NCBI RefSeq assembly: GCF_026013965.1
Contig: NZ_CP110341.1
Location: forward strand, 372,001 to 436,000
From: Brevibacterium sp. JSBI002
Lineage (GTDB): Bacteria; Actinomycetota; Actinomycetes; Actinomycetales; Brevibacteriaceae
Length of the DNA: 64,000 nt
Direction of reading: 5' to 3'
Both the position numbers and the translations under genes were made by a program. Below are positions 1-64,000 of the stretch, in pieces. The notes beneath the pieces are model-generated. The model was not told the DNA's origin. It searched no databases and saw nothing but the letters and a program-made list of their open reading frames with translations. Numbering within the stretch: position 1 is the stretch's first letter; the number at the start of each line of letters is the position of its first letter.

Positions 1-56
1 ACTCCGCCGGTTTCGGTGACGGTGATGCCGGAGTTCGCGGTTGTGGATTCAGTCAT
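1..56 (-). CDS. N-terminal fragment of an unidentified protein (runs off the window)
   Basis: Only the first 18 codons are present, reading from an ATG at 56-54 toward position 1. They encode a Thr/Ser/Gly-rich stretch beginning MTESTTANSG. A GAAAGG ribosome-binding site lies 7-8 bases upstream. The gene starts 30 nt after the acyl-CoA dehydrogenase stop on the same strand, so it is probably the next member of that operon and likely takes part in the same acyl-CoA catabolism. The fragment is too short to assign a family. Confidence 0.6.
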   Translation of the reverse strand, partial: MTESTTANSGITVTETGG

Positions 57-86
57 GGGATGCCTTTCGTGCGTGGTCGGTTGTTC

Positions 87-1250
87 TCAGAGGTTGAACT
101 GCGGTTTGTGCGCGCCACCCAGCAGCTGCTTGGCGACGACGACGCGCTGGACCTCGGAGGTGCCTTCGTAGATGCGGAACAGGCGTGCGTGGCGGTAGAA
201 GCGTTCGACCGCTGACTCGCGCATATAGCCCATGCCGCCCTGGATCTGCACGCCCTTGTCGGCGATGCGGGCGAGTGCTTCGGAGGCGAAGAGCTTCGCC
301 GAGGAGGGGCCCAGCTTGCGATCGGTCTCGGCGTCCCAGCGCCCGGCGGCCGCGAGGACGAGAGCCTTGGCGGCGGCGACGTCGGTGTAGATATCGGCGA
401 GCATCGCCTGGACGAGCTGGAACCGGGCGATCGGTTCCCCGCCCTGCTTCGCTTCGGCGGCGAAGCGGACGGATTCGTCGAGGATGCGGATCGACTGACC
501 GACGCAGATCGCGGCGATGTGCAGGCGTCCCTTGTTGAGTGAGGCCATGGCCGCGTAGAAGCCCTTCTCCTCCTCACCGCCGATGAGGTTGGCGGCAGGC
601 ACGCGCACGTCGTCGAAGAAGATCTCCGAGGTCCAGGCGCCGGCCTGACCCATCTTGTGATCGTGTGGGCCGACGGTCACGCCTTCGGACTGCGTGGGCA
701 CGAGGAAGACCGAGATGCCCTTTGAGCCCGTGGCGTTCGGGTCGGTGCGGGCGAAGACCATGAGGACATCGGAGGCCTCCGCGTTGGTGATGAACCGCTT
801 GGAGCCGTTGATGATGTAGTCATCGCCAACGCGTTCGGCCTTCGTCCGCAGGCCCGAGGGGTCGGAGCCGGCCTCGGATTCGGTGAGGGCGAAGGAAGCG
901 ACGACCTCTCCGGAGGTCAGACGGGGCAGCCATTCGGACTTCTGCTCATCGGTGCCGTAGTTGACGAGCACCTGTCCGGCGATGCCGTTGTTCGTGCCGA
1001 ACAGGGACCGGAACGACGGGGTGGTGTAGCCGAGCTCCATGGCCAGGAGTGCGTCCTGTTCGGCATTGAGGCCGAGGCCGCCGTACTCCTCGGGCAGAGC
1101 CCAGCCGAAGAGTCCCATTTCGGCAGATTCCCTGATGATGGATTCGGGGAAGGCATCCTCGTCCTCGACTTGGGTCTCGAGGGGGACGACCTTCTCGCGG
1201 ACGAATTCGCGGACGGCAGTGAGGATGTCGTCGAGTTCTGAGTTGTCCAT
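87..1250 (-). CDS. acyl-CoA dehydrogenase
   Basis: A 387-residue FAD flavoprotein of standard acyl-CoA dehydrogenase length, expected to introduce an alpha,beta double bond into an acyl-CoA and pass electrons to ETF. The helical N-terminal domain is followed by the flavin-contacting segment ALTESEAGSD and the ITNA stretch of the middle beta domain. The C-terminal domain carries QIQGGMGYMRE and then RIYEGTSEVQ, in which Glu362 is the usual catalytic base. An AGGAG site lies 9 bases before the ATG. The CoA transferase gene ends 92 nt upstream on the same strand, so the two are probably one operon in which the transferase activates a carboxylic acid that this enzyme oxidises. The substrate cannot be told from sequence; glutaryl-CoA-like or short-chain acyl-CoA are possible. 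Confidence 0.92.
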   Translation of the reverse strand: MDNSELDDILTAVREFVREKVVPLETQVEDEDAFPESIIRESAEMGLFGWALPEEYGGLGLNAEQDALLAMELGYTTPSFRSLFGTNNGIAGQVLVNYGTDEQKSEWLPRLTSGEVVASFALTESEAGSDPSGLRTKAERVGDDYIINGSKRFITNAEASDVLMVFARTDPNATGSKGISVFLVPTQSEGVTVGPHDHKMGQAGAWTSEIFFDDVRVPAANLIGGEEEKGFYAAMASLNKGRLHIAAICVGQSIRILDESVRFAAEAKQGGEPIARFQLVQAMLADIYTDVAAAKALVLAAAGRWDAETDRKLGPSSAKLFASEALARIADKGVQIQGGMGYMRESAVERFYRHARLFRIYEGTSEVQRVVVAKQLLGGAHKPQFNL

Positions 1251-1342
1251 TGTTGAATCTCCTTCAGATGGCTGCTGTGCAGAGGTCTGCGGTCAAGAGT
1301 TGAGATTGAGGGTCCGACTGGAAGGGTGCGAACCGGTACGGT

Positions 1343-2590
1343 CTAGAGGCTGTCGAGCCAGGCGCGGACCCGCTCGTCATCGGCACCGAGTTCTGGGGGA
1401 GCGAGGTCGTAGGCGACCTCGGACTTGGTCAGGCGGATCGGGTTGCGGATGGTCGGGATGACGCGGTCGCCGGTGCCGGTGTCCACGACCGGTTCCAAGC
1501 CGAGACTCTTCGCGTGTTCGACGCCTTCGGCGATCGAGTTGATCGGCGCGCAGGGCAGGCCGACGGCGGTGAGCTTGTCAAACCATTCCTGTGCCGTGTG
1601 GGCGGCCAGGGCGTCGAGGAGTTCGGGTTCGAGTTCGTCGCGGTGGGCGTTGCGGGCCTTGGCCTTCGCGAACCGGTCGTCATCACACCAATCGGGACGA
1701 CCGACCACCTCGGCGAGGATCCTGAATTGGCCGTCGTTGGCGGCGGCGACGATGAGTTCGCCCTCCTTCGTGGCCATCGGCTGATACGGATAGAGGCTCG
1801 GGTGGGCATTGCCCATGCGCGTGGGCGTCACGCCGGCCGCGGCATACGCGCCGGACTGGTTGGCCAGGCCGGACATCGCCGAGGACATGAGGTTGGTCTC
1901 GACGAGCTGGCCCTCTCCGGTGAGCGTCTTGTGCTGGATAGCGGCGAGGACGCCGATCGTCGTGTGCAGTCCGGTCATGACGTCGAAGACGGCGACCCCG
2001 GCGCGGTACGGCGAGCCATCGGGGCTGCCGGTGACCGACATGAAACCGGACATCGCCTGGACGAGGAGGTCGTAGCCGGGCAGGGCGTTGTCGGCACCGA
2101 ACCCGGTGACCGAGGCGAAGATGACCTCCGGGTTGGGTGTTGAGTTGGTCTGTGTGATCGAGGCGTAGTCGAGCCCGTACTTCTTCAGGCCTCCGGGTTT
2201 GAAGTTCTCGACGATGATGTCGGCGCGGGCCGCGAGCTTCTGGGCGACCTGGAGGTCGTCGGGGTCGGTGAAGTCGAGGACGATGTCGTACTTGTTGCGG
2301 TTGATCGACAGGTAGTAGGTGGCGTCGTCCTCGCGCACCGGCGGCGTCCAATGCCGGGTGTCATCGCCCTTGGGTCCTTCGACCTTGATGACGGTGGCGC
2401 CGAGGTCGGCGAGCATCATCGTCGAGTAGGGCCCGGCGAGGACACGGGAGAAGTCGACGACGATCTGTCCCGACAAGGGACCCGAGCCGGCGCGGGGGAG
2501 GAACTCCTCGAGACGGTCGTGGGCAGGTGACCGATGGTGCTCGTGCTCAGAGCCGCTGTCGTGGTGCTCAGAAGTGGTCGACTGCTTCAT
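1343..2590 (-). CDS. class III CoA transferase (CaiB/BaiF family)
   Basis: This 415-residue protein belongs to the formyl-CoA transferase/CaiB family, which moves CoA between carboxylic acids through an aspartyl-CoA thioester. The family core starts at GQIVVDFSRVLAGPYSTMML and continues through the ADLGATVIKVE and NRNKYDIVLD stretches typical of the family. A longer frame exists, but the ATG at 2590 has a GAGGAAG site about 10 bases upstream and is preferred. The first 25 or so residues are unusually rich in His and Glu (EHHDSGSEHEHH) and lie outside the family core. The gene leads an operon with the acyl-CoA dehydrogenase downstream. The likely promoter contains a perfect 10-bp-arm inverted repeat at 2720-2745. 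Substrate unknown. Confidence 0.9.
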   Translation of the reverse strand: MKQSTTSEHHDSGSEHEHHRSPAHDRLEEFLPRAGSGPLSGQIVVDFSRVLAGPYSTMMLADLGATVIKVEGPKGDDTRHWTPPVREDDATYYLSINRNKYDIVLDFTDPDDLQVAQKLAARADIIVENFKPGGLKKYGLDYASITQTNSTPNPEVIFASVTGFGADNALPGYDLLVQAMSGFMSVTGSPDGSPYRAGVAVFDVMTGLHTTIGVLAAIQHKTLTGEGQLVETNLMSSAMSGLANQSGAYAAAGVTPTRMGNAHPSLYPYQPMATKEGELIVAAANDGQFRILAEVVGRPDWCDDDRFAKAKARNAHRDELEPELLDALAAHTAQEWFDKLTAVGLPCAPINSIAEGVEHAKSLGLEPVVDTGTGDRVIPTIRNPIRLTKSEVAYDLAPPELGADDERVRAWLDSL

Positions 2591-2719
2591 CGTCGAATGT
2601 CTTCCTCTCGTCAGGCCGGCGGCGCTGCTGTGTGCCGCCGGGCTCGAAACCCCGGTTCGCGCGGTGTGGTTCAAGCCTGCACGGCGCGTGTATGGTCCAT
2701 CCCACTATATATCTGATCA

Positions 2720-2745
2720 GTCAATAATGTACATGCATTATTGAC
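2720..2745. promoter_or_regulatory. operator-like inverted repeat upstream of the CoA transferase operon
   Basis: Perfect 10-bp arms, GTCAATAATG and CATTATTGAC, are separated by 6 bp. The site is strikingly AT-rich against the surrounding GC-rich DNA. It lies about 130 bp before the CoA transferase start, beside a TATAGT-like box on the minus strand at about 2703-2708. The geometry suits a dimeric repressor such as a GntR or TetR protein. The cognate regulator is not identifiable here. Confidence 0.6.
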
Positions 2746-2850
2746 TATACGGGTATTGGATTGCGGGTGGTTGCCGGGCCGACCATAGCGGCATTCAGGA
2801 GGGGGCCGCCATTCAGATCGACTAGGGGAGCGGATGATTGCCAGACGTGT

Positions 2851-4149
2851 TCACAGCTGCGCGTTCCACGTGTCGAGGCGGTCGCGGAGATCTTCGGCGG
2901 TCATGTCAATGAGGCCGATCCCGTGGTAGTTGGGCAGCCAGGTTTCGACGCGATCATTCGCGCGTGCCGCGGCTTGGACATCCCATGCGCGAATGTCGTT
3001 AATTCGGCGGCCGAGAAGTCGTTCGTACTCGTCGAGAAAGACGGCGGCCGCCTCGGGGGAACCGAGCAGCACAAGATCCTGACGGCACCAGGCGAGGTCG
3101 ACTCCGCGAGGTCCGCGGCTCGCGCCCGACCAGTCGACGACTCCGGTGAGGCGCCCCTGTTCCCACAGGGCATTTCCGGTCCAGAAATCCGTGTGCGTGA
3201 GGACCTCTTCGTCGCGGGCGAGGTTCGCCCACTCCCGCTGGGCGCGAATCGCGATGTCAGAGTCTCCTGGCGGCGGAGAGTTTGGAGTCAGAGGCAGACC
3301 GGTGCCGACGAGCTCGTGGATGCGCAGCAGCGCCGCGGCCATCTCGCGGGCGATGGTGGTCAGAGGTGTCGCCGGATCCGGTGGTGAGCCCGGCACACGG
3401 GTTGTGACGATGACCGGGTCGTTGGAGTCGGCGCTGTGGGCGATGAGACGGGGGACGAGATCGCCGAGCGGGCTCAGCCGATCGAGCACCGCGGCCTCTT
3501 TGATCGCCGCATCATGGCCCGTGGGAAATGCGCGGACGACGAGCTCCGCGTCTCCGTCGCGGGCCGCCAGGGTCAGCGCATGTTGACCGCCGGCAAGGGT
3601 CTCGACAGATCTCAGCTTCCGGCCGATCAGCGCCGAAGCTGTCGCGAGGGCGCGGGATCGGCGGCTTCGCTCGGCCGTCTTGAGCTGTCTCTTCAGCCCT
3701 TCGGCATAGCGCCTGGCCATCAACTCCTGGGCCGCCACTGTCACCGGAGCGCCCGGACGGAGGAGAGGATGTGCTGGGACGGAGTCGGCGCTGATGGCCA
3801 CGCGGAGGCGGCCGTCAGTGCCGACGGACACGAGGAAGGTCTCCTCTCCGTTCTCGAGGTGGCCCGGCAGGGTGCGATAGGTGAATCCGGCGCGATCCCT
3901 CTCATCGATCACCCGTGTGACGACGCATGCACCCACGGGTACGAGCAGATCGCGACCGCGCAGCCGCCTCGGCGGGACCGGCCAAACGGGGTTGAGTCCC
4001 AGGCTGACGATCTGGCCTTCGGATACGCGACGGCTCGGACGGACCACCACGCCGGCGAGGTCCTGCATCATCCAGGAGAAGATCGCTTCCCGCGCGAGCG
4101 GGAACTGGTCGCCCGAGCCGAGGTCGAGATGGAACTCGAGATGATTCAT
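2851..4149 (-). CDS. DUF1990 domain fused to an APH-fold phosphotransferase
   Basis: A 432-residue protein with two unrelated halves. Residues 1 to about 140 look like DUF1990 (the YndB/START-like family): an opening FPLAREAIFSWMMQDLAGVV, a PSRRVSEGQIVSLGL strand region and a VTRVIDERDRAGFTYRTLPG core. Residues of about 175-432 are an aminoglycoside-phosphotransferase/choline-kinase fold with HTDFWTGN (His319, Asp321 as catalytic base, Asn326) and the metal-binding VVDWSGAS (Asp339). The kinase half probably phosphorylates a small hydroxylated or amino compound; the substrate is unknown. It diverges from the SDR gene at 4316 and so shares its regulatory region. The fusion is unusual to my knowledge. 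GGAG sits very close to the start ATG. Confidence 0.75.
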   Translation of the reverse strand: MNHLEFHLDLGSGDQFPLAREAIFSWMMQDLAGVVVRPSRRVSEGQIVSLGLNPVWPVPPRRLRGRDLLVPVGACVVTRVIDERDRAGFTYRTLPGHLENGEETFLVSVGTDGRLRVAISADSVPAHPLLRPGAPVTVAAQELMARRYAEGLKRQLKTAERSRRSRALATASALIGRKLRSVETLAGGQHALTLAARDGDAELVVRAFPTGHDAAIKEAAVLDRLSPLGDLVPRLIAHSADSNDPVIVTTRVPGSPPDPATPLTTIAREMAAALLRIHELVGTGLPLTPNSPPPGDSDIAIRAQREWANLARDEEVLTHTDFWTGNALWEQGRLTGVVDWSGASRGPRGVDLAWCRQDLVLLGSPEAAAVFLDEYERLLGRRINDIRAWDVQAAARANDRVETWLPNYHGIGLIDMTAEDLRDRLDTWNAQL

Positions 4150-4192
4150 GACTCCATTCTCGTTCAGTTCTCTCGTTCGATGGCCGTAGTCC

Positions 4193-4250
4193 TTGTCATC
4201 TTCGAACGGCTGTGCCTACGATGAGAACTGATGGCTGAACGAACGCTCGC
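4193..4250 (+). promoter_or_regulatory. promoter and putative operator of the first SDR gene
   Basis: TTGTCA at 4193-4198 and TACGAT at 4217-4222 are 18 bp apart. A GAACGAACGCTCGCTTC segment with imperfect dyad symmetry follows at about 4238. The same arrangement (CCTACGAT, then GAACT, then an inverted repeat) recurs at 6275-6309 before the acyl-CoA ligase operon, so both promoters probably answer to one regulator. The TetR gene between them is the obvious candidate. Confidence 0.55.
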
Positions 4251-4315
4251 TTCAGGGCAATTCGCCAGGTCAGCGCCGAATGACCATGTCACAGCACGAA
4301 CACTGGAGTTCATCT

Positions 4316-5134
4316 ATGTCAGACAGCACCTCATCCGCTCAGCCCGCAGCTGCCTCGGCGGCTCCGAAATCCGGTCGCCGCTTCGAAGGACAGGTCGCTG
4401 TCATCACCGGCGCCAGCCGTGGCATCGGTCTAGGAATCGCTCGGCGGCTGAACGCGGAGGGGGCCACCGTCGTCCTCACCGCGCGCAAGCCCGAAGCGCT
4501 GAATGAGGCGGTCGCCGAGTTCCCCGAAGGAACGGCGCTTGCCATCGCCGGCAAGGCCGACGACCCGGCTCACAGGGCAGAGGTGCTCGACACGATCGCT
4601 GAGAAGTTCGGTCGCCTCGATGTGCTCGTGGCCAACGCTGGAATCAACCCCGTCTACGGCCCGCTCGTCGACATGGAACTCGATGCCGCGCGAAAGATCT
4701 TCGACGTCAATGTGCTCGGCACGCTGGCCTGGGTGCAGGACGCGGTCCATCATAATGGCCTGAATTTCCGCGAGAACAGGGGACGGGTGGTGGCGATCTC
4801 CTCGGTGGCCGGGCAGGTGCCGAGCGAGGGCATCGGCTTCTACGGCATCTCGAAGGCGGCGGTCTCGCATCTGACGAAGACGCTCGCCGTGGAGCTCGGA
4901 CCCGACATCCGCGTCAACGCCGTCGCCCCGGCAGTGGTCAAGACGAAGTTCGCCACCGCGCTCTACGAAGGCAGGGAAGAGGAGGTCGCCTCCGCGTACC
5001 CGGTCAAGCGCCTCGGCACTCCCGAGGACATTGCCGGAGCCGTCGCCTATCTGGCCTCAGAGGACGCCGACTGGATCACCGCTCAGGTGCTCACCGCCGA
5101 TGGGGGTGTCGTCACCGCCGGTGGCAGCGCCTGA
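4316..5134 (+). CDS. short-chain dehydrogenase/reductase (SDR)
   Basis: A 272-residue classical SDR of the FabG type, predicted to oxidise or reduce a hydroxyl/keto group with NAD(P). It has the cofactor motif TGASRGIG at residues 31-38, an intact NAG motif, catalytic Ser163, and Tyr176 with Lys180 in YGISKAAV. The Ala/Ser-rich first 18 residues precede the fold. The ATG at 4316 has GGAG 8 bases upstream and is preferred over an in-frame ATG at 4280. It is a close paralogue of the SDR at 8145, with long identical blocks such as ALYEGRE and ITAQVLTADGG. It stands alone behind its own promoter, but its position and promoter tie it to the catabolic operon at 6361-12637. Confidence 0.9.
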   Translation: MSDSTSSAQPAAASAAPKSGRRFEGQVAVITGASRGIGLGIARRLNAEGATVVLTARKPEALNEAVAEFPEGTALAIAGKADDPAHRAEVLDTIAEKFGRLDVLVANAGINPVYGPLVDMELDAARKIFDVNVLGTLAWVQDAVHHNGLNFRENRGRVVAISSVAGQVPSEGIGFYGISKAAVSHLTKTLAVELGPDIRVNAVAPAVVKTKFATALYEGREEEVASAYPVKRLGTPEDIAGAVAYLASEDADWITAQVLTADGGVVTAGGSA

Positions 5135-5182
5135 AACTGAGGCTGAGCCCGCGGCTGAACGTCGGTTGCCGGTAGCCGGCAG

Positions 5183-5272
5183 CCCGAATCTAGGTCGCCA
5201 TCGGACATCTGCACCCGAATCTAGGTCGCCATCGGATACTTCTCTTGACGGAAAGTAACCGATGGCGACCTA
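5183..5272. repeat. two-direct-plus-one-inverted palindromic element, copy 1
   Basis: AGGTCGCCATCGGA occurs twice in direct orientation (within 5183-5205 and from 5223) and then once inverted. The second and third copies form a 19-bp stem (5223-5241 with 5253-5271) with one mismatch and an 11-nt loop. It lies between the convergent SDR and TetR genes, where it could end transcription from both sides. A second copy of the element lies at 12676-12755. Confidence 0.85.
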
Positions 5273-5300
5273 AGTTCTTTGCGGCACCGTTTTGAGGCGC

Positions 5301-5360
5301 ATTGTTGGGTCGATCCACGGTGTTTCAGGCGTGGAAACCACCGTGGATCGACCCAACAAT
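5301..5360. repeat. long perfect intergenic palindrome
   Basis: Perfect 22-bp arms (5301-5322 and 5339-5360) start with ATTGTTGGGTCGATCCACGG. Pairing continues inward past one bulge. It sits 30 bp after the previous hairpin, still between the convergent SDR and TetR genes. A bidirectional terminator or a non-autonomous palindromic repeat are both possible. No T-tract is evident. Confidence 0.8.
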
Positions 5361-5467
5361 CCAATGCGGGCAGGGTTCGTGGAACGTTTCGCGAGCAGCC
5401 TGCCGCTATTTCGCGAGCAGCTTGTGGCCGGGCGACCGTCACTTCATCGGGTCGACAGGCGCCACCC

Positions 5468-6067
5468 TTACTTCGCCGGAAGGCCGGCGGCGTGCGCGCA
5501 GATCTTGCCGTAGCGTTCGGCCACGCCAGCAGGATCAAGCTCACCGCCGGCCCGGTACCACTGCGAGACGCCCGTGCAGATAGTCGTGATCGCTCGTGAG
5601 GCATCCCGCGGGAACTCCGTGGTGAAGCTGCCGTCGGCAACGCACTCCTCGACCACCTCGTCGAGGAGTTTCTGTTGCCGGTCACGAGCGGCGATATGAG
5701 CATCCCGGTGCTGATCTTTCAGCGCTCGGATCTCGCTGAATGCGATGAAGGCGAGATCGGACTGGTGCGCGTGGAAGAGCAGCAGGCATTCGATGAGTCG
5801 GTCGAAGCGGGCGGTCCGCTCCTGCCCGCCGTCGGCGAGCGCCGCGACGCTGCGCTGCCACAGATCCTCCATCGCCAGGCGGTCGATCTCGGCGAGGATC
5901 GCATGCTTCGATGCGAAGTGGTGATAGAGGCCGGGCACTGACAGCCCGGCCGCGCCAGCCAGCTGGCGGATACTCGTGCCGTGGAATCCGCCCGTGACGA
6001 AGCTGTTGAGAGCGGACTGAAGGATCGGCGACAGCAGCGGGGCGTCGTATTCCCGCCAGTTCGTCAT
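5468..6067 (-). CDS. TetR-family transcriptional regulator
   Basis: A 199-residue TetR repressor. The N-terminal helix-turn-helix reads FVTGGFHGTSIRQLAGAAG then LSVPGLYHHFASK, the family signature. The C-terminal ligand domain ends near KICAHAAGL. An upstream in-frame GTG at 6082 is an alternative start; neither has a strong ribosome-binding site. It lies between the two SDR/ligase transcription units and diverges from the ligase operon. By the usual TetR pattern it should bind the inverted repeat at 6292-6309, and probably the related site at about 4238, with an acyl-CoA as likely inducer. The ligand is inferred, not seen. Confidence 0.88.
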   Translation of the reverse strand: MTNWREYDAPLLSPILQSALNSFVTGGFHGTSIRQLAGAAGLSVPGLYHHFASKHAILAEIDRLAMEDLWQRSVAALADGGQERTARFDRLIECLLLFHAHQSDLAFIAFSEIRALKDQHRDAHIAARDRQQKLLDEVVEECVADGSFTTEFPRDASRAITTICTGVSQWYRAGGELDPAGVAERYGKICAHAAGLPAK

Positions 6068-6253
6068 GGTTGCATTGCTCACGAGTTGTCCCTGCCTGCT
6101 CCGTCTCACTGTCTTCTCATCCCTAATCTACGGCCATTCGGACCCCGCGGTTCCATTCGCCCCCGGCGGTTCTATTCGACCCCGAAACGTCCCTCCATCT
6201 CTGAGCCCGATCGCTTTGCTGCTCGAACGGTCGACAGTCATGCCCGGCCGCCC

Positions 6254-6309
6254 TTGCGCCCGGTCATCGTGTGACCTACGATACAGAACTAACCGAGCGA
6301 GCGCTCGGT
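6254..6309 (+). promoter_or_regulatory. promoter and TetR-type operator of the acyl-CoA ligase operon
   Basis: TTGCGC at 6254-6259 and TACGAT at 6277-6282 are 17 bp apart. Then ACCGAGC and GCTCGGT form a 7-bp-arm inverted repeat around GAGC at 6292-6309. The repeat sits where it would overlap the transcript start, a normal repressor position. It matches the layout at 4193-4250. Confidence 0.6.
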
Positions 6310-6360
6310 CGGCCGAAACGGAGATGTTCCGGTCACGGCACGATGAAGGGCGACAGTCAG

Positions 6361-8106
6361 ATGGCAGCCGACAACACCTCCACCGCTACGCAGCACGTGT
6401 GGACGCGGCTTTACCCCGCCGGAGTAGGCGAGGCGCCGGAGATCCACGACGAGTCCACTGCCCATGCGTGGAATGCCCGCGTCGAAGCGGCCCCAGGTCA
6501 GATCGCCGTGACCTATCGCGGCCGCAGGTTCACCACCGCCGATATCGACCGTGAAGCCGAGGCGCTCGCCGCCGGGTTCCTCTCCCGCGGCCTGCAGAAG
6601 TCGGACATCGTCGGCGTCTACCTCCAGAACGTCCCGCAGTTCGCCGTGGCATTGCTCGCGGCTTGGAAGATCGGCGTCGTGCCCCTCGTCCTCAACCCCA
6701 TGTACCGCGGCCGCGAACTGCGCGCGCTCATCGACGATTCGGCCGCCTCGGCGATCATCTGCGACGAAGCAGACCTCGGCCAGGTTTGCGAGACCCTCGC
6801 CGGCGGATCCCTGACCTGGGTGCTCACCACCGATCACGACGAATACGACCGCGACCCTGCCGACCTCGTGGTCGACGCCCGGACCACTGCCTCCCGTGGG
6901 ATCGAAACCACCCCCGCCGAGGCGACCCCCGCCGAGTCCGGGATCGCCGTCGATTCGTGGGGTCCCTTTCTCGCCTCCCAGCGCACCAATGCGCCCGACC
7001 ACCGCACCGAACTGCTGCCGGGCCTCGACGACGCCGCCCTGCTCACCTACACATCAGGCACGACCGGACCGGCCAAAGGCGCCGTCGGCACCCACCGCAA
7101 TGTGCTCGCCGTGGCCCGGTCGTATGGAGAGTGGCTGAACCTCGGCGAAGGCGATGTCATGCTCGCCATCGCCCCGCTCTTCCACATCACCGGAGCCGTC
7201 GCCTGCGCGGCGACCTCGCTGATCTTCCCGATCACGCTCGACTTCATCGGCCGCGTGAACGCGGACAAGATCGTCACCGCCATCCGTGATGACAAGGTCA
7301 CCGTGACCATCGGCTCGATCACCGTCTACAACGCCCTGCTCGAACACGAATCGGCCACAGCCGAGGACCTGCAGAGCATCCGCTACCTCTACTCCGGTGG
7401 AGCCCCCGTGCCGCCGGCCACGGTCGAGCGCTTCCGGAAGCGGTTCGGCCATTACATCCACAACATCTACGGAATGACTGAAACCGCCTCGGCGGTCATC
7501 GGCGTCCCGCCCGACACCGAGGCACCCGTCGACCCGGCCACCGACACCCTGGCCATCGGCGTGCCGTTCCCCGGACTCGAAGCCCGTATCGTCGACGTCG
7601 CCGACGGAACCGTCGTCACCGATTCCACCGCCGGTGAACTCGAGCTGCGCGGGCCTCAGATCACGCCCGGCTTCCTCGGCAAACCCGAAGCCAACGAGGC
7701 GGCCTTCGACGATGGCTGGCTGCGCACCGGCGATGTCGGTGTCATGGACGCAGCCGGCTGGATCTACCTCGTCGACCGGATCAAGGACCAGATCAACGCC
7801 TCCGGCTACAAGGTGTGGCCGCGCGAGGTCGAAGACGTCCTCTATGAACACCCGGCCGTGCTCGAAGCCGCCGTCGTCGGCCAGCCCGACGACTACCGCG
7901 GCGAGACCGTCGTCGCCTACGTCTCCCTGCGCACCGGCCAAGACGTCAGCGCCGAGGAACTCATCGCCTTCGCGAAAGAACGCCTCGCAGCGTACAAGTA
8001 CCCGCGCACCGTCCACGTCATGTCAGACCTGCCGAAGACGCACACCGGAAAGATCCAACGCAGGCTGCTGCGAGACTCCGGAAAAGAAGCAGCGTCAGAT
8101 AGATAG
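6361..8106 (+). CDS. AMP-forming acyl-CoA ligase
   Basis: A 581-residue adenylate-forming ligase that activates a carboxylic acid to its CoA thioester at the cost of ATP. It shows the P-loop-like LLTYTSGTTGPAKG (around Thr231), the IYGMTETAS motif, DGWLRTGDVG, and the C-terminal PKTHTGKIQRR with catalytic Lys564. The ATG at 6361 is chosen because AAGGGCG lies about 9 bases upstream; an ATG at 6343 is also in frame. It opens an operon with the SDR, acyl-CoA dehydrogenase, APH kinase and permease genes that follow. This points to activation of an imported organic acid before kinase- and dehydrogenase-dependent breakdown. Chain length cannot be deduced. Confidence 0.93.
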   Translation: MAADNTSTATQHVWTRLYPAGVGEAPEIHDESTAHAWNARVEAAPGQIAVTYRGRRFTTADIDREAEALAAGFLSRGLQKSDIVGVYLQNVPQFAVALLAAWKIGVVPLVLNPMYRGRELRALIDDSAASAIICDEADLGQVCETLAGGSLTWVLTTDHDEYDRDPADLVVDARTTASRGIETTPAEATPAESGIAVDSWGPFLASQRTNAPDHRTELLPGLDDAALLTYTSGTTGPAKGAVGTHRNVLAVARSYGEWLNLGEGDVMLAIAPLFHITGAVACAATSLIFPITLDFIGRVNADKIVTAIRDDKVTVTIGSITVYNALLEHESATAEDLQSIRYLYSGGAPVPPATVERFRKRFGHYIHNIYGMTETASAVIGVPPDTEAPVDPATDTLAIGVPFPGLEARIVDVADGTVVTDSTAGELELRGPQITPGFLGKPEANEAAFDDGWLRTGDVGVMDAAGWIYLVDRIKDQINASGYKVWPREVEDVLYEHPAVLEAAVVGQPDDYRGETVVAYVSLRTGQDVSAEELIAFAKERLAAYKYPRTVHVMSDLPKTHTGKIQRRLLRDSGKEAASDR

Positions 8107-8144
8107 GCACCACTGACCGACAATCAAGCAAGACAGGAGAGACA

Positions 8145-8924
8145 TTGAGCGAATCAACGATCGGACGCCGTTTCGAGGGGCAGGTCGCCCTCGTGACGGG
8201 ATCGAGTCGCGGCATCGGCCTCGGCATCGCCCGTAGACTGCAGGCCGAAGGAGCGGCCGTCGTCCTCACCGCCCGCAAGCCCGAACCGCTTGCCGAGACC
8301 GTCGCCGAATTCCCCGAAGGCACCGTGATCGGCATCGCCGGCAAGGCCGATGATCCGGCCCACCGAACCGAGGTCTTCGACACTATCGCGGAGAAGTACG
8401 GCCGTCTCGACGTCCTCGTCACGAACGTCGGCATCAACCCGGTCTACGGTGACACTGTCGCCATCGAACTCGATGCGGCCCGGAAGATCCTCGAAGTGAA
8501 CGTCCTCGGCACTCTGGCCTGGATCCAGGGGGCCGTCCATCACGAGGGACTGAAGTTCCGGGAGAACAAGGGTCGGATCCTGTCCATCTCCTCGGTCGCC
8601 GGCCAGAATCCGAGCAAGGGCATCGGCCTCTACGGCGTCTCGAAGGCCGCCGTGGCCCACCTCGTGAAGACCCTTGCCGTCGAACTCGGACCCGATATCC
8701 GCGTCAACGGAATCGCCCCTGCCGTCGTCAAGACCCGCTTCGCCACCGCGCTCTACGAAGGCAGAGAAGCCGAAGTCACCGCCGCCTATCCGGCCGGCCG
8801 GCTCGGCACACCCGAGGACATCGGCGCAGCTGCGGCCTACCTCACGTCGTCCGACTCCGACTGGATCACCGCCCAGGTCCTCACCGCCGACGGCGGACTC
8901 ATCACAGCAGGAGGCACAGCATGA
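8145..8924 (+). CDS. short-chain dehydrogenase/reductase, paralogue of the SDR at 4316
   Basis: A 259-residue SDR starting at a TTG with AGGAGAG 6 bases upstream. It has TGSSRGIG at residues 18-25, catalytic Ser150, and Tyr163 with Lys167 in YGVSKAAV. Where the paralogue has the canonical NAG this protein reads NVG at residues 94-96, a change in the motif that supports the active site. The stop codon overlaps the next start as ATGA, so the acyl-CoA dehydrogenase is translationally coupled to it. In an lva-like scheme it would interconvert 4-oxo and 4-hydroxy acyl-CoA; this is inferred from context. Confidence 0.9.
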   Translation: MSESTIGRRFEGQVALVTGSSRGIGLGIARRLQAEGAAVVLTARKPEPLAETVAEFPEGTVIGIAGKADDPAHRTEVFDTIAEKYGRLDVLVTNVGINPVYGDTVAIELDAARKILEVNVLGTLAWIQGAVHHEGLKFRENKGRILSISSVAGQNPSKGIGLYGVSKAAVAHLVKTLAVELGPDIRVNGIAPAVVKTRFATALYEGREAEVTAAYPAGRLGTPEDIGAAAAYLTSSDSDWITAQVLTADGGLITAGGTA

Positions 8925-10180
8925 GCCACATTCCAGCAGACGTCGAAGAGCTGCGCCAGCGCACCCGCACCTTCATCCGCGACGTGGTCATGCCCGCCGA
9001 ACCCCATCCCGGGGACTACCTCGACGAAGCGGTCCTGACCGACCTCAAGGCCAAAGCCAAGGAGGCAGGAGTCTTCGCCCCACACGTGCCCGCCGAGTGG
9101 GGCGGCCAGGGCGTGCCGATCGAATTCTGGTCCCCGGTGTTCCAGGAGGCAGGCTACTCGCCGATCGGGCCCGCCGTACTCAATTGCATGGCACCCGATG
9201 AGGGCAATATGCACATGCTCGCCCAAATCGCCACACAGGAGCAGAAGGAGCGGTTCCTCGCCCCGCTGGCCGCCGGCGACGTCCGCTCCTCCTTCGCCAT
9301 GACCGAACCACATCCGGGCACCGGCTCCGACCCATCGGCGTTGTCCACCCGCGCCGTCAAGGACGGCGACGAGTGGGTCATCAACGGTGACAAGCGCTTC
9401 ATCTCCGGGGCTGAGCTGTGCAGCTTCTTCATCGTCATGGCCGCCACCGACGCCGAGGAGTCGGCCGCTGCGACCGAGGGCTCCGGCTCCGCGCAGGCTC
9501 GCAAGGGCCAGGCCGCCACGATGTTCCTCGTACCCAAAGACACCCCCGGCGTCAGTGTCGGCCGGTCGATCCACACTGTCGATCGCACCATCGCCGGCGG
9601 CCACCCCTACGTCCACTTCGACGACGTTCGCGTCCCCGCCTCGGCGATCCTCGGCGAACCCGGCAAGGGCTTCGCCTACGCCCAGGTGCGCCTGGCACCC
9701 GCCCGCCTCACGCACTGCATGCGGTGGCTGGGACTGGCCCGCCGCGCGCTGGACACGGCACTCGACCGTGCCGACCACCGCGAGGCATTCGGCGACGTCC
9801 TCGCTCGCCAGGGCCTCGCGCAGGAGCTCATCGCGCAGTCGGTCATCGACATCGAAACCTCTGACGCGATGATCACGAAGACCTCCGAAGTGCTCGCCAC
9901 CGATGCGAAGGAAGCGAACTCCAGATCTTCGATCGCGAAGGTCTACTGCTCCGAAGCCGTCTACCGTGTCATCGATCGGGCCATCCAGCTCACCGGCGGC
10001 GACGGCGTCTCCGACCAGCTGCCGCTGATCCAGTACCTCAACGACGTCCGTCCGTTCCGCATCTACGACGGTGCCACCGAGACGCACAAGTTCGCGATCT
10101 CCCGCCGCGCGTCATCGAAGCGCCGCAAGGAAGTCGCCGCAGGTGCACCTCATCTCGACGACGTAGAGGAGGCACGATGA
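8921..10180 (+). CDS. acyl-CoA dehydrogenase, ACAD10/11-like, with Asp in place of the usual catalytic Glu
   Basis: A 419-residue acyl-CoA dehydrogenase-fold protein. The flavin-binding stretch is FAMTEPHPGTGSDPSALSTR, followed by VINGDKRFISGA. The C-terminal domain has QLTGGDGVSDQLPL then RIYDGATETH. The paralogous enzyme at 87-1250 has RIYEGTSE there, so Glu is replaced by Asp383. It overlaps the APH kinase gene by ATGA and the SDR gene by ATGA. A dehydrogenase-fold protein coupled to an APH kinase recalls ACAD10/11 and LvaC/LvaA, which isomerise 4-hydroxyacyl-CoA through a phosphorylated intermediate. That function is a hypothesis here. Confidence 0.88.
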   Translation: MSHIPADVEELRQRTRTFIRDVVMPAEPHPGDYLDEAVLTDLKAKAKEAGVFAPHVPAEWGGQGVPIEFWSPVFQEAGYSPIGPAVLNCMAPDEGNMHMLAQIATQEQKERFLAPLAAGDVRSSFAMTEPHPGTGSDPSALSTRAVKDGDEWVINGDKRFISGAELCSFFIVMAATDAEESAAATEGSGSAQARKGQAATMFLVPKDTPGVSVGRSIHTVDRTIAGGHPYVHFDDVRVPASAILGEPGKGFAYAQVRLAPARLTHCMRWLGLARRALDTALDRADHREAFGDVLARQGLAQELIAQSVIDIETSDAMITKTSEVLATDAKEANSRSSIAKVYCSEAVYRVIDRAIQLTGGDGVSDQLPLIQYLNDVRPFRIYDGATETHKFAISRRASSKRRKEVAAGAPHLDDVEEAR

Positions 10181-11259
10181 CCGAGAAGCTCGTAGACGTC
10201 GTCGACACTGCCGCCGAGGCGCAGGCACTGTCCGCTCCGCCCCTGCTCATCGTCGACGTCCTCACCGACTACCTCGACACGCATGGCTTCGGGTCCGGTC
10301 CCGTCCGCTGGGACCGCATCGGCGAGGGCCAGTCGAACGTGACGTTCCGGATCCGTCGCGGTGACCTCGACGTCGTGCTCCGACGCGGACCGCGCCCGCC
10401 GATCCCGAAATCGACTCACGACATGGTCCGGGAGGCGAAGATCCAGAAGGTCCTCGGCGCTCAGGGAGTGGCCGTGCCCACGATCCTCCACGTCTGCGAG
10501 GACGAATCGGTCCTCGGCGTTCCGTTCTACATCATGGATTTCGTGCCGGGCACCGTCGTCACCGACACCCTGCCCGATTTCCTCGCCGAGGCGGCCGACC
10601 GTCGAGCCCTGAGCGAAGCCCTCGTCGACCGCCTCGTCGACCTCCACTCGGTCGACGTCACCGTTCCCGAAGTCGCCGCGCTTGGTCGACCGGACGGATA
10701 CCTGGTGCGCCAGGTGAAGCTGTTCGCCTCCCTCTGGGAGAAGAACACTCAGCGGTCGCTGCCCCAGGTCAGCCGCCTCGGTGAGTGGTTGGCCGCGAAC
10801 ATTCCGGCCACTCAGCGGCACGCGGTCGTCCATGGCGACTACCGTGCCGGAAACGCAATGATCGCGTCCTCGACGCCGGTCGAGGTCGCAGCGATCCTCG
10901 ACTGGGAGATGTCGACCCTCGGCGATCCGCTCGCCGACCTCGGCTACTTCCTCGTCACCTACACCGACCGCGCGCATCCGCGCACGGTCATGGACCTCAC
11001 CCCGGTCACGGCGGGGGAAGGGTTCCTCACCCGTTCCGAACTCGCCGATCGTTACCAGCAGAAGACGGGCCTCGATCTGTCCGGGTTGCCCTGGTACGAG
11101 GCCTTCGCGCTGTGGAAGGCCGCGATCTTCAGCGAAGCCATCTACACCAGATGGCTCAACGGAGAGGCACCGTCGGCCGGTGACTTCACCGGCAGCCTCG
11201 AAACCGGGGTCCCCGAACTCATCGCAGCCGCCGAAGCCATCGCCGCCACCGTCGTGTGA
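10177..11259 (+). CDS. APH-fold phosphotransferase, candidate hydroxyacyl-CoA kinase
   Basis: A 360-residue aminoglycoside-phosphotransferase-fold kinase. It has the N-lobe signature GEGQSNVTFRI, the catalytic loop VVHGDYRAGN (His219, Asp221, Asn226) and the metal-binding LDWEMSTLGDP with Asp242. Members of this subgroup next to acyl-CoA dehydrogenases are not drug-resistance enzymes. LvaA and the N-terminal part of human ACAD10/11 phosphorylate 4-hydroxyacyl-CoAs. The four-base ATGA overlap with the dehydrogenase implies the two products are needed together. The permease follows after 88 nt. Confidence 0.88.
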   Translation: MTEKLVDVVDTAAEAQALSAPPLLIVDVLTDYLDTHGFGSGPVRWDRIGEGQSNVTFRIRRGDLDVVLRRGPRPPIPKSTHDMVREAKIQKVLGAQGVAVPTILHVCEDESVLGVPFYIMDFVPGTVVTDTLPDFLAEAADRRALSEALVDRLVDLHSVDVTVPEVAALGRPDGYLVRQVKLFASLWEKNTQRSLPQVSRLGEWLAANIPATQRHAVVHGDYRAGNAMIASSTPVEVAAILDWEMSTLGDPLADLGYFLVTYTDRAHPRTVMDLTPVTAGEGFLTRSELADRYQQKTGLDLSGLPWYEAFALWKAAIFSEAIYTRWLNGEAPSAGDFTGSLETGVPELIAAAEAIAATVV

Positions 11260-11347
11260 CGGCGAGCGAGACAGGAGTATCTGCACCACCGAGCACCACC
11301 ACAGATATATACAGCACCACCTCCAACGAAGCAGTGGAAAGGAAGCC

Positions 11348-12637
11348 ATGACCGATACGATCGCAGAGACAAAGGTGCCTCTGCAGCTGAAACGGCGATC
11401 CGTCGTCGCGAGCACCATCGGCAATATCCTCGAATGGTACGAATGGAGCGCCTACGCGGTGTTCACGCCCTTCATCGCCGCCGCGATGTTCAACAGCGAG
11501 GACACAGTCTCCTCCGTCCTCGCGACCCTCGGCGTCTTCGCCGTCGGATTCCTCATGCGGCCGCTCGGCGGCATCGTGTTCGGCAAGATCGCCGATGTGA
11601 AGGGCCGGAAGTTCGTCCTCATCGTCACGATGCTCATCATGGCCGGCGGATCGTTCCTCATCGCCGTCCTGCCGACTTATGGACAGATCGGGGTCTTCGC
11701 CTCCCTCATTCTGCTCGTCATCCGGGTTGCCCAGGGCTTCGCTCACGGCGGAGAGTCGGCAACGGCGAACTCCTATATCGCCGAGATCGCCCCGGCCCAC
11801 AAGCGCGGTTTCTGGGGCTCCATCGTCTTCGTCGCGATCTTCGGCGGCTCGGTCGTCGCCTACACCATCGGCGGATTGATCACGAACGTCTTCTCCGAGG
11901 CCGCGGTCAGTGATTGGGCGTGGAGGATTCCGTTCGCGCTCGGCGGTCTGCTGGCGCTCGTCGCACTGTGGATGCGCCGCGGAATGGTCGAAAGCGACGT
12001 CTTCGAAGCCGATGAAGCCGAAGAGACCGTCGCCCCGACTCCGCTGGATCGCGGGCGTGTGGTTCGCGCGATCATCCTCGTCGTGCTCATGACCTCGGGC
12101 ATCACTGCGGCTCACTACACCTGGACCTCGTACGCCTCGACCCTGGCGATCACCGAGCGCGGTATGGATGCGCAGACCGCCTACTGGGCGACCGTCGGTG
12201 CGCAGATCATCGCTCTTGTGTCGCTGCCGTTCTGGGGATTCCTGTCCGACAGGATCGGTCGTCGGCCGGTGCTCATCGGTTTCGGCGTGCTCATGGCGAT
12301 CCTGCAGTATCCGCTCATGGGCATGATCACGGACACCGGCTGGACGCTGTTCGTCGCATCGACGCTGGCACTGCTCGTGGTCTCGATGGCAGGAGCCCTG
12401 CTGTCGGCGGTCCTGTCCGAGGCGTTCCCGACGAAGGTCCGCACCCAGGGGATCGGCTTCGCCTACTCGGTCTCCGTGGCTGTGTTCGGCGGAACAGCAC
12501 CGTATCTCAACGGACTGTTCAACTCGCTCGACCTCAGCTGGCTCTCCAGTGGCTGGGTGGTCCTGCTCTGCCTGGCAACGATCGTCGCCGTGGTCAAGCT
12601 GCCCGAGACCAAGGGCAAGGACCTCAACGCGATCTGA
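11348..12637 (+). CDS. MHS-type MFS permease (metabolite:H+ symporter)
   Basis: A 429-residue, 12-helix major facilitator of the metabolite:H+ symporter group (ProP/KgtP/ShiA-like). Evidence is the N-terminal VASTIGNILEWYEWSAYAVF, the loop GGIVFGKIADVKGRKFVL, RVAQGFAHGGESATANSYIAE, and the second-half GFLSDRIGRRPVL. The ATG at 11348 has AAAGGAAG just upstream; an upstream in-frame ATG at 11180 lies inside the kinase gene and is rejected. As last gene of the ligase-SDR-dehydrogenase-kinase operon it most likely imports the organic acid that the operon degrades. Confidence 0.9.
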   Translation: MTDTIAETKVPLQLKRRSVVASTIGNILEWYEWSAYAVFTPFIAAAMFNSEDTVSSVLATLGVFAVGFLMRPLGGIVFGKIADVKGRKFVLIVTMLIMAGGSFLIAVLPTYGQIGVFASLILLVIRVAQGFAHGGESATANSYIAEIAPAHKRGFWGSIVFVAIFGGSVVAYTIGGLITNVFSEAAVSDWAWRIPFALGGLLALVALWMRRGMVESDVFEADEAEETVAPTPLDRGRVVRAIILVVLMTSGITAAHYTWTSYASTLAITERGMDAQTAYWATVGAQIIALVSLPFWGFLSDRIGRRPVLIGFGVLMAILQYPLMGMITDTGWTLFVASTLALLVVSMAGALLSAVLSEAFPTKVRTQGIGFAYSVSVAVFGGTAPYLNGLFNSLDLSWLSSGWVVLLCLATIVAVVKLPETKGKDLNAI

Positions 12638-12675
12638 ACATCGCGGCGCGACCGCAGCGCCGCCTCGGCGAATTT

Positions 12676-12755
12676 AGGTCGCTATCGGATTTCGGCCCCC
12701 GAATCCAGGTCGCTATCGGATACTTCTGAGCAAGGAAAGTATCCGATAGCGACCT
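12676..12755. repeat. two-direct-plus-one-inverted palindromic element, copy 2
   Basis: AGGTCGCTATCGGA appears at 12676-12689 and 12707-12720, then inverted at about 12742-12755. The last two form a perfect 19-bp stem (12707-12725 with 12737-12755). Compared with the copy at 5183-5272 the stem carries C-to-T on one side and the matching G-to-A on the other, so pairing is conserved. It follows the permease stop and is likely its terminator. Confidence 0.85.
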
Positions 12756-12848
12756 ATTTCTGCATGGGAGTCACAGGGGTGCTGCCGTGGGGAGCTGGTC
12801 CTCGCGGCGGTTGGAAGAGTGGTCATAGTGAGGGGGCCAGCCCGGGGT

Positions 12849-12877
12849 TTGTCGGGGGTGATTTCATTCACTAGAAT
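12849..12877 (+). promoter_or_regulatory. promoter of the glycine riboswitch-gcvP transcript
   Basis: TTGTCG (12849-12854) and TAGAAT (12872-12877) are separated by exactly 17 bp. The box is about 90 nt before the riboswitch aptamer. This is the best sigma-70-like match in the region. Confidence 0.65.
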
Positions 12878-12969
12878 CGGAGGCGCAGTCTCAGCCGGGG
12901 CCTCAGAGGTCCATCTGCTTCAGAGACCCATCTGGTTCTGCGCACAATTTCATACGCCGCTAAGACAAG

Positions 12970-13075
12970 ACGTGGGAGAGCTGCCGCAGTCAGGCCGAAT
13001 CGAGCCAGACACCGAGCAGCGCCGTAGGTGCAATTCCCTCCCCGGGAAACTCTCAGGCCCAGTACCACCGATTGC
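12970..13075 (+). ncRNA. glycine riboswitch aptamer
   Basis: The segment has the conserved glycine-aptamer blocks in order: GTGGGAGAGCTGC, CGCCGTAGGTGCAA, then GGAAACTCTCAGGC followed by an ACCACCG element. GGGAGAG and CTCTC pair to form the basal helix. It lies 100 nt before gcvP, the classic target, where glycine turns on the cleavage system. I see one clear aptamer; a second complete copy, as in tandem glycine riboswitches, is not evident. Confidence 0.88.
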
Positions 13076-13110
13076 AGGCATATCTGAAGGACTCACGTCC
13101 GACAGATCGG

Positions 13111-13140
13111 GGAGGACACTCAGCGATCGCTGCGTCCTCC
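13111..13140 (+). terminator. hairpin in the expression platform of the glycine riboswitch
   Basis: GGAGGAC and GTCCTCC enclose a CAGCGATCGCTG palindrome, giving a stable hairpin 36 nt after the aptamer and 35 nt before the gcvP start. There is no clear U-tract, so control by ribosome-site masking or Rho is as likely as intrinsic termination. Confidence 0.5.
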
Positions 13141-13175
13141 CATCGGTGGGCGCGACACCGACTCTAGGACGGCAA

Positions 13176-16109
13176 TTGACCAGTTCACTCGCCCATACGA
13201 CGCAGGCAACAGGGGACACTGCGCGCCCCTTCTCCGACCGCCACATCGGCCCCCGCGCCGATGACGTAACGGCCATGCTCGCCGAACTCGGCTATGACTC
13301 CCTGGAAGCGCTCTCGGCCGCTGCCGTCCCGGAATCCATCCAGAACGACGAGCTCAACCTGCCCGCCGGGCGCTCCGAATTCGACGTGCTGGGCGACCTG
13401 CGCGACCTCGCCGACCAGAACGTCATGCGCACCCAGCTCATCGGCCAGGGCTACTACGACACGATCACCCCGGCCGTCATCCGCCGCAATCTGGTCGAGA
13501 ACCCCGCCTGGTACACCGCCTACACCCCGTACCAGCCCGAGATCTCCCAGGGCCGGCTCGAAGCGCTGCTGAACTTCCAGCAGGTCGTCCAGGACCTCAC
13601 CGGTCTCGACATCGCCAATGCCTCCCTCCTCGATGAAGCCACTGCCGTCGCCGAGGCGGTCCTGCTCATGCGTCGAGCCGTGAAGAAGGGGACAACCGTC
13701 GTCCTCGACTCCGAACTCCACCCGCAGACCATCGCCGTCGTCCGCGCCCGCGCCAAGGCCATGGACTTCCGCGTCGCCGTCGCCGACCTCGCCGAAGGAC
13801 TCGTCGGCGAAGACATCTTCGGCATCGTCTGCGCCCAGCCCGGCACCACCGGAGCCATCCGCGACTTCACCGAAGCCGTCGACGGTGCGCACGACCGCGG
13901 AGCGCTCGTCACCTTCGACGCCGACCTGCTGGCACTGACCCTGCTCAAGGACTGCGCCTCCCAGGGTGCGGACATCGCCGTCGGCTCGGCCCAGCGCTTC
14001 GGTGTGCCCCTGTTCTTCGGCGGCCCCCACGCCGGCTTCATGGCCGTGAAGTCCGGACTCCAGCGCCAGCTGCCAGGCCGCCTCGTCGGAGTGTCCAAGG
14101 ACGCCCAGGGCAAGCCCGGCTACCGCCTGGCCCTGCAGACCCGCGAACAGCACATCCGCCGCCAGAAGGCGACATCGAACATCTGCACCGCGCAGGCACT
14201 GCTCGCCAACGTCGCCTCGATGTACGCCGTCTACCACGGCCCGGTCGGCCTGACCCGCATCGCCTCCCGCGTCCACCGCCTCGCCCACGCCTTCGCGAAG
14301 GCCGCGGACACCGCCCCCGGCGCCGAGGTTCTCACCTGGGAATTCTTCGACACCGTGGCCCTGCGCGTGGCCGACGCCGAAGCCGCCCGCTACGTCGCCG
14401 ACCAGGCCGGATACAACATCCGCGTCATCGACGACACCACCGTCGGCGTCTCCTTCGGCGAGCCCCACACCGTCGCCGATGCCAACGGCCTGCTCGAAGC
14501 CCTCGGCATCTACGCCCGGGTCGACGCGGACGACTTCGAATCCGCCTCGGCGGGAACCTTCGGAGCCAACGCCGTTCCCGAACCTGCATTCGCGGCGTCG
14601 TTCCACCGAGATACCGAATTCCTCACCCACCCCGTCTTCAGCGCCCACGGCTCCGAGACCTCGATGATGCGCTACCTGCGCACCCTGGCCGACCGTGACC
14701 TCGCGCTGGACCGGACGATGATTCCGCTGGGCTCATGCACGATGAAGCTCAACGCCGCCGCCGAGATGGAACCCATCACCTGGCCGGAATTCGCCTCCAT
14801 CCACCCCTTCGCCCCCGTCGAGCAGACCAAGGGTTGGCACGCACTCATCGGCCGCCTCGAGGACTCCCTCGTCGAGGTCACCGGCTACGACCGTGTGTCC
14901 CTGCAGCCCAATGCCGGCTCACAGGGTGAGCTGGCCGGACTGCTCGCCATCCGCGCTTACCACGTGGCCAATGGCGACGATGCCCGCACCGTCGTGCTCA
15001 TCCCGCAGTCCGCGCACGGCACGAACGCCGCCTCCGCGGTGCTCGCCGGACTCCAGGTGCAGGTCGTCGCGACAGCCGATGACGGCTCCGTGGACATGGA
15101 CGACCTCGATGCGAAGATCGCCAAGCACGAAGGCAAGATCGCCGGCATCATGATCACCTACCCGTCGACCCACGGTGTCTTCGAACCGCAGATCCGCGAG
15201 GTCTGCGACAAGGTCCACGCCGCCGGCGGTCAGGTCTACGTCGACGGTGCGAACCTCAACGCCATGGTCGGGCTCGCCAAGCCCGGCGAATTCGGCGGTG
15301 ACGTCTCCCACCTCAACCTGCACAAGACCTTCTGCATCCCCCACGGAGGCGGCGGCCCCGGAGTCGGCCCGGTGGCGGTGCGCGAACACCTCGCTCCGTA
15401 CCTGCCCGGCGATGCCACGCTGCCGGAGCTCGTCGCCGGTGACCCGGAGGCCAAGGAACTGCCGATCTCGGCCTCGATGTTCGGCTCCGCCGGCGTCCTG
15501 CCGATCAGCTTCGCCTACCTCGAACTCATGGGCTCCGAGGGGCTGCGCGAAGCCTCGCGCTCGGCTCTGCTCGGTGCGAACTACCTGGCGAAGAAGCTCG
15601 GCGACGTCTTTCCCGTCCTCTACTCGGGTGAGAATGGGCTTGTCGGACACGAAACGATCCTCGACCTCCGCGCGATCACCTCGGCAACGGGAGTCACCGC
15701 CGAGGATGTCTGCAAGCGCCTCGTCGACTTCGGCTTCCACGCCCCGACCCTGGCCTTCCCGGTGCCCGGCACCCTCATGGTCGAACCCACCGAGTCCGAG
15801 GACAAGGACGAGCTCGACCGCTTCATCGAGGCCATGCGCACTATCCGCGCCGAGATCGACGAGATCGGCAAGTCGTATACCTACGAAGAGTCGCCGCTGG
15901 CCCTCGCGCCGCACCCGGCGACCGCGGTGATGGACGACTGGGACGGCAAGTACAGCCGCGAGACCGCGGTGTTCCCCGTTCCCGGGCTGCGCCTCACGAA
16001 GTACTTCCCGCCGGTCAGCCGCATCGACGGAGCCTACGGCGACCGCAACCTGGTGTGCTCCTGCCCGCCGCCAGAGGCCTTCGAAGAGTTCGAGGAAGAG
16101 GACAAGTGA
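13176..16109 (+). CDS. gcvP: glycine dehydrogenase (decarboxylating), P-protein
   Basis: A 977-residue full-length PLP enzyme that decarboxylates glycine and passes the aminomethyl group to lipoylated GcvH. The N-terminal half starts [10 protein letters not shown]; the C-terminal half has the PLP-lysine motif [17 protein letters not shown] with Lys717. The frame is open from 12819, but that would translate the riboswitch. The TTG at 13176 is preferred because AGGACGG sits 6 bases upstream and it lies after the regulatory hairpin. Its stop overlaps the gcvT start (TGATG). Expression should rise with glycine via the upstream aptamer. Confidence 0.96.
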
Positions 16110-17371
16110 TGACCGATACGACCGCGAACACACCCAAAGAGACACCGCTGCACAGCATCCACGCCGAGCTCGGTGCCTCGTTCACCGACTTCGGCGGCTG
16201 GGACATGCCGCTGAAGTACGGTTCGGAACTCGCCGAACACCGTGCCGTGCGTGAGGCCGCGGGCCTCTTCGACCTCTCCCACATGGGTGAGGTGCGCATC
16301 GCCGGAACCGACGCAGCCGCCTTCCTCGACTACGCGCTCGTCGCGAAGTACTCGAAGATGAAGATCGGCAAGGCCAAGTACGGAGTCATCGTCAACGAGT
16401 CAGGCGGCCTCCTCGACGACCTCATCACCTACCGCATCGGCGACGAAGAGTTCCTCATCGTCCCCAACGCCTCGAACACGCCCACCGTGGTCGCTGCGCT
16501 GAAGGACCGCGTGCACCAGTTCGTCCAGACCGTCGCACCCGGCTCCGATGTGCACCTGACCGACGAATCCGACGCCACCGCGCTCATCGCCGTGCAGGGA
16601 CCGAACTCCGAGGCGATCATCCTGCGGGCCCTCGACGAGTCCGGCCACGGCGAATTCGGACCCCGCACCGGCGCCGGTGACCAGGCGAAGGCCCAGGTCA
16701 CCGACGATGCCAACGGGGGAGCCACCTCGGCGGGGGATGCGAAGATCACCATCGGTCAGGCGGTGCGCGAACTGGGGTACTACGCGTGGATGCCGCTGAC
16801 GATCGCGGGGATCGACCTCATGCTCGCCCGCACCGGATACACCGGTGAGGACGGGTTCGAGCTCTACGTCCCCAACATCGGCGCCACCCGCCTGTGGAAC
16901 ACGCTCGTGACCTCGGGCGCGGATTACGGACTCGTTCCCTGCGGTCTGGCCGCACGCGATTCGCTGCGCCTCGAAGCCGGAATGCCGCTCTACGGCAACG
17001 AACTCGATCAGAACACCACCCCGTACGATGCGGGACTGGGCCGAATGATCGGGTTCAAGACGAAGGACGACTTCTTCGCCCGCGAGGCGCTGGCGAAGCT
17101 CGGAGAGACCGAACCGCCGCGCGTGCTCGTCGGTCTGAGTTCGGAGGGACGCCGCGCCGCCCGCTCCGGAGCCGCCGTGTCGATCGACGGCACTGAGGTC
17201 GGCACCGTCACCTCCGGTCAGCCCTCGCCGACGCTCGGCCACCCGATCGCCCTGGCCTACATCGATCGGGACCGCGCCGAGGTGGGCACCGCCGTGACGG
17301 TGGACATCCGCGGCAAGGCGCACGACTTCGCCGTCACCCAGCTGCCGTTCTACAAGCGCCAGGCCGACTGA
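16109..17371 (+). CDS. gcvT: aminomethyltransferase, glycine cleavage T-protein
   Basis: A 420-residue folate-dependent T-protein that releases ammonia from the aminomethyl-lipoyl group and forms methylene-tetrahydrofolate. Family landmarks are FTDFGGWDMPLKYGSELAEH, FDLSHMGEVRI, ARTGYTGEDGFELYVP and CGLAARDSLRLEAGMPLYG. A roughly 45-residue Gly/Ala/Asp-rich insertion (about residues 180-225, containing DDANGGATSAGD) makes it longer than the usual 360-375. It overlaps gcvP by one base, so translation is coupled. Confidence 0.95.
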   Translation: MTDTTANTPKETPLHSIHAELGASFTDFGGWDMPLKYGSELAEHRAVREAAGLFDLSHMGEVRIAGTDAAAFLDYALVAKYSKMKIGKAKYGVIVNESGGLLDDLITYRIGDEEFLIVPNASNTPTVVAALKDRVHQFVQTVAPGSDVHLTDESDATALIAVQGPNSEAIILRALDESGHGEFGPRTGAGDQAKAQVTDDANGGATSAGDAKITIGQAVRELGYYAWMPLTIAGIDLMLARTGYTGEDGFELYVPNIGATRLWNTLVTSGADYGLVPCGLAARDSLRLEAGMPLYGNELDQNTTPYDAGLGRMIGFKTKDDFFAREALAKLGETEPPRVLVGLSSEGRRAARSGAAVSIDGTEVGTVTSGQPSPTLGHPIALAYIDRDRAEVGTAVTVDIRGKAHDFAVTQLPFYKRQAD

Positions 17372-17394
17372 AGCTCTCACCCATAATCCATCCC

Positions 17395-17427
17395 GGTGGG
17401 ACCGGTGACTCGTAGACTGGTCCCACC
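17395..17427 (+). promoter_or_regulatory. gcvT-gcvH intergenic hairpin
   Basis: GGTGGGACC and GGTCCCACC form a perfect 9-bp stem around a 15-nt loop. The loop contains TAGACT, which could be a -10 box. The hairpin lies in the 112-nt gap between gcvT and gcvH and may set a lower or separate level of gcvH expression. Confidence 0.45.
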
Positions 17428-17483
17428 TGGCACAACAACGTCGTGACCGCCCTTTCCGGCGGCGGTCGCAGTAAGGAAGACAT

Positions 17484-17882
17484 ATGGCACAGCTGCCCCC
17501 GCTCCCGCAGAACTTCACCTACTCCGCCGAACACGAATGGGTCGACGGCGCTGCCGATGAACTCGTCGGCAAAACCGTCAAGGTCGGCATCACCGCCGTC
17601 GCCGCCGATGCCCTCGGCGAGGTCGTCTACGTCGACCTGCCCGCGGTCGGCGACACCATCACCGCAGGTGAGACCTGTGGTGAGGTCGAATCCACGAAGT
17701 CCGTGTCCGACCTCTACACCCCGGTCACCGGCGAGGTCGTCACCATCAACGAGGCGGCCGTGGACTCACCCGGACTGCTCAACTCCGACCCCTACGGTGA
17801 GGGCTGGCTGTTCGAGGTCGCCGTGACCGAGGTCGGCGAAGTCATGGACGCCGCCGCCTACGCCGAGGCGAACTCCCTCTGA
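17484..17882 (+). CDS. gcvH: glycine cleavage H-protein (lipoyl carrier)
   Basis: A 132-residue lipoyl-domain protein that shuttles the aminomethyl group between P-, T- and L-proteins. The lipoylation site is Lys72 in [13 protein letters not shown]. The N-terminus [10 protein letters not shown] is the typical family opening. AAGGAAG precedes the ATG. The L-protein is not in this window, as is common because it is shared with other dehydrogenase complexes. Confidence 0.96.
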
Positions 17883-18063
17883 GCCTCAGCGCGAGACTCA
17901 CCGGAGTCTCGCTCCGCCCTGTTAGGGGCGGAGGCTGCAAACCCTGAAGCGGGGTCGGTCGAGGTCGGTGCCGACACATCGTCGGCATCGGCTCGCCATG
18001 CACGTGAGTGCACGGCTGTTCGGTCGGCCCCGCCGTCATCTCATCAGAAACGAAGTGATTGCC
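17883..18063 (+). promoter_or_regulatory. structured leader between gcvH and sdaA
   Basis: Two consecutive hairpins follow gcvH: CGAGACTC/AGTCTCG from about 17890, and CTCCGCCC/GGGGCGGAG from about 17911. They are followed by GGCTGCAAACCCTGAAGCGG and a GCCGACA/TGTCGGC-like inverted repeat near 17970. The first pair may terminate gcvH. The rest could be a leader controlling serine dehydratase. No known riboswitch consensus was recognised. Confidence 0.35.
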
Positions 18064-19533
18064 ATGCCATTGAGTGTCTTCGACCTCTTCACGGTCGGCA
18101 TCGGACCGTCGAGTTCCCACACCGTCGGACCGATGCGTGCCGGCGCGAGCTTCATCGACCTCCTTAGCGATTCGCTGAGATCCGTTGCGGATCTGCGCGT
18201 CGACGTGTACGGTTCCCTGGCCGCCACCGGTGCTGGCCACGGGACCTTCGACGCCATCCTCATCGGCCTCGAGGGCTGCCGCCCCGATCTCATTGAAGCC
18301 AACGAACTCACCGCCCGGCGGACACGGATGTCCGAGACCGGGACGATCATCCTCGGCGACTCGACCGGCAACGGAGTCGAACTCGAGTTCACCGAGGATG
18401 ACATGGTCAAACGACCGCTGACCGTCCTCCCGCGCCATACGAACGCCATGACCGTGACCGCCTACGACGCTGCGGGGGAGACCCTCGCCGAGGAGACCTA
18501 TTACTCCGTCGGCGGCGGATTCGTGACCTCGGAGACCGAATTCCTCGAGAAGGAGAAGACCGCCGAGGAAGGTGCGGGATACGGCGATGCCGAGTTCGCG
18601 GTCGCGGACTCTGTCGTCGATGCCGAACTCGAGTCCTACGACGAAGAACTGCCCTATCCTTTCCACTCCGGTGTCGAGCTGCTTCAGCGCTGCCGCGCGA
18701 ACGACCTGTCGATCGCCGAGATCATGCACGCCAACGAACTGTCGATGCGCGACGAGGACGAGATCCGGCACGGACTGCTCCACATCTACTCGGTGATGGA
18801 GGAATGCGCCTCGGCGTCCCTCGACCGCTCCGGGTATCTGCCCGGAGGACTCAAGGTCCGCCGCCGCGCACACGACTGGTATCTCAAACTCAAGGCCGAG
18901 GACCCCGACCGGGATCCCGGCTACTACCTCGAATGGGTCAATCTCATCGCAATGGCCGTGAACGAGGAGAACGCCTCGGGAGGCCGCGTCGTCACCGCGC
19001 CGACGAATGGGGCGGCCGGCATCATCCCCGCCGTACTGCACTATGCGCTCAACTACGTTCCCGCGGTGATGGAAGGCGGCGAGTCCGCGAAGCATCGGGC
19101 GATCGTCGACTTCCTGCTCACCGCGGCGGCCATCGGAGTCCTCTATAAGGAACGTGCGTCGATCTCCGGCGCCGAGGTGGGCTGTCAGGGAGAGGTCGGA
19201 TCCGCCTCGTCGATGGCGGCTGGGGGACTGGCTGCCGTGATGGGTGGGACGCCCGAGCAGGTGGAGAACGCCGCCGAGATCGCGATGGAGCACAACCTCG
19301 GCCTGACCTGCGATCCGATCTCCGGACTCGTGCAGGTGCCCTGCATCGAACGCAATGCGATCGCCGCAGGCAAAGCCATCAACGCCTCCCGCATGGCTCT
19401 GTGGGGCGATGGCCAGCACCGGGTCAGCCTCGACGAGGTGATCGAGACGATGCGCCAGACCGGCGCGGACATGTCCTCGAAGTACAAGGAGACGGCGATG
19501 GGCGGCCTCGCCGTCAACGTCGTCGAGTGCTGA
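18064..19533 (+). CDS. sdaA: L-serine dehydratase, single-chain iron-sulfur type
   Basis: A 489-residue fused alpha/beta L-serine deaminase converting serine to pyruvate and ammonia. The beta-domain start is [20 protein letters not shown]. The catalytic domain has [34 protein letters not shown] and [20 protein letters not shown], which supply the cysteines for an oxygen-sensitive 4Fe-4S cluster. The ATG at 18064 begins the conserved N-terminus; a 32-codon upstream in-frame extension is rejected. Next to gcvPTH it completes a route from glycine to pyruvate if serine hydroxymethyltransferase is elsewhere. Confidence 0.95.
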
Positions 19534-19562
19534 GGTAGGCCGGGTCGTCGAGTGCTGAGGTC
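19519..19562 (+). repeat. short direct repeat spanning the sdaA stop codon
   Basis: GTCGTCGAGTGCTGAGGT occurs twice, 25 bp apart. The first copy is the last sdaA codons and stop; the second lies just downstream. It looks like a small tandem duplication. Confidence 0.6.
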
Positions 19563-19685
19563 AGTGCGTCTGAGGTTCGGAGCCAGGCAAGCGGCGCTCA
19601 CCTGAGTCGCGGCCTCTCGAGCCGGCTTTGCGCACTCATCTACTTCCGTACCTCTGCAGCGGCCTGAAGCAGCGGGGAGAAAGAG

Positions 19686-19743
19686 TTAAGTGTGCGAAGA
19701 ATGCCGAAAATCGGCCACTCAGCGACATTCTTCGCACACTTAA
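19686..19743. repeat. long intergenic palindrome after sdaA
   Basis: Perfect 18-bp arms (TTAAGTGTGCGAAGAATG and its complement) enclose a 22-nt loop that contains a smaller CCGAAAATCGG hairpin. It lies 150 bp after sdaA and could terminate its transcript. The remaining sequence to about 20100 holds no convincing gene. Confidence 0.75.
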
Positions 19744-20102
19744 ATCGTGTCTGCGGTGGCAGGCGCGCAACATCCGGCTGATGACGGCGCTGCGCGGGCA
19801 CCTTCGCGCCTGCGCGAACTACCTCGCAGCCGCCGCGAACCCGCTCGCAGAGGCTCAGATGGCAATATCGGGCAACAGGACTCCTTGCTGTCCCAATTCG
19901 ATCGAAGTGACATGGAACACGTGGAACCTCTGTTCCAAATCCCGCCAAATGTAACGAAACGATAACGAACCGCTGGCGCGGTATGAGCGCGAAGGAGCGC
20001 CCCGACGCATCCCAGAGATGCCATAGGGAAAGTCCGGTCTGTTACATATCGGTAGGCCGGGGGCCGCGTTGTGAAAGTGGCCCGGAATCGAGGGTTTCGA
20101 GG
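19744..20102. other. non-coding region upstream of ectA
   Basis: No supported gene lies here. The stretch contains TAACGAAACGATAACGAAC, with three AACGA words, at about 19952-19971, and a GGCCGGGGGCC-rich dyad near 20055. Both are possible binding sites for osmotic control of the ectoine promoter. No match to a known consensus was recognised. Confidence 0.4.
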
Positions 20103-20130
20103 TTGACGCTCGATCTCAGCCCGTTAGGTT
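20103..20130 (+). promoter_or_regulatory. ectA promoter
   Basis: TTGACG at 20103-20108 and TAGGTT at 20125-20130 are 16 bp apart. The ectA GTG is only 7 nt after the -10 box, so the message would begin at or within a base or two of the start codon and be leaderless. Confidence 0.6.
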
Positions 20131-20137
20131 TATTGAC

Positions 20138-20632
20138 GTGATTAACGCACTCGCTGAACCGAAGACGCAAATCGACGTCCGAACTCCAGAACTGGAGGAC
20201 GGACAACATCTATGGCGGCTCGCGAAAGACACAGCCGTGCTCGATCTGAACTCCTCGTACTCATACCTGCTGTGGTGCCGCGACTTCGCGGACACCTCGG
20301 TGATCGCACGAATCGACGGAGAGCCCGCCGGCTTCATCACCGGGTACACCCGTCCCGAGAATCCGGACACCCTGATGATCTGGCAGGTCGCCGTCAACGA
20401 GAACTTCCGTGGACACGGACTCGCATCGACCATGCTCCATGAGCTGGCCGACCGGACCGGCGCTCTCCGCATGGAGACGACGATCACCGACGACAATGCG
20501 GCGTCCAACCGCCTGTTCCAGGCGTTCGCGGAGAAGCGCGGCGCCGGATTCAACCGTCGCCCGCTGTTCACCCCGGACCTCTACCCAGACGGGCACGACA
20601 CCGAGTACCTCTACGAGATCGCACCCCTGTAA
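20138..20632 (+). CDS. ectA: L-2,4-diaminobutyrate acetyltransferase
   Basis: A 164-residue GNAT-fold enzyme for the second step of ectoine synthesis, acetylating the gamma amino group of diaminobutyrate. The opening [20 protein letters not shown], then [20 protein letters not shown] and the acetyl-CoA site [19 protein letters not shown], identify EctA. The GTG at 20138 lacks a ribosome-binding site but lies 7 nt from a good -10 box, consistent with a leaderless start. ectB follows after 161 nt. The product feeds EctC. Confidence 0.95.
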
Positions 20633-20793
20633 CGAGCCCCACCCCGGCACCCCGCAGCCCTCTGCTCCAAGGGAGCGAACGCGACGGGTGCCAGGAGGCG
20701 GAAGGAAGCGCCCGCAATGGGCGGCAGCGGCCACCGCCTCGGCGACTGCACACGATGCAGCCGCACAATCAAGAAGTCGAAAGGACTCCAAAG

Positions 20794-22086
20794 ATGACCG
20801 AAACACCTTCTGACAAGCCCGACATCTTCGAAACTCGCGAATCAGCTGTTCGCAGCTACTGCCGTTCCTGGCCCGCCACCTTCGCCCGTTCGCAGGGCGC
20901 CAAGCAGTGGGACGAAGACGGCAACGAGTACCTCGACTTCTTCTCCGGCGCTGGCGCGCTCAATTACGGCCACAACAACCCGGCCGTGATGGGCCCGCTC
21001 ATCGAATACCTGCAGTCGGGCGCCGTTCTGCACTCGATGGATATGAAGACCCCGGCCAAGCGTGAGTTCCTCCAGACCTTCCAGGACCTCATCCTCAAGC
21101 CTCGCGGACTCGACTACTCCGTCATGTTCCCCGGACCGACGGGAACCAACACCGTCGAGGCGGCTCTCAAGCTCGCTCGTAAGGTGACCGGCCGTCAGCA
21201 CATGCTCTCGTTCACCAACGCGTTCCACGGTATGACGCTGGGATCGCTGTCGGTGACCGGCAACTCGATGAAGCGCGAGGGCGCAGGCATCCCGCTGACC
21301 AACAGCTCGAAGATCCCGTACGACGACTACTTCGACGGAGAGGTCCCGGACTTCCTGTGGCTGGAGAAGGTCCTCGAGGACTCCGGCTCGGGCGTCGATA
21401 AGCCCGCCGCTGTCATCGTCGAGACCGTGCAGGGCGAGGGCGGACTGCGTGCCGCTCGCGCCGAATGGCTGCGCGCACTGTCCGACCTGTGCAAGAAGCA
21501 TGACATCCTCCTCATCGTCGATGACGTGCAGGCAGGCTGCGGCCGCACCGGTTCGTTCTTCAGCTTCGAAGAGGCAGGAATTGAGCCCGACATCGTCTGC
21601 CTGTCGAAGTCGATCTCCGGTTCGGGTCTGCCGCTGGCACTGACCTTGTTCCGTCCCGAGCTCGACGTCTGGGAGCCCGGCGAGCACAACGGCACCTTCC
21701 GCGGAAACAACCCCGCGTTCGTGACCGCGACTGCGGCGCTGAAGACCTTCTGGGCCGACAACGACTTCCAGAACCAACTTGCCGACACCATCGCCGCGCT
21801 GCACCAGCGCCTCGACGGAATCGTCGAGAAGGCCGAAGGCGCTTCGATTCGCGGACGCGGCCTGCTGGCCGGCGTCTGCTTCGAAGACCTCGAAGTGGCC
21901 GAGAAGGTCGCCGCCTACGCCTTCGAAAACGGTCTCCTGCTCGAGACCTCGGGCGCCGATGACGAAGTCATCAAGATCATGCCGCCGCTGACGATCGATT
22001 CGCGCGATCTGCAGGCGGGCCTGGACATCATCGAGGCCGGAGTGCTCAAGTTCGCTCCCGCTTCCGCGAAGGCCGCACTGGCCTGA
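20794..22086 (+). CDS. ectB: diaminobutyrate-2-oxoglutarate transaminase
   Basis: A 430-residue class III PLP aminotransferase that makes L-2,4-diaminobutyrate from aspartate semialdehyde and glutamate, the first ectoine step. The EctB-specific start [20 protein letters not shown] is present, with [19 protein letters not shown] and the PLP lysine Lys272 in [15 protein letters not shown]. The ATG at 20794 has AAGGA about 9 bases upstream; the open frame extends to 20755 but that segment lacks homologous sequence. A GC-rich hairpin follows the stop and may reduce read-through to ectC. Confidence 0.96.
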
Positions 22087-22098
22087 CCCACCTCTGCC

Positions 22099-22128
22099 GG
22101 GCCGGCGTCGCAGCTGTGGCGCCGGCCC
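22099..22128 (+). terminator. ectB-ectC intergenic hairpin
   Basis: GGGCCGGCG and CGCCGGCCC form a perfect 9-bp stem 13 nt after the ectB stop, followed by GAGCTTTGGG. It is probably a partial terminator that sets the ectB:ectC ratio, since ectC starts 129 nt further on. Confidence 0.5.
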
Positions 22129-22256
22129 GAGCTTTGGGCGGATTCGAGCTCACCTGTTCGATCGCCCACCCGGGCCGACTGGAGCCGTTGTAGTGAGACG
22201 GAAGTCCGCGGCCCACCCCTGAACACTTTCACCGACCTTTTGCGAAAGGACCACTA

Positions 22257-22664
22257 ATGTACGTAGTCAACCGCGATGACCTCAACGACACCGACCGTGA
22301 TGTGAAGTCCGAGACCTGGCGCTCACGCCGCATGGTGCTCGGCAAGGAGCGCGTCGGATTCTCGTTCCATGACACCGTGATCTATGCCGGAACCACCTCG
22401 ACGTTCCACTACCAGAACCACGTCGAGGCCGTGTACTGCGTGCAGGGCAAGGGTACGCTGACGGATCTGGAGACCGGCAAGGAATACCCGCTCCACGACG
22501 GTGTTATGTACCTGCTCGACGGAAATGAGAAGCACACCGTGGTCGCCGAGGAAGAGCTGCGCATGGCCTGCGTGTTCAACCCGCCGGTCACCGGCCGTGA
22601 GGTCCACGACGAAAACGGCGTGTACCCGCTCATCCTCGAAGACGAAACAGCACCCGTGAGCTGA
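22257..22664 (+). CDS. ectC: ectoine synthase
   Basis: A 135-residue cupin that closes N-gamma-acetyl-diaminobutyrate to ectoine. The start MYVVNRDDLNDTDRDVKSET and the cupin strands HYQNHVEAVYCVQGKGTL (metal ligands and Tyr) and HDGVMYLLDGNEKHTV are those of EctC. GAAAGGA precedes the ATG. A strong terminator follows 57 nt after the stop, so ectABC ends here and ectD is transcribed separately. Confidence 0.96.
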   Translation: MYVVNRDDLNDTDRDVKSETWRSRRMVLGKERVGFSFHDTVIYAGTTSTFHYQNHVEAVYCVQGKGTLTDLETGKEYPLHDGVMYLLDGNEKHTVVAEEELRMACVFNPPVTGREVHDENGVYPLILEDETAPVS

Positions 22665-22721
22665 GAAGCTTCACCTCGCCGAGGTTGCCGACCGCTACGT
22701 CGGTGAGTTCGGTTCGCTGCG

Positions 22722-22757
22722 AGGGCGGTTCGAGTGTTTCGACACTCGGACCGCCCT
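22722..22757 (+). terminator. intrinsic terminator after ectC
   Basis: Sixteen-base arms (AGGGCGGTTCGAGTGT and ACACTCGGACCGCCCT, one G-T wobble) close a TTCG tetraloop. This is the textbook end of the ectABC transcript. Confidence 0.8.
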
Positions 22758-22913
22758 TTCGCATGCCCGGCTGATTTCTGTCCGAAAGCGACTTCAGCTG
22801 TGATAATGTTCGGATTGACGAAACTTCAACTATCGTGACGCATCCTGCCGACGCCACTTTCAGTGACTCCCACTCTGGCATTCCTCTGTCTACTCATTCT
22901 CATTGGAGTCTCC

Positions 22914-23612
22914 GTGAAATTCATCAGACGTGCGCTCGTTTCCGCCGTTGCCGCTTTGGCGCTTGCCGTCGCACCCGCTGTGTCCGCTGAAGCGGCAACC
23001 GGGACGTTCGACGTGACTAAACTTTCTGCCAAGAGTTTGACTGTCTCAAACGATGCGTGCAGAAATATTGAGGTCGACATGCTTCATAAGAAATCCGGTG
23101 TGCGAGATTGGGATGTGAGAACAGAGGTATATCGTAGCGGCGAGTATATTGCTGACGCGGACTATGATTCAGATGGGGATAGCAGGCGAACCCGAGTTGA
23201 GATTTGTCCCGCTGACTATGGCCTTGGGAAGTACGGGTTGGGTCCATCTATCGTTTGGGCCAACAATTACGACGCCGATAAGTTTTTCAAGCGAACTGAT
23301 TACACAAAGAGCAGCTTCTACGTCCGTGGCAAGACCTACGCCTCGCTGTCCTCGAAGCGCAAAGGCAGCACCGTCACCCTGACCTCATCGACGAAGCTCT
23401 ATAACCCGGAAAAGTACGGCAAGGTCAACTACAACCCGAAGGTGAACTTCCAGGTCAAATCCGGCAGCAAGTGGAAGACCCTGAAGACAGTCTCCGCGAA
23501 GAAGGGCAAGGCCGTCTACAAGGTGAAGTCGAAGAGCAAGCGGTACTACCGCGTCACCTTCAGCCAGGTCAGTTGGGCGACCGGGGCCACCTCGAAATCG
23601 GTCAAACGCTGA
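22914..23612 (+). CDS. secreted lysine-rich protein of unknown function
   Basis: A 232-residue protein with a typical signal peptide: KFIRRA, a hydrophobic core of about 18 residues, and cleavage after SAEA or AEAA near residue 29. The GTG at 22914 has GGAG 5 bases upstream; the frame is open further upstream but lacks a better start. The mature part has a DYDSDGDSRR Asp-rich stretch and then a Lys/Tyr/Ser-rich C-terminal half with three SxxKGK-like segments. It resembles beta-rich, cell-surface repeats in actinobacterial exported proteins. The middle of the gene (about 23020-23290) is much lower in GC than its neighbours, suggesting acquisition by transfer. It is flanked by terminators, so it is its own transcription unit wedged between ectC and ectD. 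Confidence 0.8.
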   Translation: MKFIRRALVSAVAALALAVAPAVSAEAATGTFDVTKLSAKSLTVSNDACRNIEVDMLHKKSGVRDWDVRTEVYRSGEYIADADYDSDGDSRRTRVEICPADYGLGKYGLGPSIVWANNYDADKFFKRTDYTKSSFYVRGKTYASLSSKRKGSTVTLTSSTKLYNPEKYGKVNYNPKVNFQVKSGSKWKTLKTVSAKKGKAVYKVKSKSKRYYRVTFSQVSWATGATSKSVKR

Positions 23613-23624
23613 CCGTCAAATGAA

Positions 23625-23679
23625 AGACCGGCACTTTCGGAACGATCCATCGCTGGTGGATGCTCCGCGGTGCCGGTCT
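23625..23679 (+). terminator. terminator after the secreted-protein gene
   Basis: AGACCGGCAC and GTGCCGGTCT pair around a nested CCATC/GGTGG hairpin, followed by CTCTCTGTCTT. It lies 12 nt after the stop codon. Confidence 0.65.
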
Positions 23680-23811
23680 CTCTGTCTTGGCTCTGACCGG
23701 GGTACCGGGGACGATGTCCTCCTGTTACGGTGGTCGCACAGCCCGATCTGCGGAGGCGATGAGCAGTCTCGGCTCCGCCCCGGCAGACGGCACATAGCGA
23801 AGGAAGGAGAA

Positions 23812-24723
23812 ATGATGACTGCAGTGTCAGCTGCGACCGCAACTACAGATCTCTATCCGACTCGCTCCGGTGAAACCACAGAGGTTCTCCCGCGCACGGG
23901 TCCGATCGTCTTCGGCTCTCCCGAAGACGGCCCCCTCGAGGCGGCTGATCTCAAGCACTTCGAGGACACGGGCTATCTGACGATCGATCAGCTCATCACA
24001 ATCGAAGAGCTCACACTCTTCACCGAGGAGCTTCAGAGGCTTTCGCACGACCCGGAGGTGAAGGCCGATGAGCGTACCGTCGTCGAAGCCGAGTCCGACG
24101 AGGTCCGGTCGATATTCGACATCCATCGCACCAATGAGATCTTCAGGAAGATCGCGAACGATCCGCGCCTCGTCGACCGTGCACGTCAGATCCTCGGAAC
24201 CGATGTCTATATCCATCAGAGCCGGATCAACTACAAGCCGGGATTCGTGGGCAAAGAGTTCTCCTGGCATTCGGACTTCGAGACCTGGCATGCTGAGGAC
24301 GGAATGCCCACTCCGCGCGCGGTGAGTCTTTCGCTGTCGCTGACGGACAACTACTCATTCAACGGTCCGCTGATGATCATGCCCGGTTCGCACAAGCGCT
24401 ACATCAGCTGCGTGGGAGGCACCCCCGAGGACAACTATCGGAAGTCACTCATCATGCAGGGTGCGGGCACCCCGGATCGTCAGACTCTCAGTGACTTCGC
24501 CGACGAATACGGCATCGACGTGCTCGAAGGAGCGGCCGGCGGAGCGATCATGTTCGACTCCAACTGCATGCATGCGTCGAACGGCAACGTCACTCCGTTC
24601 TCGCGCTCGAATATCTTCATCGTGTACAACTCGGTGGAGAACACGTGTGTGGAACCGTTCGCAGCGCCGAAACCGCGCCCGGAGTTCGTCGGCAGCACTG
24701 ACTTCACTCCAGCCGGTAGGTGA
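23812..24723 (+). CDS. ectD: ectoine hydroxylase
   Basis: A 303-residue Fe(II)/2-oxoglutarate dioxygenase that converts ectoine to 5-hydroxyectoine. The EctD signature WHSDFETWHAEDGMP is intact, with iron ligands His153 and Asp155; the third ligand is His254 in NCMHASNGN. The 303 residues match the family length. The ATG at 23812 follows AGGAAGGAG; the frame is open to 23620 but those residues are unlike EctD. The gene is separated from ectABC by a 1.1-kb insertion with its own gene and two terminators, so it probably has its own promoter. Confidence 0.96.
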   Translation: MMTAVSAATATTDLYPTRSGETTEVLPRTGPIVFGSPEDGPLEAADLKHFEDTGYLTIDQLITIEELTLFTEELQRLSHDPEVKADERTVVEAESDEVRSIFDIHRTNEIFRKIANDPRLVDRARQILGTDVYIHQSRINYKPGFVGKEFSWHSDFETWHAEDGMPTPRAVSLSLSLTDNYSFNGPLMIMPGSHKRYISCVGGTPEDNYRKSLIMQGAGTPDRQTLSDFADEYGIDVLEGAAGGAIMFDSNCMHASNGNVTPFSRSNIFIVYNSVENTCVEPFAAPKPRPEFVGSTDFTPAGR

Positions 24724-24802
24724 CTCCACATACGCAATTGGGCCGGCCGCTGATGCCTCGCCTATGCCTGGAACTCCCCGTGGAGTGAGCGCATCTGCAC
24801 AG

Positions 24803-24840
24803 AAGGGGTCCGGTGCCGCAGTCGCGGCGCCGGACCCCTT
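24803..24840 (+). terminator. intrinsic terminator after ectD
   Basis: AAGGGGTCCGGTGCC and GGCGCCGGACCCCTT form a 15-bp stem with one wobble and a short loop. It lies 79 nt after the ectD stop. Confidence 0.75.
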
Positions 24841-24870
24841 TGCCTACCCACAGACCTCGACGAGTCGCGG

Positions 24871-25170
24871 CTACTCGATGATCCTCAGGTCAGTCCCACG
24901 AATCACCCCACGGGATCCCTCGAATGGGCCTAACGCTTCGTCGAGTGGGAGGCCCAAGGCACTGAGGTCGGCGCTCTGACGACCCCCGGCTTCCCGGGAA
25001 GGGAGATTTTGGTTGTATCGCATCTGACCGATCTCGGAATCGGTAACAGTCCAGATGACCACCTGCGGTGGATCATCATTCGTGAACGTCACTCGGTGGG
25101 GATCGGCCGTGACCGACCATCCGGTCGCCTCGGCGAGGGCATCTGCCAACTCAGCGCGGTCGACACTCAT
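24871..25170 (-). CDS. small hypothetical protein
   Basis: A 99-residue protein starting MSVDRAELADALAEATGWSV from an ATG with a perfect AGGAGG 6 bases upstream. A longer frame to 25224 exists but lacks such a site. It is acidic and soluble, with two predicted helices and a central beta segment (HRVTFTNDDPPQVVIWTVTD). I do not recognise a family. It is followed by ectD's terminator on the opposite strand and preceded by the symporter's terminator, so it is a single-gene unit. Confidence 0.7.
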   Translation of the reverse strand: MSVDRAELADALAEATGWSVTADPHRVTFTNDDPPQVVIWTVTDSEIGQMRYNQNLPSREAGGRQSADLSALGLPLDEALGPFEGSRGVIRGTDLRIIE

Positions 25171-25222
25171 CGGGACCTCCTTAGAGTCAGAGGACTGCTT
25201 CTGGACTCGGGGGAATGAAAAC

Positions 25223-25257
25223 ACATCGGGCGCTCCTGCGAAGGGAGCGCCCGATGT
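25223..25257 (-). terminator. intrinsic terminator of the AGCS symporter gene
   Basis: Perfect 14-bp arms (ACATCGGGCGCTCC and complement) with a 7-nt loop are followed on the minus strand by GTTTTCATTC. It lies 27 nt beyond the symporter stop. Confidence 0.85.
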
Positions 25258-25283
25258 GGGTTGTGGCTAGCTGCTCAACAGCA

Positions 25284-26777
25284 TCACTCGTTGTCGGGGC
25301 GGACCTTCTTCCCGCGATCACGCCAGAACTTCGCGGTGGTCACCTCGTCGGTGCCGTCCCAGGCGTCGACCTCGGTATTGATGCGCTTGAACGTGGGCAG
25401 ATCGCCGCGGCGGAAGATCGGTTCATAACCGGCTCTGCGCTGCTGCTGGTAGTTCTTCAGCAGCGAGAACACCAGCGGCGAGAGCATCAGCAGGGCGAAG
25501 AGGTTGATGAGCGCCATGATCGCCATGAAGATATCTGCGGCGGTCCACACCAGGTCGAGGGCCGCGATCGCACCGATGAACACCGAGACCATGACGATGA
25601 CCTGATACACACGCAGCGCGACACGGTTCGTCGTCAGATGCTCGATGTTCGCCTCGCCGTAGTAGTAGTTGCCGAGGATCGACGAGAACGCGAAGAGGAA
25701 GATCGCCAGCGTGAGGAAGTGGATCGCCCACTGACCGAGCTGACCGCTCAGCGCCGTCTGCGTGAGCTGGATGCCCTCGGCGGAGGTGCCGTACTCCGGG
25801 TTCGACAGCAGGATGATGAACGCGGTGATCGAGCAGACGAGGATCGTGTCGAAGTACACGCCCAGCGCCTGTACGAAGCCCTGCTTGGCCGGGTGCGACG
25901 CCGAGGCGGTGGCCGCGGCATTCGGCACCGAACCGATGCCGGCCTCATTGGAGAACAGACCGCGCTGAACTCCGATGAGCATGATCGATCCCAGCGTTCC
26001 GCCGGCGATCGAATCCATGCTGAAAGCGTCGGTGACGATCGTGGCGATCATCGACGGCACGGCACCGATGTTCATCACCACGACGATGATGCCGACGATG
26101 AGGTAGAGGCCAGCCATGATCGGCACCAGATAAGCGGAGATGTTCGAGATGCGCTTGGCACCTCCGGCGAAGATGAGGAACGCGGCGACGGCGATGATCG
26201 CGCCAGCCACTGCAGCGAAGACGCCGTCCGAGCTCTCGACTCCGAAGGATGCGCCGACGGCGTCGACGATCGAGTTCGACTGCACCGAGTTGAACACGAT
26301 GCCGTAGGTGATGGCGACGATGACGGCGAAGACCAGACCGAGCCACTTCATGTTCAGCCCGTGCCTGATGTAGTAGGCAGGACCGCCGCGGAAGTTCGGG
26401 CCGTCCTTGAGCTTGTACAGCTGGCCGAGTGCAGACTCGGCGAAGGCCGTGGCTCCGCCGACGATGGCCGTCAGCCACATCCAGAACATTGCGCCCGGAC
26501 CACCGAGCGAGATCGCTAGGGCGACACCGGCGATGTTCGCCGTTCCCACACGCGAGGCCGCAGAGATCGAGAATGCGCGGAACGGCGAGATGTTCCTGTT
26601 GCCCTCGGAATCCCGTCCGCCCGGCTCGGTCAGGGTGCGGAACATCTCGGGCAGCAGGCGGACCTGCACCACTCCCGTGCGAATGGTGAAATACAGACCT
26701 GTGGGGATGAGAACAGCGACGAGGATGTATGACGACACTCCGCTGACACTGTCAAACACACTTTGGAGTAGCTCCAT
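25284..26777 (-). CDS. alanine or glycine:cation symporter (AGCS family)
   Basis: A 497-residue membrane protein with 11-12 helices that imports alanine or glycine with sodium. Family landmarks are YFTIRTGVVQVRLLPEMF near the start, VGTANIAGVALAISLGGPGAMFWMW, the KDGPNFRGGPAYYIRHGLN loop and QRGLFSNEAGIGSVPNAAA. The ATG at 26777 has AAGGAGG about 10 bases upstream; a 62-codon upstream extension of the frame is unlike the family. The C-terminal tail is charged and cytoplasmic. With a riboswitch-controlled gcv operon nearby, glycine or alanine uptake would be consistent, but the two units are not linked. Confidence 0.93.
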   Translation of the reverse strand: MELLQSVFDSVSGVSSYILVAVLIPTGLYFTIRTGVVQVRLLPEMFRTLTEPGGRDSEGNRNISPFRAFSISAASRVGTANIAGVALAISLGGPGAMFWMWLTAIVGGATAFAESALGQLYKLKDGPNFRGGPAYYIRHGLNMKWLGLVFAVIVAITYGIVFNSVQSNSIVDAVGASFGVESSDGVFAAVAGAIIAVAAFLIFAGGAKRISNISAYLVPIMAGLYLIVGIIVVVMNIGAVPSMIATIVTDAFSMDSIAGGTLGSIMLIGVQRGLFSNEAGIGSVPNAAATASASHPAKQGFVQALGVYFDTILVCSITAFIILLSNPEYGTSAEGIQLTQTALSGQLGQWAIHFLTLAIFLFAFSSILGNYYYGEANIEHLTTNRVALRVYQVIVMVSVFIGAIAALDLVWTAADIFMAIMALINLFALLMLSPLVFSLLKNYQQQRRAGYEPIFRRGDLPTFKRINTEVDAWDGTDEVTTAKFWRDRGKKVRPDNE

Positions 26778-27115
26778 CGAACTGCGCCTCCTTCGGCAAT
26801 CGTGCTGGAGAGGATCGGAGGTGCGGAACGCGAGAACTCCGTCCGTGGTTACTCCCAGTCTGCCACCCTTGCTCCCGGGGTTGTGGCAGTGGCCCCTGCC
26901 CGAAGGGCGACATTCCCTTTCGGCCGAGTCAGCGTCAGCCCAGGCGACGGCCAGTGCCGACACCGTCAGGATTCATGTTCCGTCCACTCGCGCATCATCC
27001 GGAACTTGCTCGGGCCGCGTAATCTGGGCGGCCTAGTACTCATCGTTCGGTCACCGCACAGCAGTTGGATCCGGCGTCCGAACGCCACCCGCAGTCTCCG
27101 TGGAGGAGTTCTGAA

Positions 27116-27976
27116 ATGCCCATCACCCTCGCCACCCCCACCTCTGATCCCTCACCCCGCGACCTCAGCGCCGGCGCCGCCGGCACCGTGATCGACCCTG
27201 CCCGAGTTCGAGTCCCGCCCCTGGTCGTCGCACACCGAGGTGCGTCCGCCGATTGGCCGGAGAACACGATCCCTGCGTTCATCGCCGGCATCGACCAGGG
27301 CGCCGACATGATCGAAACCGACGTCCACATGAGTGCCGACGGTGAGCTCGTGATCATGCACGACACCACCGTCGATCGCACCACCGACGCCCGCACCCTG
27401 TACCCGAACCGCGAAGACCGCCGCATCGCCGGCATGAATGCCGCCCAGATCGCCACCCTCGATGCCGGAAGCTGGAAAGGTGAGGAATTCGCCGGGATCC
27501 GCGTGCCCCGTCTCGCCGAGGTGCTCACTCTCGCCCACGACACCCGCACCGGTCTGCTGCTCGAGGTCAAGCACCCCGAGATCTATCCCGGAATCGCCGA
27601 GGCGATCGTGACCGCCCTGCGCGCCGTGCCGAACTATCTCGACCGGGCTTTGGCCGCCGGCATGCTCGTCGTCCAGTCCGCGAACTGGGCATTCGTCGAA
27701 GAGTTCCACGGACTCACCCCGGAGATCCCGGTCGGAGTGCTCGGTCGCCCGTGCCCGGACGAACTCCAGGACTTCGCCGAATGGGTCGACCAGGTCAACC
27801 CCGAGTTCTGCGCCGCCGACGAGGAGTTCCTCACGGCCATCCACGAACTCGGAATGACGAGCCTGGTGTGGACGGTCGATGACCTCGGCGAGATGGAACG
27901 GGCCATCGACGTCGGCGCCGACGGCATCATCACCAACGCCCCTGACCGCCTCGTCGAGGTTGTCGAAGCTCTCTGA
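27116..27976 (+). CDS. glycerophosphodiester phosphodiesterase
   Basis: A 286-residue GDPD TIM barrel that hydrolyses glycerophosphodiesters to glycerol-3-phosphate and an alcohol. Catalytic His40-Arg41 appear in VVAHRGASADWPENTIPAF, the metal ligands in MIETDVHMSADGELVIMHD with the second catalytic His, and the late strand LVWTVDDLGEMERAIDVGAD is typical. GGAGGAG precedes the ATG. There is no signal peptide, so it is likely cytoplasmic. It is monocistronic. Confidence 0.93.
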   Translation: MPITLATPTSDPSPRDLSAGAAGTVIDPARVRVPPLVVAHRGASADWPENTIPAFIAGIDQGADMIETDVHMSADGELVIMHDTTVDRTTDARTLYPNREDRRIAGMNAAQIATLDAGSWKGEEFAGIRVPRLAEVLTLAHDTRTGLLLEVKHPEIYPGIAEAIVTALRAVPNYLDRALAAGMLVVQSANWAFVEEFHGLTPEIPVGVLGRPCPDELQDFAEWVDQVNPEFCAADEEFLTAIHELGMTSLVWTVDDLGEMERAIDVGADGIITNAPDRLVEVVEAL

Positions 27977-28036
27977 TGACCGGGCGCCGCCCCAGCGTTC
28001 GAGTTCGAATCACACTGCCCGAACGCGCCGCATCGG

Positions 28037-28489
28037 TCACTCGTGCGGAGCGCGCGCCACGTCGCTGAGAGCTGACTTCCACGTCGTCGGATCGGCCACG
28101 GGGAAGCTGCGGCCGGTGACCTTCTCGGCGAGGATCCGGACGAAGTGATTCTTCGTGCCGGGCTGCAGCGGGGAGACGTCGAGCGAGACGGTGCTGCGCA
28201 GGTCGTCGGGAGCGGTGATCTCCTTCGCATCGCCTTTGACGACGACGCTGAATGCGGTCTCCTCATCGACGCCGTCGATCTCGAAGGCGACGCGGGGGTG
28301 ACTGCGCATGGCGTCGATCTTCGTGCCGTCCCCGGTGCGGAGCACAAGAGCGGAATGCTCGACGGTGAAGTTGACCGGGAAGATCTCCGGGGCGTCATTG
28401 ACGATGACCGCCAGTCGGCCGACTGTGGTCGACCGCAGGTGCTCCCAGCAGTCCTTGGCGTCGAGGGTCCGGGGTGATTCGGTGTTCAT
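28037..28489 (-). CDS. pyridoxamine 5'-phosphate oxidase-like flavin-binding protein
   Basis: A 150-residue split-barrel protein of the PNPOx-like superfamily. It opens with a CWEHLRSTTVGRLAVIV helix-strand unit, followed by FPVNFTVEHSALVLRTGDGTKI and PRVAFEIDGVDEETAFSVVVKGDA, the usual FMN- or F420-binding strands. GGAGGACG lies before the ATG. Such proteins in actinobacteria include stress-related and F420-dependent reductases; the exact substrate is unknown. Confidence 0.82.
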   Translation of the reverse strand: MNTESPRTLDAKDCWEHLRSTTVGRLAVIVNDAPEIFPVNFTVEHSALVLRTGDGTKIDAMRSHPRVAFEIDGVDEETAFSVVVKGDAKEITAPDDLRSTVSLDVSPLQPGTKNHFVRILAEKVTGRSFPVADPTTWKSALSDVARAPHE

Positions 28490-28668
28490 GGTCGTCCTCC
28501 TGTCCGACAGCGGTGGTCACCGTGTTCGGCTCCCTCCTCGCTGAGTTCTACATAGTGTAGAAGAAGCGGCGCTGAGGAGGAAGAGGTGTTTGCCCGTCGG
28601 ATGATGTGGTCTCACCACGTGGGGCGGCTCAGCTGTGGGCGAGCAGTCTGCGGCAGTCGCGGGCCGGC

Positions 28669-29688
28669 TCAGTCGTGGGCGGGCCGGCGGATCGCGCGGT
28701 CGTGGGACTTGTCGCTCTCCTCGTCGCCGGATAGGGCAGACTCTTCGTTGCGGGTCTGGGCGTCGTCAGTCGGAGCGCAGTTGAGCGTGCGGACTGCGAG
28801 CACAAGGCTGCCGAGAACGAGGCCGAACATGCCGACGACCCAGCCCGGGTCTCCCAGGGTGAGGGCCGGTGGATATCCGATCGCCAATATGGTCGATTCC
28901 AGGCACAGATGCAGTCCGCAGGCGATGACGACGAACGCCAGAGTGCGAGCAGATCGCGGTGTATTGCCGACCGGAGACGCCCCGACTGCCGGTGCATCGG
29001 CCGGCAGTGACCGAGACTCGGCGATGACCCGCAGGGCGAAGATCGCCGAGAGGAACCCCAGTGCGGCGCCCAGCGCGTTGAAGACATCACCGTATTCGAG
29101 GAGGAACATGACGTCGACGAACATGGTGCGCAGCAGCCAGACGAGGACCACGGTCCCGGCTGCGACGAACAACCCGGTGGCGGCGGTACGCGAACGGCGG
29201 CGGATGGCGTTGGGGGCGGCCGCCTCGGCGATGGGGACGAGTCGAGCCGTGACCGCGGCCAGGGCGAGCGTCACGACGATCGGGAAGGCCACCGCCACGA
29301 TGAGATTCAGGATGTCGAGGACCGAGAGGAGCATGGAAGCGTCGGCCAAGCCCTCGGTATCCGTGCCGAACGCGTCGACGGTGAAGATCGACTTCAGCAA
29401 CGCGATTGCGCAGAGAACCACGGTCACGACGATGAACACGCTGCGGGGAACCGGGCGAAGGTCCCTGCCGACTGTGATCGCAGCTGAGCCGGAGACGGCG
29501 ATGAGTGCCAGATGCAGGAGGCTCGGTCCCGGTGACGACACATAGGTATCCTGCGCCATGGTCTCGAGGAGCTCGGCGGCGATCCAAGTGACGAGGAAGA
29601 CGACGGCGGCAACGGCGGTGATGGCCATCTTGCGGGCGTCGAGGCCGATTCTCGGGTGGTGGGAGTCGGTGTTCGATGCGGTGGTCAT
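28669..29688 (-). CDS. multi-pass membrane protein of unknown function
   Basis: A 339-residue protein with about eight predicted membrane segments, among them ITAVAAVVFLVTWIAAELL, LLHLALIAVSGSAAITV, SVFIVVTVVLCAIALL, LIVAVAFPIVVTLALAAV and TLAFVVIACGLHLCLES. The hydrophilic C-terminus is rich in Asp/Glu/Arg (SGDEESDKSHDRAIRRP). I do not recognise a family. The ATG at 29688 is chosen because the upstream extension is hydrophilic and lacks a ribosome-binding site. It is divergent from the thioredoxin-domain gene at 29799 and monocistronic. Confidence 0.75.
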   Translation of the reverse strand: MTTASNTDSHHPRIGLDARKMAITAVAAVVFLVTWIAAELLETMAQDTYVSSPGPSLLHLALIAVSGSAAITVGRDLRPVPRSVFIVVTVVLCAIALLKSIFTVDAFGTDTEGLADASMLLSVLDILNLIVAVAFPIVVTLALAAVTARLVPIAEAAAPNAIRRRSRTAATGLFVAAGTVVLVWLLRTMFVDVMFLLEYGDVFNALGAALGFLSAIFALRVIAESRSLPADAPAVGASPVGNTPRSARTLAFVVIACGLHLCLESTILAIGYPPALTLGDPGWVVGMFGLVLGSLVLAVRTLNCAPTDDAQTRNEESALSGDEESDKSHDRAIRRPAHD

Positions 29689-29798
29689 GGCCTCATGCTC
29701 CCATAAAAACCAGTTCCCTTGTCGGCTGAATGGGGAAGATCTCGCACTGTCTTGAGCGTGACCTCGCACGTGATCGCCCGAAGTGAGACGCTGGGGGC

Positions 29799-32231
29799 AT
29801 GCCGAACGAACTCGCCGACTCGACCAGCCCCTACCTGCGCGCGCACGCCGACAATCCCGTGGACTGGCGGATGTGGACGAAGGACACCCTCGCCGAGGCG
29901 GCCCGCCGTGACGTCCCCCTCCTCATCTCGATCGGCTACTCCACCTGCCACTGGTGCCATGTCATGGCCCACGAATCCTTCGAGGACGAAGCGGTCGCGG
30001 CGATGGTGAACGACCGGTTCGTGCCCGTGAAGATCGACCGGGAGGAATTGCCGGACATCGACGCCTACTACATGAACGCCCTGCAGGCGATGACCGGCCA
30101 AGGCGGATGGCCGATGACGATCTTCGCAACACCTGCCGGCAGTCCCTTCTACGCCGGCACCTATTTCCCGCCCGCGCCTCGAGGAAACCTGCCCGCATTC
30201 ACGCAGGTGCTCTCCGCCGTATCGGCGACCTGGACGGACCGCCGCGACGAAGTCCACCAGATGACGTCCCGGATGGACCGCGGGTTGGCCGAAATGGCCG
30301 ATGCCGTGACGAGTGCTCTTCCCGCCGAGGCAGCCGCGCAGTCATTGACCCCCGATGAACTCGATTCCGCCGCCGCGGCGCTGCTCGATTCCTACGATCC
30401 GGCATGGGGCGGGTTCGGCGGTGCCCCGAAGTTCCCACCGATGATGAACGTCCTCCAGCTCCTCGCGGCGTTCGTGCGCTTGGGCGGGACCGCCTCGGCG
30501 GGTGAGGGAGCGGACGACGGCGCTTCGGCGCGACCGGGAACCGGCGGGACCGCCTCGGCGAACGGGGGAGGGACCGGGGAGCACCCGATGGATCGGGTCC
30601 GGGCCGAGGGACGGCTCGGCTGGCTCGGTGCCGATGGGCACCTGACCGGCGAACTCGTCCTCGACTGCCTCATCGCAGTGCGCTCGACTTTGGCGCGGAT
30701 CGCCTCCGGAGGCATGCGCGACCAGGTGCGCGGCGGGATCGCTCGCTACAGCGTCGACCGGCAGTGGTTCGTGCCGCACTTCGAGAAGATGCTCTACGAC
30801 AACGCCCTCTACCTGCGCGCCGCCGTCGCCTGGGCGAAAGTCGAACGCGCCCTTGACCCGGGGTCGAAATGGCTCGCCCTGGCCGAACGCGAGATAGCCG
30901 ACACCGCGAACTTCCTCATCAGCGATCTGTCGGCCGTTGACGGATTCATCGCCGCTCTCGATGCGGATTCGCTCAACTCGGCTGGCGTGTCCGAAGAGGG
31001 CGCGGCCTACGTCTTCACCCCCGAGGAATTCGCGGAAGCCGGGCAGGCGGGTCTGCTCGGGCTCGTCGACTCGCCGGCAGGGGGTGAGCTCTCCGGGCAG
31101 GTCGTCGCGGCCGTGCGCATCATCGACTGGCTCGGCATGGAGGACGTGCCCTTCGACGTCGACCACCCCGCGCCGTGGGACATTGACGCGACGAGGCATC
31201 AGCGCGAGGTGCTCGAGCAGCTGCGCGCTCGCCGGTCCCAGCCGGCCCGCGATACGAAGATCATCACCGAATGGAATTCCCTGGCTGTCACCGCCCTCGC
31301 CGAGGCGGCCCTGTACTCCGGTGCGGGAGCTGAGCCTGTCGGTGGTGCCGATTCGACGGGGAGTGCGGACCCGGCTGGTGGTGCGATCACAGGGAACGCC
31401 GAATCTGCGGATCCTGCGCTGTGGGCAGAAACTGCCGTGCGATTCTGGACGGCGATGCATGACCGGTTCAAGCCGGGCGTTGCACCCGAATCGGTGGACG
31501 CAGCGGGTCCGACTGGCTTCGATGTGCGCCGGTCCTTCACCGATGGTGTGGCCGGCCCCGGGCAGGGCGGGCTCGCCGATTGGGCTCAACTCATCACCGC
31601 TGGGATCACGGTCCGACAGCTCCCGGACGGAGCCGCCTCGGTGAGGGTGGAGGACCTGGTCGATCTCGGTGCGAAGATGCTTGACCTCTTCACCTCCGAA
31701 CGGGGCGACGGGGTCCTCGAAGCGGTCGATTCGCTCGGTGACGGGATCATCGACGTGAAGTCGGCCGACCCCGTCGACAACACCGTGCCGTCTGGACGAT
31801 CCGCGGCTGCCGAGGCGGTGCTTCTGCTCGCCGAAATCGGCGTCGAGGCAGCGACGTCTGCCGGGTCGGAGTCATTGGGTGAGGCGGCATCCCCGGGTGA
31901 GGTCGCCGAACTGGATACGGGACGACTGTTGGAGGTTCGGGACCGGCTGCTCGGGGTCTATCGGGCGCTGGCAGGGCAGGCTCCGCGCGGGTGCGGACAC
32001 GCGCTGTGGCAGGCGGAGCGAGCCCTGTCGCCCGTGCGGGTCGCCACCGTCGACGATGCGCTGCGGAACATCGCGGCCAGGCATCCGTCGCTCACTCTGC
32101 TCACGGCCTCGACGGGGGTTCCGGGGCCGGATGGTCGGGAAGTCGACGTCCCGCGGGGACGGCGATCGTGTGCCGGGGGACCTCGTGCTCGCTGCCGGTG
32201 GGCACGAGTGCTGAGCTGGTTGGGCTGCTGA
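29799..32231 (+). CDS. thioredoxin domain-containing protein, DUF255/YyaL type, with frameshifted C-terminus
   Basis: An 810-residue reading. The N-terminal thioredoxin-like DUF255 domain has CHWC (Cys50, Cys53) in ISIGYSTCHWCHVMAHESF and GGWPMTIFATPAGSPFYAGT. The remainder is an alpha/alpha-barrel glycosidase-like domain with GGIARYSVDRQWFVPHFEKM. Two low-complexity Gly/Ala/Ser insertions (GGTASAGEGADDGASARPGT and GADSTGSADPAGGA regions) are atypical. The last 25 or so residues are Arg/Gly/Cys-rich and unlike the family. The overlapping frame from 32150 gives AGTAIVCRGTSCSLPV and ends at 32239, the expected family C-terminus, so a one-base deletion in the C-run near 32150 is likely. The family's role is poorly known (spermatogenesis-associated protein 20 homologues). 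Confidence 0.85.
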   Translation: MPNELADSTSPYLRAHADNPVDWRMWTKDTLAEAARRDVPLLISIGYSTCHWCHVMAHESFEDEAVAAMVNDRFVPVKIDREELPDIDAYYMNALQAMTGQGGWPMTIFATPAGSPFYAGTYFPPAPRGNLPAFTQVLSAVSATWTDRRDEVHQMTSRMDRGLAEMADAVTSALPAEAAAQSLTPDELDSAAAALLDSYDPAWGGFGGAPKFPPMMNVLQLLAAFVRLGGTASAGEGADDGASARPGTGGTASANGGGTGEHPMDRVRAEGRLGWLGADGHLTGELVLDCLIAVRSTLARIASGGMRDQVRGGIARYSVDRQWFVPHFEKMLYDNALYLRAAVAWAKVERALDPGSKWLALAEREIADTANFLISDLSAVDGFIAALDADSLNSAGVSEEGAAYVFTPEEFAEAGQAGLLGLVDSPAGGELSGQVVAAVRIIDWLGMEDVPFDVDHPAPWDIDATRHQREVLEQLRARRSQPARDTKIITEWNSLAVTALAEAALYSGAGAEPVGGADSTGSADPAGGAITGNAESADPALWAETAVRFWTAMHDRFKPGVAPESVDAAGPTGFDVRRSFTDGVAGPGQGGLADWAQLITAGITVRQLPDGAASVRVEDLVDLGAKMLDLFTSERGDGVLEAVDSLGDGIIDVKSADPVDNTVPSGRSAAAEAVLLLAEIGVEAATSAGSESLGEAASPGEVAELDTGRLLEVRDRLLGVYRALAGQAPRGCGHALWQAERALSPVRVATVDDALRNIAARHPSLTLLTASTGVPGPDGREVDVPRGRRSCAGGPRARCRWARVLSWLGC

Positions 32232-32298
32232 ACAGGTAGAGGCGAGGTTCAGTTCAACAATTGAGGGTCGAGGCTCGAGCCCACGTTCGAGGTTCTGC

Positions 32299-34107
32299 TC
32301 AGCGTTCGAGGCTCAGACCGCGGTAGCGGTTGAGTGCGGCGGCGATCTCCTGCCGGCGCGGCCGGGTCAGGTGGCCCGGATGGTCGCGGTGGCCGGTGAT
32401 TCCGTCGAGGCCCTCAGCGTCGAGCATGTCCTCGACCTCGGCCAGCGCCTGGGTCAGGGAGGTGCGTCCGTCGAAGATCTCCGCGAGGTATTCGAGGGCT
32501 TCGGCCACTCCCGACGCCTGCTGCGTGTCGACGAGCTGAGCGATGGCGATTAGGTCGATGAAGTCGCGGCCGAATTGGATCCGGTCGGATCCCTTCGCAC
32601 GAGCGGTCTTCGTCTTCGACGCAGGCCGCAGCGCCTTCGCCGTCGGCATGCGCGGTGCGGCAGTGAAAGCCGGGGAGTCTGAGTCTGTGGCCGGGTCGCG
32701 ACCGGGTTCGGCCGCGGGGTCGAGGCGGGTTGATTCGTCGAGGCCGGTTGGAGCCGTTTCGAGGTCGGCTGCGGTGATGCCGACGAGCTCATGCGCTTGG
32801 TCCGTGACTTCCTTGGGCACATAGGCATCGAGCGCGATGACGTGGTCGGCGACTTCGAAGAATGCGCTCGATCCACCGGCGACGAGCACCGTGGACACGC
32901 CCTGCTCGGTCAGCAGAGGTCGGACGCGGTCGACGAACGGGGTGATCGGTTCCCGCTCGGCGGGGATGAGCGCACGCATGCGTTCGTCGCGGATCATGAA
33001 GTTCGTCGCCGAAGTGTCCTCGTCGATGAGCAGGGTGTTCGCGCCCGCCTCGATCGCTTCGACGAGATTGGCCGCCTGCGAGGTCGACCCGCTGGCATTC
33101 GTCGTGGAGAAGAATCTCGTGTCAGAGCCCGAGGGTAGGTTGTTGATGAACGCCGAGATGTCGTCGCCGGTGACGGCGCGACCGTCCTCGGCTCGAATGG
33201 AGGTGGCAGTCGGGTCGCTGATGACCCATTCGCGCCCGTCGCCGGCAATATGCGGGTAGACGCCGCGTTCGAGCGCGCGCAGAATCGTCGACTTCCCGTG
33301 ATAGCCGCCGCCGACGATGACGGTGACCCCGCGAGGGATGCCCATGCCGGTGACGGTGCGGCCGCTGGAGAGTTCGACAGTGTGCTCGAGTTCGGGAGGG
33401 GAGGTGAAGGCAACCGCATCGGAGGACTTCATCGGCAGGTCCGAATCCCCGGATTTTCGCGGGAGAATCGCACCATTTCCGATGAGACCGATGAGTCCTG
33501 CTTCGCCGAGGTGGCTGCGCAGTTCCAACTGGTCTCGGTGCAGTTGGACGTGGTCGGCGAGCCCGCGGGCCGATGGGGCGTGGGTGTTCCCTCCTCTGCC
33601 TGCTGGGGCGTCTGACCAGCGGTCGAAGAGGAAGAGCCGTTCGGCGAATTCCGGCAGATCACGGGTGAGGATGTCCGCCGCCTGATGGCCGAGGACGCGG
33701 CGACCGCGCGCAGGCAGATTGACGAGCAGTCGTGCCTCGAACCCGGCGTCATCGATGAGGATGTTCGTCCGCTCGAGGATCTCCTGCCCCGGACGGCCGA
33801 GGATGAGTGCGCGCTGATCGAGCTTCGCAAGCACCTCGTTGCCGGCACGGAGCAGGTAGTCGGATGAAGCGATGCGGTCGGCGCGATCAGTGGTGAGGTC
33901 GAGCGGGAACTTCGCATCGGCACGGTCGACGCGCACCCGGACCTTCGACGGTGAGGCGAACGGATCGGCCTGGACTCGGTCGATGAACACGGTGACCGGT
34001 CCGAAGCTGTAGCGGCCGCGGATCTGCTTGAGATTGCCGTAGCTGCGACCGTCGAGATTGTGCAGAGTGGAAGCGAGATTCGACTGACGTGAACTCATTT
34101 CACTCAT
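32299..34107 (-). CDS. predicted ATPase of the ABC class
   Basis: A 602-residue cytoplasmic P-loop ATPase of the ABC-class family, not a transporter subunit. It has Walker A VIVGGGYHGKST (Lys272), a Walker B/Q-loop region ANTLLIDEDTSATNFMIRD, and VSTVLVAGGSSAFFEVADHV. The opening LHNLDGRSYGNLKQIRGRY is typical of the family. A basic Ser/Arg-rich segment near residue 520 (RMPTAKALRPASKTKTARAK) may bind nucleic acid. The start could be ATG at 34107 or 34098. It lies 34 nt after the amidohydrolase stop and is probably co-transcribed with it. Function unknown. Confidence 0.85.
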   Translation of the reverse strand: MSEMSSRQSNLASTLHNLDGRSYGNLKQIRGRYSFGPVTVFIDRVQADPFASPSKVRVRVDRADAKFPLDLTTDRADRIASSDYLLRAGNEVLAKLDQRALILGRPGQEILERTNILIDDAGFEARLLVNLPARGRRVLGHQAADILTRDLPEFAERLFLFDRWSDAPAGRGGNTHAPSARGLADHVQLHRDQLELRSHLGEAGLIGLIGNGAILPRKSGDSDLPMKSSDAVAFTSPPELEHTVELSSGRTVTGMGIPRGVTVIVGGGYHGKSTILRALERGVYPHIAGDGREWVISDPTATSIRAEDGRAVTGDDISAFINNLPSGSDTRFFSTTNASGSTSQAANLVEAIEAGANTLLIDEDTSATNFMIRDERMRALIPAEREPITPFVDRVRPLLTEQGVSTVLVAGGSSAFFEVADHVIALDAYVPKEVTDQAHELVGITAADLETAPTGLDESTRLDPAAEPGRDPATDSDSPAFTAAPRMPTAKALRPASKTKTARAKGSDRIQFGRDFIDLIAIAQLVDTQQASGVAEALEYLAEIFDGRTSLTQALAEVEDMLDAEGLDGITGHRDHPGHLTRPRRQEIAAALNRYRGLSLER

Positions 34108-34141
34108 GCTACTGGTGGGAGATGAACACCTACTCAGCGGA

Positions 34142-34921
34142 TCAAGGCTCGATGCCGTAGAACTCGGCCGCGTTGGACCAGAACACCGCGTCCGCCTCGG
34201 CCGGGGTGAGCACTTCACGGAGGAGCGTGAAATCCGCATCGGCGAAGGGGCGACGCGCCCGCGTCGACGGCAGGTCCGTCCCCACCATCAGAGCGGTCGG
34301 GTCGGTGTCGACGATGCGGCGGACCGCCTCGGCGGGATCGAGTTCCACACGGCCGAAACCAGTGGCCTTGACCCTCACCCCTCGTTCGACGAGGCGCAGC
34401 AGTGTGGGGAGCCCGTCCTCGTGCATGCCCAGGTGATCGATGCTCACTGCCGGCAGTGAGGCGATGCGACCGGCGAGGTCATCATCGATGGTGCGGACGT
34501 CGATATAGAGTTCGGCGTGCCATCCGACGAGGTCATGGACTCGTCGGGCCAGGCTGTCGAGGGCGTCGAGGGTGGCCGAACCGCCGCGGGCGATATTGAA
34601 TCGCAGTGCCTTGATGCCGGCCTCGTCGAGGCGTCGGATCTGATCATCGGTGGTCTCATCCGGCAGTTGGGTGACGCCGACATAGCTGCCGCCGAGCTGG
34701 CGCAGGGCGTCGATGAGGTAGCCCTGGTCGAAGCCTTGGAACGAACCGGACACGACGGCTCCACCGGCAACCTCGACTCCCACATCGGGGAGGCTCTGCA
34801 GTCGCGTGCGATAGTCGGCGACCGTGAACGGATCGGGCAGATAACCGTTGTTCTCGATCAGCGGATGGCTCGGATCGATGATGTGCAGGTGCGCGTCGAA
34901 GGCACGCTGGAGTTCGCGCAT
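34142..34921 (-). CDS. amidohydrolase-family TIM-barrel hydrolase
   Basis: A 259-residue metal-dependent hydrolase of the amidohydrolase-2 (COG3618-like) type. It opens with FDAHLHIIDPSHPLIEN, with the HxH metal motif. Later ligands are in GWHAELYIDV and VSIDHLGMHEDGLPTLLRLV, and the C-terminal MVGTDLPSTRARRPFADADF carries the catalytic Asp. Such enzymes act on lactones or decarboxylate. It starts 6 nt after a TAAGTT box, so it is probably transcribed as a leaderless message, separate from thiC. Confidence 0.85.
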   Translation of the reverse strand: MRELQRAFDAHLHIIDPSHPLIENNGYLPDPFTVADYRTRLQSLPDVGVEVAGGAVVSGSFQGFDQGYLIDALRQLGGSYVGVTQLPDETTDDQIRRLDEAGIKALRFNIARGGSATLDALDSLARRVHDLVGWHAELYIDVRTIDDDLAGRIASLPAVSIDHLGMHEDGLPTLLRLVERGVRVKATGFGRVELDPAEAVRRIVDTDPTALMVGTDLPSTRARRPFADADFTLLREVLTPAEADAVFWSNAAEFYGIEP

Positions 34922-34927
34922 ACCGTC

Positions 34928-34933
34928 AACTTA
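34928..34933 (-). promoter_or_regulatory. -10 box of a leaderless amidohydrolase transcript
   Basis: TAAGTT on the minus strand is followed by exactly six bases and then the ATG. No ribosome-binding site is present. The same spacing is seen at six other starts in this window. Confidence 0.5.
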
Positions 34934-34951
34934 CATCGTCGTCGAACCGCT

Positions 34952-35015
34952 CGTTCAAAGCGTGGCGCGTAAGCCGACTCGTGCACAGTTCGATCGACGC
35001 GCCACGCCTTGAACG
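34952..35015. repeat. palindrome after thiC, CGTTCAA family
   Basis: Nineteen-base arms (CGTTCAAAGCGTGGCGCGT and its near complement, one mismatch) surround a 26-nt loop. It begins 5 bp beyond the thiC stop, so it is the likely thiC terminator. A related element, with similar arms, lies at 43542-43609. Confidence 0.7.
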
Positions 35016-35019
35016 ACGG

Positions 35020-36837
<1,818 letters not shown>

Positions 36838-36843
36838 TCACTT

Positions 36844-36926
36844 CCTACGCCGGTATCAACCGGATCAGGTTCTACGGTCTCGGACGATCCAGTCCGATCT
36901 CAGCCCTTGCAGTGGGCTCCCGTGGG
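36844..36926 (-). ncRNA. TPP riboswitch (THI element)
   Basis: On the minus strand the segment begins with CACGGGAGCCC, then AAGGGCTGAGAT and GACCGTAGAACCTGATCCGG before GATACCGGCG, all conserved TPP-aptamer blocks in order. It ends 15 nt before the thiC start. Thiamine pyrophosphate should switch thiC off. Confidence 0.95.
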
Positions 36927-36994
36927 GTTGTGTCATTCATATCACGACTGTCGCAGTGAGGACAACTGCGCCGCCTTGAACGACAGGTTGGTGG

Positions 36995-38299
36995 TCAGCT
37001 GCCCTGGAAGAACGCCTTCGCAGCCGCGCCGAGGGCGACGACGTCGGAGACCGCGACCATCTCGCGTGCCGAGTGCATCGAGTACAGGGCAGGCCCCACA
37101 TCGACGGTCGTCATGCCCAGACGAGTGGCGGTCAGCGGTCCGATCGTCGACCCGCAGGGCATCGCATTGTTCGACACGAAATCCTGGTACTCGACTCCTG
37201 CGGCCGCGCACGCCTGCGACCACACGGCGGTGCCCACCGCATCCGTGGCGTAGCGCTGCTGCGCGTTGAGTTTGAGCAGGGGACCGCCGCCGAGGCGGGG
37301 GCGGACATGCGGGTCGTGCCGTTCCGGGTAGTTCGGATGGGCAGCATGCCCGGCATCGGAGGAGACGCACACCGAGGTGGCCATCGACGCAAGATAATCG
37401 CTGCGCGTCGACTGCGGCAGCAATGAGGCGACGATGCGCTCGGTGACATCGGCGAGGAACGGACCGCACGCGCCCGAGCGCGAATTCGACCCGATCTCCT
37501 CATGATCGAACGCTGCGAACAGCGGGATGCCGTCGAGCCCGTCGGCATCGAGCTGGGTGAGAGCGGTGACGCCGGCGTGCACGGACAGAAGGTTGTCCAG
37601 CCTCGGCGAGGCGAAGAACTCCTCGGCGGCACCGAAGAGGGCCGGCTCCTGAACGGGAATGGTGTAGACATCGTGGCCGACGACGGACTCGGCATCGACC
37701 CCGGACGACTCTGCAAGCAGTTCGATGATGTCCGCCTCGGCGAGGTCGGCCAGGCCGATGACGGGAGTGGTGTGACGCTGCTTGTCCAAGGCCAGTCCCT
37801 CATTGACCTGCCGGTCGAGGTGGATCGCGAGCTGCGGGATGCGGGCGATCGGCCCGGTATGGGCGAGCACGATGCTGCCGTCGGCGAGGCTGAGTCGACC
37901 CGCGAAGGCGAGCTCACGATCGAGCCACGAATTCAGCAGCGGCCCGCCGTAGATCTCCACCCCGACCTGGCGGGTGCCTTCGGCGGTGAACTCACCGCCG
38001 GGTTTGAGTTTGAACGCCGGGGAGTCGGTGTGGGAACCGAACACGCGGAAGGGGGGAGCCGCCTCGGTGACGGTGGGATTCATCCACGCGATGAGCGCGC
38101 CGTCGCGGATGACGTAATGCCCGGTTCCGGGCGTCAGCGACCAGGGAACGGACTCGTCGAGGCGGGAGAAACCGGCCGCCTCCAGGCGTTTCGCCGCCGT
38201 GTCCACCGCGTGGTACGAGCTGGGAGATGCGCTGACGAAGTCGCCGAGGTCGGCCGCTGTCGTCGCGGCCACATCCGGTCTCGGGAGTGATTCATTCAT
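36995..38299 (-). CDS. M18-family aspartyl aminopeptidase
   Basis: A 434-residue M18 zinc aminopeptidase that removes acidic or other N-terminal residues in the cytoplasm. Zn ligands lie in FGSHTDSPAFKLKP, FDHEEIGSNSRSG and SSDAGHAAHPNYPERHDPH, and the end HSAREMVAVSDV supplies the last histidine. A TAGGCT box is exactly 6 nt before the ATG, with no separate ribosome-binding site, so a leaderless start is likely. Confidence 0.94.
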   Translation of the reverse strand: MNESLPRPDVAATTAADLGDFVSASPSSYHAVDTAAKRLEAAGFSRLDESVPWSLTPGTGHYVIRDGALIAWMNPTVTEAAPPFRVFGSHTDSPAFKLKPGGEFTAEGTRQVGVEIYGGPLLNSWLDRELAFAGRLSLADGSIVLAHTGPIARIPQLAIHLDRQVNEGLALDKQRHTTPVIGLADLAEADIIELLAESSGVDAESVVGHDVYTIPVQEPALFGAAEEFFASPRLDNLLSVHAGVTALTQLDADGLDGIPLFAAFDHEEIGSNSRSGACGPFLADVTERIVASLLPQSTRSDYLASMATSVCVSSDAGHAAHPNYPERHDPHVRPRLGGGPLLKLNAQQRYATDAVGTAVWSQACAAAGVEYQDFVSNNAMPCGSTIGPLTATRLGMTTVDVGPALYSMHSAREMVAVSDVVALGAAAKAFFQGS

Positions 38300-38434
38300 T
38301 TCCCCAGCCTATCGTTTGCGGTAGTTTGGAGGTGAAGAAGATCAGGTCTCAGACGCCGGGCTGCCACCGGGTCCGAGAATCAGGCGGGGGCAGCGATCCT
38401 GCGACCGCACCAGCGACGGCAAGGAGTGTTCGAC

Positions 38435-40087
38435 GTGAACCAGTTCGTGACGGAGTGGAACACCTGGCGCGACTCACGGAACTCAGCCCTTGCGAAACCG
38501 TTCGGCTGGCTCAGCGTCGTCGGACTCCACTGGCTCGACGCCGAATCGACCTGGACCGACGCCCCCGGCACGTTCACCGTCGACGACGGATGGGTGACCG
38601 TATCACTGAAGACCGGGATCAATGCCGGCCCCGCAGCCGAGACATTCGACCTGCTCAGCACGGTCGACAACGGTGGGACTGCCGTGGCTGCTGGCGGTTC
38701 CGGCGCGAGCGGCGGAGGACCGACCCGTGCGACCAGCCCGGCCGTGCCCAGCGACACCTCGACCCTGCCTCGGGTGATGGACCAGTCCGGTGCGGGCGCG
38801 GCTGCGGCAGACGCTGCGGGTTCCGACTCTTCTGCCGGAACGGACGACGGATCCGATGCGGGGTCCGATGGCGGACCCGACGGCCACGCCGCCATGCCCG
38901 CCAAGCCACAGGTCCGCGTGGAAGAGAACGGGTTCAGCGCGAAGCTTCCGAACGGCGGCTCGCTCAACTGGTTCACTGTCGGCAACGTCCTCTACGAACT
39001 CATCGATCGGGGCGGCCGCCTCGGCGTGCGTGTGCGCAATTCGAAGTCCCCGCTGCTCGGGAAGTTCTTCGAGGTTCCGGTCTTCGACCCGGACCCGGAC
39101 TTCGTCTTCCTCGCCCGGTTCACGAGGTTCGACCCGTTCAAGACCTATACGATCGAAACCGCCCAAGAGGACCTGCAGCTGCAGACACAGGCGGCGGGAA
39201 CCGTCACCTTCGAGACCTCGCACGGTGAGGTGAGCCTGCTTGCCACCGGGTGCCCGAAGACCGGGCTCCAATTGGACTTCCACGACTCGACGAATGGGAA
39301 CGCCACCGCGGCGTGGCGGACCATCGACCTCGGAGTGCCGAATCAGGACGGGTCGCTCGTCATCGATTTCAACCGTGCGGTGAACTACCCGTTCGCGTTC
39401 ACCTCGTTCGCCACCTGCCCGGCCCCGATCGAGGGAAACGTCGTTCCCTTCGACGTCACCGCAGGTGAGCGGCGTCCGCCGTTCTTCTACTCGGAGGCCG
39501 GGATCAACGTGCCGTTCCTCTTCTACGTGTGGTGGGACGAAGAGAGAGCCGAGGTGACTCGCCCCTGGTATTCGCGTTTCGGCCTCGACATCACCATCCT
39601 CAACCCCAACCACGACGACGGGCAGATCTCCCTCGTCGGCTTCGACGGGGTCGCGATGTCCGGCGGGGATCTGTCGCCGCTGGGGCGCAAGGCCCGGTCG
39701 CGGCTCATCGATGTCGCCACCGAAGCGCTGACCTCACGGATTCCGGTCATCGGCATCGGCGCCTACTCGGCGTTCGTCATCCAGGCCCAGCGGGAGCTGC
39801 GTTCGCAGCAGGGCTACGTCGACGGCATCGAAACCGAATACGAGGCGCCGGCGGACCGTCTGCTCATCGTGATGAACAACGAACTCGACCCGAAGCAGGC
39901 CGGTTTCGACATCGTCCACACCGACGCCAGCGGGCTGATCTACGTGGAGATGCCCTTCGACATTCCGCTCGAGTCCGACCGCACCGAGGTCGAGGACTTC
40001 CAGGCGGCGATGGAATCCGGCGCCTCGATCACGAGCTGGCAGGAATTCGACTACCGCATGGTCGCCCTCATCCGCCACCACCGCTGA
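38435..40087 (+). CDS. DUF1684 protein with insertion and C-terminal extension
   Basis: A 550-residue protein. The opening WNTWRDSRNSALAKPFGWLSVVGLHWLD and the later block NYPFAFTSFATCPAP are characteristic of DUF1684, whose members are usually about half this length. A low-complexity Gly/Ser/Asp-rich insertion (about residues 95-155, SDSSAGTDDGSDAGSDGG) splits the domain. About 170 residues after it (from TRPWYSRFGLDITILNPNHD) have no recognised family. The GTG at 38435 is preferred over 38426 because AAGGAG lies 8 bases upstream. It converges on the M13 peptidase gene; function unknown. Confidence 0.8.
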   Translation: MNQFVTEWNTWRDSRNSALAKPFGWLSVVGLHWLDAESTWTDAPGTFTVDDGWVTVSLKTGINAGPAAETFDLLSTVDNGGTAVAAGGSGASGGGPTRATSPAVPSDTSTLPRVMDQSGAGAAAADAAGSDSSAGTDDGSDAGSDGGPDGHAAMPAKPQVRVEENGFSAKLPNGGSLNWFTVGNVLYELIDRGGRLGVRVRNSKSPLLGKFFEVPVFDPDPDFVFLARFTRFDPFKTYTIETAQEDLQLQTQAAGTVTFETSHGEVSLLATGCPKTGLQLDFHDSTNGNATAAWRTIDLGVPNQDGSLVIDFNRAVNYPFAFTSFATCPAPIEGNVVPFDVTAGERRPPFFYSEAGINVPFLFYVWWDEERAEVTRPWYSRFGLDITILNPNHDDGQISLVGFDGVAMSGGDLSPLGRKARSRLIDVATEALTSRIPVIGIGAYSAFVIQAQRELRSQQGYVDGIETEYEAPADRLLIVMNNELDPKQAGFDIVHTDASGLIYVEMPFDIPLESDRTEVEDFQAAMESGASITSWQEFDYRMVALIRHHR

Positions 40088-40132
40088 GTCCAGGCTCCCC
40101 GCCTCAGTCCCAGCGCCCGTTTCCTCCCCGAA

Positions 40133-40187
40133 CTACCTGACGGCGGCCCAGCAACCTCGCGCGAGTTGCTGGGCCGCCGTCAGGTAG
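40133..40187. repeat. CTACCTGACGGCGG palindrome, copy A
   Basis: Perfect 23-bp arms beginning CTACCTGACGGCGGCCCAGC enclose a 9-nt CTCGCGCGA loop. It fills the gap between the convergent DUF1684 and peptidase genes and abuts the peptidase stop codon. First of four copies in the window. Confidence 0.92.
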
Positions 40188-40190
40188 CAA

Positions 40191-42161
40191 TTACCAGATG
40201 GTGACTCGGGATTCGGGAGCGAGGTACATTCCGTCCGACTCCTCGACTCCGTACGTGTCGTGGAACGCGGTCATGTTCTTCACGACCTGGTTGCAGCGGA
40301 ACTCCTCCGGCGAGTGCGGGTCGATCGAGAGCCTGCGCACACGCTCCTCGGTGCGCATCTTCGACCGCCATGCCTTCGCCCACGCTTCGAAGAACGCCTT
40401 CGCCTGCTCGGCCGACGGCGCCACCGGCACTCCCGGAGTGCCCGCCCGTTCGCCGAGTTCGAGCTCGAGAGCCTTCCACCCGATCGACAGACCACCGAGG
40501 TCACCGATGTTCTCACCGACCGTCAGCGCCCCGTTGACGTGCTGATTCGGTTCGAGACCTGCCGGGACCAGCTCTTCGTACTGGGCGATGAGCGCGTTCG
40601 TGCGCTCCTCGAACAGGGTCCGATCCGATTCGGTCCACCAGTCGACGAGGTTGCCGTCACCGTCATAACGCGATCCCTGATCGTCGAAGCCGTGACCGAT
40701 CTCGTGGCCGATGACTGCGCCGATCGCTCCGAAGTTCGCGGCGACATCACCGGAGGCGTCGAAGAACGGCGGCTGGAGGATGGCTGCGGGGAAGACGATC
40801 TCGTTCATCACCGGGTGGTAGTAGGCGTTGACCGTCTGCGGGGTCATCAGCCATTCCGTGCGGTCGATGGGCCCGCCGATCCGCTTCACCTGCCGCACAT
40901 GCTCGGCCTGCGAGCAGCGACGCACGTTGCCCACCAGGTCGGAGGAGTCGATCGCGGCCGGGTACTCCCGCCACACCTCCGGATAGCCGACCTTCGGAGT
41001 GAACTTCGAGAGCTTGACCAGGGCGCGTTCCTTCGTCTCCTCGCTCATCCAGTCGAGCTCGCGGATCGACTTGTCATAGGCCTTGATGAGCATGCCCACG
41101 AGGTGGTCGATCGCATCCTTGGACGAGGGTGGGAACTCGGAGGCGACGTAGAGTCTGCCCACGGCCTCACCGAGGTAGCCCTCGACGAGGCTGACCCCGC
41201 GCTTCCAGCGCTCCCGCAGGGCCGGAGTGCCCGAGAGAGTGCGGGAGTTGAAGTCGAAGTTCTCCTCGACGAATTCATCGGAGAGCAGCGAGGCGGTGTC
41301 GGAGACGACGACGAAGCGCAGCCAGGTCCTGATGGTCTCGATGTCGGTCTCCGCCCACACCTTCGCCATACCCGTGACGAACGAGGGCTGGGAGACCACG
41401 AGGTACTTCAGATCGGACGCATCGGCGGTGAGGATCCCCAGGTAGGAGTCGAAGTCGAACTCGGGTCCGAGGTCGCGCAGCTCGGAGATCGAATACTTGT
41501 TGTACGTCTTCTCCGCATCACGGCAGGCCACACGGTCCCAGTGGTGGCGGGCGAGTTCGGTCTCGAACGTCATCACCTTGGCGGCCACCTCGGCGTCGGA
41601 GATTCCGGACTTCTCACCGAGGCCGGCCAGGGCCGCGATCTTCTGCACGTGGGCGAGGAACTTCGCGCGCACCTCGGCGTGGTCGTCGTTGAAGTAGTAG
41701 TCCTCGTCGGGCAGGGAGATGCCGGCCTGGACGAGATAGAGGGCGTAGACGTCGGAGTCCTTCGCATCGGCGGTGACGTACCCGCCGAGCAGACCGCCGA
41801 TGCCTTCGGTCTCCAACCGGGCGAGCAGGGCGGCGAGCTCAGATTTGTCCTCGGCGGCGTCGATGGCGGCGAATGTCGAGGTCAGCGGGGCGACACCGAG
41901 TTCGTTGATGCGATCGACATCCATGAACGAGGTGAACAGGTCGGCGACCTTCTGCCCTTCGGAGCCGGGCTCCTGCGGGCTGTCGGTCACGGAGGTGATG
42001 ATGTCGCGGACCTTGGTCTCGGCGGCGTCGAAGAGCTCACGCATGGCTCCGTCGCCGGCCCGGTCGTCGGGGATCGTGAACGAGTCGATCCACTCGCCGT
42101 TGATGTGCTGGTACAGGTCGTCCTGAGGCCTGATCGAGGTCAGTGAGGTTTCAGAAGTCAT
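40191..42161 (-). CDS. M13-family zinc metalloendopeptidase (neprilysin/PepO type)
   Basis: A 656-residue M13 peptidase with the substrate-binding NAYYHPVMNEIVFPAA, the zinc motif HEIGH (His486, Glu487, His490) in IGHEIGHGFDDQGSRYDGDG, and ENIGDLGGLSIG, which supplies the third zinc-binding Glu. No signal peptide or membrane anchor is seen, so it is probably cytoplasmic like PepO. TACTGT lies exactly 6 nt before the ATG and no ribosome-binding site is evident. Confidence 0.95.
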   Translation of the reverse strand: MTSETSLTSIRPQDDLYQHINGEWIDSFTIPDDRAGDGAMRELFDAAETKVRDIITSVTDSPQEPGSEGQKVADLFTSFMDVDRINELGVAPLTSTFAAIDAAEDKSELAALLARLETEGIGGLLGGYVTADAKDSDVYALYLVQAGISLPDEDYYFNDDHAEVRAKFLAHVQKIAALAGLGEKSGISDAEVAAKVMTFETELARHHWDRVACRDAEKTYNKYSISELRDLGPEFDFDSYLGILTADASDLKYLVVSQPSFVTGMAKVWAETDIETIRTWLRFVVVSDTASLLSDEFVEENFDFNSRTLSGTPALRERWKRGVSLVEGYLGEAVGRLYVASEFPPSSKDAIDHLVGMLIKAYDKSIRELDWMSEETKERALVKLSKFTPKVGYPEVWREYPAAIDSSDLVGNVRRCSQAEHVRQVKRIGGPIDRTEWLMTPQTVNAYYHPVMNEIVFPAAILQPPFFDASGDVAANFGAIGAVIGHEIGHGFDDQGSRYDGDGNLVDWWTESDRTLFEERTNALIAQYEELVPAGLEPNQHVNGALTVGENIGDLGGLSIGWKALELELGERAGTPGVPVAPSAEQAKAFFEAWAKAWRSKMRTEERVRRLSIDPHSPEEFRCNQVVKNMTAFHDTYGVEESDGMYLAPESRVTIW

Positions 42162-42214
42162 GGCCCCACAGTATCGTGATCAGAGCCCCGCACGCCCTGC
42201 CCGAGGAGGAGAGT

Positions 42215-42730
42215 ATGAGTCTGGCATCCGTCGTCTTCGTGTGCACCGGCAACATCTGCCGGTCCGTCACCGCCGAACGTGTGCTCTTACATCACCTGGC
42301 CGATACCGGCGCCGAGGCGGTCGTCGACTCCGCCGGGATCAGCGACGAGGAGGCCGGCAACCCTATCGACCCTCGTCAGGCACGTGTGCTCGCCGCCGCC
42401 GGCTACCGCACCGACGATCACGTCGCCCGGCAGATCACGCCCGAATGGTTGGCCGAGCGCGACCTGGCGGTGGCGATGACCGCCCGCCACTATCGTGCCC
42501 TGCAGCGGATGATCTCAGTTCTTCCCGCCGAGGCGGCCCCGGAGCTGCGGATGCTGCGCGAGTTCGATCCGCGGGTGGAGGGCATCGAGGGTGCCGGTGC
42601 TCCGGCACCGGATGTCGAGGACCCCTGGTACGGCGAATTCACGGATTTCGAAGAAACTCTTGAGACAATTGAAGTGTCCGTGCCGGGAATCACGGATCGT
42701 CTGCGCGCGCTGGCCGCGAAAACTCAGTGA
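42215..42730 (+). CDS. low-molecular-weight protein tyrosine phosphatase
   Basis: A 171-residue LMW-PTP with the catalytic loop VCTGNICRS (Cys10, Arg16) near the N-terminus and the general acid Asp136 in DPWYG. Such enzymes dephosphorylate tyrosine kinases that control polysaccharide export or act as arsenate reductases; the DPWYG form points to the phosphatase. The ATG at 42215 has GAGGAGGA upstream; the frame extends to 42143 without support. CopC follows after 65 nt. Confidence 0.93.
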   Translation: MSLASVVFVCTGNICRSVTAERVLLHHLADTGAEAVVDSAGISDEEAGNPIDPRQARVLAAAGYRTDDHVARQITPEWLAERDLAVAMTARHYRALQRMISVLPAEAAPELRMLREFDPRVEGIEGAGAPAPDVEDPWYGEFTDFEETLETIEVSVPGITDRLRALAAKTQ

Positions 42731-42795
42731 TACTAGTAGGCACAAGCTTACTGACACGACCGACATCGCAGGTACGCCTCGAAGGAGAAACTCTC

Positions 42796-43443
42796 ATGAC
42801 TCGTCTCATGACACGACAGAACTGGTCCGCTCTCAGGCTGGGCTTCGCCGCCCTGCTGGTGGCCGCGATGAGCGTGTTCGCTTTCGCCCCCGCCGCCAGT
42901 GCGCACGATCAGCTGGTGTCGTCGAATCCCGAGGACGGTGCCGAACTCGATCAGCAGCCCAAATGGCTCGAGATGAACTTCTCCGGCGACATCCAGGAAG
43001 TCGGCTCCGAGGTCAAGGTCGTCGTCGACGGCAAGGACGTCTCCGCAGGTGAGCTGACCGTTGAGGGCAAGAAACTCAGCGTCGCTCTGCCCGACGATCT
43101 CAAGCCCGGCGACTACAAGGTCACCTGGCGCGTGGTGTCGCAGGACGGGCACCCGATCTCCGGTGACTACTCGTTCGCGATCAAGGATGCCGAAGGTGCC
43201 GGCGGTGACGTCAAAGAATCGTCCGGAGAGTCGACGAAGGCCGGACTCGGCGGCGGAGTCGTCGACGAACCCGGCAAGGACACCGAGGATCGCGGAGAGA
43301 TCGGCGAGTCCACCGGCAGCGATTCCGGAATGTCGACGCCGATGATCGTGCTCCTGTCCGTCGGCGGCCTGGCCGTCATCGTCATCGTCGTTCTGCTTAT
43401 GCGTCGCAAGTCCCAGGGCCTGCCCGGCACCAAGGACAACTGA
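42796..43443 (+). CDS. CopC-like copper-binding membrane-anchored protein
   Basis: A 215-residue exported protein. The signal peptide of 36 residues ends at ASA, leaving His37 as the new N-terminus, as expected for the copper-binding CopC fold. The domain HDQLVSSNPEDGAELDQQP and RVVSQDGHPISGDYSFAI, with the second metal His, is characteristic. A Gly/Ser/Asp-rich linker leads to a C-terminal membrane helix (MIVLLSVGGLAVIVIVVLLM) and a basic tail. GAAGGAGAAA precedes the ATG. A CopD-type transporter is not nearby. Confidence 0.92.
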   Translation: MTRLMTRQNWSALRLGFAALLVAAMSVFAFAPAASAHDQLVSSNPEDGAELDQQPKWLEMNFSGDIQEVGSEVKVVVDGKDVSAGELTVEGKKLSVALPDDLKPGDYKVTWRVVSQDGHPISGDYSFAIKDAEGAGGDVKESSGESTKAGLGGGVVDEPGKDTEDRGEIGESTGSDSGMSTPMIVLLSVGGLAVIVIVVLLMRRKSQGLPGTKDN

Positions 43444-43472
43444 GCGAGAACTTCCACACAGCACGTCTGACA

Positions 43473-43507
43473 CGAGGCCCTGAACGCGAACAGCGTTCGG
43501 GGCCTCG
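43473..43507 (+). terminator. intrinsic terminator after the CopC gene
   Basis: CGAGGCCCTGAACGC and GCGTTCGGGGCCTCG form a 15-bp stem with one wobble and a 5-nt loop, 30 nt after the stop. Confidence 0.75.
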
Positions 43508-43541
43508 GTGTATTCGGTCCGTGGCGGGGGGCGGTGGCGAT

Positions 43542-43609
43542 CTCGTTCAAGCGTCGGCGCGGTTATGGCGAGGTACACCGTTCGAAATGTGCGCTCACCC
43601 TTGAACGAG
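43542..43609. repeat. inverted repeat of the CGTTCAA family
   Basis: CTCGTTCAAG and CTTGAACGAG are 48 bp apart. The flanks (GCGTCGGCGCGG inside the left arm) resemble the palindrome after thiC at 34952-35015. It lies between the CopC gene and the convergent sugar-dehydrogenase gene. The stem is shorter and the loop longer than in the other copy. Confidence 0.5.
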
Positions 43610-43678
43610 GGGCGAGTGGGGCGGGCGGGCCTGATCGAGACTTGGGTGCGTAGAGAGCGCTTGACCGAATCGCCGCCG

Positions 43679-44860
43679 TCAGGGTGTGAAACGCAGGAGA
43701 CGGTCGTCGTCCGGGGCGGGTTCTCCGCGACCGTCGGTGTTGTTCGTCAGCACGAGCAGCGTACCGTCGGGCGCCTCGACCACATCGCGCAGCCGGCCAT
43801 GCTCGCCGGTCCACAACTCCGACGACGACTTCAGGTCGTCGAGCGGAACCCGGTGCAGGCGCTCGCCGCGCAGCCCGGCGATCAGGATGCTGTCATCGCC
43901 GACGGCCAGTCCGCTGGGGCTCGCTTCGTCGGGGGACCACTGCTGCACTGGATCGATGAAATCGCCCGAGCCGTCACCGGAGCCGCCGTCACCCGCACCG
44001 TCACCCTGCGCGATGCCTTCGACCTCGGGCCATCCGTAGTTCCCGCCTGCTTCGATGACGTTGAGTTCGTCCCACGCGTCCTGCCCGAATTCCGAGGCGT
44101 ACATCGCGCCTTCGTCGTCCCACCCGATGCCCTGCGGGTTCCTGTGCCCCATGCTGAAGACGAGCGAATCGGCGAACGGATTGTCCGCAGGTATGTCGCC
44201 GTCGGGCGTCATGCGCAGAATCTTTCCCGTCAGCGCACCCTCGTCCTGCGCACTGTCGCGATCACCCGTATCGCCGAGAGTGGCATAGAGCATTCCGTCG
44301 GGCCCGAACGCGAGCCGCCCGCCGTTGTGGAAGTTCGCGGTCGGCAGCCCGTCGAGGATCGTCTCCTCCTCACCCAGGGACAGATTCCCGGCCTCGCCGA
44401 GGAGGTGGAACCGCACGATCCGATTCTCCGTCCCGGCAGCGAAGAAGGCATAGAGACGATCATCGTCGACGGCGAGACCGTGGAGGCCCGCCTCACCCGA
44501 GGACGAGGCATCATCGATCCGGCCGACCTCACGAACGTCGCCACCCGCGGAGACTTCGAGGATGCGACCCGAATCGCGTTCGCTGACCAGCATGGTCTGC
44601 CCGTGGAAGGCGATCGACCACGGGGATTCGAGGCCGGTCGCGACGACCTCGGGAGAGTCCGCGCCCGGTGTTGACGATCCTGACCCGGCGTCGGATGATC
44701 CGGAACCACTGCTCGCCGAGGCGGTCCCCGACTCCTCCCCGCCCCGATCGTTGGTCTCGCCGGAGCCCGAATCGGAGGCACAGGCGCTGAGGACGACGGC
44801 CAGGGACATGGCGGCGCCGGTGAGGAGCCGTCCGGTGCGGGAGCTTGCTGGGGTGCTCAT
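43679..44860 (-). CDS. PQQ-dependent sugar dehydrogenase-like lipoprotein
   Basis: A 393-residue exported lipoprotein of the soluble glucose/sorbosone dehydrogenase beta-propeller family. The signal peptide ends in the lipobox LSAC with Cys27. A Ser/Gly linker follows, then the propeller: GLESPWSIAFHGQTMLVSERD, GEAGLHGLAVDDD, the metal/PQQ-region NFHNGGRLAFGPDGMLYATL, and SMGHRNPQGIGWDDEGAMYA. GGAGGAGAG precedes the ATG. It probably oxidises a sugar or aldose at the cell surface; substrate unknown. Confidence 0.9.
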   Translation of the reverse strand: MSTPASSRTGRLLTGAAMSLAVVLSACASDSGSGETNDRGGEESGTASASSGSGSSDAGSGSSTPGADSPEVVATGLESPWSIAFHGQTMLVSERDSGRILEVSAGGDVREVGRIDDASSSGEAGLHGLAVDDDRLYAFFAAGTENRIVRFHLLGEAGNLSLGEEETILDGLPTANFHNGGRLAFGPDGMLYATLGDTGDRDSAQDEGALTGKILRMTPDGDIPADNPFADSLVFSMGHRNPQGIGWDDEGAMYASEFGQDAWDELNVIEAGGNYGWPEVEGIAQGDGAGDGGSGDGSGDFIDPVQQWSPDEASPSGLAVGDDSILIAGLRGERLHRVPLDDLKSSSELWTGEHGRLRDVVEAPDGTLLVLTNNTDGRGEPAPDDDRLLRFTP

Positions 44861-45053
44861 GATCTCTCCTCCGTCGGGGAGCCCGGTGGCACAAGACTAT
44901 CCGTCGGCCGCTCAAGAACTGAACCTCTTGCCGTTGACTGGGATCATCTGCCCAGGAATAGAACCGTCTGCTCGGACTGTTGTCTCAAATGTCTGAAATT
45001 CTGCGACTGCATCCCGCAACCGCACCGTACGCCCACCGAAGGAGCCTTCCGCC

Positions 45054-46040
45054 TTGTCCGTTCCGTTGAACATTCTCGATCTCGTGTCCATTCGGGAAGG
45101 ATCCACCGCTCGCGATGCCATCGCCGAATCGATGACCTCGGCGAAACTGGCTGACGAGCTGGGGTACAAGCGGTTGTGGTTCGCCGAACACCACAACACG
45201 ATGGGCCTGGCCGCCAGCGCCACGGCCCTCCTCATCTCACAGGCCGCCTCGGTGACGGAGAAGATCCGGGTCGGATCCGGCGGTGTCATGCTGCCCAACC
45301 ACGCGCCACTCATGGTGGCCGAACAGTATGGAACGCTCGCGAATATCCACGGTGATCGCATCGACTTGGGCCTCGGGCGCGCACCCGGCACGGACGGGAT
45401 GACCGCGCAGGCGCTCGCCCGATCGTCGGCGGAACCACAGGACTTCGCACAGAACATCTATGACATGCAGGGCTGGTTCTCCGAGACGGGGCAGGCACAC
45501 ACCATGCCGATCAAGTCCGCGGTCTCGGCGGGGATGAACGTGCCCATCTGGGTGCTCGGATCGACGATGAACGGCGCCTCGATCGCCGGTCAGCTGGGCC
45601 TGCCGTTCTCTCTGGCCTCGCACTTCGCACCCGATCAGATCGACATCGCGGTCAAGACCTATCGCGATTCGTTCACCACCGATGCGCCGACCGCGCAGAT
45701 CGACGAGCCCTACGTCATGGCGGGGATCAACGTCTTGGTTGCCGACACCGACGCCGAGGCGGCCCGCCAGTTCACCTCAGTCCAGCAGATGTTCAATGAC
45801 ATGCGCACCGGTCGCCGCCGCAATCTGCAGCCCCCGGTCGACCCGGCCGAGATCTCTGCTCAGGGCGGGACCAGCCCGATGCTGTCCATCAGCGCCGTCG
45901 GCTCGCCCGACACAGCGACCGCGCAGATGGCCGAGTTCGTTCAGCGCACCGGCGCCGACGAGCTCATCACAGTCACCTACGCCTACGATCCAGAGGTGCA
46001 GCGCCGGTCGTTGCGACTGCTCGCCGACGCCTGGTTCTGA
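45054..46040 (+). CDS. luciferase-like (LLM class) flavin-dependent monooxygenase
   Basis: A 328-residue TIM-barrel LLM protein. The family marks are the opening NILDLVSIREGSTARDAI, YKRLWFAEHHNTMG, VGSGGVMLPNHAPLMVAEQY and DRIDLGLGRAPGTD, which together form the FMN site of the YhbW/LuxA-like subgroup. The TTG at 45054 follows GAAGGAG. The gene stands alone; substrate unknown. Confidence 0.92.
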   Translation: MSVPLNILDLVSIREGSTARDAIAESMTSAKLADELGYKRLWFAEHHNTMGLAASATALLISQAASVTEKIRVGSGGVMLPNHAPLMVAEQYGTLANIHGDRIDLGLGRAPGTDGMTAQALARSSAEPQDFAQNIYDMQGWFSETGQAHTMPIKSAVSAGMNVPIWVLGSTMNGASIAGQLGLPFSLASHFAPDQIDIAVKTYRDSFTTDAPTAQIDEPYVMAGINVLVADTDAEAARQFTSVQQMFNDMRTGRRRNLQPPVDPAEISAQGGTSPMLSISAVGSPDTATAQMAEFVQRTGADELITVTYAYDPEVQRRSLRLLADAWF

Positions 46041-46094
46041 GGCGACGACTGAGCGGACCCCCGGCAGGGGCACGAGCCGCCCTAGGATCATTGA

Positions 46095-46151
46095 ATGTGG
46101 GCATCGACGGTGTCTGCGAACCCGTCGAACCGCGGTAGATTGGGATCGTGA
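46095..46151 (+). CDS. possible 18-residue leader peptide of the GNAT gene
   Basis: An ATG opens a frame encoding MWASTVSANPSNRGRLGS. Its TGA stop at 46149-46151 shares a base with an ATG of the acetyltransferase (TGATG). A TAGGAT box lies exactly 6 nt before the ATG, matching the leaderless spacing seen elsewhere here. Translation of the peptide could couple to the downstream gene. A second box, TAGATT at 46136-46141, could instead make the GNAT gene itself leaderless. Confidence 0.35.
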   Translation: MWASTVSANPSNRGRLGS

Positions 46152-46720
46152 TGATTGCCGTGCGTGAGGCGACTGCCGCCGATGTTCCCGCCGCCGCAGA
46201 AGTGCTCTCCAGAGCCTTCGACGAATACCCCTGGACGCGGTGGACGGTGCCGGCCGACCGCTATCGTGCGCGGCTGGAGGAGCTGCAGGCGATCTATCTC
46301 GCCCACGCGGTCGAGTGCGGGCTGGTGATCGTTGAGAAGGAGAGCCGGGGCGTGGCGGCCTTCGTGCCCCCGGAAGCTCCCGGCCTTACCTCCGAGCGAC
46401 AGAATCGCGTGATTGAGCTGCTCGGTGATCGCCTCGAGGTGCTGGCGGCCACACACCTGCCGTCGCGGCCCCACGCCGCGTGGGATCTCGCCACCATCGG
46501 TGTGGAACCCGACAGCTGGGGGTCGGGCATCGCGTCGGCGATCCTCGCCGAAGGTCTGCGCCGGATGGACACGATCGGCTCCCTGGTGTCGCTGGAGACG
46601 TCGGATCCGCGCAATGTCACTCTCTACGCTCGATTCGGTTTCAGTACCATCGCCGAGACGCAGGTGCCGAACGGTCCGAAGGTCTCGACCATGGTCCGCA
46701 CGCTTTCGACTGAAGCATAG
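46148..46720 (+). CDS. GNAT-family acetyltransferase
   Basis: A 190-residue GNAT enzyme with VREATAADVPAAAEVLSRAF at the start and the acetyl-CoA binding turn IGVEPDSWGSGIASAILAEG, then LETSDPRNVTLYARFGF, the usual motif-B region. The start is GTG at 46148 or ATG at 46151; TAGATT lies 6 nt before the GTG. Acceptor substrate unknown. Confidence 0.88.
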   Translation: MMIAVREATAADVPAAAEVLSRAFDEYPWTRWTVPADRYRARLEELQAIYLAHAVECGLVIVEKESRGVAAFVPPEAPGLTSERQNRVIELLGDRLEVLAATHLPSRPHAAWDLATIGVEPDSWGSGIASAILAEGLRRMDTIGSLVSLETSDPRNVTLYARFGFSTIAETQVPNGPKVSTMVRTLSTEA

Positions 46721-46749
46721 AGGCACTCCGTCCTCACCGAGGCTCCGCC

Positions 46750-47703
46750 TCACCCCACCAGGCGCACATGCGCCGCCAGTCCGGTTTCGGTGTCGGTGAG
46801 CGTGCGGGCTGTGGACAGGACCGTCGACTCCATCGCCGAGGCGGCCCTGGTCGCCCGCACGTCAGCGCGCGTCGCGAGGCTGACCGTGCGGGTCAGCTGC
46901 GGATCGGCCAGGGGCGCCGAGGTCAGCTGGGGGCGATCGACGAGTACCATGGCCGGAACAATGGCGACGCCGAGTCCGCGTTCGACGAAGCGCAGAGCGG
47001 CATCCATCTCCACCCCCTCGACGACGACCCGGGGAATCAGGCCGGCTGTCTCGAACGCCGCAGATGTCGCCTCTCTGAGGTCGTAGCCGTGATGGAACAG
47101 TACCTGGGGACGGTCGGCCACCTCGGCGAGGGTGATCCGATCGGACATCGCATGGCCAGAGGCGAGCAGATCGGAACCGGCGGCGGCGATGACGACGAGA
47201 TCCTCGGCGAGGATCCCGCGCAGGCTCAGCCTGGGCATCTGCGGGGCGAGGTCGAAGGTGCGGGTGATGAGCGCGAGGTCGAGCTCGCCACCGGCTAAGG
47301 CCTCGATGAGCTCGCGGGAGCCCTTCTCCACCAGCTCGAGCTCGACGCCGGGATGGGCGGTGTGGAAACGGCTGATGGCCTCGGCCACGAGGCTCACGCA
47401 CAGGGTCGGGGTCGCACCCAGCCGGACGCGGCCGCGCCGCAGTCCGGCCAGCTCATCCATGTCGCGGCGGACCGCCTCGGCGTCGGCGAGCATCCGTTTC
47501 GCGCTCGGCAGCAGCGTCGCACCGGCATCCGTGAGCGTGATGTGTCCGTGCGCGCGGTGGAAGAGCTCGGTCCCGAGCTCCTTCTCCAACGTCGAGATCT
47601 GCCGGGAGAGCGAGGGCTGGGCCAAGTGGAGCGCCGCGGCGGCTTTCGTGAAGTGTCCGGTGGCGGCCACCTCGGCGAAGCTTCTCAGCTGTTCGAGGTT
47701 CAT
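46750..47703 (-). CDS. LysR-family transcriptional regulator
   Basis: A 317-residue LysR regulator. The helix-turn-helix FAEVAATGHFTKAAAALHLA then PSLSRQISTLEKELGTELF is at residues 8-50; the effector domain includes RGRVRLGATPTLCVSLVAEA. It is divergent from the flavoprotein gene at 47798, and a CAATAG-N7-CTATTG dyad lies between them. By LysR logic it should activate that gene in response to its substrate. Confidence 0.93.
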   Translation of the reverse strand: MNLEQLRSFAEVAATGHFTKAAAALHLAQPSLSRQISTLEKELGTELFHRAHGHITLTDAGATLLPSAKRMLADAEAVRRDMDELAGLRRGRVRLGATPTLCVSLVAEAISRFHTAHPGVELELVEKGSRELIEALAGGELDLALITRTFDLAPQMPRLSLRGILAEDLVVIAAAGSDLLASGHAMSDRITLAEVADRPQVLFHHGYDLREATSAAFETAGLIPRVVVEGVEMDAALRFVERGLGVAIVPAMVLVDRPQLTSAPLADPQLTRTVSLATRADVRATRAASAMESTVLSTARTLTDTETGLAAHVRLVG

Positions 47704-47731
47704 TGTGGGTCTCCGTGCTGGTCAGGCATGG

Positions 47732-47750
47732 CAATAGTCTATCGCTATTG
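47732..47750. promoter_or_regulatory. LysR-type operator between the divergent genes
   Basis: CAATAG and CTATTG are separated by 7 bp, a dyad of the length and A/T-rich form expected for a LysR box. A TTGACT -35-like element overlaps its right edge on the flavoprotein side (47748-47753). Confidence 0.6.
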
Positions 47751-47797
47751 ACTTCACTCGAACAATGCATTGGACGTATGAAAGGGGCGGTTCCATA

Positions 47798-49564
47798 GTG
47801 GAGAATATGAACACCACACAGGGCGGACCCCGCCGAAAAGAACACTCCATCTCCACCTCGGTGCTGGTCATCGGAACCGGCGGATCGGGTCTGCGGGCCG
47901 CGATCGAGGTCGCCGAAGCCGGCGCCGATGTCCTCGTTGTCGGCAAACGGCCGAAGGAGGACGCGCACACCTCGCTGGCCGCCGGCGGCATCAATGCGGC
48001 CCTGGCGACGATGGACCCGGACGACACCTGGCAGCAGCACGCGGCCGACACGATCAAGGAATCCTATGACCTCGCCAACCCCCGCACCGTCGAAATCGTC
48101 ACCCAGGGAGCAGCCGAAGGCATCGCTGACCTGGAGCGATATGGAATGGACTTTGCGAAGGAGGACGACGGTCGGATCTCTCAGCGCTTCTTCGGCGCCC
48201 ACACCTGGCGTCGCACCGCTTTCGCCGGCGACTACACGGGGTTGGAAATCCAGCGCACCCTCATTCGTCGCGCCGAAGCCTTAGATATTCCGATCCTCGA
48301 CCGCGTCTACATCACGAAGCTGCTCGTCGCCGACGGCCGCATCTTCGGCGCCTTCGGTTTCGACGTCATCGACGGCACCGGCTACCGAATCTACGCCGAC
48401 GCCGTCATCCTCGCCGCCGGCGGACACAACCGGATCTGGCGACGCACTTCCTCACGTCGGGACGAGAACACCGGTGACTCCTTCCGCCTGGCCGTCGAAG
48501 CAGGAGCTCGACTGCGCGATGCCGAGCTCGTCCAGTTCCACCCGTCGGGCATCATCGAACCCGAGAACGCGGCCGGCACTCTGGTCTCCGAGGCGGCCCG
48601 CGGCGAAGGCGGCATCCTGCGCAACGGGCTGGGGGAGCGATTCATGGAACGCTACGACCCGCAGCGCATGGAACTCTCCACCCGCGACCGGGTGGCGCTT
48701 GCCGCCTACACGGAGATTGCCGAGGGGCGCGGCACCGAGAACGGGGGAGTGTGGCTCGACGTGTCCCACCTGCCGCGCGAGACCATCATGAACCGGCTGC
48801 CCCGAGTGTTCCAGACGCTCATGGAGACCCAGATGCTCGACATCACGGCCTCGCCGATCGAGATCGCCCCGACCGCGCACTACTCGATGGGCGGAGTGTG
48901 GGTCGACCCGGTCGATCACAGCACCGACGTCGAAGGATTGTGGGCCATCGGTGAGGCGTCGTCCGGTCTGCACGGGGCGAACCGGTTGGGCGGGAACTCG
49001 CTCATCGAGCTCCTCGTCTTCGGCCGGATCGTCGGGCGGTCCGCCGTTGCGTACTCCGATTCTCTTGAGGCTCAGGTGCGATCGCATGCCGCGGTTGACG
49101 AAGCCCGGGCGGAGATCTCCGATCTGCTGGAGTCCGAGGGCACCCAGAACGTGCGCGCCCTGCAGCGTGAGGTCCGCAACCTCATGACCGAGCACGCCGG
49201 AGTCGTCCGAGACGAGGCCGGTCTGCTCGCCGGGCTGGAGAAGCTCGCCGGCATCGAGGCGCGGATGGCCGACGTAGGCATCCACCCGGACATCGCCGGA
49301 TTCGCCGACCTCTCCCACGCCTTCGATCTGCGGTCCTCGGTGCTCGCGGCCCGGGCGACGCTCGAGTGTGCTTTGGAGCGGCGGGAGACCCGCGGCTGCC
49401 ACAACCGCAGCGACTACCCGGAGCAGGACCCGGACCTGCAGGTCAATTTGGTCTGGTCCCCGTCCACCGGAGTCGGCCGCGAGTCGATCCCTGAAGTTTC
49501 GGCGGATGTCGCGGCACTCATGCACACCGGCGAAATAAGCCAAGAAGGCAAACTAGTCGAATAA
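47798..49564 (+). CDS. FAD-dependent FrdA/SdhA-like flavoprotein
   Basis: A 588-residue flavoprotein of the succinate dehydrogenase/fumarate reductase/aspartate oxidase family. It shows the dinucleotide motif LVIGTGGSGLRAAIEVAEAG, HTSLAAGGINAAL near the FAD-linking His position, the capping-domain site ELVQFHPSGI, and APTAHYSMGGVWVD with LWAIGEASSGLHGANRLGGN. A GTG at 47798 or ATG at 47807 starts the protein. No iron-sulfur or membrane-anchor subunit is adjacent, so it is not a normal SdhABCD complex. A divergent LysR gene suggests induction by a substrate. It could be a dicarboxylate-related dehydrogenase or a 3-oxosteroid/urocanate-like reductase. Confidence 0.88.
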   Translation: MENMNTTQGGPRRKEHSISTSVLVIGTGGSGLRAAIEVAEAGADVLVVGKRPKEDAHTSLAAGGINAALATMDPDDTWQQHAADTIKESYDLANPRTVEIVTQGAAEGIADLERYGMDFAKEDDGRISQRFFGAHTWRRTAFAGDYTGLEIQRTLIRRAEALDIPILDRVYITKLLVADGRIFGAFGFDVIDGTGYRIYADAVILAAGGHNRIWRRTSSRRDENTGDSFRLAVEAGARLRDAELVQFHPSGIIEPENAAGTLVSEAARGEGGILRNGLGERFMERYDPQRMELSTRDRVALAAYTEIAEGRGTENGGVWLDVSHLPRETIMNRLPRVFQTLMETQMLDITASPIEIAPTAHYSMGGVWVDPVDHSTDVEGLWAIGEASSGLHGANRLGGNSLIELLVFGRIVGRSAVAYSDSLEAQVRSHAAVDEARAEISDLLESEGTQNVRALQREVRNLMTEHAGVVRDEAGLLAGLEKLAGIEARMADVGIHPDIAGFADLSHAFDLRSSVLAARATLECALERRETRGCHNRSDYPEQDPDLQVNLVWSPSTGVGRESIPEVSADVAALMHTGEISQEGKLVE

Positions 49565-49627
49565 TTGCTACCTGACGGCGGCCCAGCAACTCGCGCGAGG
49601 TTGCTGGGCCGCCGTCAGGTAGCAATT
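49563..49627. repeat. CTACCTGACGGCGG palindrome, copy B
   Basis: Perfect 28-bp arms (49563-49590 and 49600-49627) surround a 9-nt TCGCGCGAG loop. The left arm overlaps the flavoprotein stop codon. This is the longest stem of the family. Confidence 0.92.
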
Positions 49628-49775
49628 AAGGGGAGGGGCAGCAGTCGGCTGATGGTCCTGCGTCTGGTGGGCCGAGTCGTTGGCGGCGTCTCTCCGTGTG
49701 TCGTATGCTGGCAAGTCAGTCGATGCACCGACGACACCGACATGCAAGTGAGCCACGCGAGCGAAAGGTGAAGAC

Positions 49776-50642
49776 ATGACTGACAGCGACAAATCTGAGG
49801 ACCGGAGCCCGGTGCCCGATCAGGCGGAGGCCAACGCCTTCTTCCCGAGCGCCTACTCGCTCTCCCAGTACACGTCGAGCAGGACCGACTTCGACGGCCC
49901 CGTCACCGAGGAGACATACACGGGCGGGAAGTGGAAGATCCTCACGATCGCCACCGACGAGCGGTACATGCTCATGAGAAACGGCACGTTCTTCTCCACT
50001 GGCAACCATCCCGTCGAGACGCTGCTGCCACTCCACCACATGGCCGAGGCCGGCTATGAGATCGATGTGGCCACCGTCAGCGGCGGACCCGGAAAATTCG
50101 AGTGGTGGGCCTACCCCGGGCAGGACGAGGCCATCGCCTCGGCATGGTCGAGCACCGAGACGAAATTCAAGGCTCCGCTGAGGCTCTCCGACGTCATCGC
50201 GAACGGCCTCGACGACTACGCTGCTATTTTCATCCCGGGCGGTCACGGTGCCATGAACGTCATCCCCTTCGACCGGGATGTGCAGGCCGCCTTGGACTTC
50301 TTCCTGGACAACGACAGGCTGATCATCACCCTCTGTCATGGCCCGGCGGCGTTGCTGGCCGCAGGCCTCGATCGCTCTGAGAACCGCTTTGCCGGCTACC
50401 GTGTCACTGCGTTCCCGGACGCTCTCGACTTCGGGGCGAACCTCGACATCGGCTATCTGCCCGGTAAGATGCCTTGGGCGCTCGGCGAGACGCTGACGAA
50501 GGACGGTATCGAGATCATCAACGATGAGATGACCGGTGCCACCACACGCGACCGCAACCTCCTGACCGGGGACAGTCCGCTCGCAGCGAATCAGCTCGGA
50601 AAAGAGTCTGTGGTCGCGCTTCTGGAGAGTTTCGGCAGCTGA
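49776..50642 (+). CDS. hchA: Hsp31/DJ-1 family protein (glyoxalase III or protein deglycase type)
   Basis: A 288-residue class I glutamine-amidotransferase-like protein matching HchA in length. It has ERYMLMRNGTFFSTGNHPVE, ATVSGGPGKFEWWAYPGQDE, and the nucleophile elbow LCHGPAAL with Cys187. GENE-end TTRDRNLLTGDSPLAANQLG is typical. HchA acts as a chaperone and converts methylglyoxal to lactate. AAAGGTG precedes the ATG. Monocistronic between two palindromes. Confidence 0.92.
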   Translation: MTDSDKSEDRSPVPDQAEANAFFPSAYSLSQYTSSRTDFDGPVTEETYTGGKWKILTIATDERYMLMRNGTFFSTGNHPVETLLPLHHMAEAGYEIDVATVSGGPGKFEWWAYPGQDEAIASAWSSTETKFKAPLRLSDVIANGLDDYAAIFIPGGHGAMNVIPFDRDVQAALDFFLDNDRLIITLCHGPAALLAAGLDRSENRFAGYRVTAFPDALDFGANLDIGYLPGKMPWALGETLTKDGIEIINDEMTGATTRDRNLLTGDSPLAANQLGKESVVALLESFGS

Positions 50643-50679
50643 GTCCTTCGTCGTTCAGCGTCCCGCCAGACGACCTGCA

Positions 50680-50717
50680 CGTCGCTGAATGCGCCCGGCA
50701 CCACACATTCAGCGACG
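50680..50717. repeat. inverted repeat after the Hsp31 gene
   Basis: CGTCGCTGAATG and CATTCAGCGACG are perfect 12-bp arms with a 14-nt loop. Located 37 nt after the stop; probably the terminator, without a clear T-tract. Confidence 0.65.
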
Positions 50718-50818
50718 TCGCGGGGGTTCGGCGGCGGTGGTCGGTGTTGCCAGCATTCTGCCAGCCTGGGCCAGGATAATCGACACCAGCCGCCCACTTG
50801 ATCACTTTCGGAAGGACC

Positions 50819-50935
50819 ATGGACGACTATCGAAGTCCCGGCTGGGACATCTCTCTTCGCACCTCAGAACAATTCAATAACGCGCGCGCAGACGCTCTGC
50901 GAGCGCAGAGCGCGCAGGCAGGTGGTCGCCGTTGA
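50819..50935 (+). CDS. possible 38-residue small protein upstream of the CNNM gene
   Basis: An ATG with GGAAGG 4-5 bases upstream opens a 38-codon frame, MDDYRSPGWDISLRTSEQFN followed by an Ala/Arg-rich end. Its TGA stop overlaps the TTG start of the downstream CNNM gene (TTGA), a coupling arrangement. I do not recognise the peptide; conservation would decide whether it is real. Confidence 0.45.
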   Translation: MDDYRSPGWDISLRTSEQFNNARADALRAQSAQAGGRR

Positions 50936-52332
50936 CCTGGCTGCTCTCGCTGCTCATAGGCCTCCTCGTCGTCCTCCTCATCACGGTGGCCACCGGCTAC
51001 TTCGTGGCGCAGGAATTCGCGTATATGGCCGTCGATCGATCTCGTCTGGCCGCACGTTCGGCCTCCGGTGATCGCGCCGCGGACAGGGCCCTGTCCATCA
51101 CCCGCCGCACCTCCTTCATGCTCTCCGGCGCGCAGCTGGGCATCACCGTCACCGGACTGCTCGTCGGCTACGTCGCCGAACCGCTCATCGGCACAGCCGT
51201 CGGCGAGGCCCTCGGCGGCACCCTGATCCCTGCCGGCACAGGTGTGCTCATCGGCACGGTCCTCGCCCTCCTCGTCTCAACGCTCATCCAGATGCTCTTC
51301 GGTGAGCTGTTCCCGAAGAACCTGGCCATCGCCCGCCCCGAGGCGCTCGCCACGTGGCTCGCCCGGTCGACCGCGATCTACCTCGCCGTGTTCGGCTGGC
51401 TCATCACGATCTTCGACAAAGCCTCGAACGCCCTGCTGCGCGTCCTCGGCATCGAACCGGTCCACGACGTCGACCACTCCGCCACCCGGCGCGACCTCAA
51501 ACACATCGTCGCCGAATCCCGGGAGGGCGGCGAGATCGTCGACGACGATTCGCTCATCCTCGACCGCATCCTCGACTTCCCGCAGCAGAGCGTCGCCCAC
51601 GCCACTGTGCCGCGCTCACGCGTCGACGCCATCGACATCGACACGCCCCTGGACGAGGTGCGCGACCTGATGAGCCGCGGCCACTCCCGCTACCCCGTGC
51701 TCGACGCCGATGATCAGGTGATCGGCACGATCGACCTCCTCGACGTCCTCGCCGAGGCGGGGTCGGGCACCACCGAAAACCTCGCCGAGGCGGCGCCGAG
51801 CGCTGCGGACACCGTCACCGCGACCGGGGTCCGTTCCCTCTTGCGCGACCCGGTCTTCGTCCCGGAATCCCTGCCGCTGCCGGACGCGGTGGCCACCCTC
51901 TTCGAACGGCGGGAGCAGATGGCCTGCGTCGTCGACGAATACGGCGGCTTCGCCGGAATCCTGACGATGGAGGACCTCGGTGAGGAACTCGTCGGTGACA
52001 TCGCCGACGAACACGACCACATCGTCGAAGAACTCATCGAGACCGGCGACGGCACCTGGACAGCACCCGGGGTCATCCCCCTCGACGAGGTGGCCCGCGT
52101 CCTCCAACGCGAACTGCCGACCACCTCGGCGCAGACCTTGTCGGGCCTCGTCATCGAACACCTTCGCGGATTCCCCGAGGTGGGTGACCGGGTGTCGATC
52201 GAACTGCCGATCGATCCCGCCGACCTGAGCGGAAACGACACCCCGGAGACCGAGCATCTCAACATCGACGTCATCGAGGTGGCCACGCATGTGCCCGCGC
52301 GGCTGCGGATCGGAATCGAGGTGGCACGATGA
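50932..52332 (+). CDS. CNNM/CorC-type membrane protein (hemolysin C family)
   Basis: A 466-residue protein with an N-terminal CNNM (DUF21) domain of four membrane segments, a pair of CBS domains (AHATVPRSRVDAIDID to DQVIGTIDLLDVL, and FVPESLPLPDAVATLFERRE), and a C-terminal CorC/HlyC domain (VVDEYGGFAGILTMEDLGEE). Family members transport Mg2+ or act as Na+/Mg2+ exchangers. The TTG start is weak and coupled to the small frame upstream. Its ATGA overlap with the next CNNM gene indicates the two are co-translated. Confidence 0.92.
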   Translation: MTWLLSLLIGLLVVLLITVATGYFVAQEFAYMAVDRSRLAARSASGDRAADRALSITRRTSFMLSGAQLGITVTGLLVGYVAEPLIGTAVGEALGGTLIPAGTGVLIGTVLALLVSTLIQMLFGELFPKNLAIARPEALATWLARSTAIYLAVFGWLITIFDKASNALLRVLGIEPVHDVDHSATRRDLKHIVAESREGGEIVDDDSLILDRILDFPQQSVAHATVPRSRVDAIDIDTPLDEVRDLMSRGHSRYPVLDADDQVIGTIDLLDVLAEAGSGTTENLAEAAPSAADTVTATGVRSLLRDPVFVPESLPLPDAVATLFERREQMACVVDEYGGFAGILTMEDLGEELVGDIADEHDHIVEELIETGDGTWTAPGVIPLDEVARVLQRELPTTSAQTLSGLVIEHLRGFPEVGDRVSIELPIDPADLSGNDTPETEHLNIDVIEVATHVPARLRIGIEVAR

Positions 52333-53350
52333 GCAATCCCTGGGTCATCACAGCGATCACGATCGCCATCATCGGGCTGTCCGCGTTCTTCGTCGCCGTC
52401 GAATTCGCGCTCATCGCCGCCAAACGGCACCGTCTCGAAGACGCGGCCGCGGACAGCCGTTCGGCTCGAGCGCCTTGCGCAGCTCGACCGAGTTGTCGGT
52501 GCTGCTGGCCGGGTCGCAGCTGGGCATCACGGCCTGCACCCTGGCGCTCGGGGCGATCACGAAACCGGCCGTCCACCATTGGATCACCCCGGTCGCCGAG
52601 GCGCTCGGCCTGCCGCTGTGGATCGCCGACATCGTCGGCTTCGTGCTCGCCCTCGTCATCGTCACCTTCCTCCACCTCGTCGTCGGTGAGATGGCGCCGA
52701 AGTCGTGGGCGGTGGCGCATCCGGAACGCTCGGCGATCATGCTCGCATTGCCGATGCGGGCATTCATGCTCCTCACCCGCCCGCTGCTGCATGTGCTCAA
52801 CAACGCTGCGAACGCGTGCCTGCGCCTGGTTCGGGTCGAACCCGTCGACGAGGTCGATCAGGCGCACACGCCCGAGGACCTGAGGCAGCTGCTGCAGCAT
52901 TCGGCGCAGGCGGGAACCTTGGAGAAGGAGTCCTCGGAGGCTCTGCTCGGCGCCCTCGACCTCACCAGGCTCACACTTGACGAGCTCGTGGCTGGTCGCC
53001 CGGAGCCGACAGCCGTCGGTCCGGCAGCGACTGCGGGTGAGGTGCGCGAGGCGTCGCGACGTGACCGTCACCGTCGCATCCTCGTGCGCACCGAGGCTGA
53101 CGGCCCGCTGAGTCATGTGGTGCATGTCAGGGATGTGCTCGGACTTACCGAGGATGCTCCCATCGCCGAGGCGGCCCGTCCCGTCGCCGTCGTGGACGGA
53201 TCGATGACCGTGGTGCGGGCATTCAAAGCGATGCGGGAGGACAGCGTGCAGCTGGCTTTGGTGGAGAGGGCCGACGGCAGCCATGCGGTCGTCACCGTCA
53301 CCGACGTGCTCACCCACCTGCTCACCACCGGTCAGGTGCCCTCCCGATAA
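52329..53350 (+). pseudogene. second CNNM/CBS membrane protein gene with an apparent frameshift
   Basis: The frame from ATG at 52329 (MSNPWVITAITIAIIGLSAF) gives the normal first membrane helix and AAKRHRLEDAAADSRSAR. At about 52470-52472 the reading must lose one base to continue with the expected ALRSSTELSVLLAGSQLGIT, further helices, then CBS domains ending near 53350. Only two bases lie between the CGA and GCC codons where three are needed. The restored protein would be about 340 residues and would pair with the upstream CNNM protein. It is either a genuine one-base deletion or a sequencing error. Confidence 0.8.
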
Positions 53351-53354
53351 TTAC

Positions 53355-53408
53355 TACCTGACGGCGGCCCAGCAACCTCGCGCGAGGTTGCTGGGCCGCC
53401 GTCAGGTA
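53355..53408. repeat. CTACCTGACGGCGG palindrome, copy C
   Basis: A 54-bp perfect palindrome with no loop bases (27-bp arms). It starts 5 bp after the CNNM stop and separates that gene from the GntR promoter. Confidence 0.92.
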
Positions 53409-53424
53409 TGTCTGAGCCAGGACA

Positions 53425-53458
53425 TGATGCATGCATCAATGTATGCATCTGTTATCGT
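53425..53458. promoter_or_regulatory. GntR operator and promoter
   Basis: TGATGCATGCATCA at 53425-53438 is a perfect 14-bp palindrome, followed by ATGTATGCAT, a partial repeat. TATCGT at 53453-53458 lies exactly 6 nt before the GTG at 53465. The palindrome overlaps the expected -35 region, consistent with autorepression. Confidence 0.55.
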
Positions 53459-53464
53459 GGGCCT

Positions 53465-54136
53465 GTGAATGATTTGCTGACACTGCCCTGGCAGCGCATC
53501 GACGACTCCGCTCCGATCGCCGTTCGGATGGCCGCGGCGACCGCCCGGGAGATCATCGAGGGCCGACACGAACCCGGCGACCTCCTGATCGAGTCCGACC
53601 TCGCCGCCGCACACAACGCCAGCCGCACACCAGCGAGAGAGGCGATGCTCCAGCTCGAACGCTGGCGCCTCGTCCGCCTCGTCCCGAAGAAGGGCGCGCT
53701 CGTGACCACCGTGACGGGCAAGGAGCGCCGCGACCTGCTCGCCGTGCGCTCGATGTTCGAGATCGACGCCGTCGAGACACTGTCCGACAGCGGCGACCTC
53801 ACCGCTCTGGCCGCCGATCTGCGCACCCTGCTCGGCGAGCAGAGGAAGGCCCTTGACGCGGGCGATCCACTCGGCTTCGCCAGCGCCGACTACGCCTTCC
53901 ACGCCCGCCTGATCCGCAGCGGCGACAACGCCGTCGTCACCGAGATGCTCACCACCATGGGCCCGCGCCTGGCCCGCCTGACTTTCCAGGTCGCCATCGA
54001 CGCGCCGCACACCCTCGACACGCTCCTGACCGAGCACGAAACTCTCACCGACCGCGCCGAGTCGGGCGACGCAGAAGGCTTCGCCCGACTCGTCCGCGCC
54101 CACATCGAAGGCTCCCACTTCCCGCAGTCCCGCTGA
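53465..54136 (+). CDS. GntR-family regulator with FCD ligand domain
   Basis: A 223-residue GntR/FCD protein. The winged helix is IAVRMAAATAREIIEGRHEP then LAAAHNASRTPAREAMLQLE; the FCD domain follows, with the metal ligands in SADYAFHARLI and VRAHIEGSH. The GTG at 53465 is chosen over upstream ATG at 53408, which lies in the palindrome. It precedes the permease and D-lactate dehydrogenase genes, so lactate is a plausible ligand, as for LldR. That is inferred. Confidence 0.9.
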   Translation: MNDLLTLPWQRIDDSAPIAVRMAAATAREIIEGRHEPGDLLIESDLAAAHNASRTPAREAMLQLERWRLVRLVPKKGALVTTVTGKERRDLLAVRSMFEIDAVETLSDSGDLTALAADLRTLLGEQRKALDAGDPLGFASADYAFHARLIRSGDNAVVTEMLTTMGPRLARLTFQVAIDAPHTLDTLLTEHETLTDRAESGDAEGFARLVRAHIEGSHFPQSR

Positions 54137-54144
54137 GGAGGACC

Positions 54145-55536
54145 ATGACCGCTTACCCCTCGACCTCCACGACCGACGCCGCCGAGGCAGTCCCCACCGG
54201 GGACAGAAATACCTGCGCCGAGGCAGCGCTCACCGGGAACAGGAATACCCGCCCCGAGGCGGCCCCCGCCACGGACGTCGAAACGACGGTTCCGAACCAT
54301 GCCCGGTCCCACCTCGGCGAGGTGGATCCCGATCGAGAGCCAGAACGGCCACGGCGGGCGCGGGCGTGGCTGATGGTGGCCCCGGCGATGTTCCTGCTCG
54401 CATGGGGCGGCAATCATTTCACCCCGCTCGTCCACATGTATGAGGAGGACGGCGGCTACGCCATCTGGCAGGCGAACCTGCTGCTGGGCATGTACGTGGG
54501 CGGACTCATTCCGGGACTGTTGGTCGCCTCGGCGCTGTCGGATCGGCATGGACGCAAACCGGTCCTCATCGCCGGATCTCTCGCCGCGATAGCCGGCAGT
54601 CTCGGGCTCGGGATCGGTTTCGATCAGTTCTGGCTGCTCTGCCTGGGCAGGGTGTTCGCGGGGATCGGCGTCGGGGTGGCGATGTCGGTGGGCACGAGCT
54701 GGATCAAGGAGCTCTCGGCCCCGCCGTTCGATCACCAGGCCGGAATCACCGCTGGTGCCCGGCGTCCTTCACTGACGCTGACTTTGGGGTTTGCCATGGG
54801 CGCGGCGGTCACCGGGTGCCTGGCCCAGTGGGGGCCGGTGCCCGAAGTCGTGCCCTACGCCGTGCACGGAGTGCTCAACCTCGCCGCACTGATCCTGGTG
54901 ATCTTCGCGCCGGAATCGATGCCTCGCGACCAACGGGCAGCAGGCCATTGGTGGCACGGTCTGCGCGTTCCGCTCGTCGCGCATCGGACGTTCCTGCGAC
55001 TGATCGTGCCGGCCGCGCCCTGGGTGTTCGGTGCCGCCGGGGTCGCCTATGCCGTGATGCCGGCGATCGTGCAGGGAGAGCTGGGGGAGTGGACGACGAT
55101 GTATGCCACGGTGCTCACCGTCGTCACGCTCGGAGCCGGTGCGCTGGTGCAGAACATCGTGCCGTGGATCAATCGGCTGACCGGCGGGCGGGCGCTCGTC
55201 GTGGGACTGGCGCTGATGACCGTGGGGATGGGGCTCGGGGCGGTGGCCGCACTTCTGGCGGACCCGATCCTCGCGTTCATCGTGGCGATCGTGCTCGGTG
55301 TCGCCTACGGAATCTGTGTGGTCTCGGGGCTCATCATCGTCCAGGCCATCGCCTCACCGCAGGAGCTCGCCGGCATCACCGGGGTCTACTATTCGCTGGC
55401 GTACTCCGGGTTCCTGCTGCCCACGGTGCTCGCCGCCCTGCTGCCCGTGCTGTCGTACACGGTGTCCTTGGCGGCGGTGGCCATCATCTGCCTAGCCTGC
55501 CTCGCAGCAGTCGCCTTATCCACCAAACACCCCTAA
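54145..55536 (+). CDS. MFS permease
   Basis: A 463-residue, 12-helix permease with ALSDRHGRKPVLIAGSLAAI after helix 2 and RVFAGIGVGVAMSVGTSWIK. It starts 8 nt after the GntR stop, so it is co-transcribed. The first 65 residues are an extra hydrophilic segment with near-repeats TGDRNTCAEAA and TGNRNTRPEAA, encoded by copies of the GCCGAGGC word described as a finding. Its cargo is unknown; the neighbouring lactate dehydrogenase hints at a carboxylate. Confidence 0.88.
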   Translation: MTAYPSTSTTDAAEAVPTGDRNTCAEAALTGNRNTRPEAAPATDVETTVPNHARSHLGEVDPDREPERPRRARAWLMVAPAMFLLAWGGNHFTPLVHMYEEDGGYAIWQANLLLGMYVGGLIPGLLVASALSDRHGRKPVLIAGSLAAIAGSLGLGIGFDQFWLLCLGRVFAGIGVGVAMSVGTSWIKELSAPPFDHQAGITAGARRPSLTLTLGFAMGAAVTGCLAQWGPVPEVVPYAVHGVLNLAALILVIFAPESMPRDQRAAGHWWHGLRVPLVAHRTFLRLIVPAAPWVFGAAGVAYAVMPAIVQGELGEWTTMYATVLTVVTLGAGALVQNIVPWINRLTGGRALVVGLALMTVGMGLGAVAALLADPILAFIVAIVLGVAYGICVVSGLIIVQAIASPQELAGITGVYYSLAYSGFLLPTVLAALLPVLSYTVSLAAVAIICLACLAAVALSTKHP

Positions 55537-55539
55537 TTG

Positions 55540-55595
55540 CTACCTGACGGCGGCCCAGCAACCTGGCGCCAGGTATCTGGGCCGCCGTCGGGTAG
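55540..55595. repeat. CTACCTGACGGCGG palindrome, copy D (diverged)
   Basis: Twenty-eight-base arms with one G-T wobble and two mismatches. The centre reads ACCTGGCGCCAGGT rather than the ACCTCGCGCGAGGT of the other copies; both sides changed together, so pairing is preserved. It starts 4 bp after the permease stop. Confidence 0.88.
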
Positions 55596-55673
55596 TTCTG
55601 AGAGGGGATGCGGAGTGCGAACCCAGACACCTACCATGAGAACAACCGTCGCCTACCGATAGGGATCGACCAT

Positions 55674-57380
55674 ATGCCCGGCAAGACACGTCACCAGTCC
55701 CCAGCCGTCAACGCGTTCATCGACATCATGGGCCCGCGCCACGTCCTCACCTCTGCGCGGGCGACCGCACCGTACGCCAAGGGCAACCGCTTCGGCGGCG
55801 GCAATGTGCTGGCCGTGCTGCGACCGGGCAGCCTCGTCGACATGTGGCGGGCCCTTCAGGTCTGCGTCGACAATGACCTCATCGTCATTCCGCAGTCGGC
55901 CAACACCGGCCTGACCGGCGGCTCCGGCCCCGGTGCGCAGGACTACGACCGTCCGATCGTCATCATCTCCACCCTGCGGATCAACGAGATCCACCTCATC
56001 AACGACGCCCGCGAAGCGATCTGCCTGGCCGGATCCACTCTCTACGAACTCGACGAGGCGCTCGCCCCGTTCCACCGCGAACCGCACTCGGTCATCGGCT
56101 CATCCTCGATCGGCGCCTCCGTCATCGGCGGTATCGCCAACAACTCCGGCGGCTCCCAGATCCGCAAGGGTCCGGCGTTCACGAAGCACGCGATCTTCGC
56201 CCGCGTCAACGAGGAGGGGCGACTCGAGCTCGTCAACCACCTCGGCGTGGAGCTCGGCGACGACCCCGCCCACATCCTTGACAAACTCCAGCGCGGAGAC
56301 TGGGACCCTGCCGAGGTCACGCCCGCCCCGGAGGACACGACGGAGACCGAGTATGGGGAGCAGGTCCGCAGGATCGTCGACTCCCCGGCCCGGTTCAACG
56401 CGAACTCCGACTACCTGTACGAGGCGTCCGGTTCGGCCGGGAAGCTCATGGTCTTCGCCGTGCGCACCCGCACCTTCCCGAAGGAAGAAGGAGCGACCAC
56501 GTTCTACGTCGGCACGAATTCTCCGGCCGAACTCGAAGAGCTGCGACGGGCGATTCTCACCTCGGACATGCCGCTGCCGATCTCGGGCGAATACATGGGC
56601 CGACCCTCGTTCGACCTCGCCGAGAAGTACGGCAAAGACACGTTCGTCTCGATCAAGCACGCCGGCAGCCGCGAGCAGATCAGGCTGTTCGCGCTGAAGA
56701 ACTGGGCCAACGGCGTGTTCGCGAAGCTGCCGTTCTTCGGCGAGACCGTCGCCGACACGATCGCGCAGAACGCGTTCGGTCTGCTCCCGCAGCAGCTGCC
56801 TAAGCGGATGCTCGAGTACCGCGACCGCTTCAAGCATCACCTGCTCCTCGTCGTCAGTGCCGAGGAGAAGAACCGGATGGGTGCGTTCCTTGACGACTTC
56901 TTCGCCGAGGCGGCCCACCAAGGTGACTATTTCGTGTGCAGCGCCGATGAAGCTCAGTCCGCGATGCTGCATCGTTTCGGTGCCGCGAGTGCTGCGACCC
57001 GGTACTTCAACCTCAACCGTGAGGACTCCTCGGACATGATCACCTTCGACGTGGCGCTGCGCCGCGACGATCAGGACTGGCTCGAGGTGCTGCCCGACGA
57101 GATCGCCGACCAGCTGCACATCAGCTCCTACTACGGGCACTTCTTCTGCCACGTCTTCCACCAGGACCACGTGGCGAAGAAGGGCGTCGACACGGTGGCG
57201 CTGAAGCAGCAGATGACCGAACTGCTCGAGGCCCGGGGTGCGGCCGTGCCTGCCGAGCACAACTACGGCCGGCTCTACCCCGTGCCGCCGGAGATGGAAG
57301 CGCACTTCAAGGACCTCGACCCGCACAACGTATTCAACGCCGGAGTCGGCGAGACGTCGGCGAAGAAAGACTGGGCGTGA
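55674..57380 (+). CDS. dld: quinone-dependent D-lactate dehydrogenase
   Basis: A 568-residue FAD enzyme, near the length of E. coli Dld, oxidising D-lactate to pyruvate and feeding the quinone pool at the membrane. The FAD domain reads IPQSANTGLTGGSGPGAQDY and GSSSIGASVIGGIANNSGGS. The C-terminal half has ISSYYGHFFCHVFHQDHVAK and AEHNYGRLYPVPPEM, typical of the Dld family. The ATG at 55674 has AGGGA upstream; the frame extends to 55608. It follows the regulator and permease. Confidence 0.94.
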   Translation: MPGKTRHQSPAVNAFIDIMGPRHVLTSARATAPYAKGNRFGGGNVLAVLRPGSLVDMWRALQVCVDNDLIVIPQSANTGLTGGSGPGAQDYDRPIVIISTLRINEIHLINDAREAICLAGSTLYELDEALAPFHREPHSVIGSSSIGASVIGGIANNSGGSQIRKGPAFTKHAIFARVNEEGRLELVNHLGVELGDDPAHILDKLQRGDWDPAEVTPAPEDTTETEYGEQVRRIVDSPARFNANSDYLYEASGSAGKLMVFAVRTRTFPKEEGATTFYVGTNSPAELEELRRAILTSDMPLPISGEYMGRPSFDLAEKYGKDTFVSIKHAGSREQIRLFALKNWANGVFAKLPFFGETVADTIAQNAFGLLPQQLPKRMLEYRDRFKHHLLLVVSAEEKNRMGAFLDDFFAEAAHQGDYFVCSADEAQSAMLHRFGAASAATRYFNLNREDSSDMITFDVALRRDDQDWLEVLPDEIADQLHISSYYGHFFCHVFHQDHVAKKGVDTVALKQQMTELLEARGAAVPAEHNYGRLYPVPPEMEAHFKDLDPHNVFNAGVGETSAKKDWA

Positions 57381-57473
57381 GCCTGGAACCTCCGGGTGGG
57401 GCATCGCAGCACAGCAGAGCGTCGATCACTCACCCCGCAGTCCGCAGCGACCCGGGCCATACGCAACACCCCA

Positions 57474-57527
57474 CACCGTTAGCAGCATTTCACCCCTCTG
57501 CAACGGGGTGAAATGCTGCTAACGGTG
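57474..57527. repeat. CACCCC-CGGGGTG-core palindrome, copy 1
   Basis: Perfect 23-bp arms beginning CACCGTTAGCAGCATTTCAC with an 8-nt loop containing GCAAC. It lies between the convergent D-lactate dehydrogenase and membrane-protein genes. The core and the right flank (GTGATGGATGCG) recur at 58606-58660. Confidence 0.85.
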
Positions 57528-57630
57528 ATGGATGCGCGACTCACGGTGAGCTGACGCGCCGCCGGTGACTGGTGTCGTCGGCCTCAGGCTGGTACCCGCA
57601 GCCGACCTGGCGACCTCTGACGCGGCGAAA

Positions 57631-58206
57631 TCAGTCCTCGTCTTCGATCTCAGCGGCGGCGGCCGCCTCGGCGCGGGCCTGCTTTGATTTGCGGACCCGG
57701 GAGACCGTCATGATGGTCAGCGCGATGATGAAACCGATCGCTGCGCCGATCACGATGGAGTAGGTGCTGGATGGGGCACCGGGCATCGCACGATTGCCCA
57801 TGCCGACGTCGATGAGCGGGTAGCCGTTGCTCATGTGGAAGACGACGGCGGCGAGCCAGGCGAGGGTGAATACGCCCCCGATGACGTTGGCGGCGATCAG
57901 CCGTTTCGGCGAAACGCGTGCCATGGCCAGCGAGAAGTCCACGTTCTCGCGCCTGCAGTACGCCGAGATGGCCACCCCGCTCACGCCGGAGGCCAGGACG
58001 ATGAGTGCCGACCACAGGCCAGCTCCGAGAACGGCGAAGATGAGCGCGAGCGTGAAGAACGCATACGTGGAGAAGATCGAACCGAAAGTATAGGCCCTCA
58101 GAATGACGTCGCGTTCGCGTTCGTCTCCCATCGAGGGGTCGTCGAAGCCGGCGATTCTGTCGGCAAGAGCGTTAGAGCGGTTCTTGTTGTCACTGACGTT
58201 GTTCAC
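57631..58206 (-). CDS. membrane protein paired with an XRE regulator
   Basis: A 191-residue protein with four predicted membrane segments (AYTFGSIFSTYAFFTLALIF, GLWSALIVLASGVSGVAISA, IGGVFTLAWLAAVVF and IVIGAAIGFIIALTIMTV) and a charged C-terminus rich in Ala/Glu/Asp. It overlaps the XRE gene by four bases (ATGA). DUF2178/DUF3796-like membrane proteins are often found beside small XRE regulators, and this gene fits that pattern; the exact family is not certain. Confidence 0.78.
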   Translation of the reverse strand: MNNVSDNKNRSNALADRIAGFDDPSMGDERERDVILRAYTFGSIFSTYAFFTLALIFAVLGAGLWSALIVLASGVSGVAISAYCRRENVDFSLAMARVSPKRLIAANVIGGVFTLAWLAAVVFHMSNGYPLIDVGMGNRAMPGAPSSTYSIVIGAAIGFIIALTIMTVSRVRKSKQARAEAAAAAEIEDED

Positions 58207-58415
58207 GGCGATTCCTCCTTCAGTGAGAAGATCTCTTCGACTGTCGTGTCCAAGGCTCGGGCGATGCGCAGCGCCAGATAGACGCTGGGGGCGTAGTCGC
58301 CGCGCTCGGTCGCGATGATCGTCTGCCGCGACACCCCTGTGAGCTGGGCCAACTGTGCCTGCGTGAGCCCGGAAGCCTTGCGAACCTGCTTGAGGTCCGA
58401 GGTCTGAACTTCCAT
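58203..58415 (-). CDS. small XRE-type (Cro/C1) helix-turn-helix regulator
   Basis: A 70-residue regulator consisting of a helix-turn-helix only: LKQVRKASGLTQAQLAQLTG then VSRQTIIATERGDYAPSVYL. It resembles YozG/YgzD-type proteins. The ATG at 58415 follows AAGGAA; a TTG at 58433 is also in frame. The TTGACATC sites upstream overlap its own promoter. Confidence 0.9.
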   Translation of the reverse strand: MEVQTSDLKQVRKASGLTQAQLAQLTGVSRQTIIATERGDYAPSVYLALRIARALDTTVEEIFSLKEESP

Positions 58416-58423
58416 ACCGTTCC

Positions 58424-58495
58424 TTGATGTCAACTTCCCTTTACATCAACAAGTAAAGCATGTTTGACATCGAGATGTCAATGATCTTTGACATC
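58424..58495 (-). promoter_or_regulatory. XRE-gene promoter with operator array
   Basis: TTGACATCGAGATGTCAA at 58464-58481 is a perfect hyphenated palindrome. Two more TGACATC half-sites flank it (58426-58432 on the minus strand, 58489-58495 on the plus strand). A minus-strand -35 TTGACA (58476-58481) and -10 TTTACT (58452-58457) are 18 bp apart, so the palindrome covers the -35 box. This is the layout of an autorepressed promoter. Confidence 0.65.
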
Positions 58496-58605
58496 GCCGA
58501 GGCGGCCCTGCCGTTCCGTGGCCCCGCGGGGTCGCGTTTAGGCCGCCGAGGTCGGGCTGAGCCGGTGAGCCGTCGTCTCCTGCGCGCACAACATCCCGCA
58601 AACGC

Positions 58606-58635
58606 GAATACACCCCGCCGCAACGGGGTGTATTC
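58606..58635. repeat. CACCCC-CGGGGTG-core palindrome, copy 2
   Basis: GAATACACCCC and GGGGTGTATTC are perfect 11-bp arms with an 8-nt GCCGCAAC loop; the loop and inner arms match the copy at 57474-57527. It runs straight into the 59-bp tandem repeat. Confidence 0.75.
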
Positions 58636-58640
58636 TCGCT

Positions 58641-58775
58641 AACTGTGACGGATGCGGAGCCAGGCGTGCGAAGAGAGACTGACGCAGGGACGTGGCCCTA
58701 ACGGTGATGGATGCGCAGCCAGTGGCGCGAAGAGAGATCAACGCGAGGGTGTCACACCAACGGTGACGGATGCTC
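58641..58775. repeat. 59-bp tandem repeat, 2.3 units
   Basis: Units start with AACTGTGACGGATGCG at 58641, AACGGTGATGGATGCG at 58700 and AACGGTGACGGATGC at 58759, spaced exactly 59 bp. Each unit also contains GCGAAGAGAGA(C/T). The unit start is the same as the flank of the palindrome at 57474. The rest of 58434-58864 holds no supported gene. Confidence 0.8.
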
Positions 58776-58864
58776 GCCGAGGTCGACGGTGCAGCGTTCG
58801 CCGAGGCGACCGCCGGTCGCCGCATCGGCCTCACCGGCCGCAGCAACACTCGCCCACCGCCGAC

Positions 58865-60106
58865 CTACGACTCGACAACCTTTTCGCGCCGACGGTCCTT
58901 CGCCAGTCGCGCTTCGTGACTCGACCTGGAAGGGTTGAGCAGCTTCAGCAGCGACAGAGCGATGATCGCTCCCAGCACGGCGCAGCCGGCGGGCAGCAGC
59001 ATCGCGGTCTTCGCATCGAAGGCGTCGATGATGTTGCCGGCGACGGCCGAACCGAAGGCGACGCCGAAGCCCAGAGAGGTGCCCAACCAGGCGAATGCCT
59101 CGGTGAGCCTGCGCGGGGGAGCGAGCTGCTCGATGACGGAGTTCGCGCCGATGAGGCTCGGTGCGATCGCGGATCCGACGACGATGAGGATGATGCCGTA
59201 GGTGACCATCGAGTTCGCCAGCAGCATCAGGCACGCACCCACGGCCAGAGCGGACACGGCCACGCCGAAGCGGTGATGGACCGCGGCCTGCCAGTTGCGG
59301 GCCCCGTACAGCGCACCGGAGACCAGCGATCCCAGCGCCAGGCACGACAGCAGCACACCGGCAGAGGACTTCACGCCGAGTTCGTCGGCGAAGGCGACGG
59401 CGATGACGTCGATGGCACCGAAGTTCACGCCGAGGAAGATGTTGACGATGATGATCGCGAAGATGCCCGGGTTCGAGAACACGTGGCCCTTCGCCTCGGT
59501 GGTCCGCTCCACCGGTGGGGGTTCGGTCGACTTCTGGATGTAGAGCAGCAGCGAGCCGACACCGACGGTGATCATCGACAGGATGATGCCCGCCGGCGGC
59601 CACACGGCTGTCGCGAGCACCGTGGCCAGCACCGGCCCGGAGACGAACATCAGCTCATCGGCGACCGACTCCCATGAGAACGCGGTCTGCAGCTTCTTCG
59701 GGGTGTCGACGATATGCGACCAGCGCGACCTCACCAGAGAACCGACGGAGCCGACGGTGGCGCCGCCGATGCCGGCGAAGACGAAGACGAATCCCGTCCA
59801 CCATTCCTCGTACACGGAGACGATGAGCAGCGCCAACGCGATGAGGTGGGTGATGACGATGGGCACCATGACCTTCGCCTGGCCGAGGCGGTCGACGAGG
59901 CGAGCGATCCCGGGGCCCGCAAGCGCCTGGACGATCATGTAGACGGCGGAGACGATGCCGGCCATGCCGTACGACCCGGTCACGCCCTGGATGAAGAGGA
60001 CAATTCCCAGCCCCAGCACTGCGATGGGCATCCGGGCGACGAGACCGGCCAAGGAGAACTTGAGAGCACCGGGAAGCGACAGAATTTCCCGATAGTTATT
60101 GAACAC
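58865..60106 (-). CDS. MFS efflux-type permease
   Basis: A 413-residue, 12-helix permease. It starts FNNYREILSLPGALKFSLAG and contains LVDRLGQAKVMVPIVITHLI, the SLVRSRWSHIV segment and a basic C-terminus. Members with such starts are found in actinobacterial drug or metabolite export. The GTG at 60106 lies 6 nt after a TAGACT box, with no ribosome-binding site, so it is probably leaderless. Cargo unknown. Confidence 0.88.
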   Translation of the reverse strand: MFNNYREILSLPGALKFSLAGLVARMPIAVLGLGIVLFIQGVTGSYGMAGIVSAVYMIVQALAGPGIARLVDRLGQAKVMVPIVITHLIALALLIVSVYEEWWTGFVFVFAGIGGATVGSVGSLVRSRWSHIVDTPKKLQTAFSWESVADELMFVSGPVLATVLATAVWPPAGIILSMITVGVGSLLLYIQKSTEPPPVERTTEAKGHVFSNPGIFAIIIVNIFLGVNFGAIDVIAVAFADELGVKSSAGVLLSCLALGSLVSGALYGARNWQAAVHHRFGVAVSALAVGACLMLLANSMVTYGIILIVVGSAIAPSLIGANSVIEQLAPPRRLTEAFAWLGTSLGFGVAFGSAVAGNIIDAFDAKTAMLLPAGCAVLGAIIALSLLKLLNPSRSSHEARLAKDRRREKVVES

Positions 60107-60429
60107 CAGGAAAGTCTACCGAGCGCTCCGAATGACAGCCAGACGAATTCTGCGTTATTACTGGTGAATCCCCTCACCTCGGCGCCGGAGGTCATTGGTG
60201 GGTAACGAACCGGTATCAGTCCCGGTCCCCCCGGTCGAAACCGGGGATCACTGCGTCTGACAAGGCAGAACACCTCGCCGAGGCGGCTCTGTCCTCCCGT
60301 CCGTCCCCGCGGTGCCGGATGGGGTGCGTCGCGTGGCTGAGAAATGGGTCACCTCGGTCGCTATACAATGAGCGGGATTGCCCAATGACCCCGGCGCCCG
60401 GCGCCGACCGCTCAAACCCCGGAGTGCCG

Positions 60430-61470
60430 ATGACGGACAACACCACCTTCGACGATCTCTTCGACCACCAGAACGAGGAACAGCAGCGCCCGCGCAAGAA
60501 GAAGCGCGTCTGGCGCAAGGTACTCGTCGCACTGCTGATCATCGTCATCCTCGGCGTGCTCGGCATCGGGCTCTACGTCTGGAGCGTCGGTCGGTCGTTC
60601 GACAAGAACGCGAACCAGCTCAGCGATGAGCAGGTCTTCGGCAAGTCCGGCGGCGGTAAGGACGGCGACGGCACGAACATCCTGCTCCTGGGCTCGGACG
60701 AGTCGATGAAAGATGTCGACGTCAACGATTCGCGCGGCCTGCGTTCGGACACGATCATGGTCATGCACCTGCCCGAGGATGGCGGCAACGTCCAGATCAT
60801 GTCGATCCCGCGCGACACCTACGTCGACATCGAGGGCCACGGAAAGTCGAAGATCAACGCGGCACTGTCCTACGGCGGTCTGCCGCTGGCGGTGTCGACG
60901 GTCTCGGACTTCATCGGCACCGAACTGGATCACGTGGCGATCATCGACTTCGAGGGATTCAAGGCACTGACCGATAGCCTCGGCGGGGTGACCGTGAACT
61001 CCGAGCAGGCGTTCGAGAAGAACGGCTACTCGTTCACCAAGGGCGAGAACGTCCTCAACGGTGACGAGGCGCTGACCTTCGTGCGTGAGCGCAAGCAGTT
61101 CCAGGACGGCGACCTCCAGCGCGCACGTAACCAACAGGCGTTCATCCGCGGGCTGACGAATGAGATGATCTCGGCCGATACTCTGTCGAACCCGAAGAAG
61201 ATCCAGGACATGGTCAAGAACTTCGCGCCGTACATGTACGTCGACTCGGGCATGGACGCGAAGTACATCTCCGCGACTGCGTTCAATATGCGCGACGTCC
61301 GTCCCGGCGACATCGAGTTCTTCACCGCGCCCGTCGCCGGCGTCGGCACCTCCCCGGACGGTCAGTCGATCGTCAACGTCGACGAGGATGAGCTGAAGAA
61401 GGTCCGCGACGCGTTCAAGAACGACACCGTGGCCGACTACGTGCAGAACGCCCCGGAGGCCCACCTCTAA
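60430..61470 (+). CDS. LytR-CpsA-Psr (LCP) family wall-polymer ligase
   Basis: A 346-residue protein with a basic cytoplasmic segment (QRPRKKKRVWRK), one membrane helix (VLVALLIIVILGVLGIGLYV), and an extracytoplasmic LCP domain: ILLLGSDESM, GLRSDTIMVMHLPED, MSIPRDTYVDIEGHGKSKIN and ALTFVRERKQFQDGDLQRAR, which hold the conserved Asp/Arg residues. LCP enzymes attach teichoic acids or arabinogalactan to peptidoglycan. The ATG at 60430 has GGAG 6 bases upstream; an upstream ATG at 60385 is the alternative. A TATACAAT promoter-like box lies at 60362-60369. Confidence 0.93.
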   Translation: MTDNTTFDDLFDHQNEEQQRPRKKKRVWRKVLVALLIIVILGVLGIGLYVWSVGRSFDKNANQLSDEQVFGKSGGGKDGDGTNILLLGSDESMKDVDVNDSRGLRSDTIMVMHLPEDGGNVQIMSIPRDTYVDIEGHGKSKINAALSYGGLPLAVSTVSDFIGTELDHVAIIDFEGFKALTDSLGGVTVNSEQAFEKNGYSFTKGENVLNGDEALTFVRERKQFQDGDLQRARNQQAFIRGLTNEMISADTLSNPKKIQDMVKNFAPYMYVDSGMDAKYISATAFNMRDVRPGDIEFFTAPVAGVGTSPDGQSIVNVDEDELKKVRDAFKNDTVADYVQNAPEAHL

Positions 61471-61472
61471 AA

Positions 61473-61516
61473 CCTCGCCGAGGCGGCTCGTCCCCGGGTG
61501 TTCCTCGCCGAGGCGG
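61473..61516. repeat. two intergenic copies of the CGCCGAGGCGG word
   Basis: CCTCGCCGAGGCGGCTC occurs twice, 31 bp apart, just after the LCP stop codon. Neither copy is in a gene. See the finding on this word. Confidence 0.8.
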
Positions 61517-61565
61517 CTCACCGCAGCCGCAGACGTGGACTCCCAGCTCCGCTGAGTCATACATC

Positions 61566-61600
61566 GAGCCCCGCTCCAGGATCGTTCCGGAGCGGGGCTC
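61566..61600 (+). terminator. intrinsic terminator after the LCP gene
   Basis: GAGCCCCGCTCC and GGAGCGGGGCTC form a perfect 12-bp stem, 95 nt after the stop. Confidence 0.75.
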
Positions 61601-61641
61601 TGGTCGTACGGCGAGTTTCGGCCGATATCAGCGGACGCATA

Positions 61642-61697
61642 ATCGCCTTTAGTTCCAGTCATCGAGTTTTAGATCGATGACTGGAACTAAAGGCGAT
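61642..61697. repeat. long perfect palindrome between the LCP and pgm genes
   Basis: Perfect 24-bp arms beginning ATCGCCTTTAGTTCCAGTCA enclose an 8-nt GTTTTAGA loop. It is AT-richer than its surroundings and belongs to no other family seen here. Confidence 0.85.
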
Positions 61698-61700
61698 GAG

Positions 61701-61847
61701 GTCGTGTTGTCCTGGCTCCAGGCGATGACGAGTTCATCTGCATACTTGCCGGCTTCGATCGGATAGCAGATGGACTGCGCGTGAATCTGCGCTCAACGGC
61801 CGCACCCGCGCCTGCGGCCCGCACCTGAACGCGCACCAACCGTGGGC
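61701..61847 (-). other. gene-poor gap with a possible coding remnant
   Basis: On the minus strand an open stretch from 61794 to the palindrome reads HAQSICYPIEAGKYADELVI with coding-like GC-rich third positions, but there is no start codon and an in-frame TGA lies just upstream. It may be the tail of a deleted gene. No other feature seen. Confidence 0.25.
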
Positions 61848-63488
61848 TTACTCCAGCACCCCGTCGACGAGAGCGCGGGCGTCATGCTGGACCTGGCGCA
61901 GGTGGTCCTCATCGCGGAGCGATTCCGCGTAGATCTTGTAGACGTCTTCCGTGCCCGACGGTCGTACCGCGAACCATGCATTGTCCGTGGTGACCTTGAG
62001 CCCGCCGATGGGCGCATTGTTGCCCGGCGCCGAGGTGAGCACAGAAGTGACAGCTTCTCCTCCGACGGTCGAGGCGCTCACCCGGGACGCGTCGAGAGCT
62101 CCCAGTCGGGCCTTCTGTTCTCGGGTGGCCGGTGCGTCCTGGCGGGCGTAGGCGCTCGTGCCGTGGTTGGCGGCCAGCCCGGCATAGCGCTGCGAGGGTG
62201 TTTGGCCGGTCTTCGCGGTCATCTCGGCGGCAAGCAGTGCGAGGATGATGCCGTCCTTGTCCGTCGACCACACCTTGCCGTCGCTGCGCAGGAACGATGC
62301 GCCGGCGGATTCCTCACCGCCGAAGGCCAGCGTGGAGTCGAGCAGCCCGGGAACGAACCACTTGAATCCGACGGGCACCTCGAAGAGGGTGCGATTATGC
62401 GCGGCGACGATGCGGTCGACGATCGACGAGGTGACCAGAGTCTTGCCGATCGCGGCGCCCTTCGGCCAGTCGGTGCGGGAGTCGAGTAGGTAGTCGATGG
62501 CGGCTGCCAGATAGTGATTCGGGTTCATCAGACCCGCATCGGGAGTGACGATGCCGTGACGATCGGCATCGGCGTCGTTGCCGGTGGCGATGTCGAAATC
62601 GTTGCGTGAGGCGATGAGGCCGGCCATCGCATAGGGGGAGGAGCAGTCCATGCGGATGTTCTCGTCCCAATCCAGGGTCATGAACGACCAGGTGGGGTCG
62701 ACGTCCGGGTGGACGACGTCGAGGTTGAGGTCGTAGTCCTCTGCAATCGCCGCCCAGTAGTCGACGCTGGCTCCGCCGAGCGGATCGGCGCCGATCTTCA
62801 GCCCGGAGCTGCGAATGACATCGAGGTCGATGACCGACTCGAGGTCGTCGACGTAGTTCGAGACGTAGTCGAAGTTCTCGGTGTTCTCCAGATGGAATGC
62901 CCGCTGAAATGGGGTGCGCGGAATCTTCTCCCACCCCTCGGCCAGGTACCGGTTGGCGCGCTCGGCGATCCAGGTCGTCGTCTCGGTTCCGGCGGGCCCG
63001 CCGTGCGGCGGGTTGTACTTGATGCCGCCGTCGGCGGGCGGATTGTGGCTGGGAGTGACGATGATGCCGTCGGCCTGCGCATCCTCGCGCGACTTCCCGG
63101 CATTGAAGCCGAGGATCGCGTGGGAGACCGCGGGGGTCGGGGTGAAGCCGTCGCGCTCGTCGATGAGCGCCGGAACCTCAGCTGCGGCGAGCACTTCGAG
63201 GACGGTGAGGAAGGCGGGCTCGCTCAGTGCGTGAGTGTCACGGCCGAGGAAGACCGGCCCACGGATGCCTTTGTCTCGGCGGAAGTCGACGATCGCCGCG
63301 GTGATGGCCGCGATGTGGGCCTCGTTGAAGGAGCGATTGAAGCTCGAACCGCGGTGGCCGGAGGTCCCGAAGCTCACTGCTTGCGAAGGCACCGAGGGGT
63401 CGGGAACCAAGTCGTGATAGGAATCGAGAAGGGCAGGGATGTCAACGAGATCCTTGTCCTGGGCCAACTGGCCGGCGCGTGTTGTCAT
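61848..63488 (-). CDS. pgm: phosphoglucomutase
   Basis: A 546-residue alpha-D-phosphohexomutase of the bacterial Pgm length, interconverting glucose-1- and glucose-6-phosphate. The phosphoserine loop is IIVTPSHNPPADGG (Ser147), the metal loop GNDADADRHG, the sugar loop GGEESAGASF and the phosphate-binding end AVRPSGTEDVYK. The N-terminus has FGTSGHRGSSF. It converges on the LCP gene; both serve wall or storage polymer metabolism, but they are not one unit. Confidence 0.96.
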   Translation of the reverse strand: MTTRAGQLAQDKDLVDIPALLDSYHDLVPDPSVPSQAVSFGTSGHRGSSFNRSFNEAHIAAITAAIVDFRRDKGIRGPVFLGRDTHALSEPAFLTVLEVLAAAEVPALIDERDGFTPTPAVSHAILGFNAGKSREDAQADGIIVTPSHNPPADGGIKYNPPHGGPAGTETTTWIAERANRYLAEGWEKIPRTPFQRAFHLENTENFDYVSNYVDDLESVIDLDVIRSSGLKIGADPLGGASVDYWAAIAEDYDLNLDVVHPDVDPTWSFMTLDWDENIRMDCSSPYAMAGLIASRNDFDIATGNDADADRHGIVTPDAGLMNPNHYLAAAIDYLLDSRTDWPKGAAIGKTLVTSSIVDRIVAAHNRTLFEVPVGFKWFVPGLLDSTLAFGGEESAGASFLRSDGKVWSTDKDGIILALLAAEMTAKTGQTPSQRYAGLAANHGTSAYARQDAPATREQKARLGALDASRVSASTVGGEAVTSVLTSAPGNNAPIGGLKVTTDNAWFAVRPSGTEDVYKIYAESLRDEDHLRQVQHDARALVDGVLE

Positions 63489-63607
63489 TCTTCTACCTAA
63501 CCAAATGACAGCGGTTGCGCACAGTTGTGTCCACGGAGTTCTTGCATCGTGGACTTCGACGGCTCCTCGGCGCGAGAATCAGCGGCCTCGTATGCCGGGC
63601 CGCCTTC

Positions 63608-63904
63608 TCAGTCCGGCGGCTCCACGGAGTCGTCCTCCTCTTCCTTCGTGTCTCCACCGCTGACATCTCGGTCTTTGTCGGGGGAGGAGGACCCTTCCGC
63701 TTTGGCCTGGGCGTCTTCGGGATCCCGATCGATCGGAACATCGTGTTCGGCAGCGATGCGCTCGAGCCTCTCCTCGGGAGTTTGGGAACTGCCTTCGGCG
63801 TCGGTATCCGCGCCGACTCCGACAGCAGTGCTCTCGATGTTCTGCTCGTCTTCGGTCTGGTCTTCTGCTGAGTTCTCCGGGAGGTTTTTCTTCTCGTCAC
63901 TCAT
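63608..63904 (-). CDS. small acidic, probably disordered protein
   Basis: A 98-residue protein rich in Glu, Asp, Ser and Gln with no hydrophobic core, for example AEDQTEDEQNIEST and DTKEEEDDSVEPPD. GAAAGGAG precedes the ATG at 63904. A short helix, PEERLERIAAEHDVPIDRDP, is the only structured-looking part. I do not recognise a family. Confidence 0.75.
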   Translation of the reverse strand: MSDEKKNLPENSAEDQTEDEQNIESTAVGVGADTDAEGSSQTPEERLERIAAEHDVPIDRDPEDAQAKAEGSSSPDKDRDVSGGDTKEEEDDSVEPPD

Positions 63905-64000
63905 GACTTCGGCTCCTTTCGGAGTTGAACACGCTCACCGCGTTCGACGGAGGAATGGGGATCACAAAAGGTATGGAAGTGATCTGTGGTCTCGACGGTA

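Follow-up and report, generated by a model that had tools for sequence, protein, structure and literature searches.

What does an actinobacterial operon that couples the gene of an acyl-CoA dehydrogenase (ACAD)-fold enzyme to that of an APH-fold kinase break down, and does it follow the Pseudomonas lva pathway or mammalian ACAD10/ACAD11? The locus lies in a window of 64,000 nucleotides (the whole stretch of Brevibacterium DNA analysed here). It is most probably a TetR-controlled operon for the uptake and breakdown of short 4-oxo or 4-hydroxy acids, a hybrid of an LvaC-branch ACAD and an LvaB-free kinase of the ACAD10/11 class, with levulinate/4-hydroxyvalerate as the leading candidate; we put the probability of this reading at roughly 0.7. 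It draws on gene content, signature residues, the tree placements of both proteins, the conservation of the gene core and operator, and the lack of a DUF6285 match.

The operon encodes, in order and on the + strand, an acyl-CoA ligase (6361..8106; AMP-binding), an SDR oxidoreductase with a TTG start (8145..8924; adh_short_C2), the ACAD-fold enzyme (8921..10180; Acyl-CoA_dh N/M/1), the APH-fold kinase (10177..11259; APH) and an MHS-type metabolite:H+ symporter (11348..12637; Sugar_tr/MFS_1), with a TetR-family gene (5468..6109, − strand; TetR_N and TetR_C_24) divergent from it. Every gene listed in the initial annotation was located at its given position with the expected Pfam fold, and the two ATGA couplings proposed there are both present, at 8921-8924 (SDR/ACAD) and 10177-10180 (ACAD/APH). 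A ligase start at 6361 (or alternatively 6343) is more likely than the GTG at 6271, because the latter sits upstream of the operator, and the ORF from 6271 is probably too long. Likewise, a permease start at 11348 is more likely than one at 11180; the kinase and permease genes therefore do not overlap and are separated by 88 bp. The best NCBIfam match of the permease was TIGR00883 (metabolite/H+ symporter), under the cut-off (335 vs 443 bits). A second SDR gene (4280..5134, + strand; Pfam), whose product is approximately 80% identical to the operon SDR, lies outside the operon and is possibly associated with it.

The TetR regulator and operator noted earlier at the operon front were both recovered. 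The putative operator ACCGAGCGAGCGCTCGGT (6292..6309) is a perfect palindrome, ACCGAGCG-AG-CGCTCGGT, which had one match with 0 mismatches in the window, whereas shuffled sequences gave a mean of 0.08 matches at up to 2 mismatches (8 of 100 shuffles with one). Genome-wide, this was the only exact match, and five further places matched with 2 mismatches (control pattern, 2). The TetR gene is divergent in 21 of the 36 window-type loci, and the operator was found in all 21 related TetR-divergent loci with 0–3 mismatches over the 16 arm bases (14 exact, as a raw count). A promoter scan of 6100-13000 detected two promoter-like sites, both away from the operator, where 0.5 were expected; since none fell on the operator itself, a sigma-70 promoter of consensus type was rejected for that place. 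By eye, TTGCGC-17-TACGAT was spotted, matching the sigma-70 consensus at 7 of 12 positions. The same scan scored the palindrome as a minus-strand terminator-like hairpin (5 such sites vs 2.6 expected), and we read it as an operator rather than a terminator because of its place and conservation.

The pathway that we infer, with its substrate, its induction, its independence of LvaB and all of its catalytic steps, would run as follows. The permease would bring in the acid, the ligase would form its CoA thioester, and the SDR, a putative 4-oxoacyl-CoA reductase, would convert the 4-ketone into a 4-alcohol. The kinase, a putative 4-hydroxyacyl-CoA kinase, would then put a phosphate on the 4-hydroxyl, and the LvaC-type ACAD, as a putative 4-phosphoacyl-CoA phosphate-eliminating enzyme, would remove it by internal FAD redox to give a 2-enoyl-CoA that could enter beta-oxidation. 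Nothing relevant was found in the literature for Brevibacterium and levulinate together or for PP_2792. The operon SDR and ligase belong to the same broad families as the LvaD-type SDR and LvaE-type ligase of locus L199 (31% and 32% identity, respectively), and neither is an orthologue as judged by pairwise identity; at only approximately 30%, the substrate is therefore not transferable from lva. The best PDB matches of the SDR were DHRS4, followed by 3-oxoacyl-ACP reductases and similar SDRs, and the PDB matches of the ligase and SDR pinned down no substrate. Among the 36 window-type loci, 32 have an SDR ahead of the ACAD (none was detected in the other 4), a ligase was counted in 18 (a count that missed those of L056 and L059) and an MHS permease is present in 13; some hosts may thus start from the hydroxy acid or from another CoA ester. 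The distance from LvaD and LvaE, the PDB matches of the SDR and this patchy distribution lend themselves to a tentative alternative, which overlaps with the best explanation: rather than on levulinate, the same kinase/ACAD chemistry might act on a different 4-hydroxy acid or on an acid derived from a gamma-lactone, with the SDR oxidising the 3-hydroxyacyl-CoA product. Against it, the SDR so often stands before the ACAD, just as LvaD adjoins LvaC, and the MHS permease family suits a small polar acid.

The ACAD-fold enzyme carries H228, R257, R262, H265-R268 (HCMR) and D383. The initial annotation had set Asp383 against the catalytic Glu362 of the ordinary enzyme at 87-1250, and both residues proved exact. 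In mouse ACAD11, R626, H634, R637 and D753 are important for 4-phosphoacyl-CoA turnover (PMC12440821); R257, H265, R268 and D383 are their equivalents. Asp383 would serve as the alpha-proton base, and R257, H265 and R268 would hold the phosphate. Equivalents of all four occur in 80 of 80 retained related loci; none of the 33 other ACAD rows has the R-H-R triad. No kinase was detected in the examined stretch for 17 of these 80 loci, all outside the window-type set, so the ACAD type by itself is no proof of a kinase step. An ordinary fatty-acid beta-oxidation operon, with a normal dehydrogenase and a kinase for some unrelated target (a drug, thiamine or choline), would suit the Pfam/NCBIfam matches of the ACAD and APH proteins, which are generic. 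This reading is improbable and was rejected on the signature residues: the catalytic Glu is replaced by Asp, the phosphate triad is present, and the kinase is 32% identical to the ACAD11 kinase domain and its gene stands directly behind that of the ACAD at 35 of 36 loci. Residues and kinship together lend good support to the predicted 4-phosphoacyl-CoA chemistry.

The window ACAD is 44% identical to LvaC of KT2440-type lva operons and 36% identical to ACAD11. Among the 16 ACAD loci of the genome (with the window ACAD as query), the KT2440-type LvaC matches the window ACAD best (329 bits; next, 207), and the two share the RLAPARLTHCMR and RIYDG motifs. In the tree, the window ACAD groups with the ACADs of lva clusters and not with ACAD10/11, and the AU test, for a group that had been named after sight of an earlier tree, rejects the tree joining its clade to the ACAD10/11 subfamily (p 4.45e-5). 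LvaC has been reported as 62% and 56% identical to ACAD10 and ACAD11 (PMC11342911), in conflict with the 34% between KT2440-type LvaC and ACAD11 in the present alignment; a placement of LvaC inside the ACAD10/11 subfamily, taken from those figures, was dropped once the lva clusters themselves had been located. That the operon is a direct orthologue of ACAD10/11 in both halves, as the kinase class and the published identities would allow, is highly unlikely given the AU test, the 34%, and the fact that two paralogues elsewhere in the genome reach 53% and 50% identity to ACAD11 where the window ACAD has 36%. The two ACAD subfamilies, treated as one orthologous group in the cited papers, are split here: 17 positions set them apart (7 vs 86 rows), some adjoining catalytic residues (T264, Y382), and T264, F379 and Y382 are residues to probe for chain-length choice.

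The kinase carries R85-E86, R178, D221 and N226, of which D221 and N226 correspond to D220 and N225 of the ACAD11 kinase; R86 of ACAD11 (in the paper's numbering) aligns with no Arg, and the Arg beside the alpha-C Glu sits two residues earlier. Its local identity to LvaA of locus L199 is 27%. The kinase tree separates an ACAD10/11 class from an LvaA class (100/100), with the window kinase on the ACAD10/11 side, and both classes keep their monophyly (90/100 and 86/93) once two outgroups are added. The phylogenetic comparison with LvaC/LvaA and ACAD10/11 suggested initially thus gave a divided answer, and of the proposed "two halves of ACAD10/11" the kinase half holds and the ACAD half does not. 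Separate kinase and ACAD genes are also the lva arrangement; the split into two genes is therefore not new. LvaB was equated with the DUF6285 (PF19802) protein by gene position, against which runs the statement that LA18T has no lvaB (PMC6692424). A profile search for PF19802 found no match in the genome, bearing out the LvaB-like protein reported missing, and the family was likewise missing in all 10 actinobacterial source genomes of related loci. DUF6285 adjoins 30 of 35 LvaA-class kinases (a count including L110 and L112, which entered through the PF19802 search) and 0 of 63 window-class kinases. The lack of LvaB is expected, because in the loci examined DUF6285 accompanies the LvaA class and not that of the window, and this explanation by kinase class replaces that of a variant route due to a missing LvaB. 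It also hints at the role of LvaB, which should be required only with LvaA-class kinases.

The SDR-ACAD-kinase core recurs in many genera of Actinomycetota, and the single window-type locus in which the kinase does not directly follow the ACAD (L055) is at a contig end. The genome holds two further ACAD and APH sets, around G000:C1:544848-546784 and 1238877-1241889. Like the operon, both have the ACAD signature, an ACAD10/11-class APH kinase and an SDR nearby, and the second set has a ligase as well; unlike that of the operon, their ACADs, at 53% and 50% identity to ACAD11, fall in the ACAD10/11 subfamily. Azoarcus and Pseudomonas clusters pair a same-branch ACAD and an SDR with the other kinase class and DUF6285, and the kinase class therefore looks exchangeable around a constant ACAD. 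We lean slightly towards a modular 4-phosphoacyl-CoA pathway that shuffles two classes of kinase with two subfamilies of ACAD and in which LvaB/DUF6285 partners the LvaA class only. Actinomycetota would run the LvaC-type pathway with the LvaB-independent kinase class that is fused in ACAD10/11, and the three modules here may be divided by acyl chain length, as are ACAD10 and ACAD11. The blurred annotations "acyl-CoA dehydrogenase" and "aminoglycoside phosphotransferase" would thereby become a testable catabolic route, offering a probable levulinate-type pathway beyond Pseudomonadota.

The initial likening of the operon to lva and ACAD10/11 is upheld for the residues, the kinase class, the parallel gene set and the absence of LvaB, and was revised for the ACAD, which is not of the ACAD10/11 type. 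The lva clusters (Pseudomonas KT2440 type and citronellolis LA18T) likewise combine an LvaC-branch ACAD with the same active-site motif, an SDR, a CoA ligase, a kinase, a transporter and a regulator. They differ from the operon in kinase class and in having LvaB/DUF6285, in an ActP-type transporter (LvaG, with LvaF) instead of an MHS permease, and in a sigma-54-type regulator (LvaR) instead of TetR; the citronellolis-type cluster also carries a histidine phosphatase gene, which the operon lacks. Mammalian ACAD10 and ACAD11 share with the operon the LvaB-free kinase class, the 4-phosphoacyl-CoA residues and the Asp base, but they fuse kinase and ACAD in one chain where the operon has two genes overlapping by ATGA, and their ACAD half belongs to the sister subfamily of the operon enzyme.

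The operon lies in a window covering 372001–436000 of a 3.74-Mb genome assembled as one contig, whose nearest named proteins were those of Brevibacterium (best 120 of 8000 scored candidates). Within 5468–12637, a TetR gene (5468–6109, minus strand) diverges from a palindromic operator (6292–6309) and co-directional genes for a ligase, an SDR, an acyl-CoA dehydrogenase-fold enzyme (ACAD, 8921–10180), an APH-fold kinase (10177–11259) and an MHS permease. The SDR/ACAD and ACAD/APH gene pairs overlap by ATGA, and the permease gene, with a likely start at 11348, follows the kinase gene after an 88-bp gap. The most likely ligase start is 6361 (or 6343), 3′ of the operator; an alternative ORF from GTG 6271 is longer and would traverse the operator. 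Two SDR genes with ~80% identity (4280–5134 and 8145–8924) flank the TetR/ligase region, which suggests a local duplication, and this paired arrangement is also present in the related loci L025 and L026. A DUF1990 domain fused to an APH-fold kinase is encoded at 2851–4149 (minus strand), adjoining an ordinary ACAD gene and an ORF (1343–2674) that is CaiB-like by eye; relatives of the fusion gene also occur left of TetR in L025–L027.

Among 36 loci of this type (L025–L060; ACAD 58–97%), 35 were titled Actinomycetota. The kinase gene follows the ACAD gene in 35 (the contig of L055 ends there), and the SDR gene precedes it in 32. A divergent TetR gene was found in 21 and a permease in 13; a script identified a ligase in 18, and L056 and L059 raise this to 20. 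By the same script, SDR, ligase, kinase and permease were all present in 11. The stop context of the ACAD gene was ATGA in 7 loci and GTGA in 11. The operator was found in all 21 TetR-divergent loci, with exact arms in 14. The ACAD is an accessory trait in the genus, since 13 of 57 genomes, counting the present one, carry it at E 1e-90 or better. The ACAD of L028, titled Sporosarcina, branches with Arthrobacter, and that of L078, titled Klebsiella pneumoniae, with a Caulobacterales MAG; these may be wrong record titles or transferred genes. In Arthrobacter sp. ERGS1:01 (L142), the SDR-ACAD-kinase core is located on a 754-kb plasmid typed as non-mobilizable, next to a succinate-semialdehyde dehydrogenase gene on the opposite strand.

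In mouse ACAD11, changes to R626, H634 and R637 of the HCMR region are reported to disrupt the ACAD step, R637K only partly, and a mutant of the catalytic Asp served as the inactive ACAD (PMC12440821). R257, H265, R268 and D383 of the window ACAD align with R626, H634, R637 and D753, H228 aligns with H597, and R262 with the common R631. The four equivalents of R626, H634, R637 and D753 were kept in 80 of 80 loci (the best 80 of at least 586 confirmed stretches), gathered with window-ACAD patterns of which none covers the HCMR region or D383, and an eight-residue pattern was identical in 76 (exceptions L055, L062, L075 and L083). The R-H-R triad was absent from all 33 further ACAD rows of the alignment, a few of which represent the same gene twice; these include the ordinary enzyme at 87–1250, which carries Glu362. 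L071_3312 has the aligned Asp but not the triad, and the incomplete rows L106 and L108 were counted on neither side. In the kinase, D221, N226 and R178 align with ACAD11 D220, N225 and the CoA-contacting R176. No Arg aligned with ACAD11 kinase R86 (the paper's numbering), but the two kinases do align at the Arg adjoining the alpha-C Glu (R85-E86 in the window kinase).

The levulinate (lva) clusters of Pseudomonas served as reference. L183 shares its gene order with the P. citronellolis LA18T cluster that levulinate induces (PMC6692424), and the lengths of its ALAD (323 aa), kinase (352 aa) and SDR (255 aa) match the published ones, whereas its ACAD (391 vs 301), phosphatase (239 vs 218), ligase (579 vs 531), symporter (625 vs 548) and regulator (679 vs 624) differ, ORFs being taken from the first start codon. 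The same paper states that LA18T has no lvaB; against this, L183 carries a DUF6285 (PF19802) gene between kinase and phosphatase. Many lva-like clusters (L110, L112, L113, L183, L185, L204, L144 and L145) have a histidine phosphatase gene next to a DUF6285 or LvaA-class kinase gene. Five further Pseudomonas loci (L199–L203) carry, in order, a regulator, a kinase, a 118-aa DUF6285 protein, an ACAD, a 255-aa SDR and a ligase, with an ActP-like symporter next in L199–L201; none was seen in L203, and the L202 stretch stops within the ligase. Their identities to L183, with the published LA18T/KT2440 values in brackets, were 57–58% for the kinase (59), 77–78% for the ACAD (78), 66–68% for the SDR (67), 33–36% for the ligase (35), 51–53% for the regulator (52) and 57–64% for the symporter in three loci (64). 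Because gene order and identities match, these loci were taken as KT2440-type lva operons and their DUF6285 protein (13.1 kDa calculated; LvaB is given as 12 kDa, PMC6692424) as LvaB, an identification by order and identity fingerprint. Their LvaC was 43–45% identical to the window ACAD versus 34–35% to ACAD11, and the L199 LvaC matched the window ACAD best among the 16 ACAD loci found in the genome of the window. LvaC has been described as 62 and 56% identical to ACAD10 and ACAD11, respectively (PMC11342911), the latter value not being reproduced here.

In a tree of 41 ACAD rows, a subset of our choosing, signature ACADs joined against conventional ones (100/100, two support values per branch) and split into an ACAD10/11 group and a remainder including the window ACAD. 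The former (100/99; 99/95 with L066_5722) comprises ACAD11, 4hr3, two paralogues of this genome, a Rhodococcus protein and two Pseudomonas proteins. Two deep rows of unsure placement, L076 and the L144 ACAD from Azospirillum, limited support at the base of the remainder to 88/89; within it, 27 rows that include the window and lva-cluster ACADs formed an inner group with 99/99. A quick 54-row tree built beforehand had placed two deep rows from Chloroflexota outside both groups. Forcing the window clade together with the seven ACAD10/11-group rows was rejected (p-AU 4.45e-5), the constraint group having been named after the 54-row tree had been viewed. The initial annotation had read the ACAD and kinase as the two halves of ACAD10/11; phylogeny upholds this for the kinase, while the ACAD belongs to the LvaC branch. 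At 17 positions that distinguish the 7 ACAD10/11-group rows from 86 others (threshold at least 85%), the window ACAD has the others' letter at 16, including T264, F379 and Y382. With their greater bulk, F379 and Y382 may make the enzyme prefer short chains.

In a chosen subset of 38 kinases, those of lva clusters (LvaA class) were split, with 100/100 support, from the window kinase, ACAD11, 3dxp, 9o56 and the kinases of this genome's other two sets (ACAD10/11 class). Both classes stayed clades when two distant outgroups were added (90/100 and 86/93), with a weak root (75/41). A same-strand DUF6285 gene no more than 600 bp away was detected for 30 of 35 LvaA-class kinases, a figure inflated by selection, as 28 of the 35 came from PF19802 searches, and for 0 of 63 window-class kinases by local profile search. 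The latter count is free of DUF6285 selection but depends on the local profile, which missed four PF19802-selected loci (L126, L138, L140 and L141) and is therefore less sensitive than PF19802. Both counts exclude duplicate loci (L001–L003, L009–L011, L105–L109 and L113), and the kinase-class profiles were seeded from an earlier kinase tree, with the window among the seeds. Among LvaA-class loci selected otherwise, DUF6285 was present in three of four ACAD-selected loci (L089, L091 and L097; the L101 match lies farther away), in all three kinase-selected plasmid loci (L143–L145) and in five of six kinase-selected Pseudomonas loci (L199–L203; none in the ORF list of L204). PF19802 itself had no match in this genome, which bears out the earlier view that an LvaB-like protein is missing, and was likewise absent from 10 of 10 actinobacterial source genomes of the compared loci; across the phylum, 25 of 296 genomes gave a match, as did the 3 Pseudomonas genomes searched.

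The genome holds two other ACAD and APH sets, around 544848–546784 (SDR, zinc ADH, ACAD, APH and TetR) and 1238877–1241889 (APH, SDR, ACAD and ligase), whose ACADs belong to the ACAD10/11 group (53 and 50% identity to ACAD11, respectively). That the three sets divide labour by substrate is plausible. An ACAD resembling the ACAD10/11 subfamily was found in 25 of 25 Pseudomonas genomes searched (the genus of G001), with 58–60% identity to the query paralogue; no kinase gene was detected in six such stretches (L177–L182), and the four proteins checked have the HCMR and Asp motifs. On the window side of the tree, no kinase was detected in the available stretch, in some cases short, for the signature ACADs of L076, L078–L081, L086, L088, L090, L092, L093, L095, L098–L100 and L102–L104.

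Judging from the protein families and the ACAD10/11 and lva papers, an acid would be imported by the permease and ligated to CoA, a 4-ketone reduced, the 4-position phosphorylated and the phosphate eliminated with the assistance of FAD. Since the SDR and ligase share no more than about 31–32% identity with LvaD and LvaE, levulinate stays a candidate substrate, if the leading one. Overall, the phylogenies indicate a hybrid operon in which an LvaC-branch ACAD is paired with an ACAD10/11-class kinase; the kinase class would account for its lack of LvaB. Among the papers listed in searches of the open-licence PMC literature, we found no description of an actinobacterial lva-type operon, of a link between LvaB and kinase class, or of such a hybrid. 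Its counterpart with the other kinase class is the Azoarcus cluster, ordered ACAD-SDR-kinase-DUF6285-phosphatase; the Azospirillum cluster (TetR-SDR-ACAD-kinase-DUF6285-phosphatase) is similar to the latter, its ACAD being a deep row in the tree.
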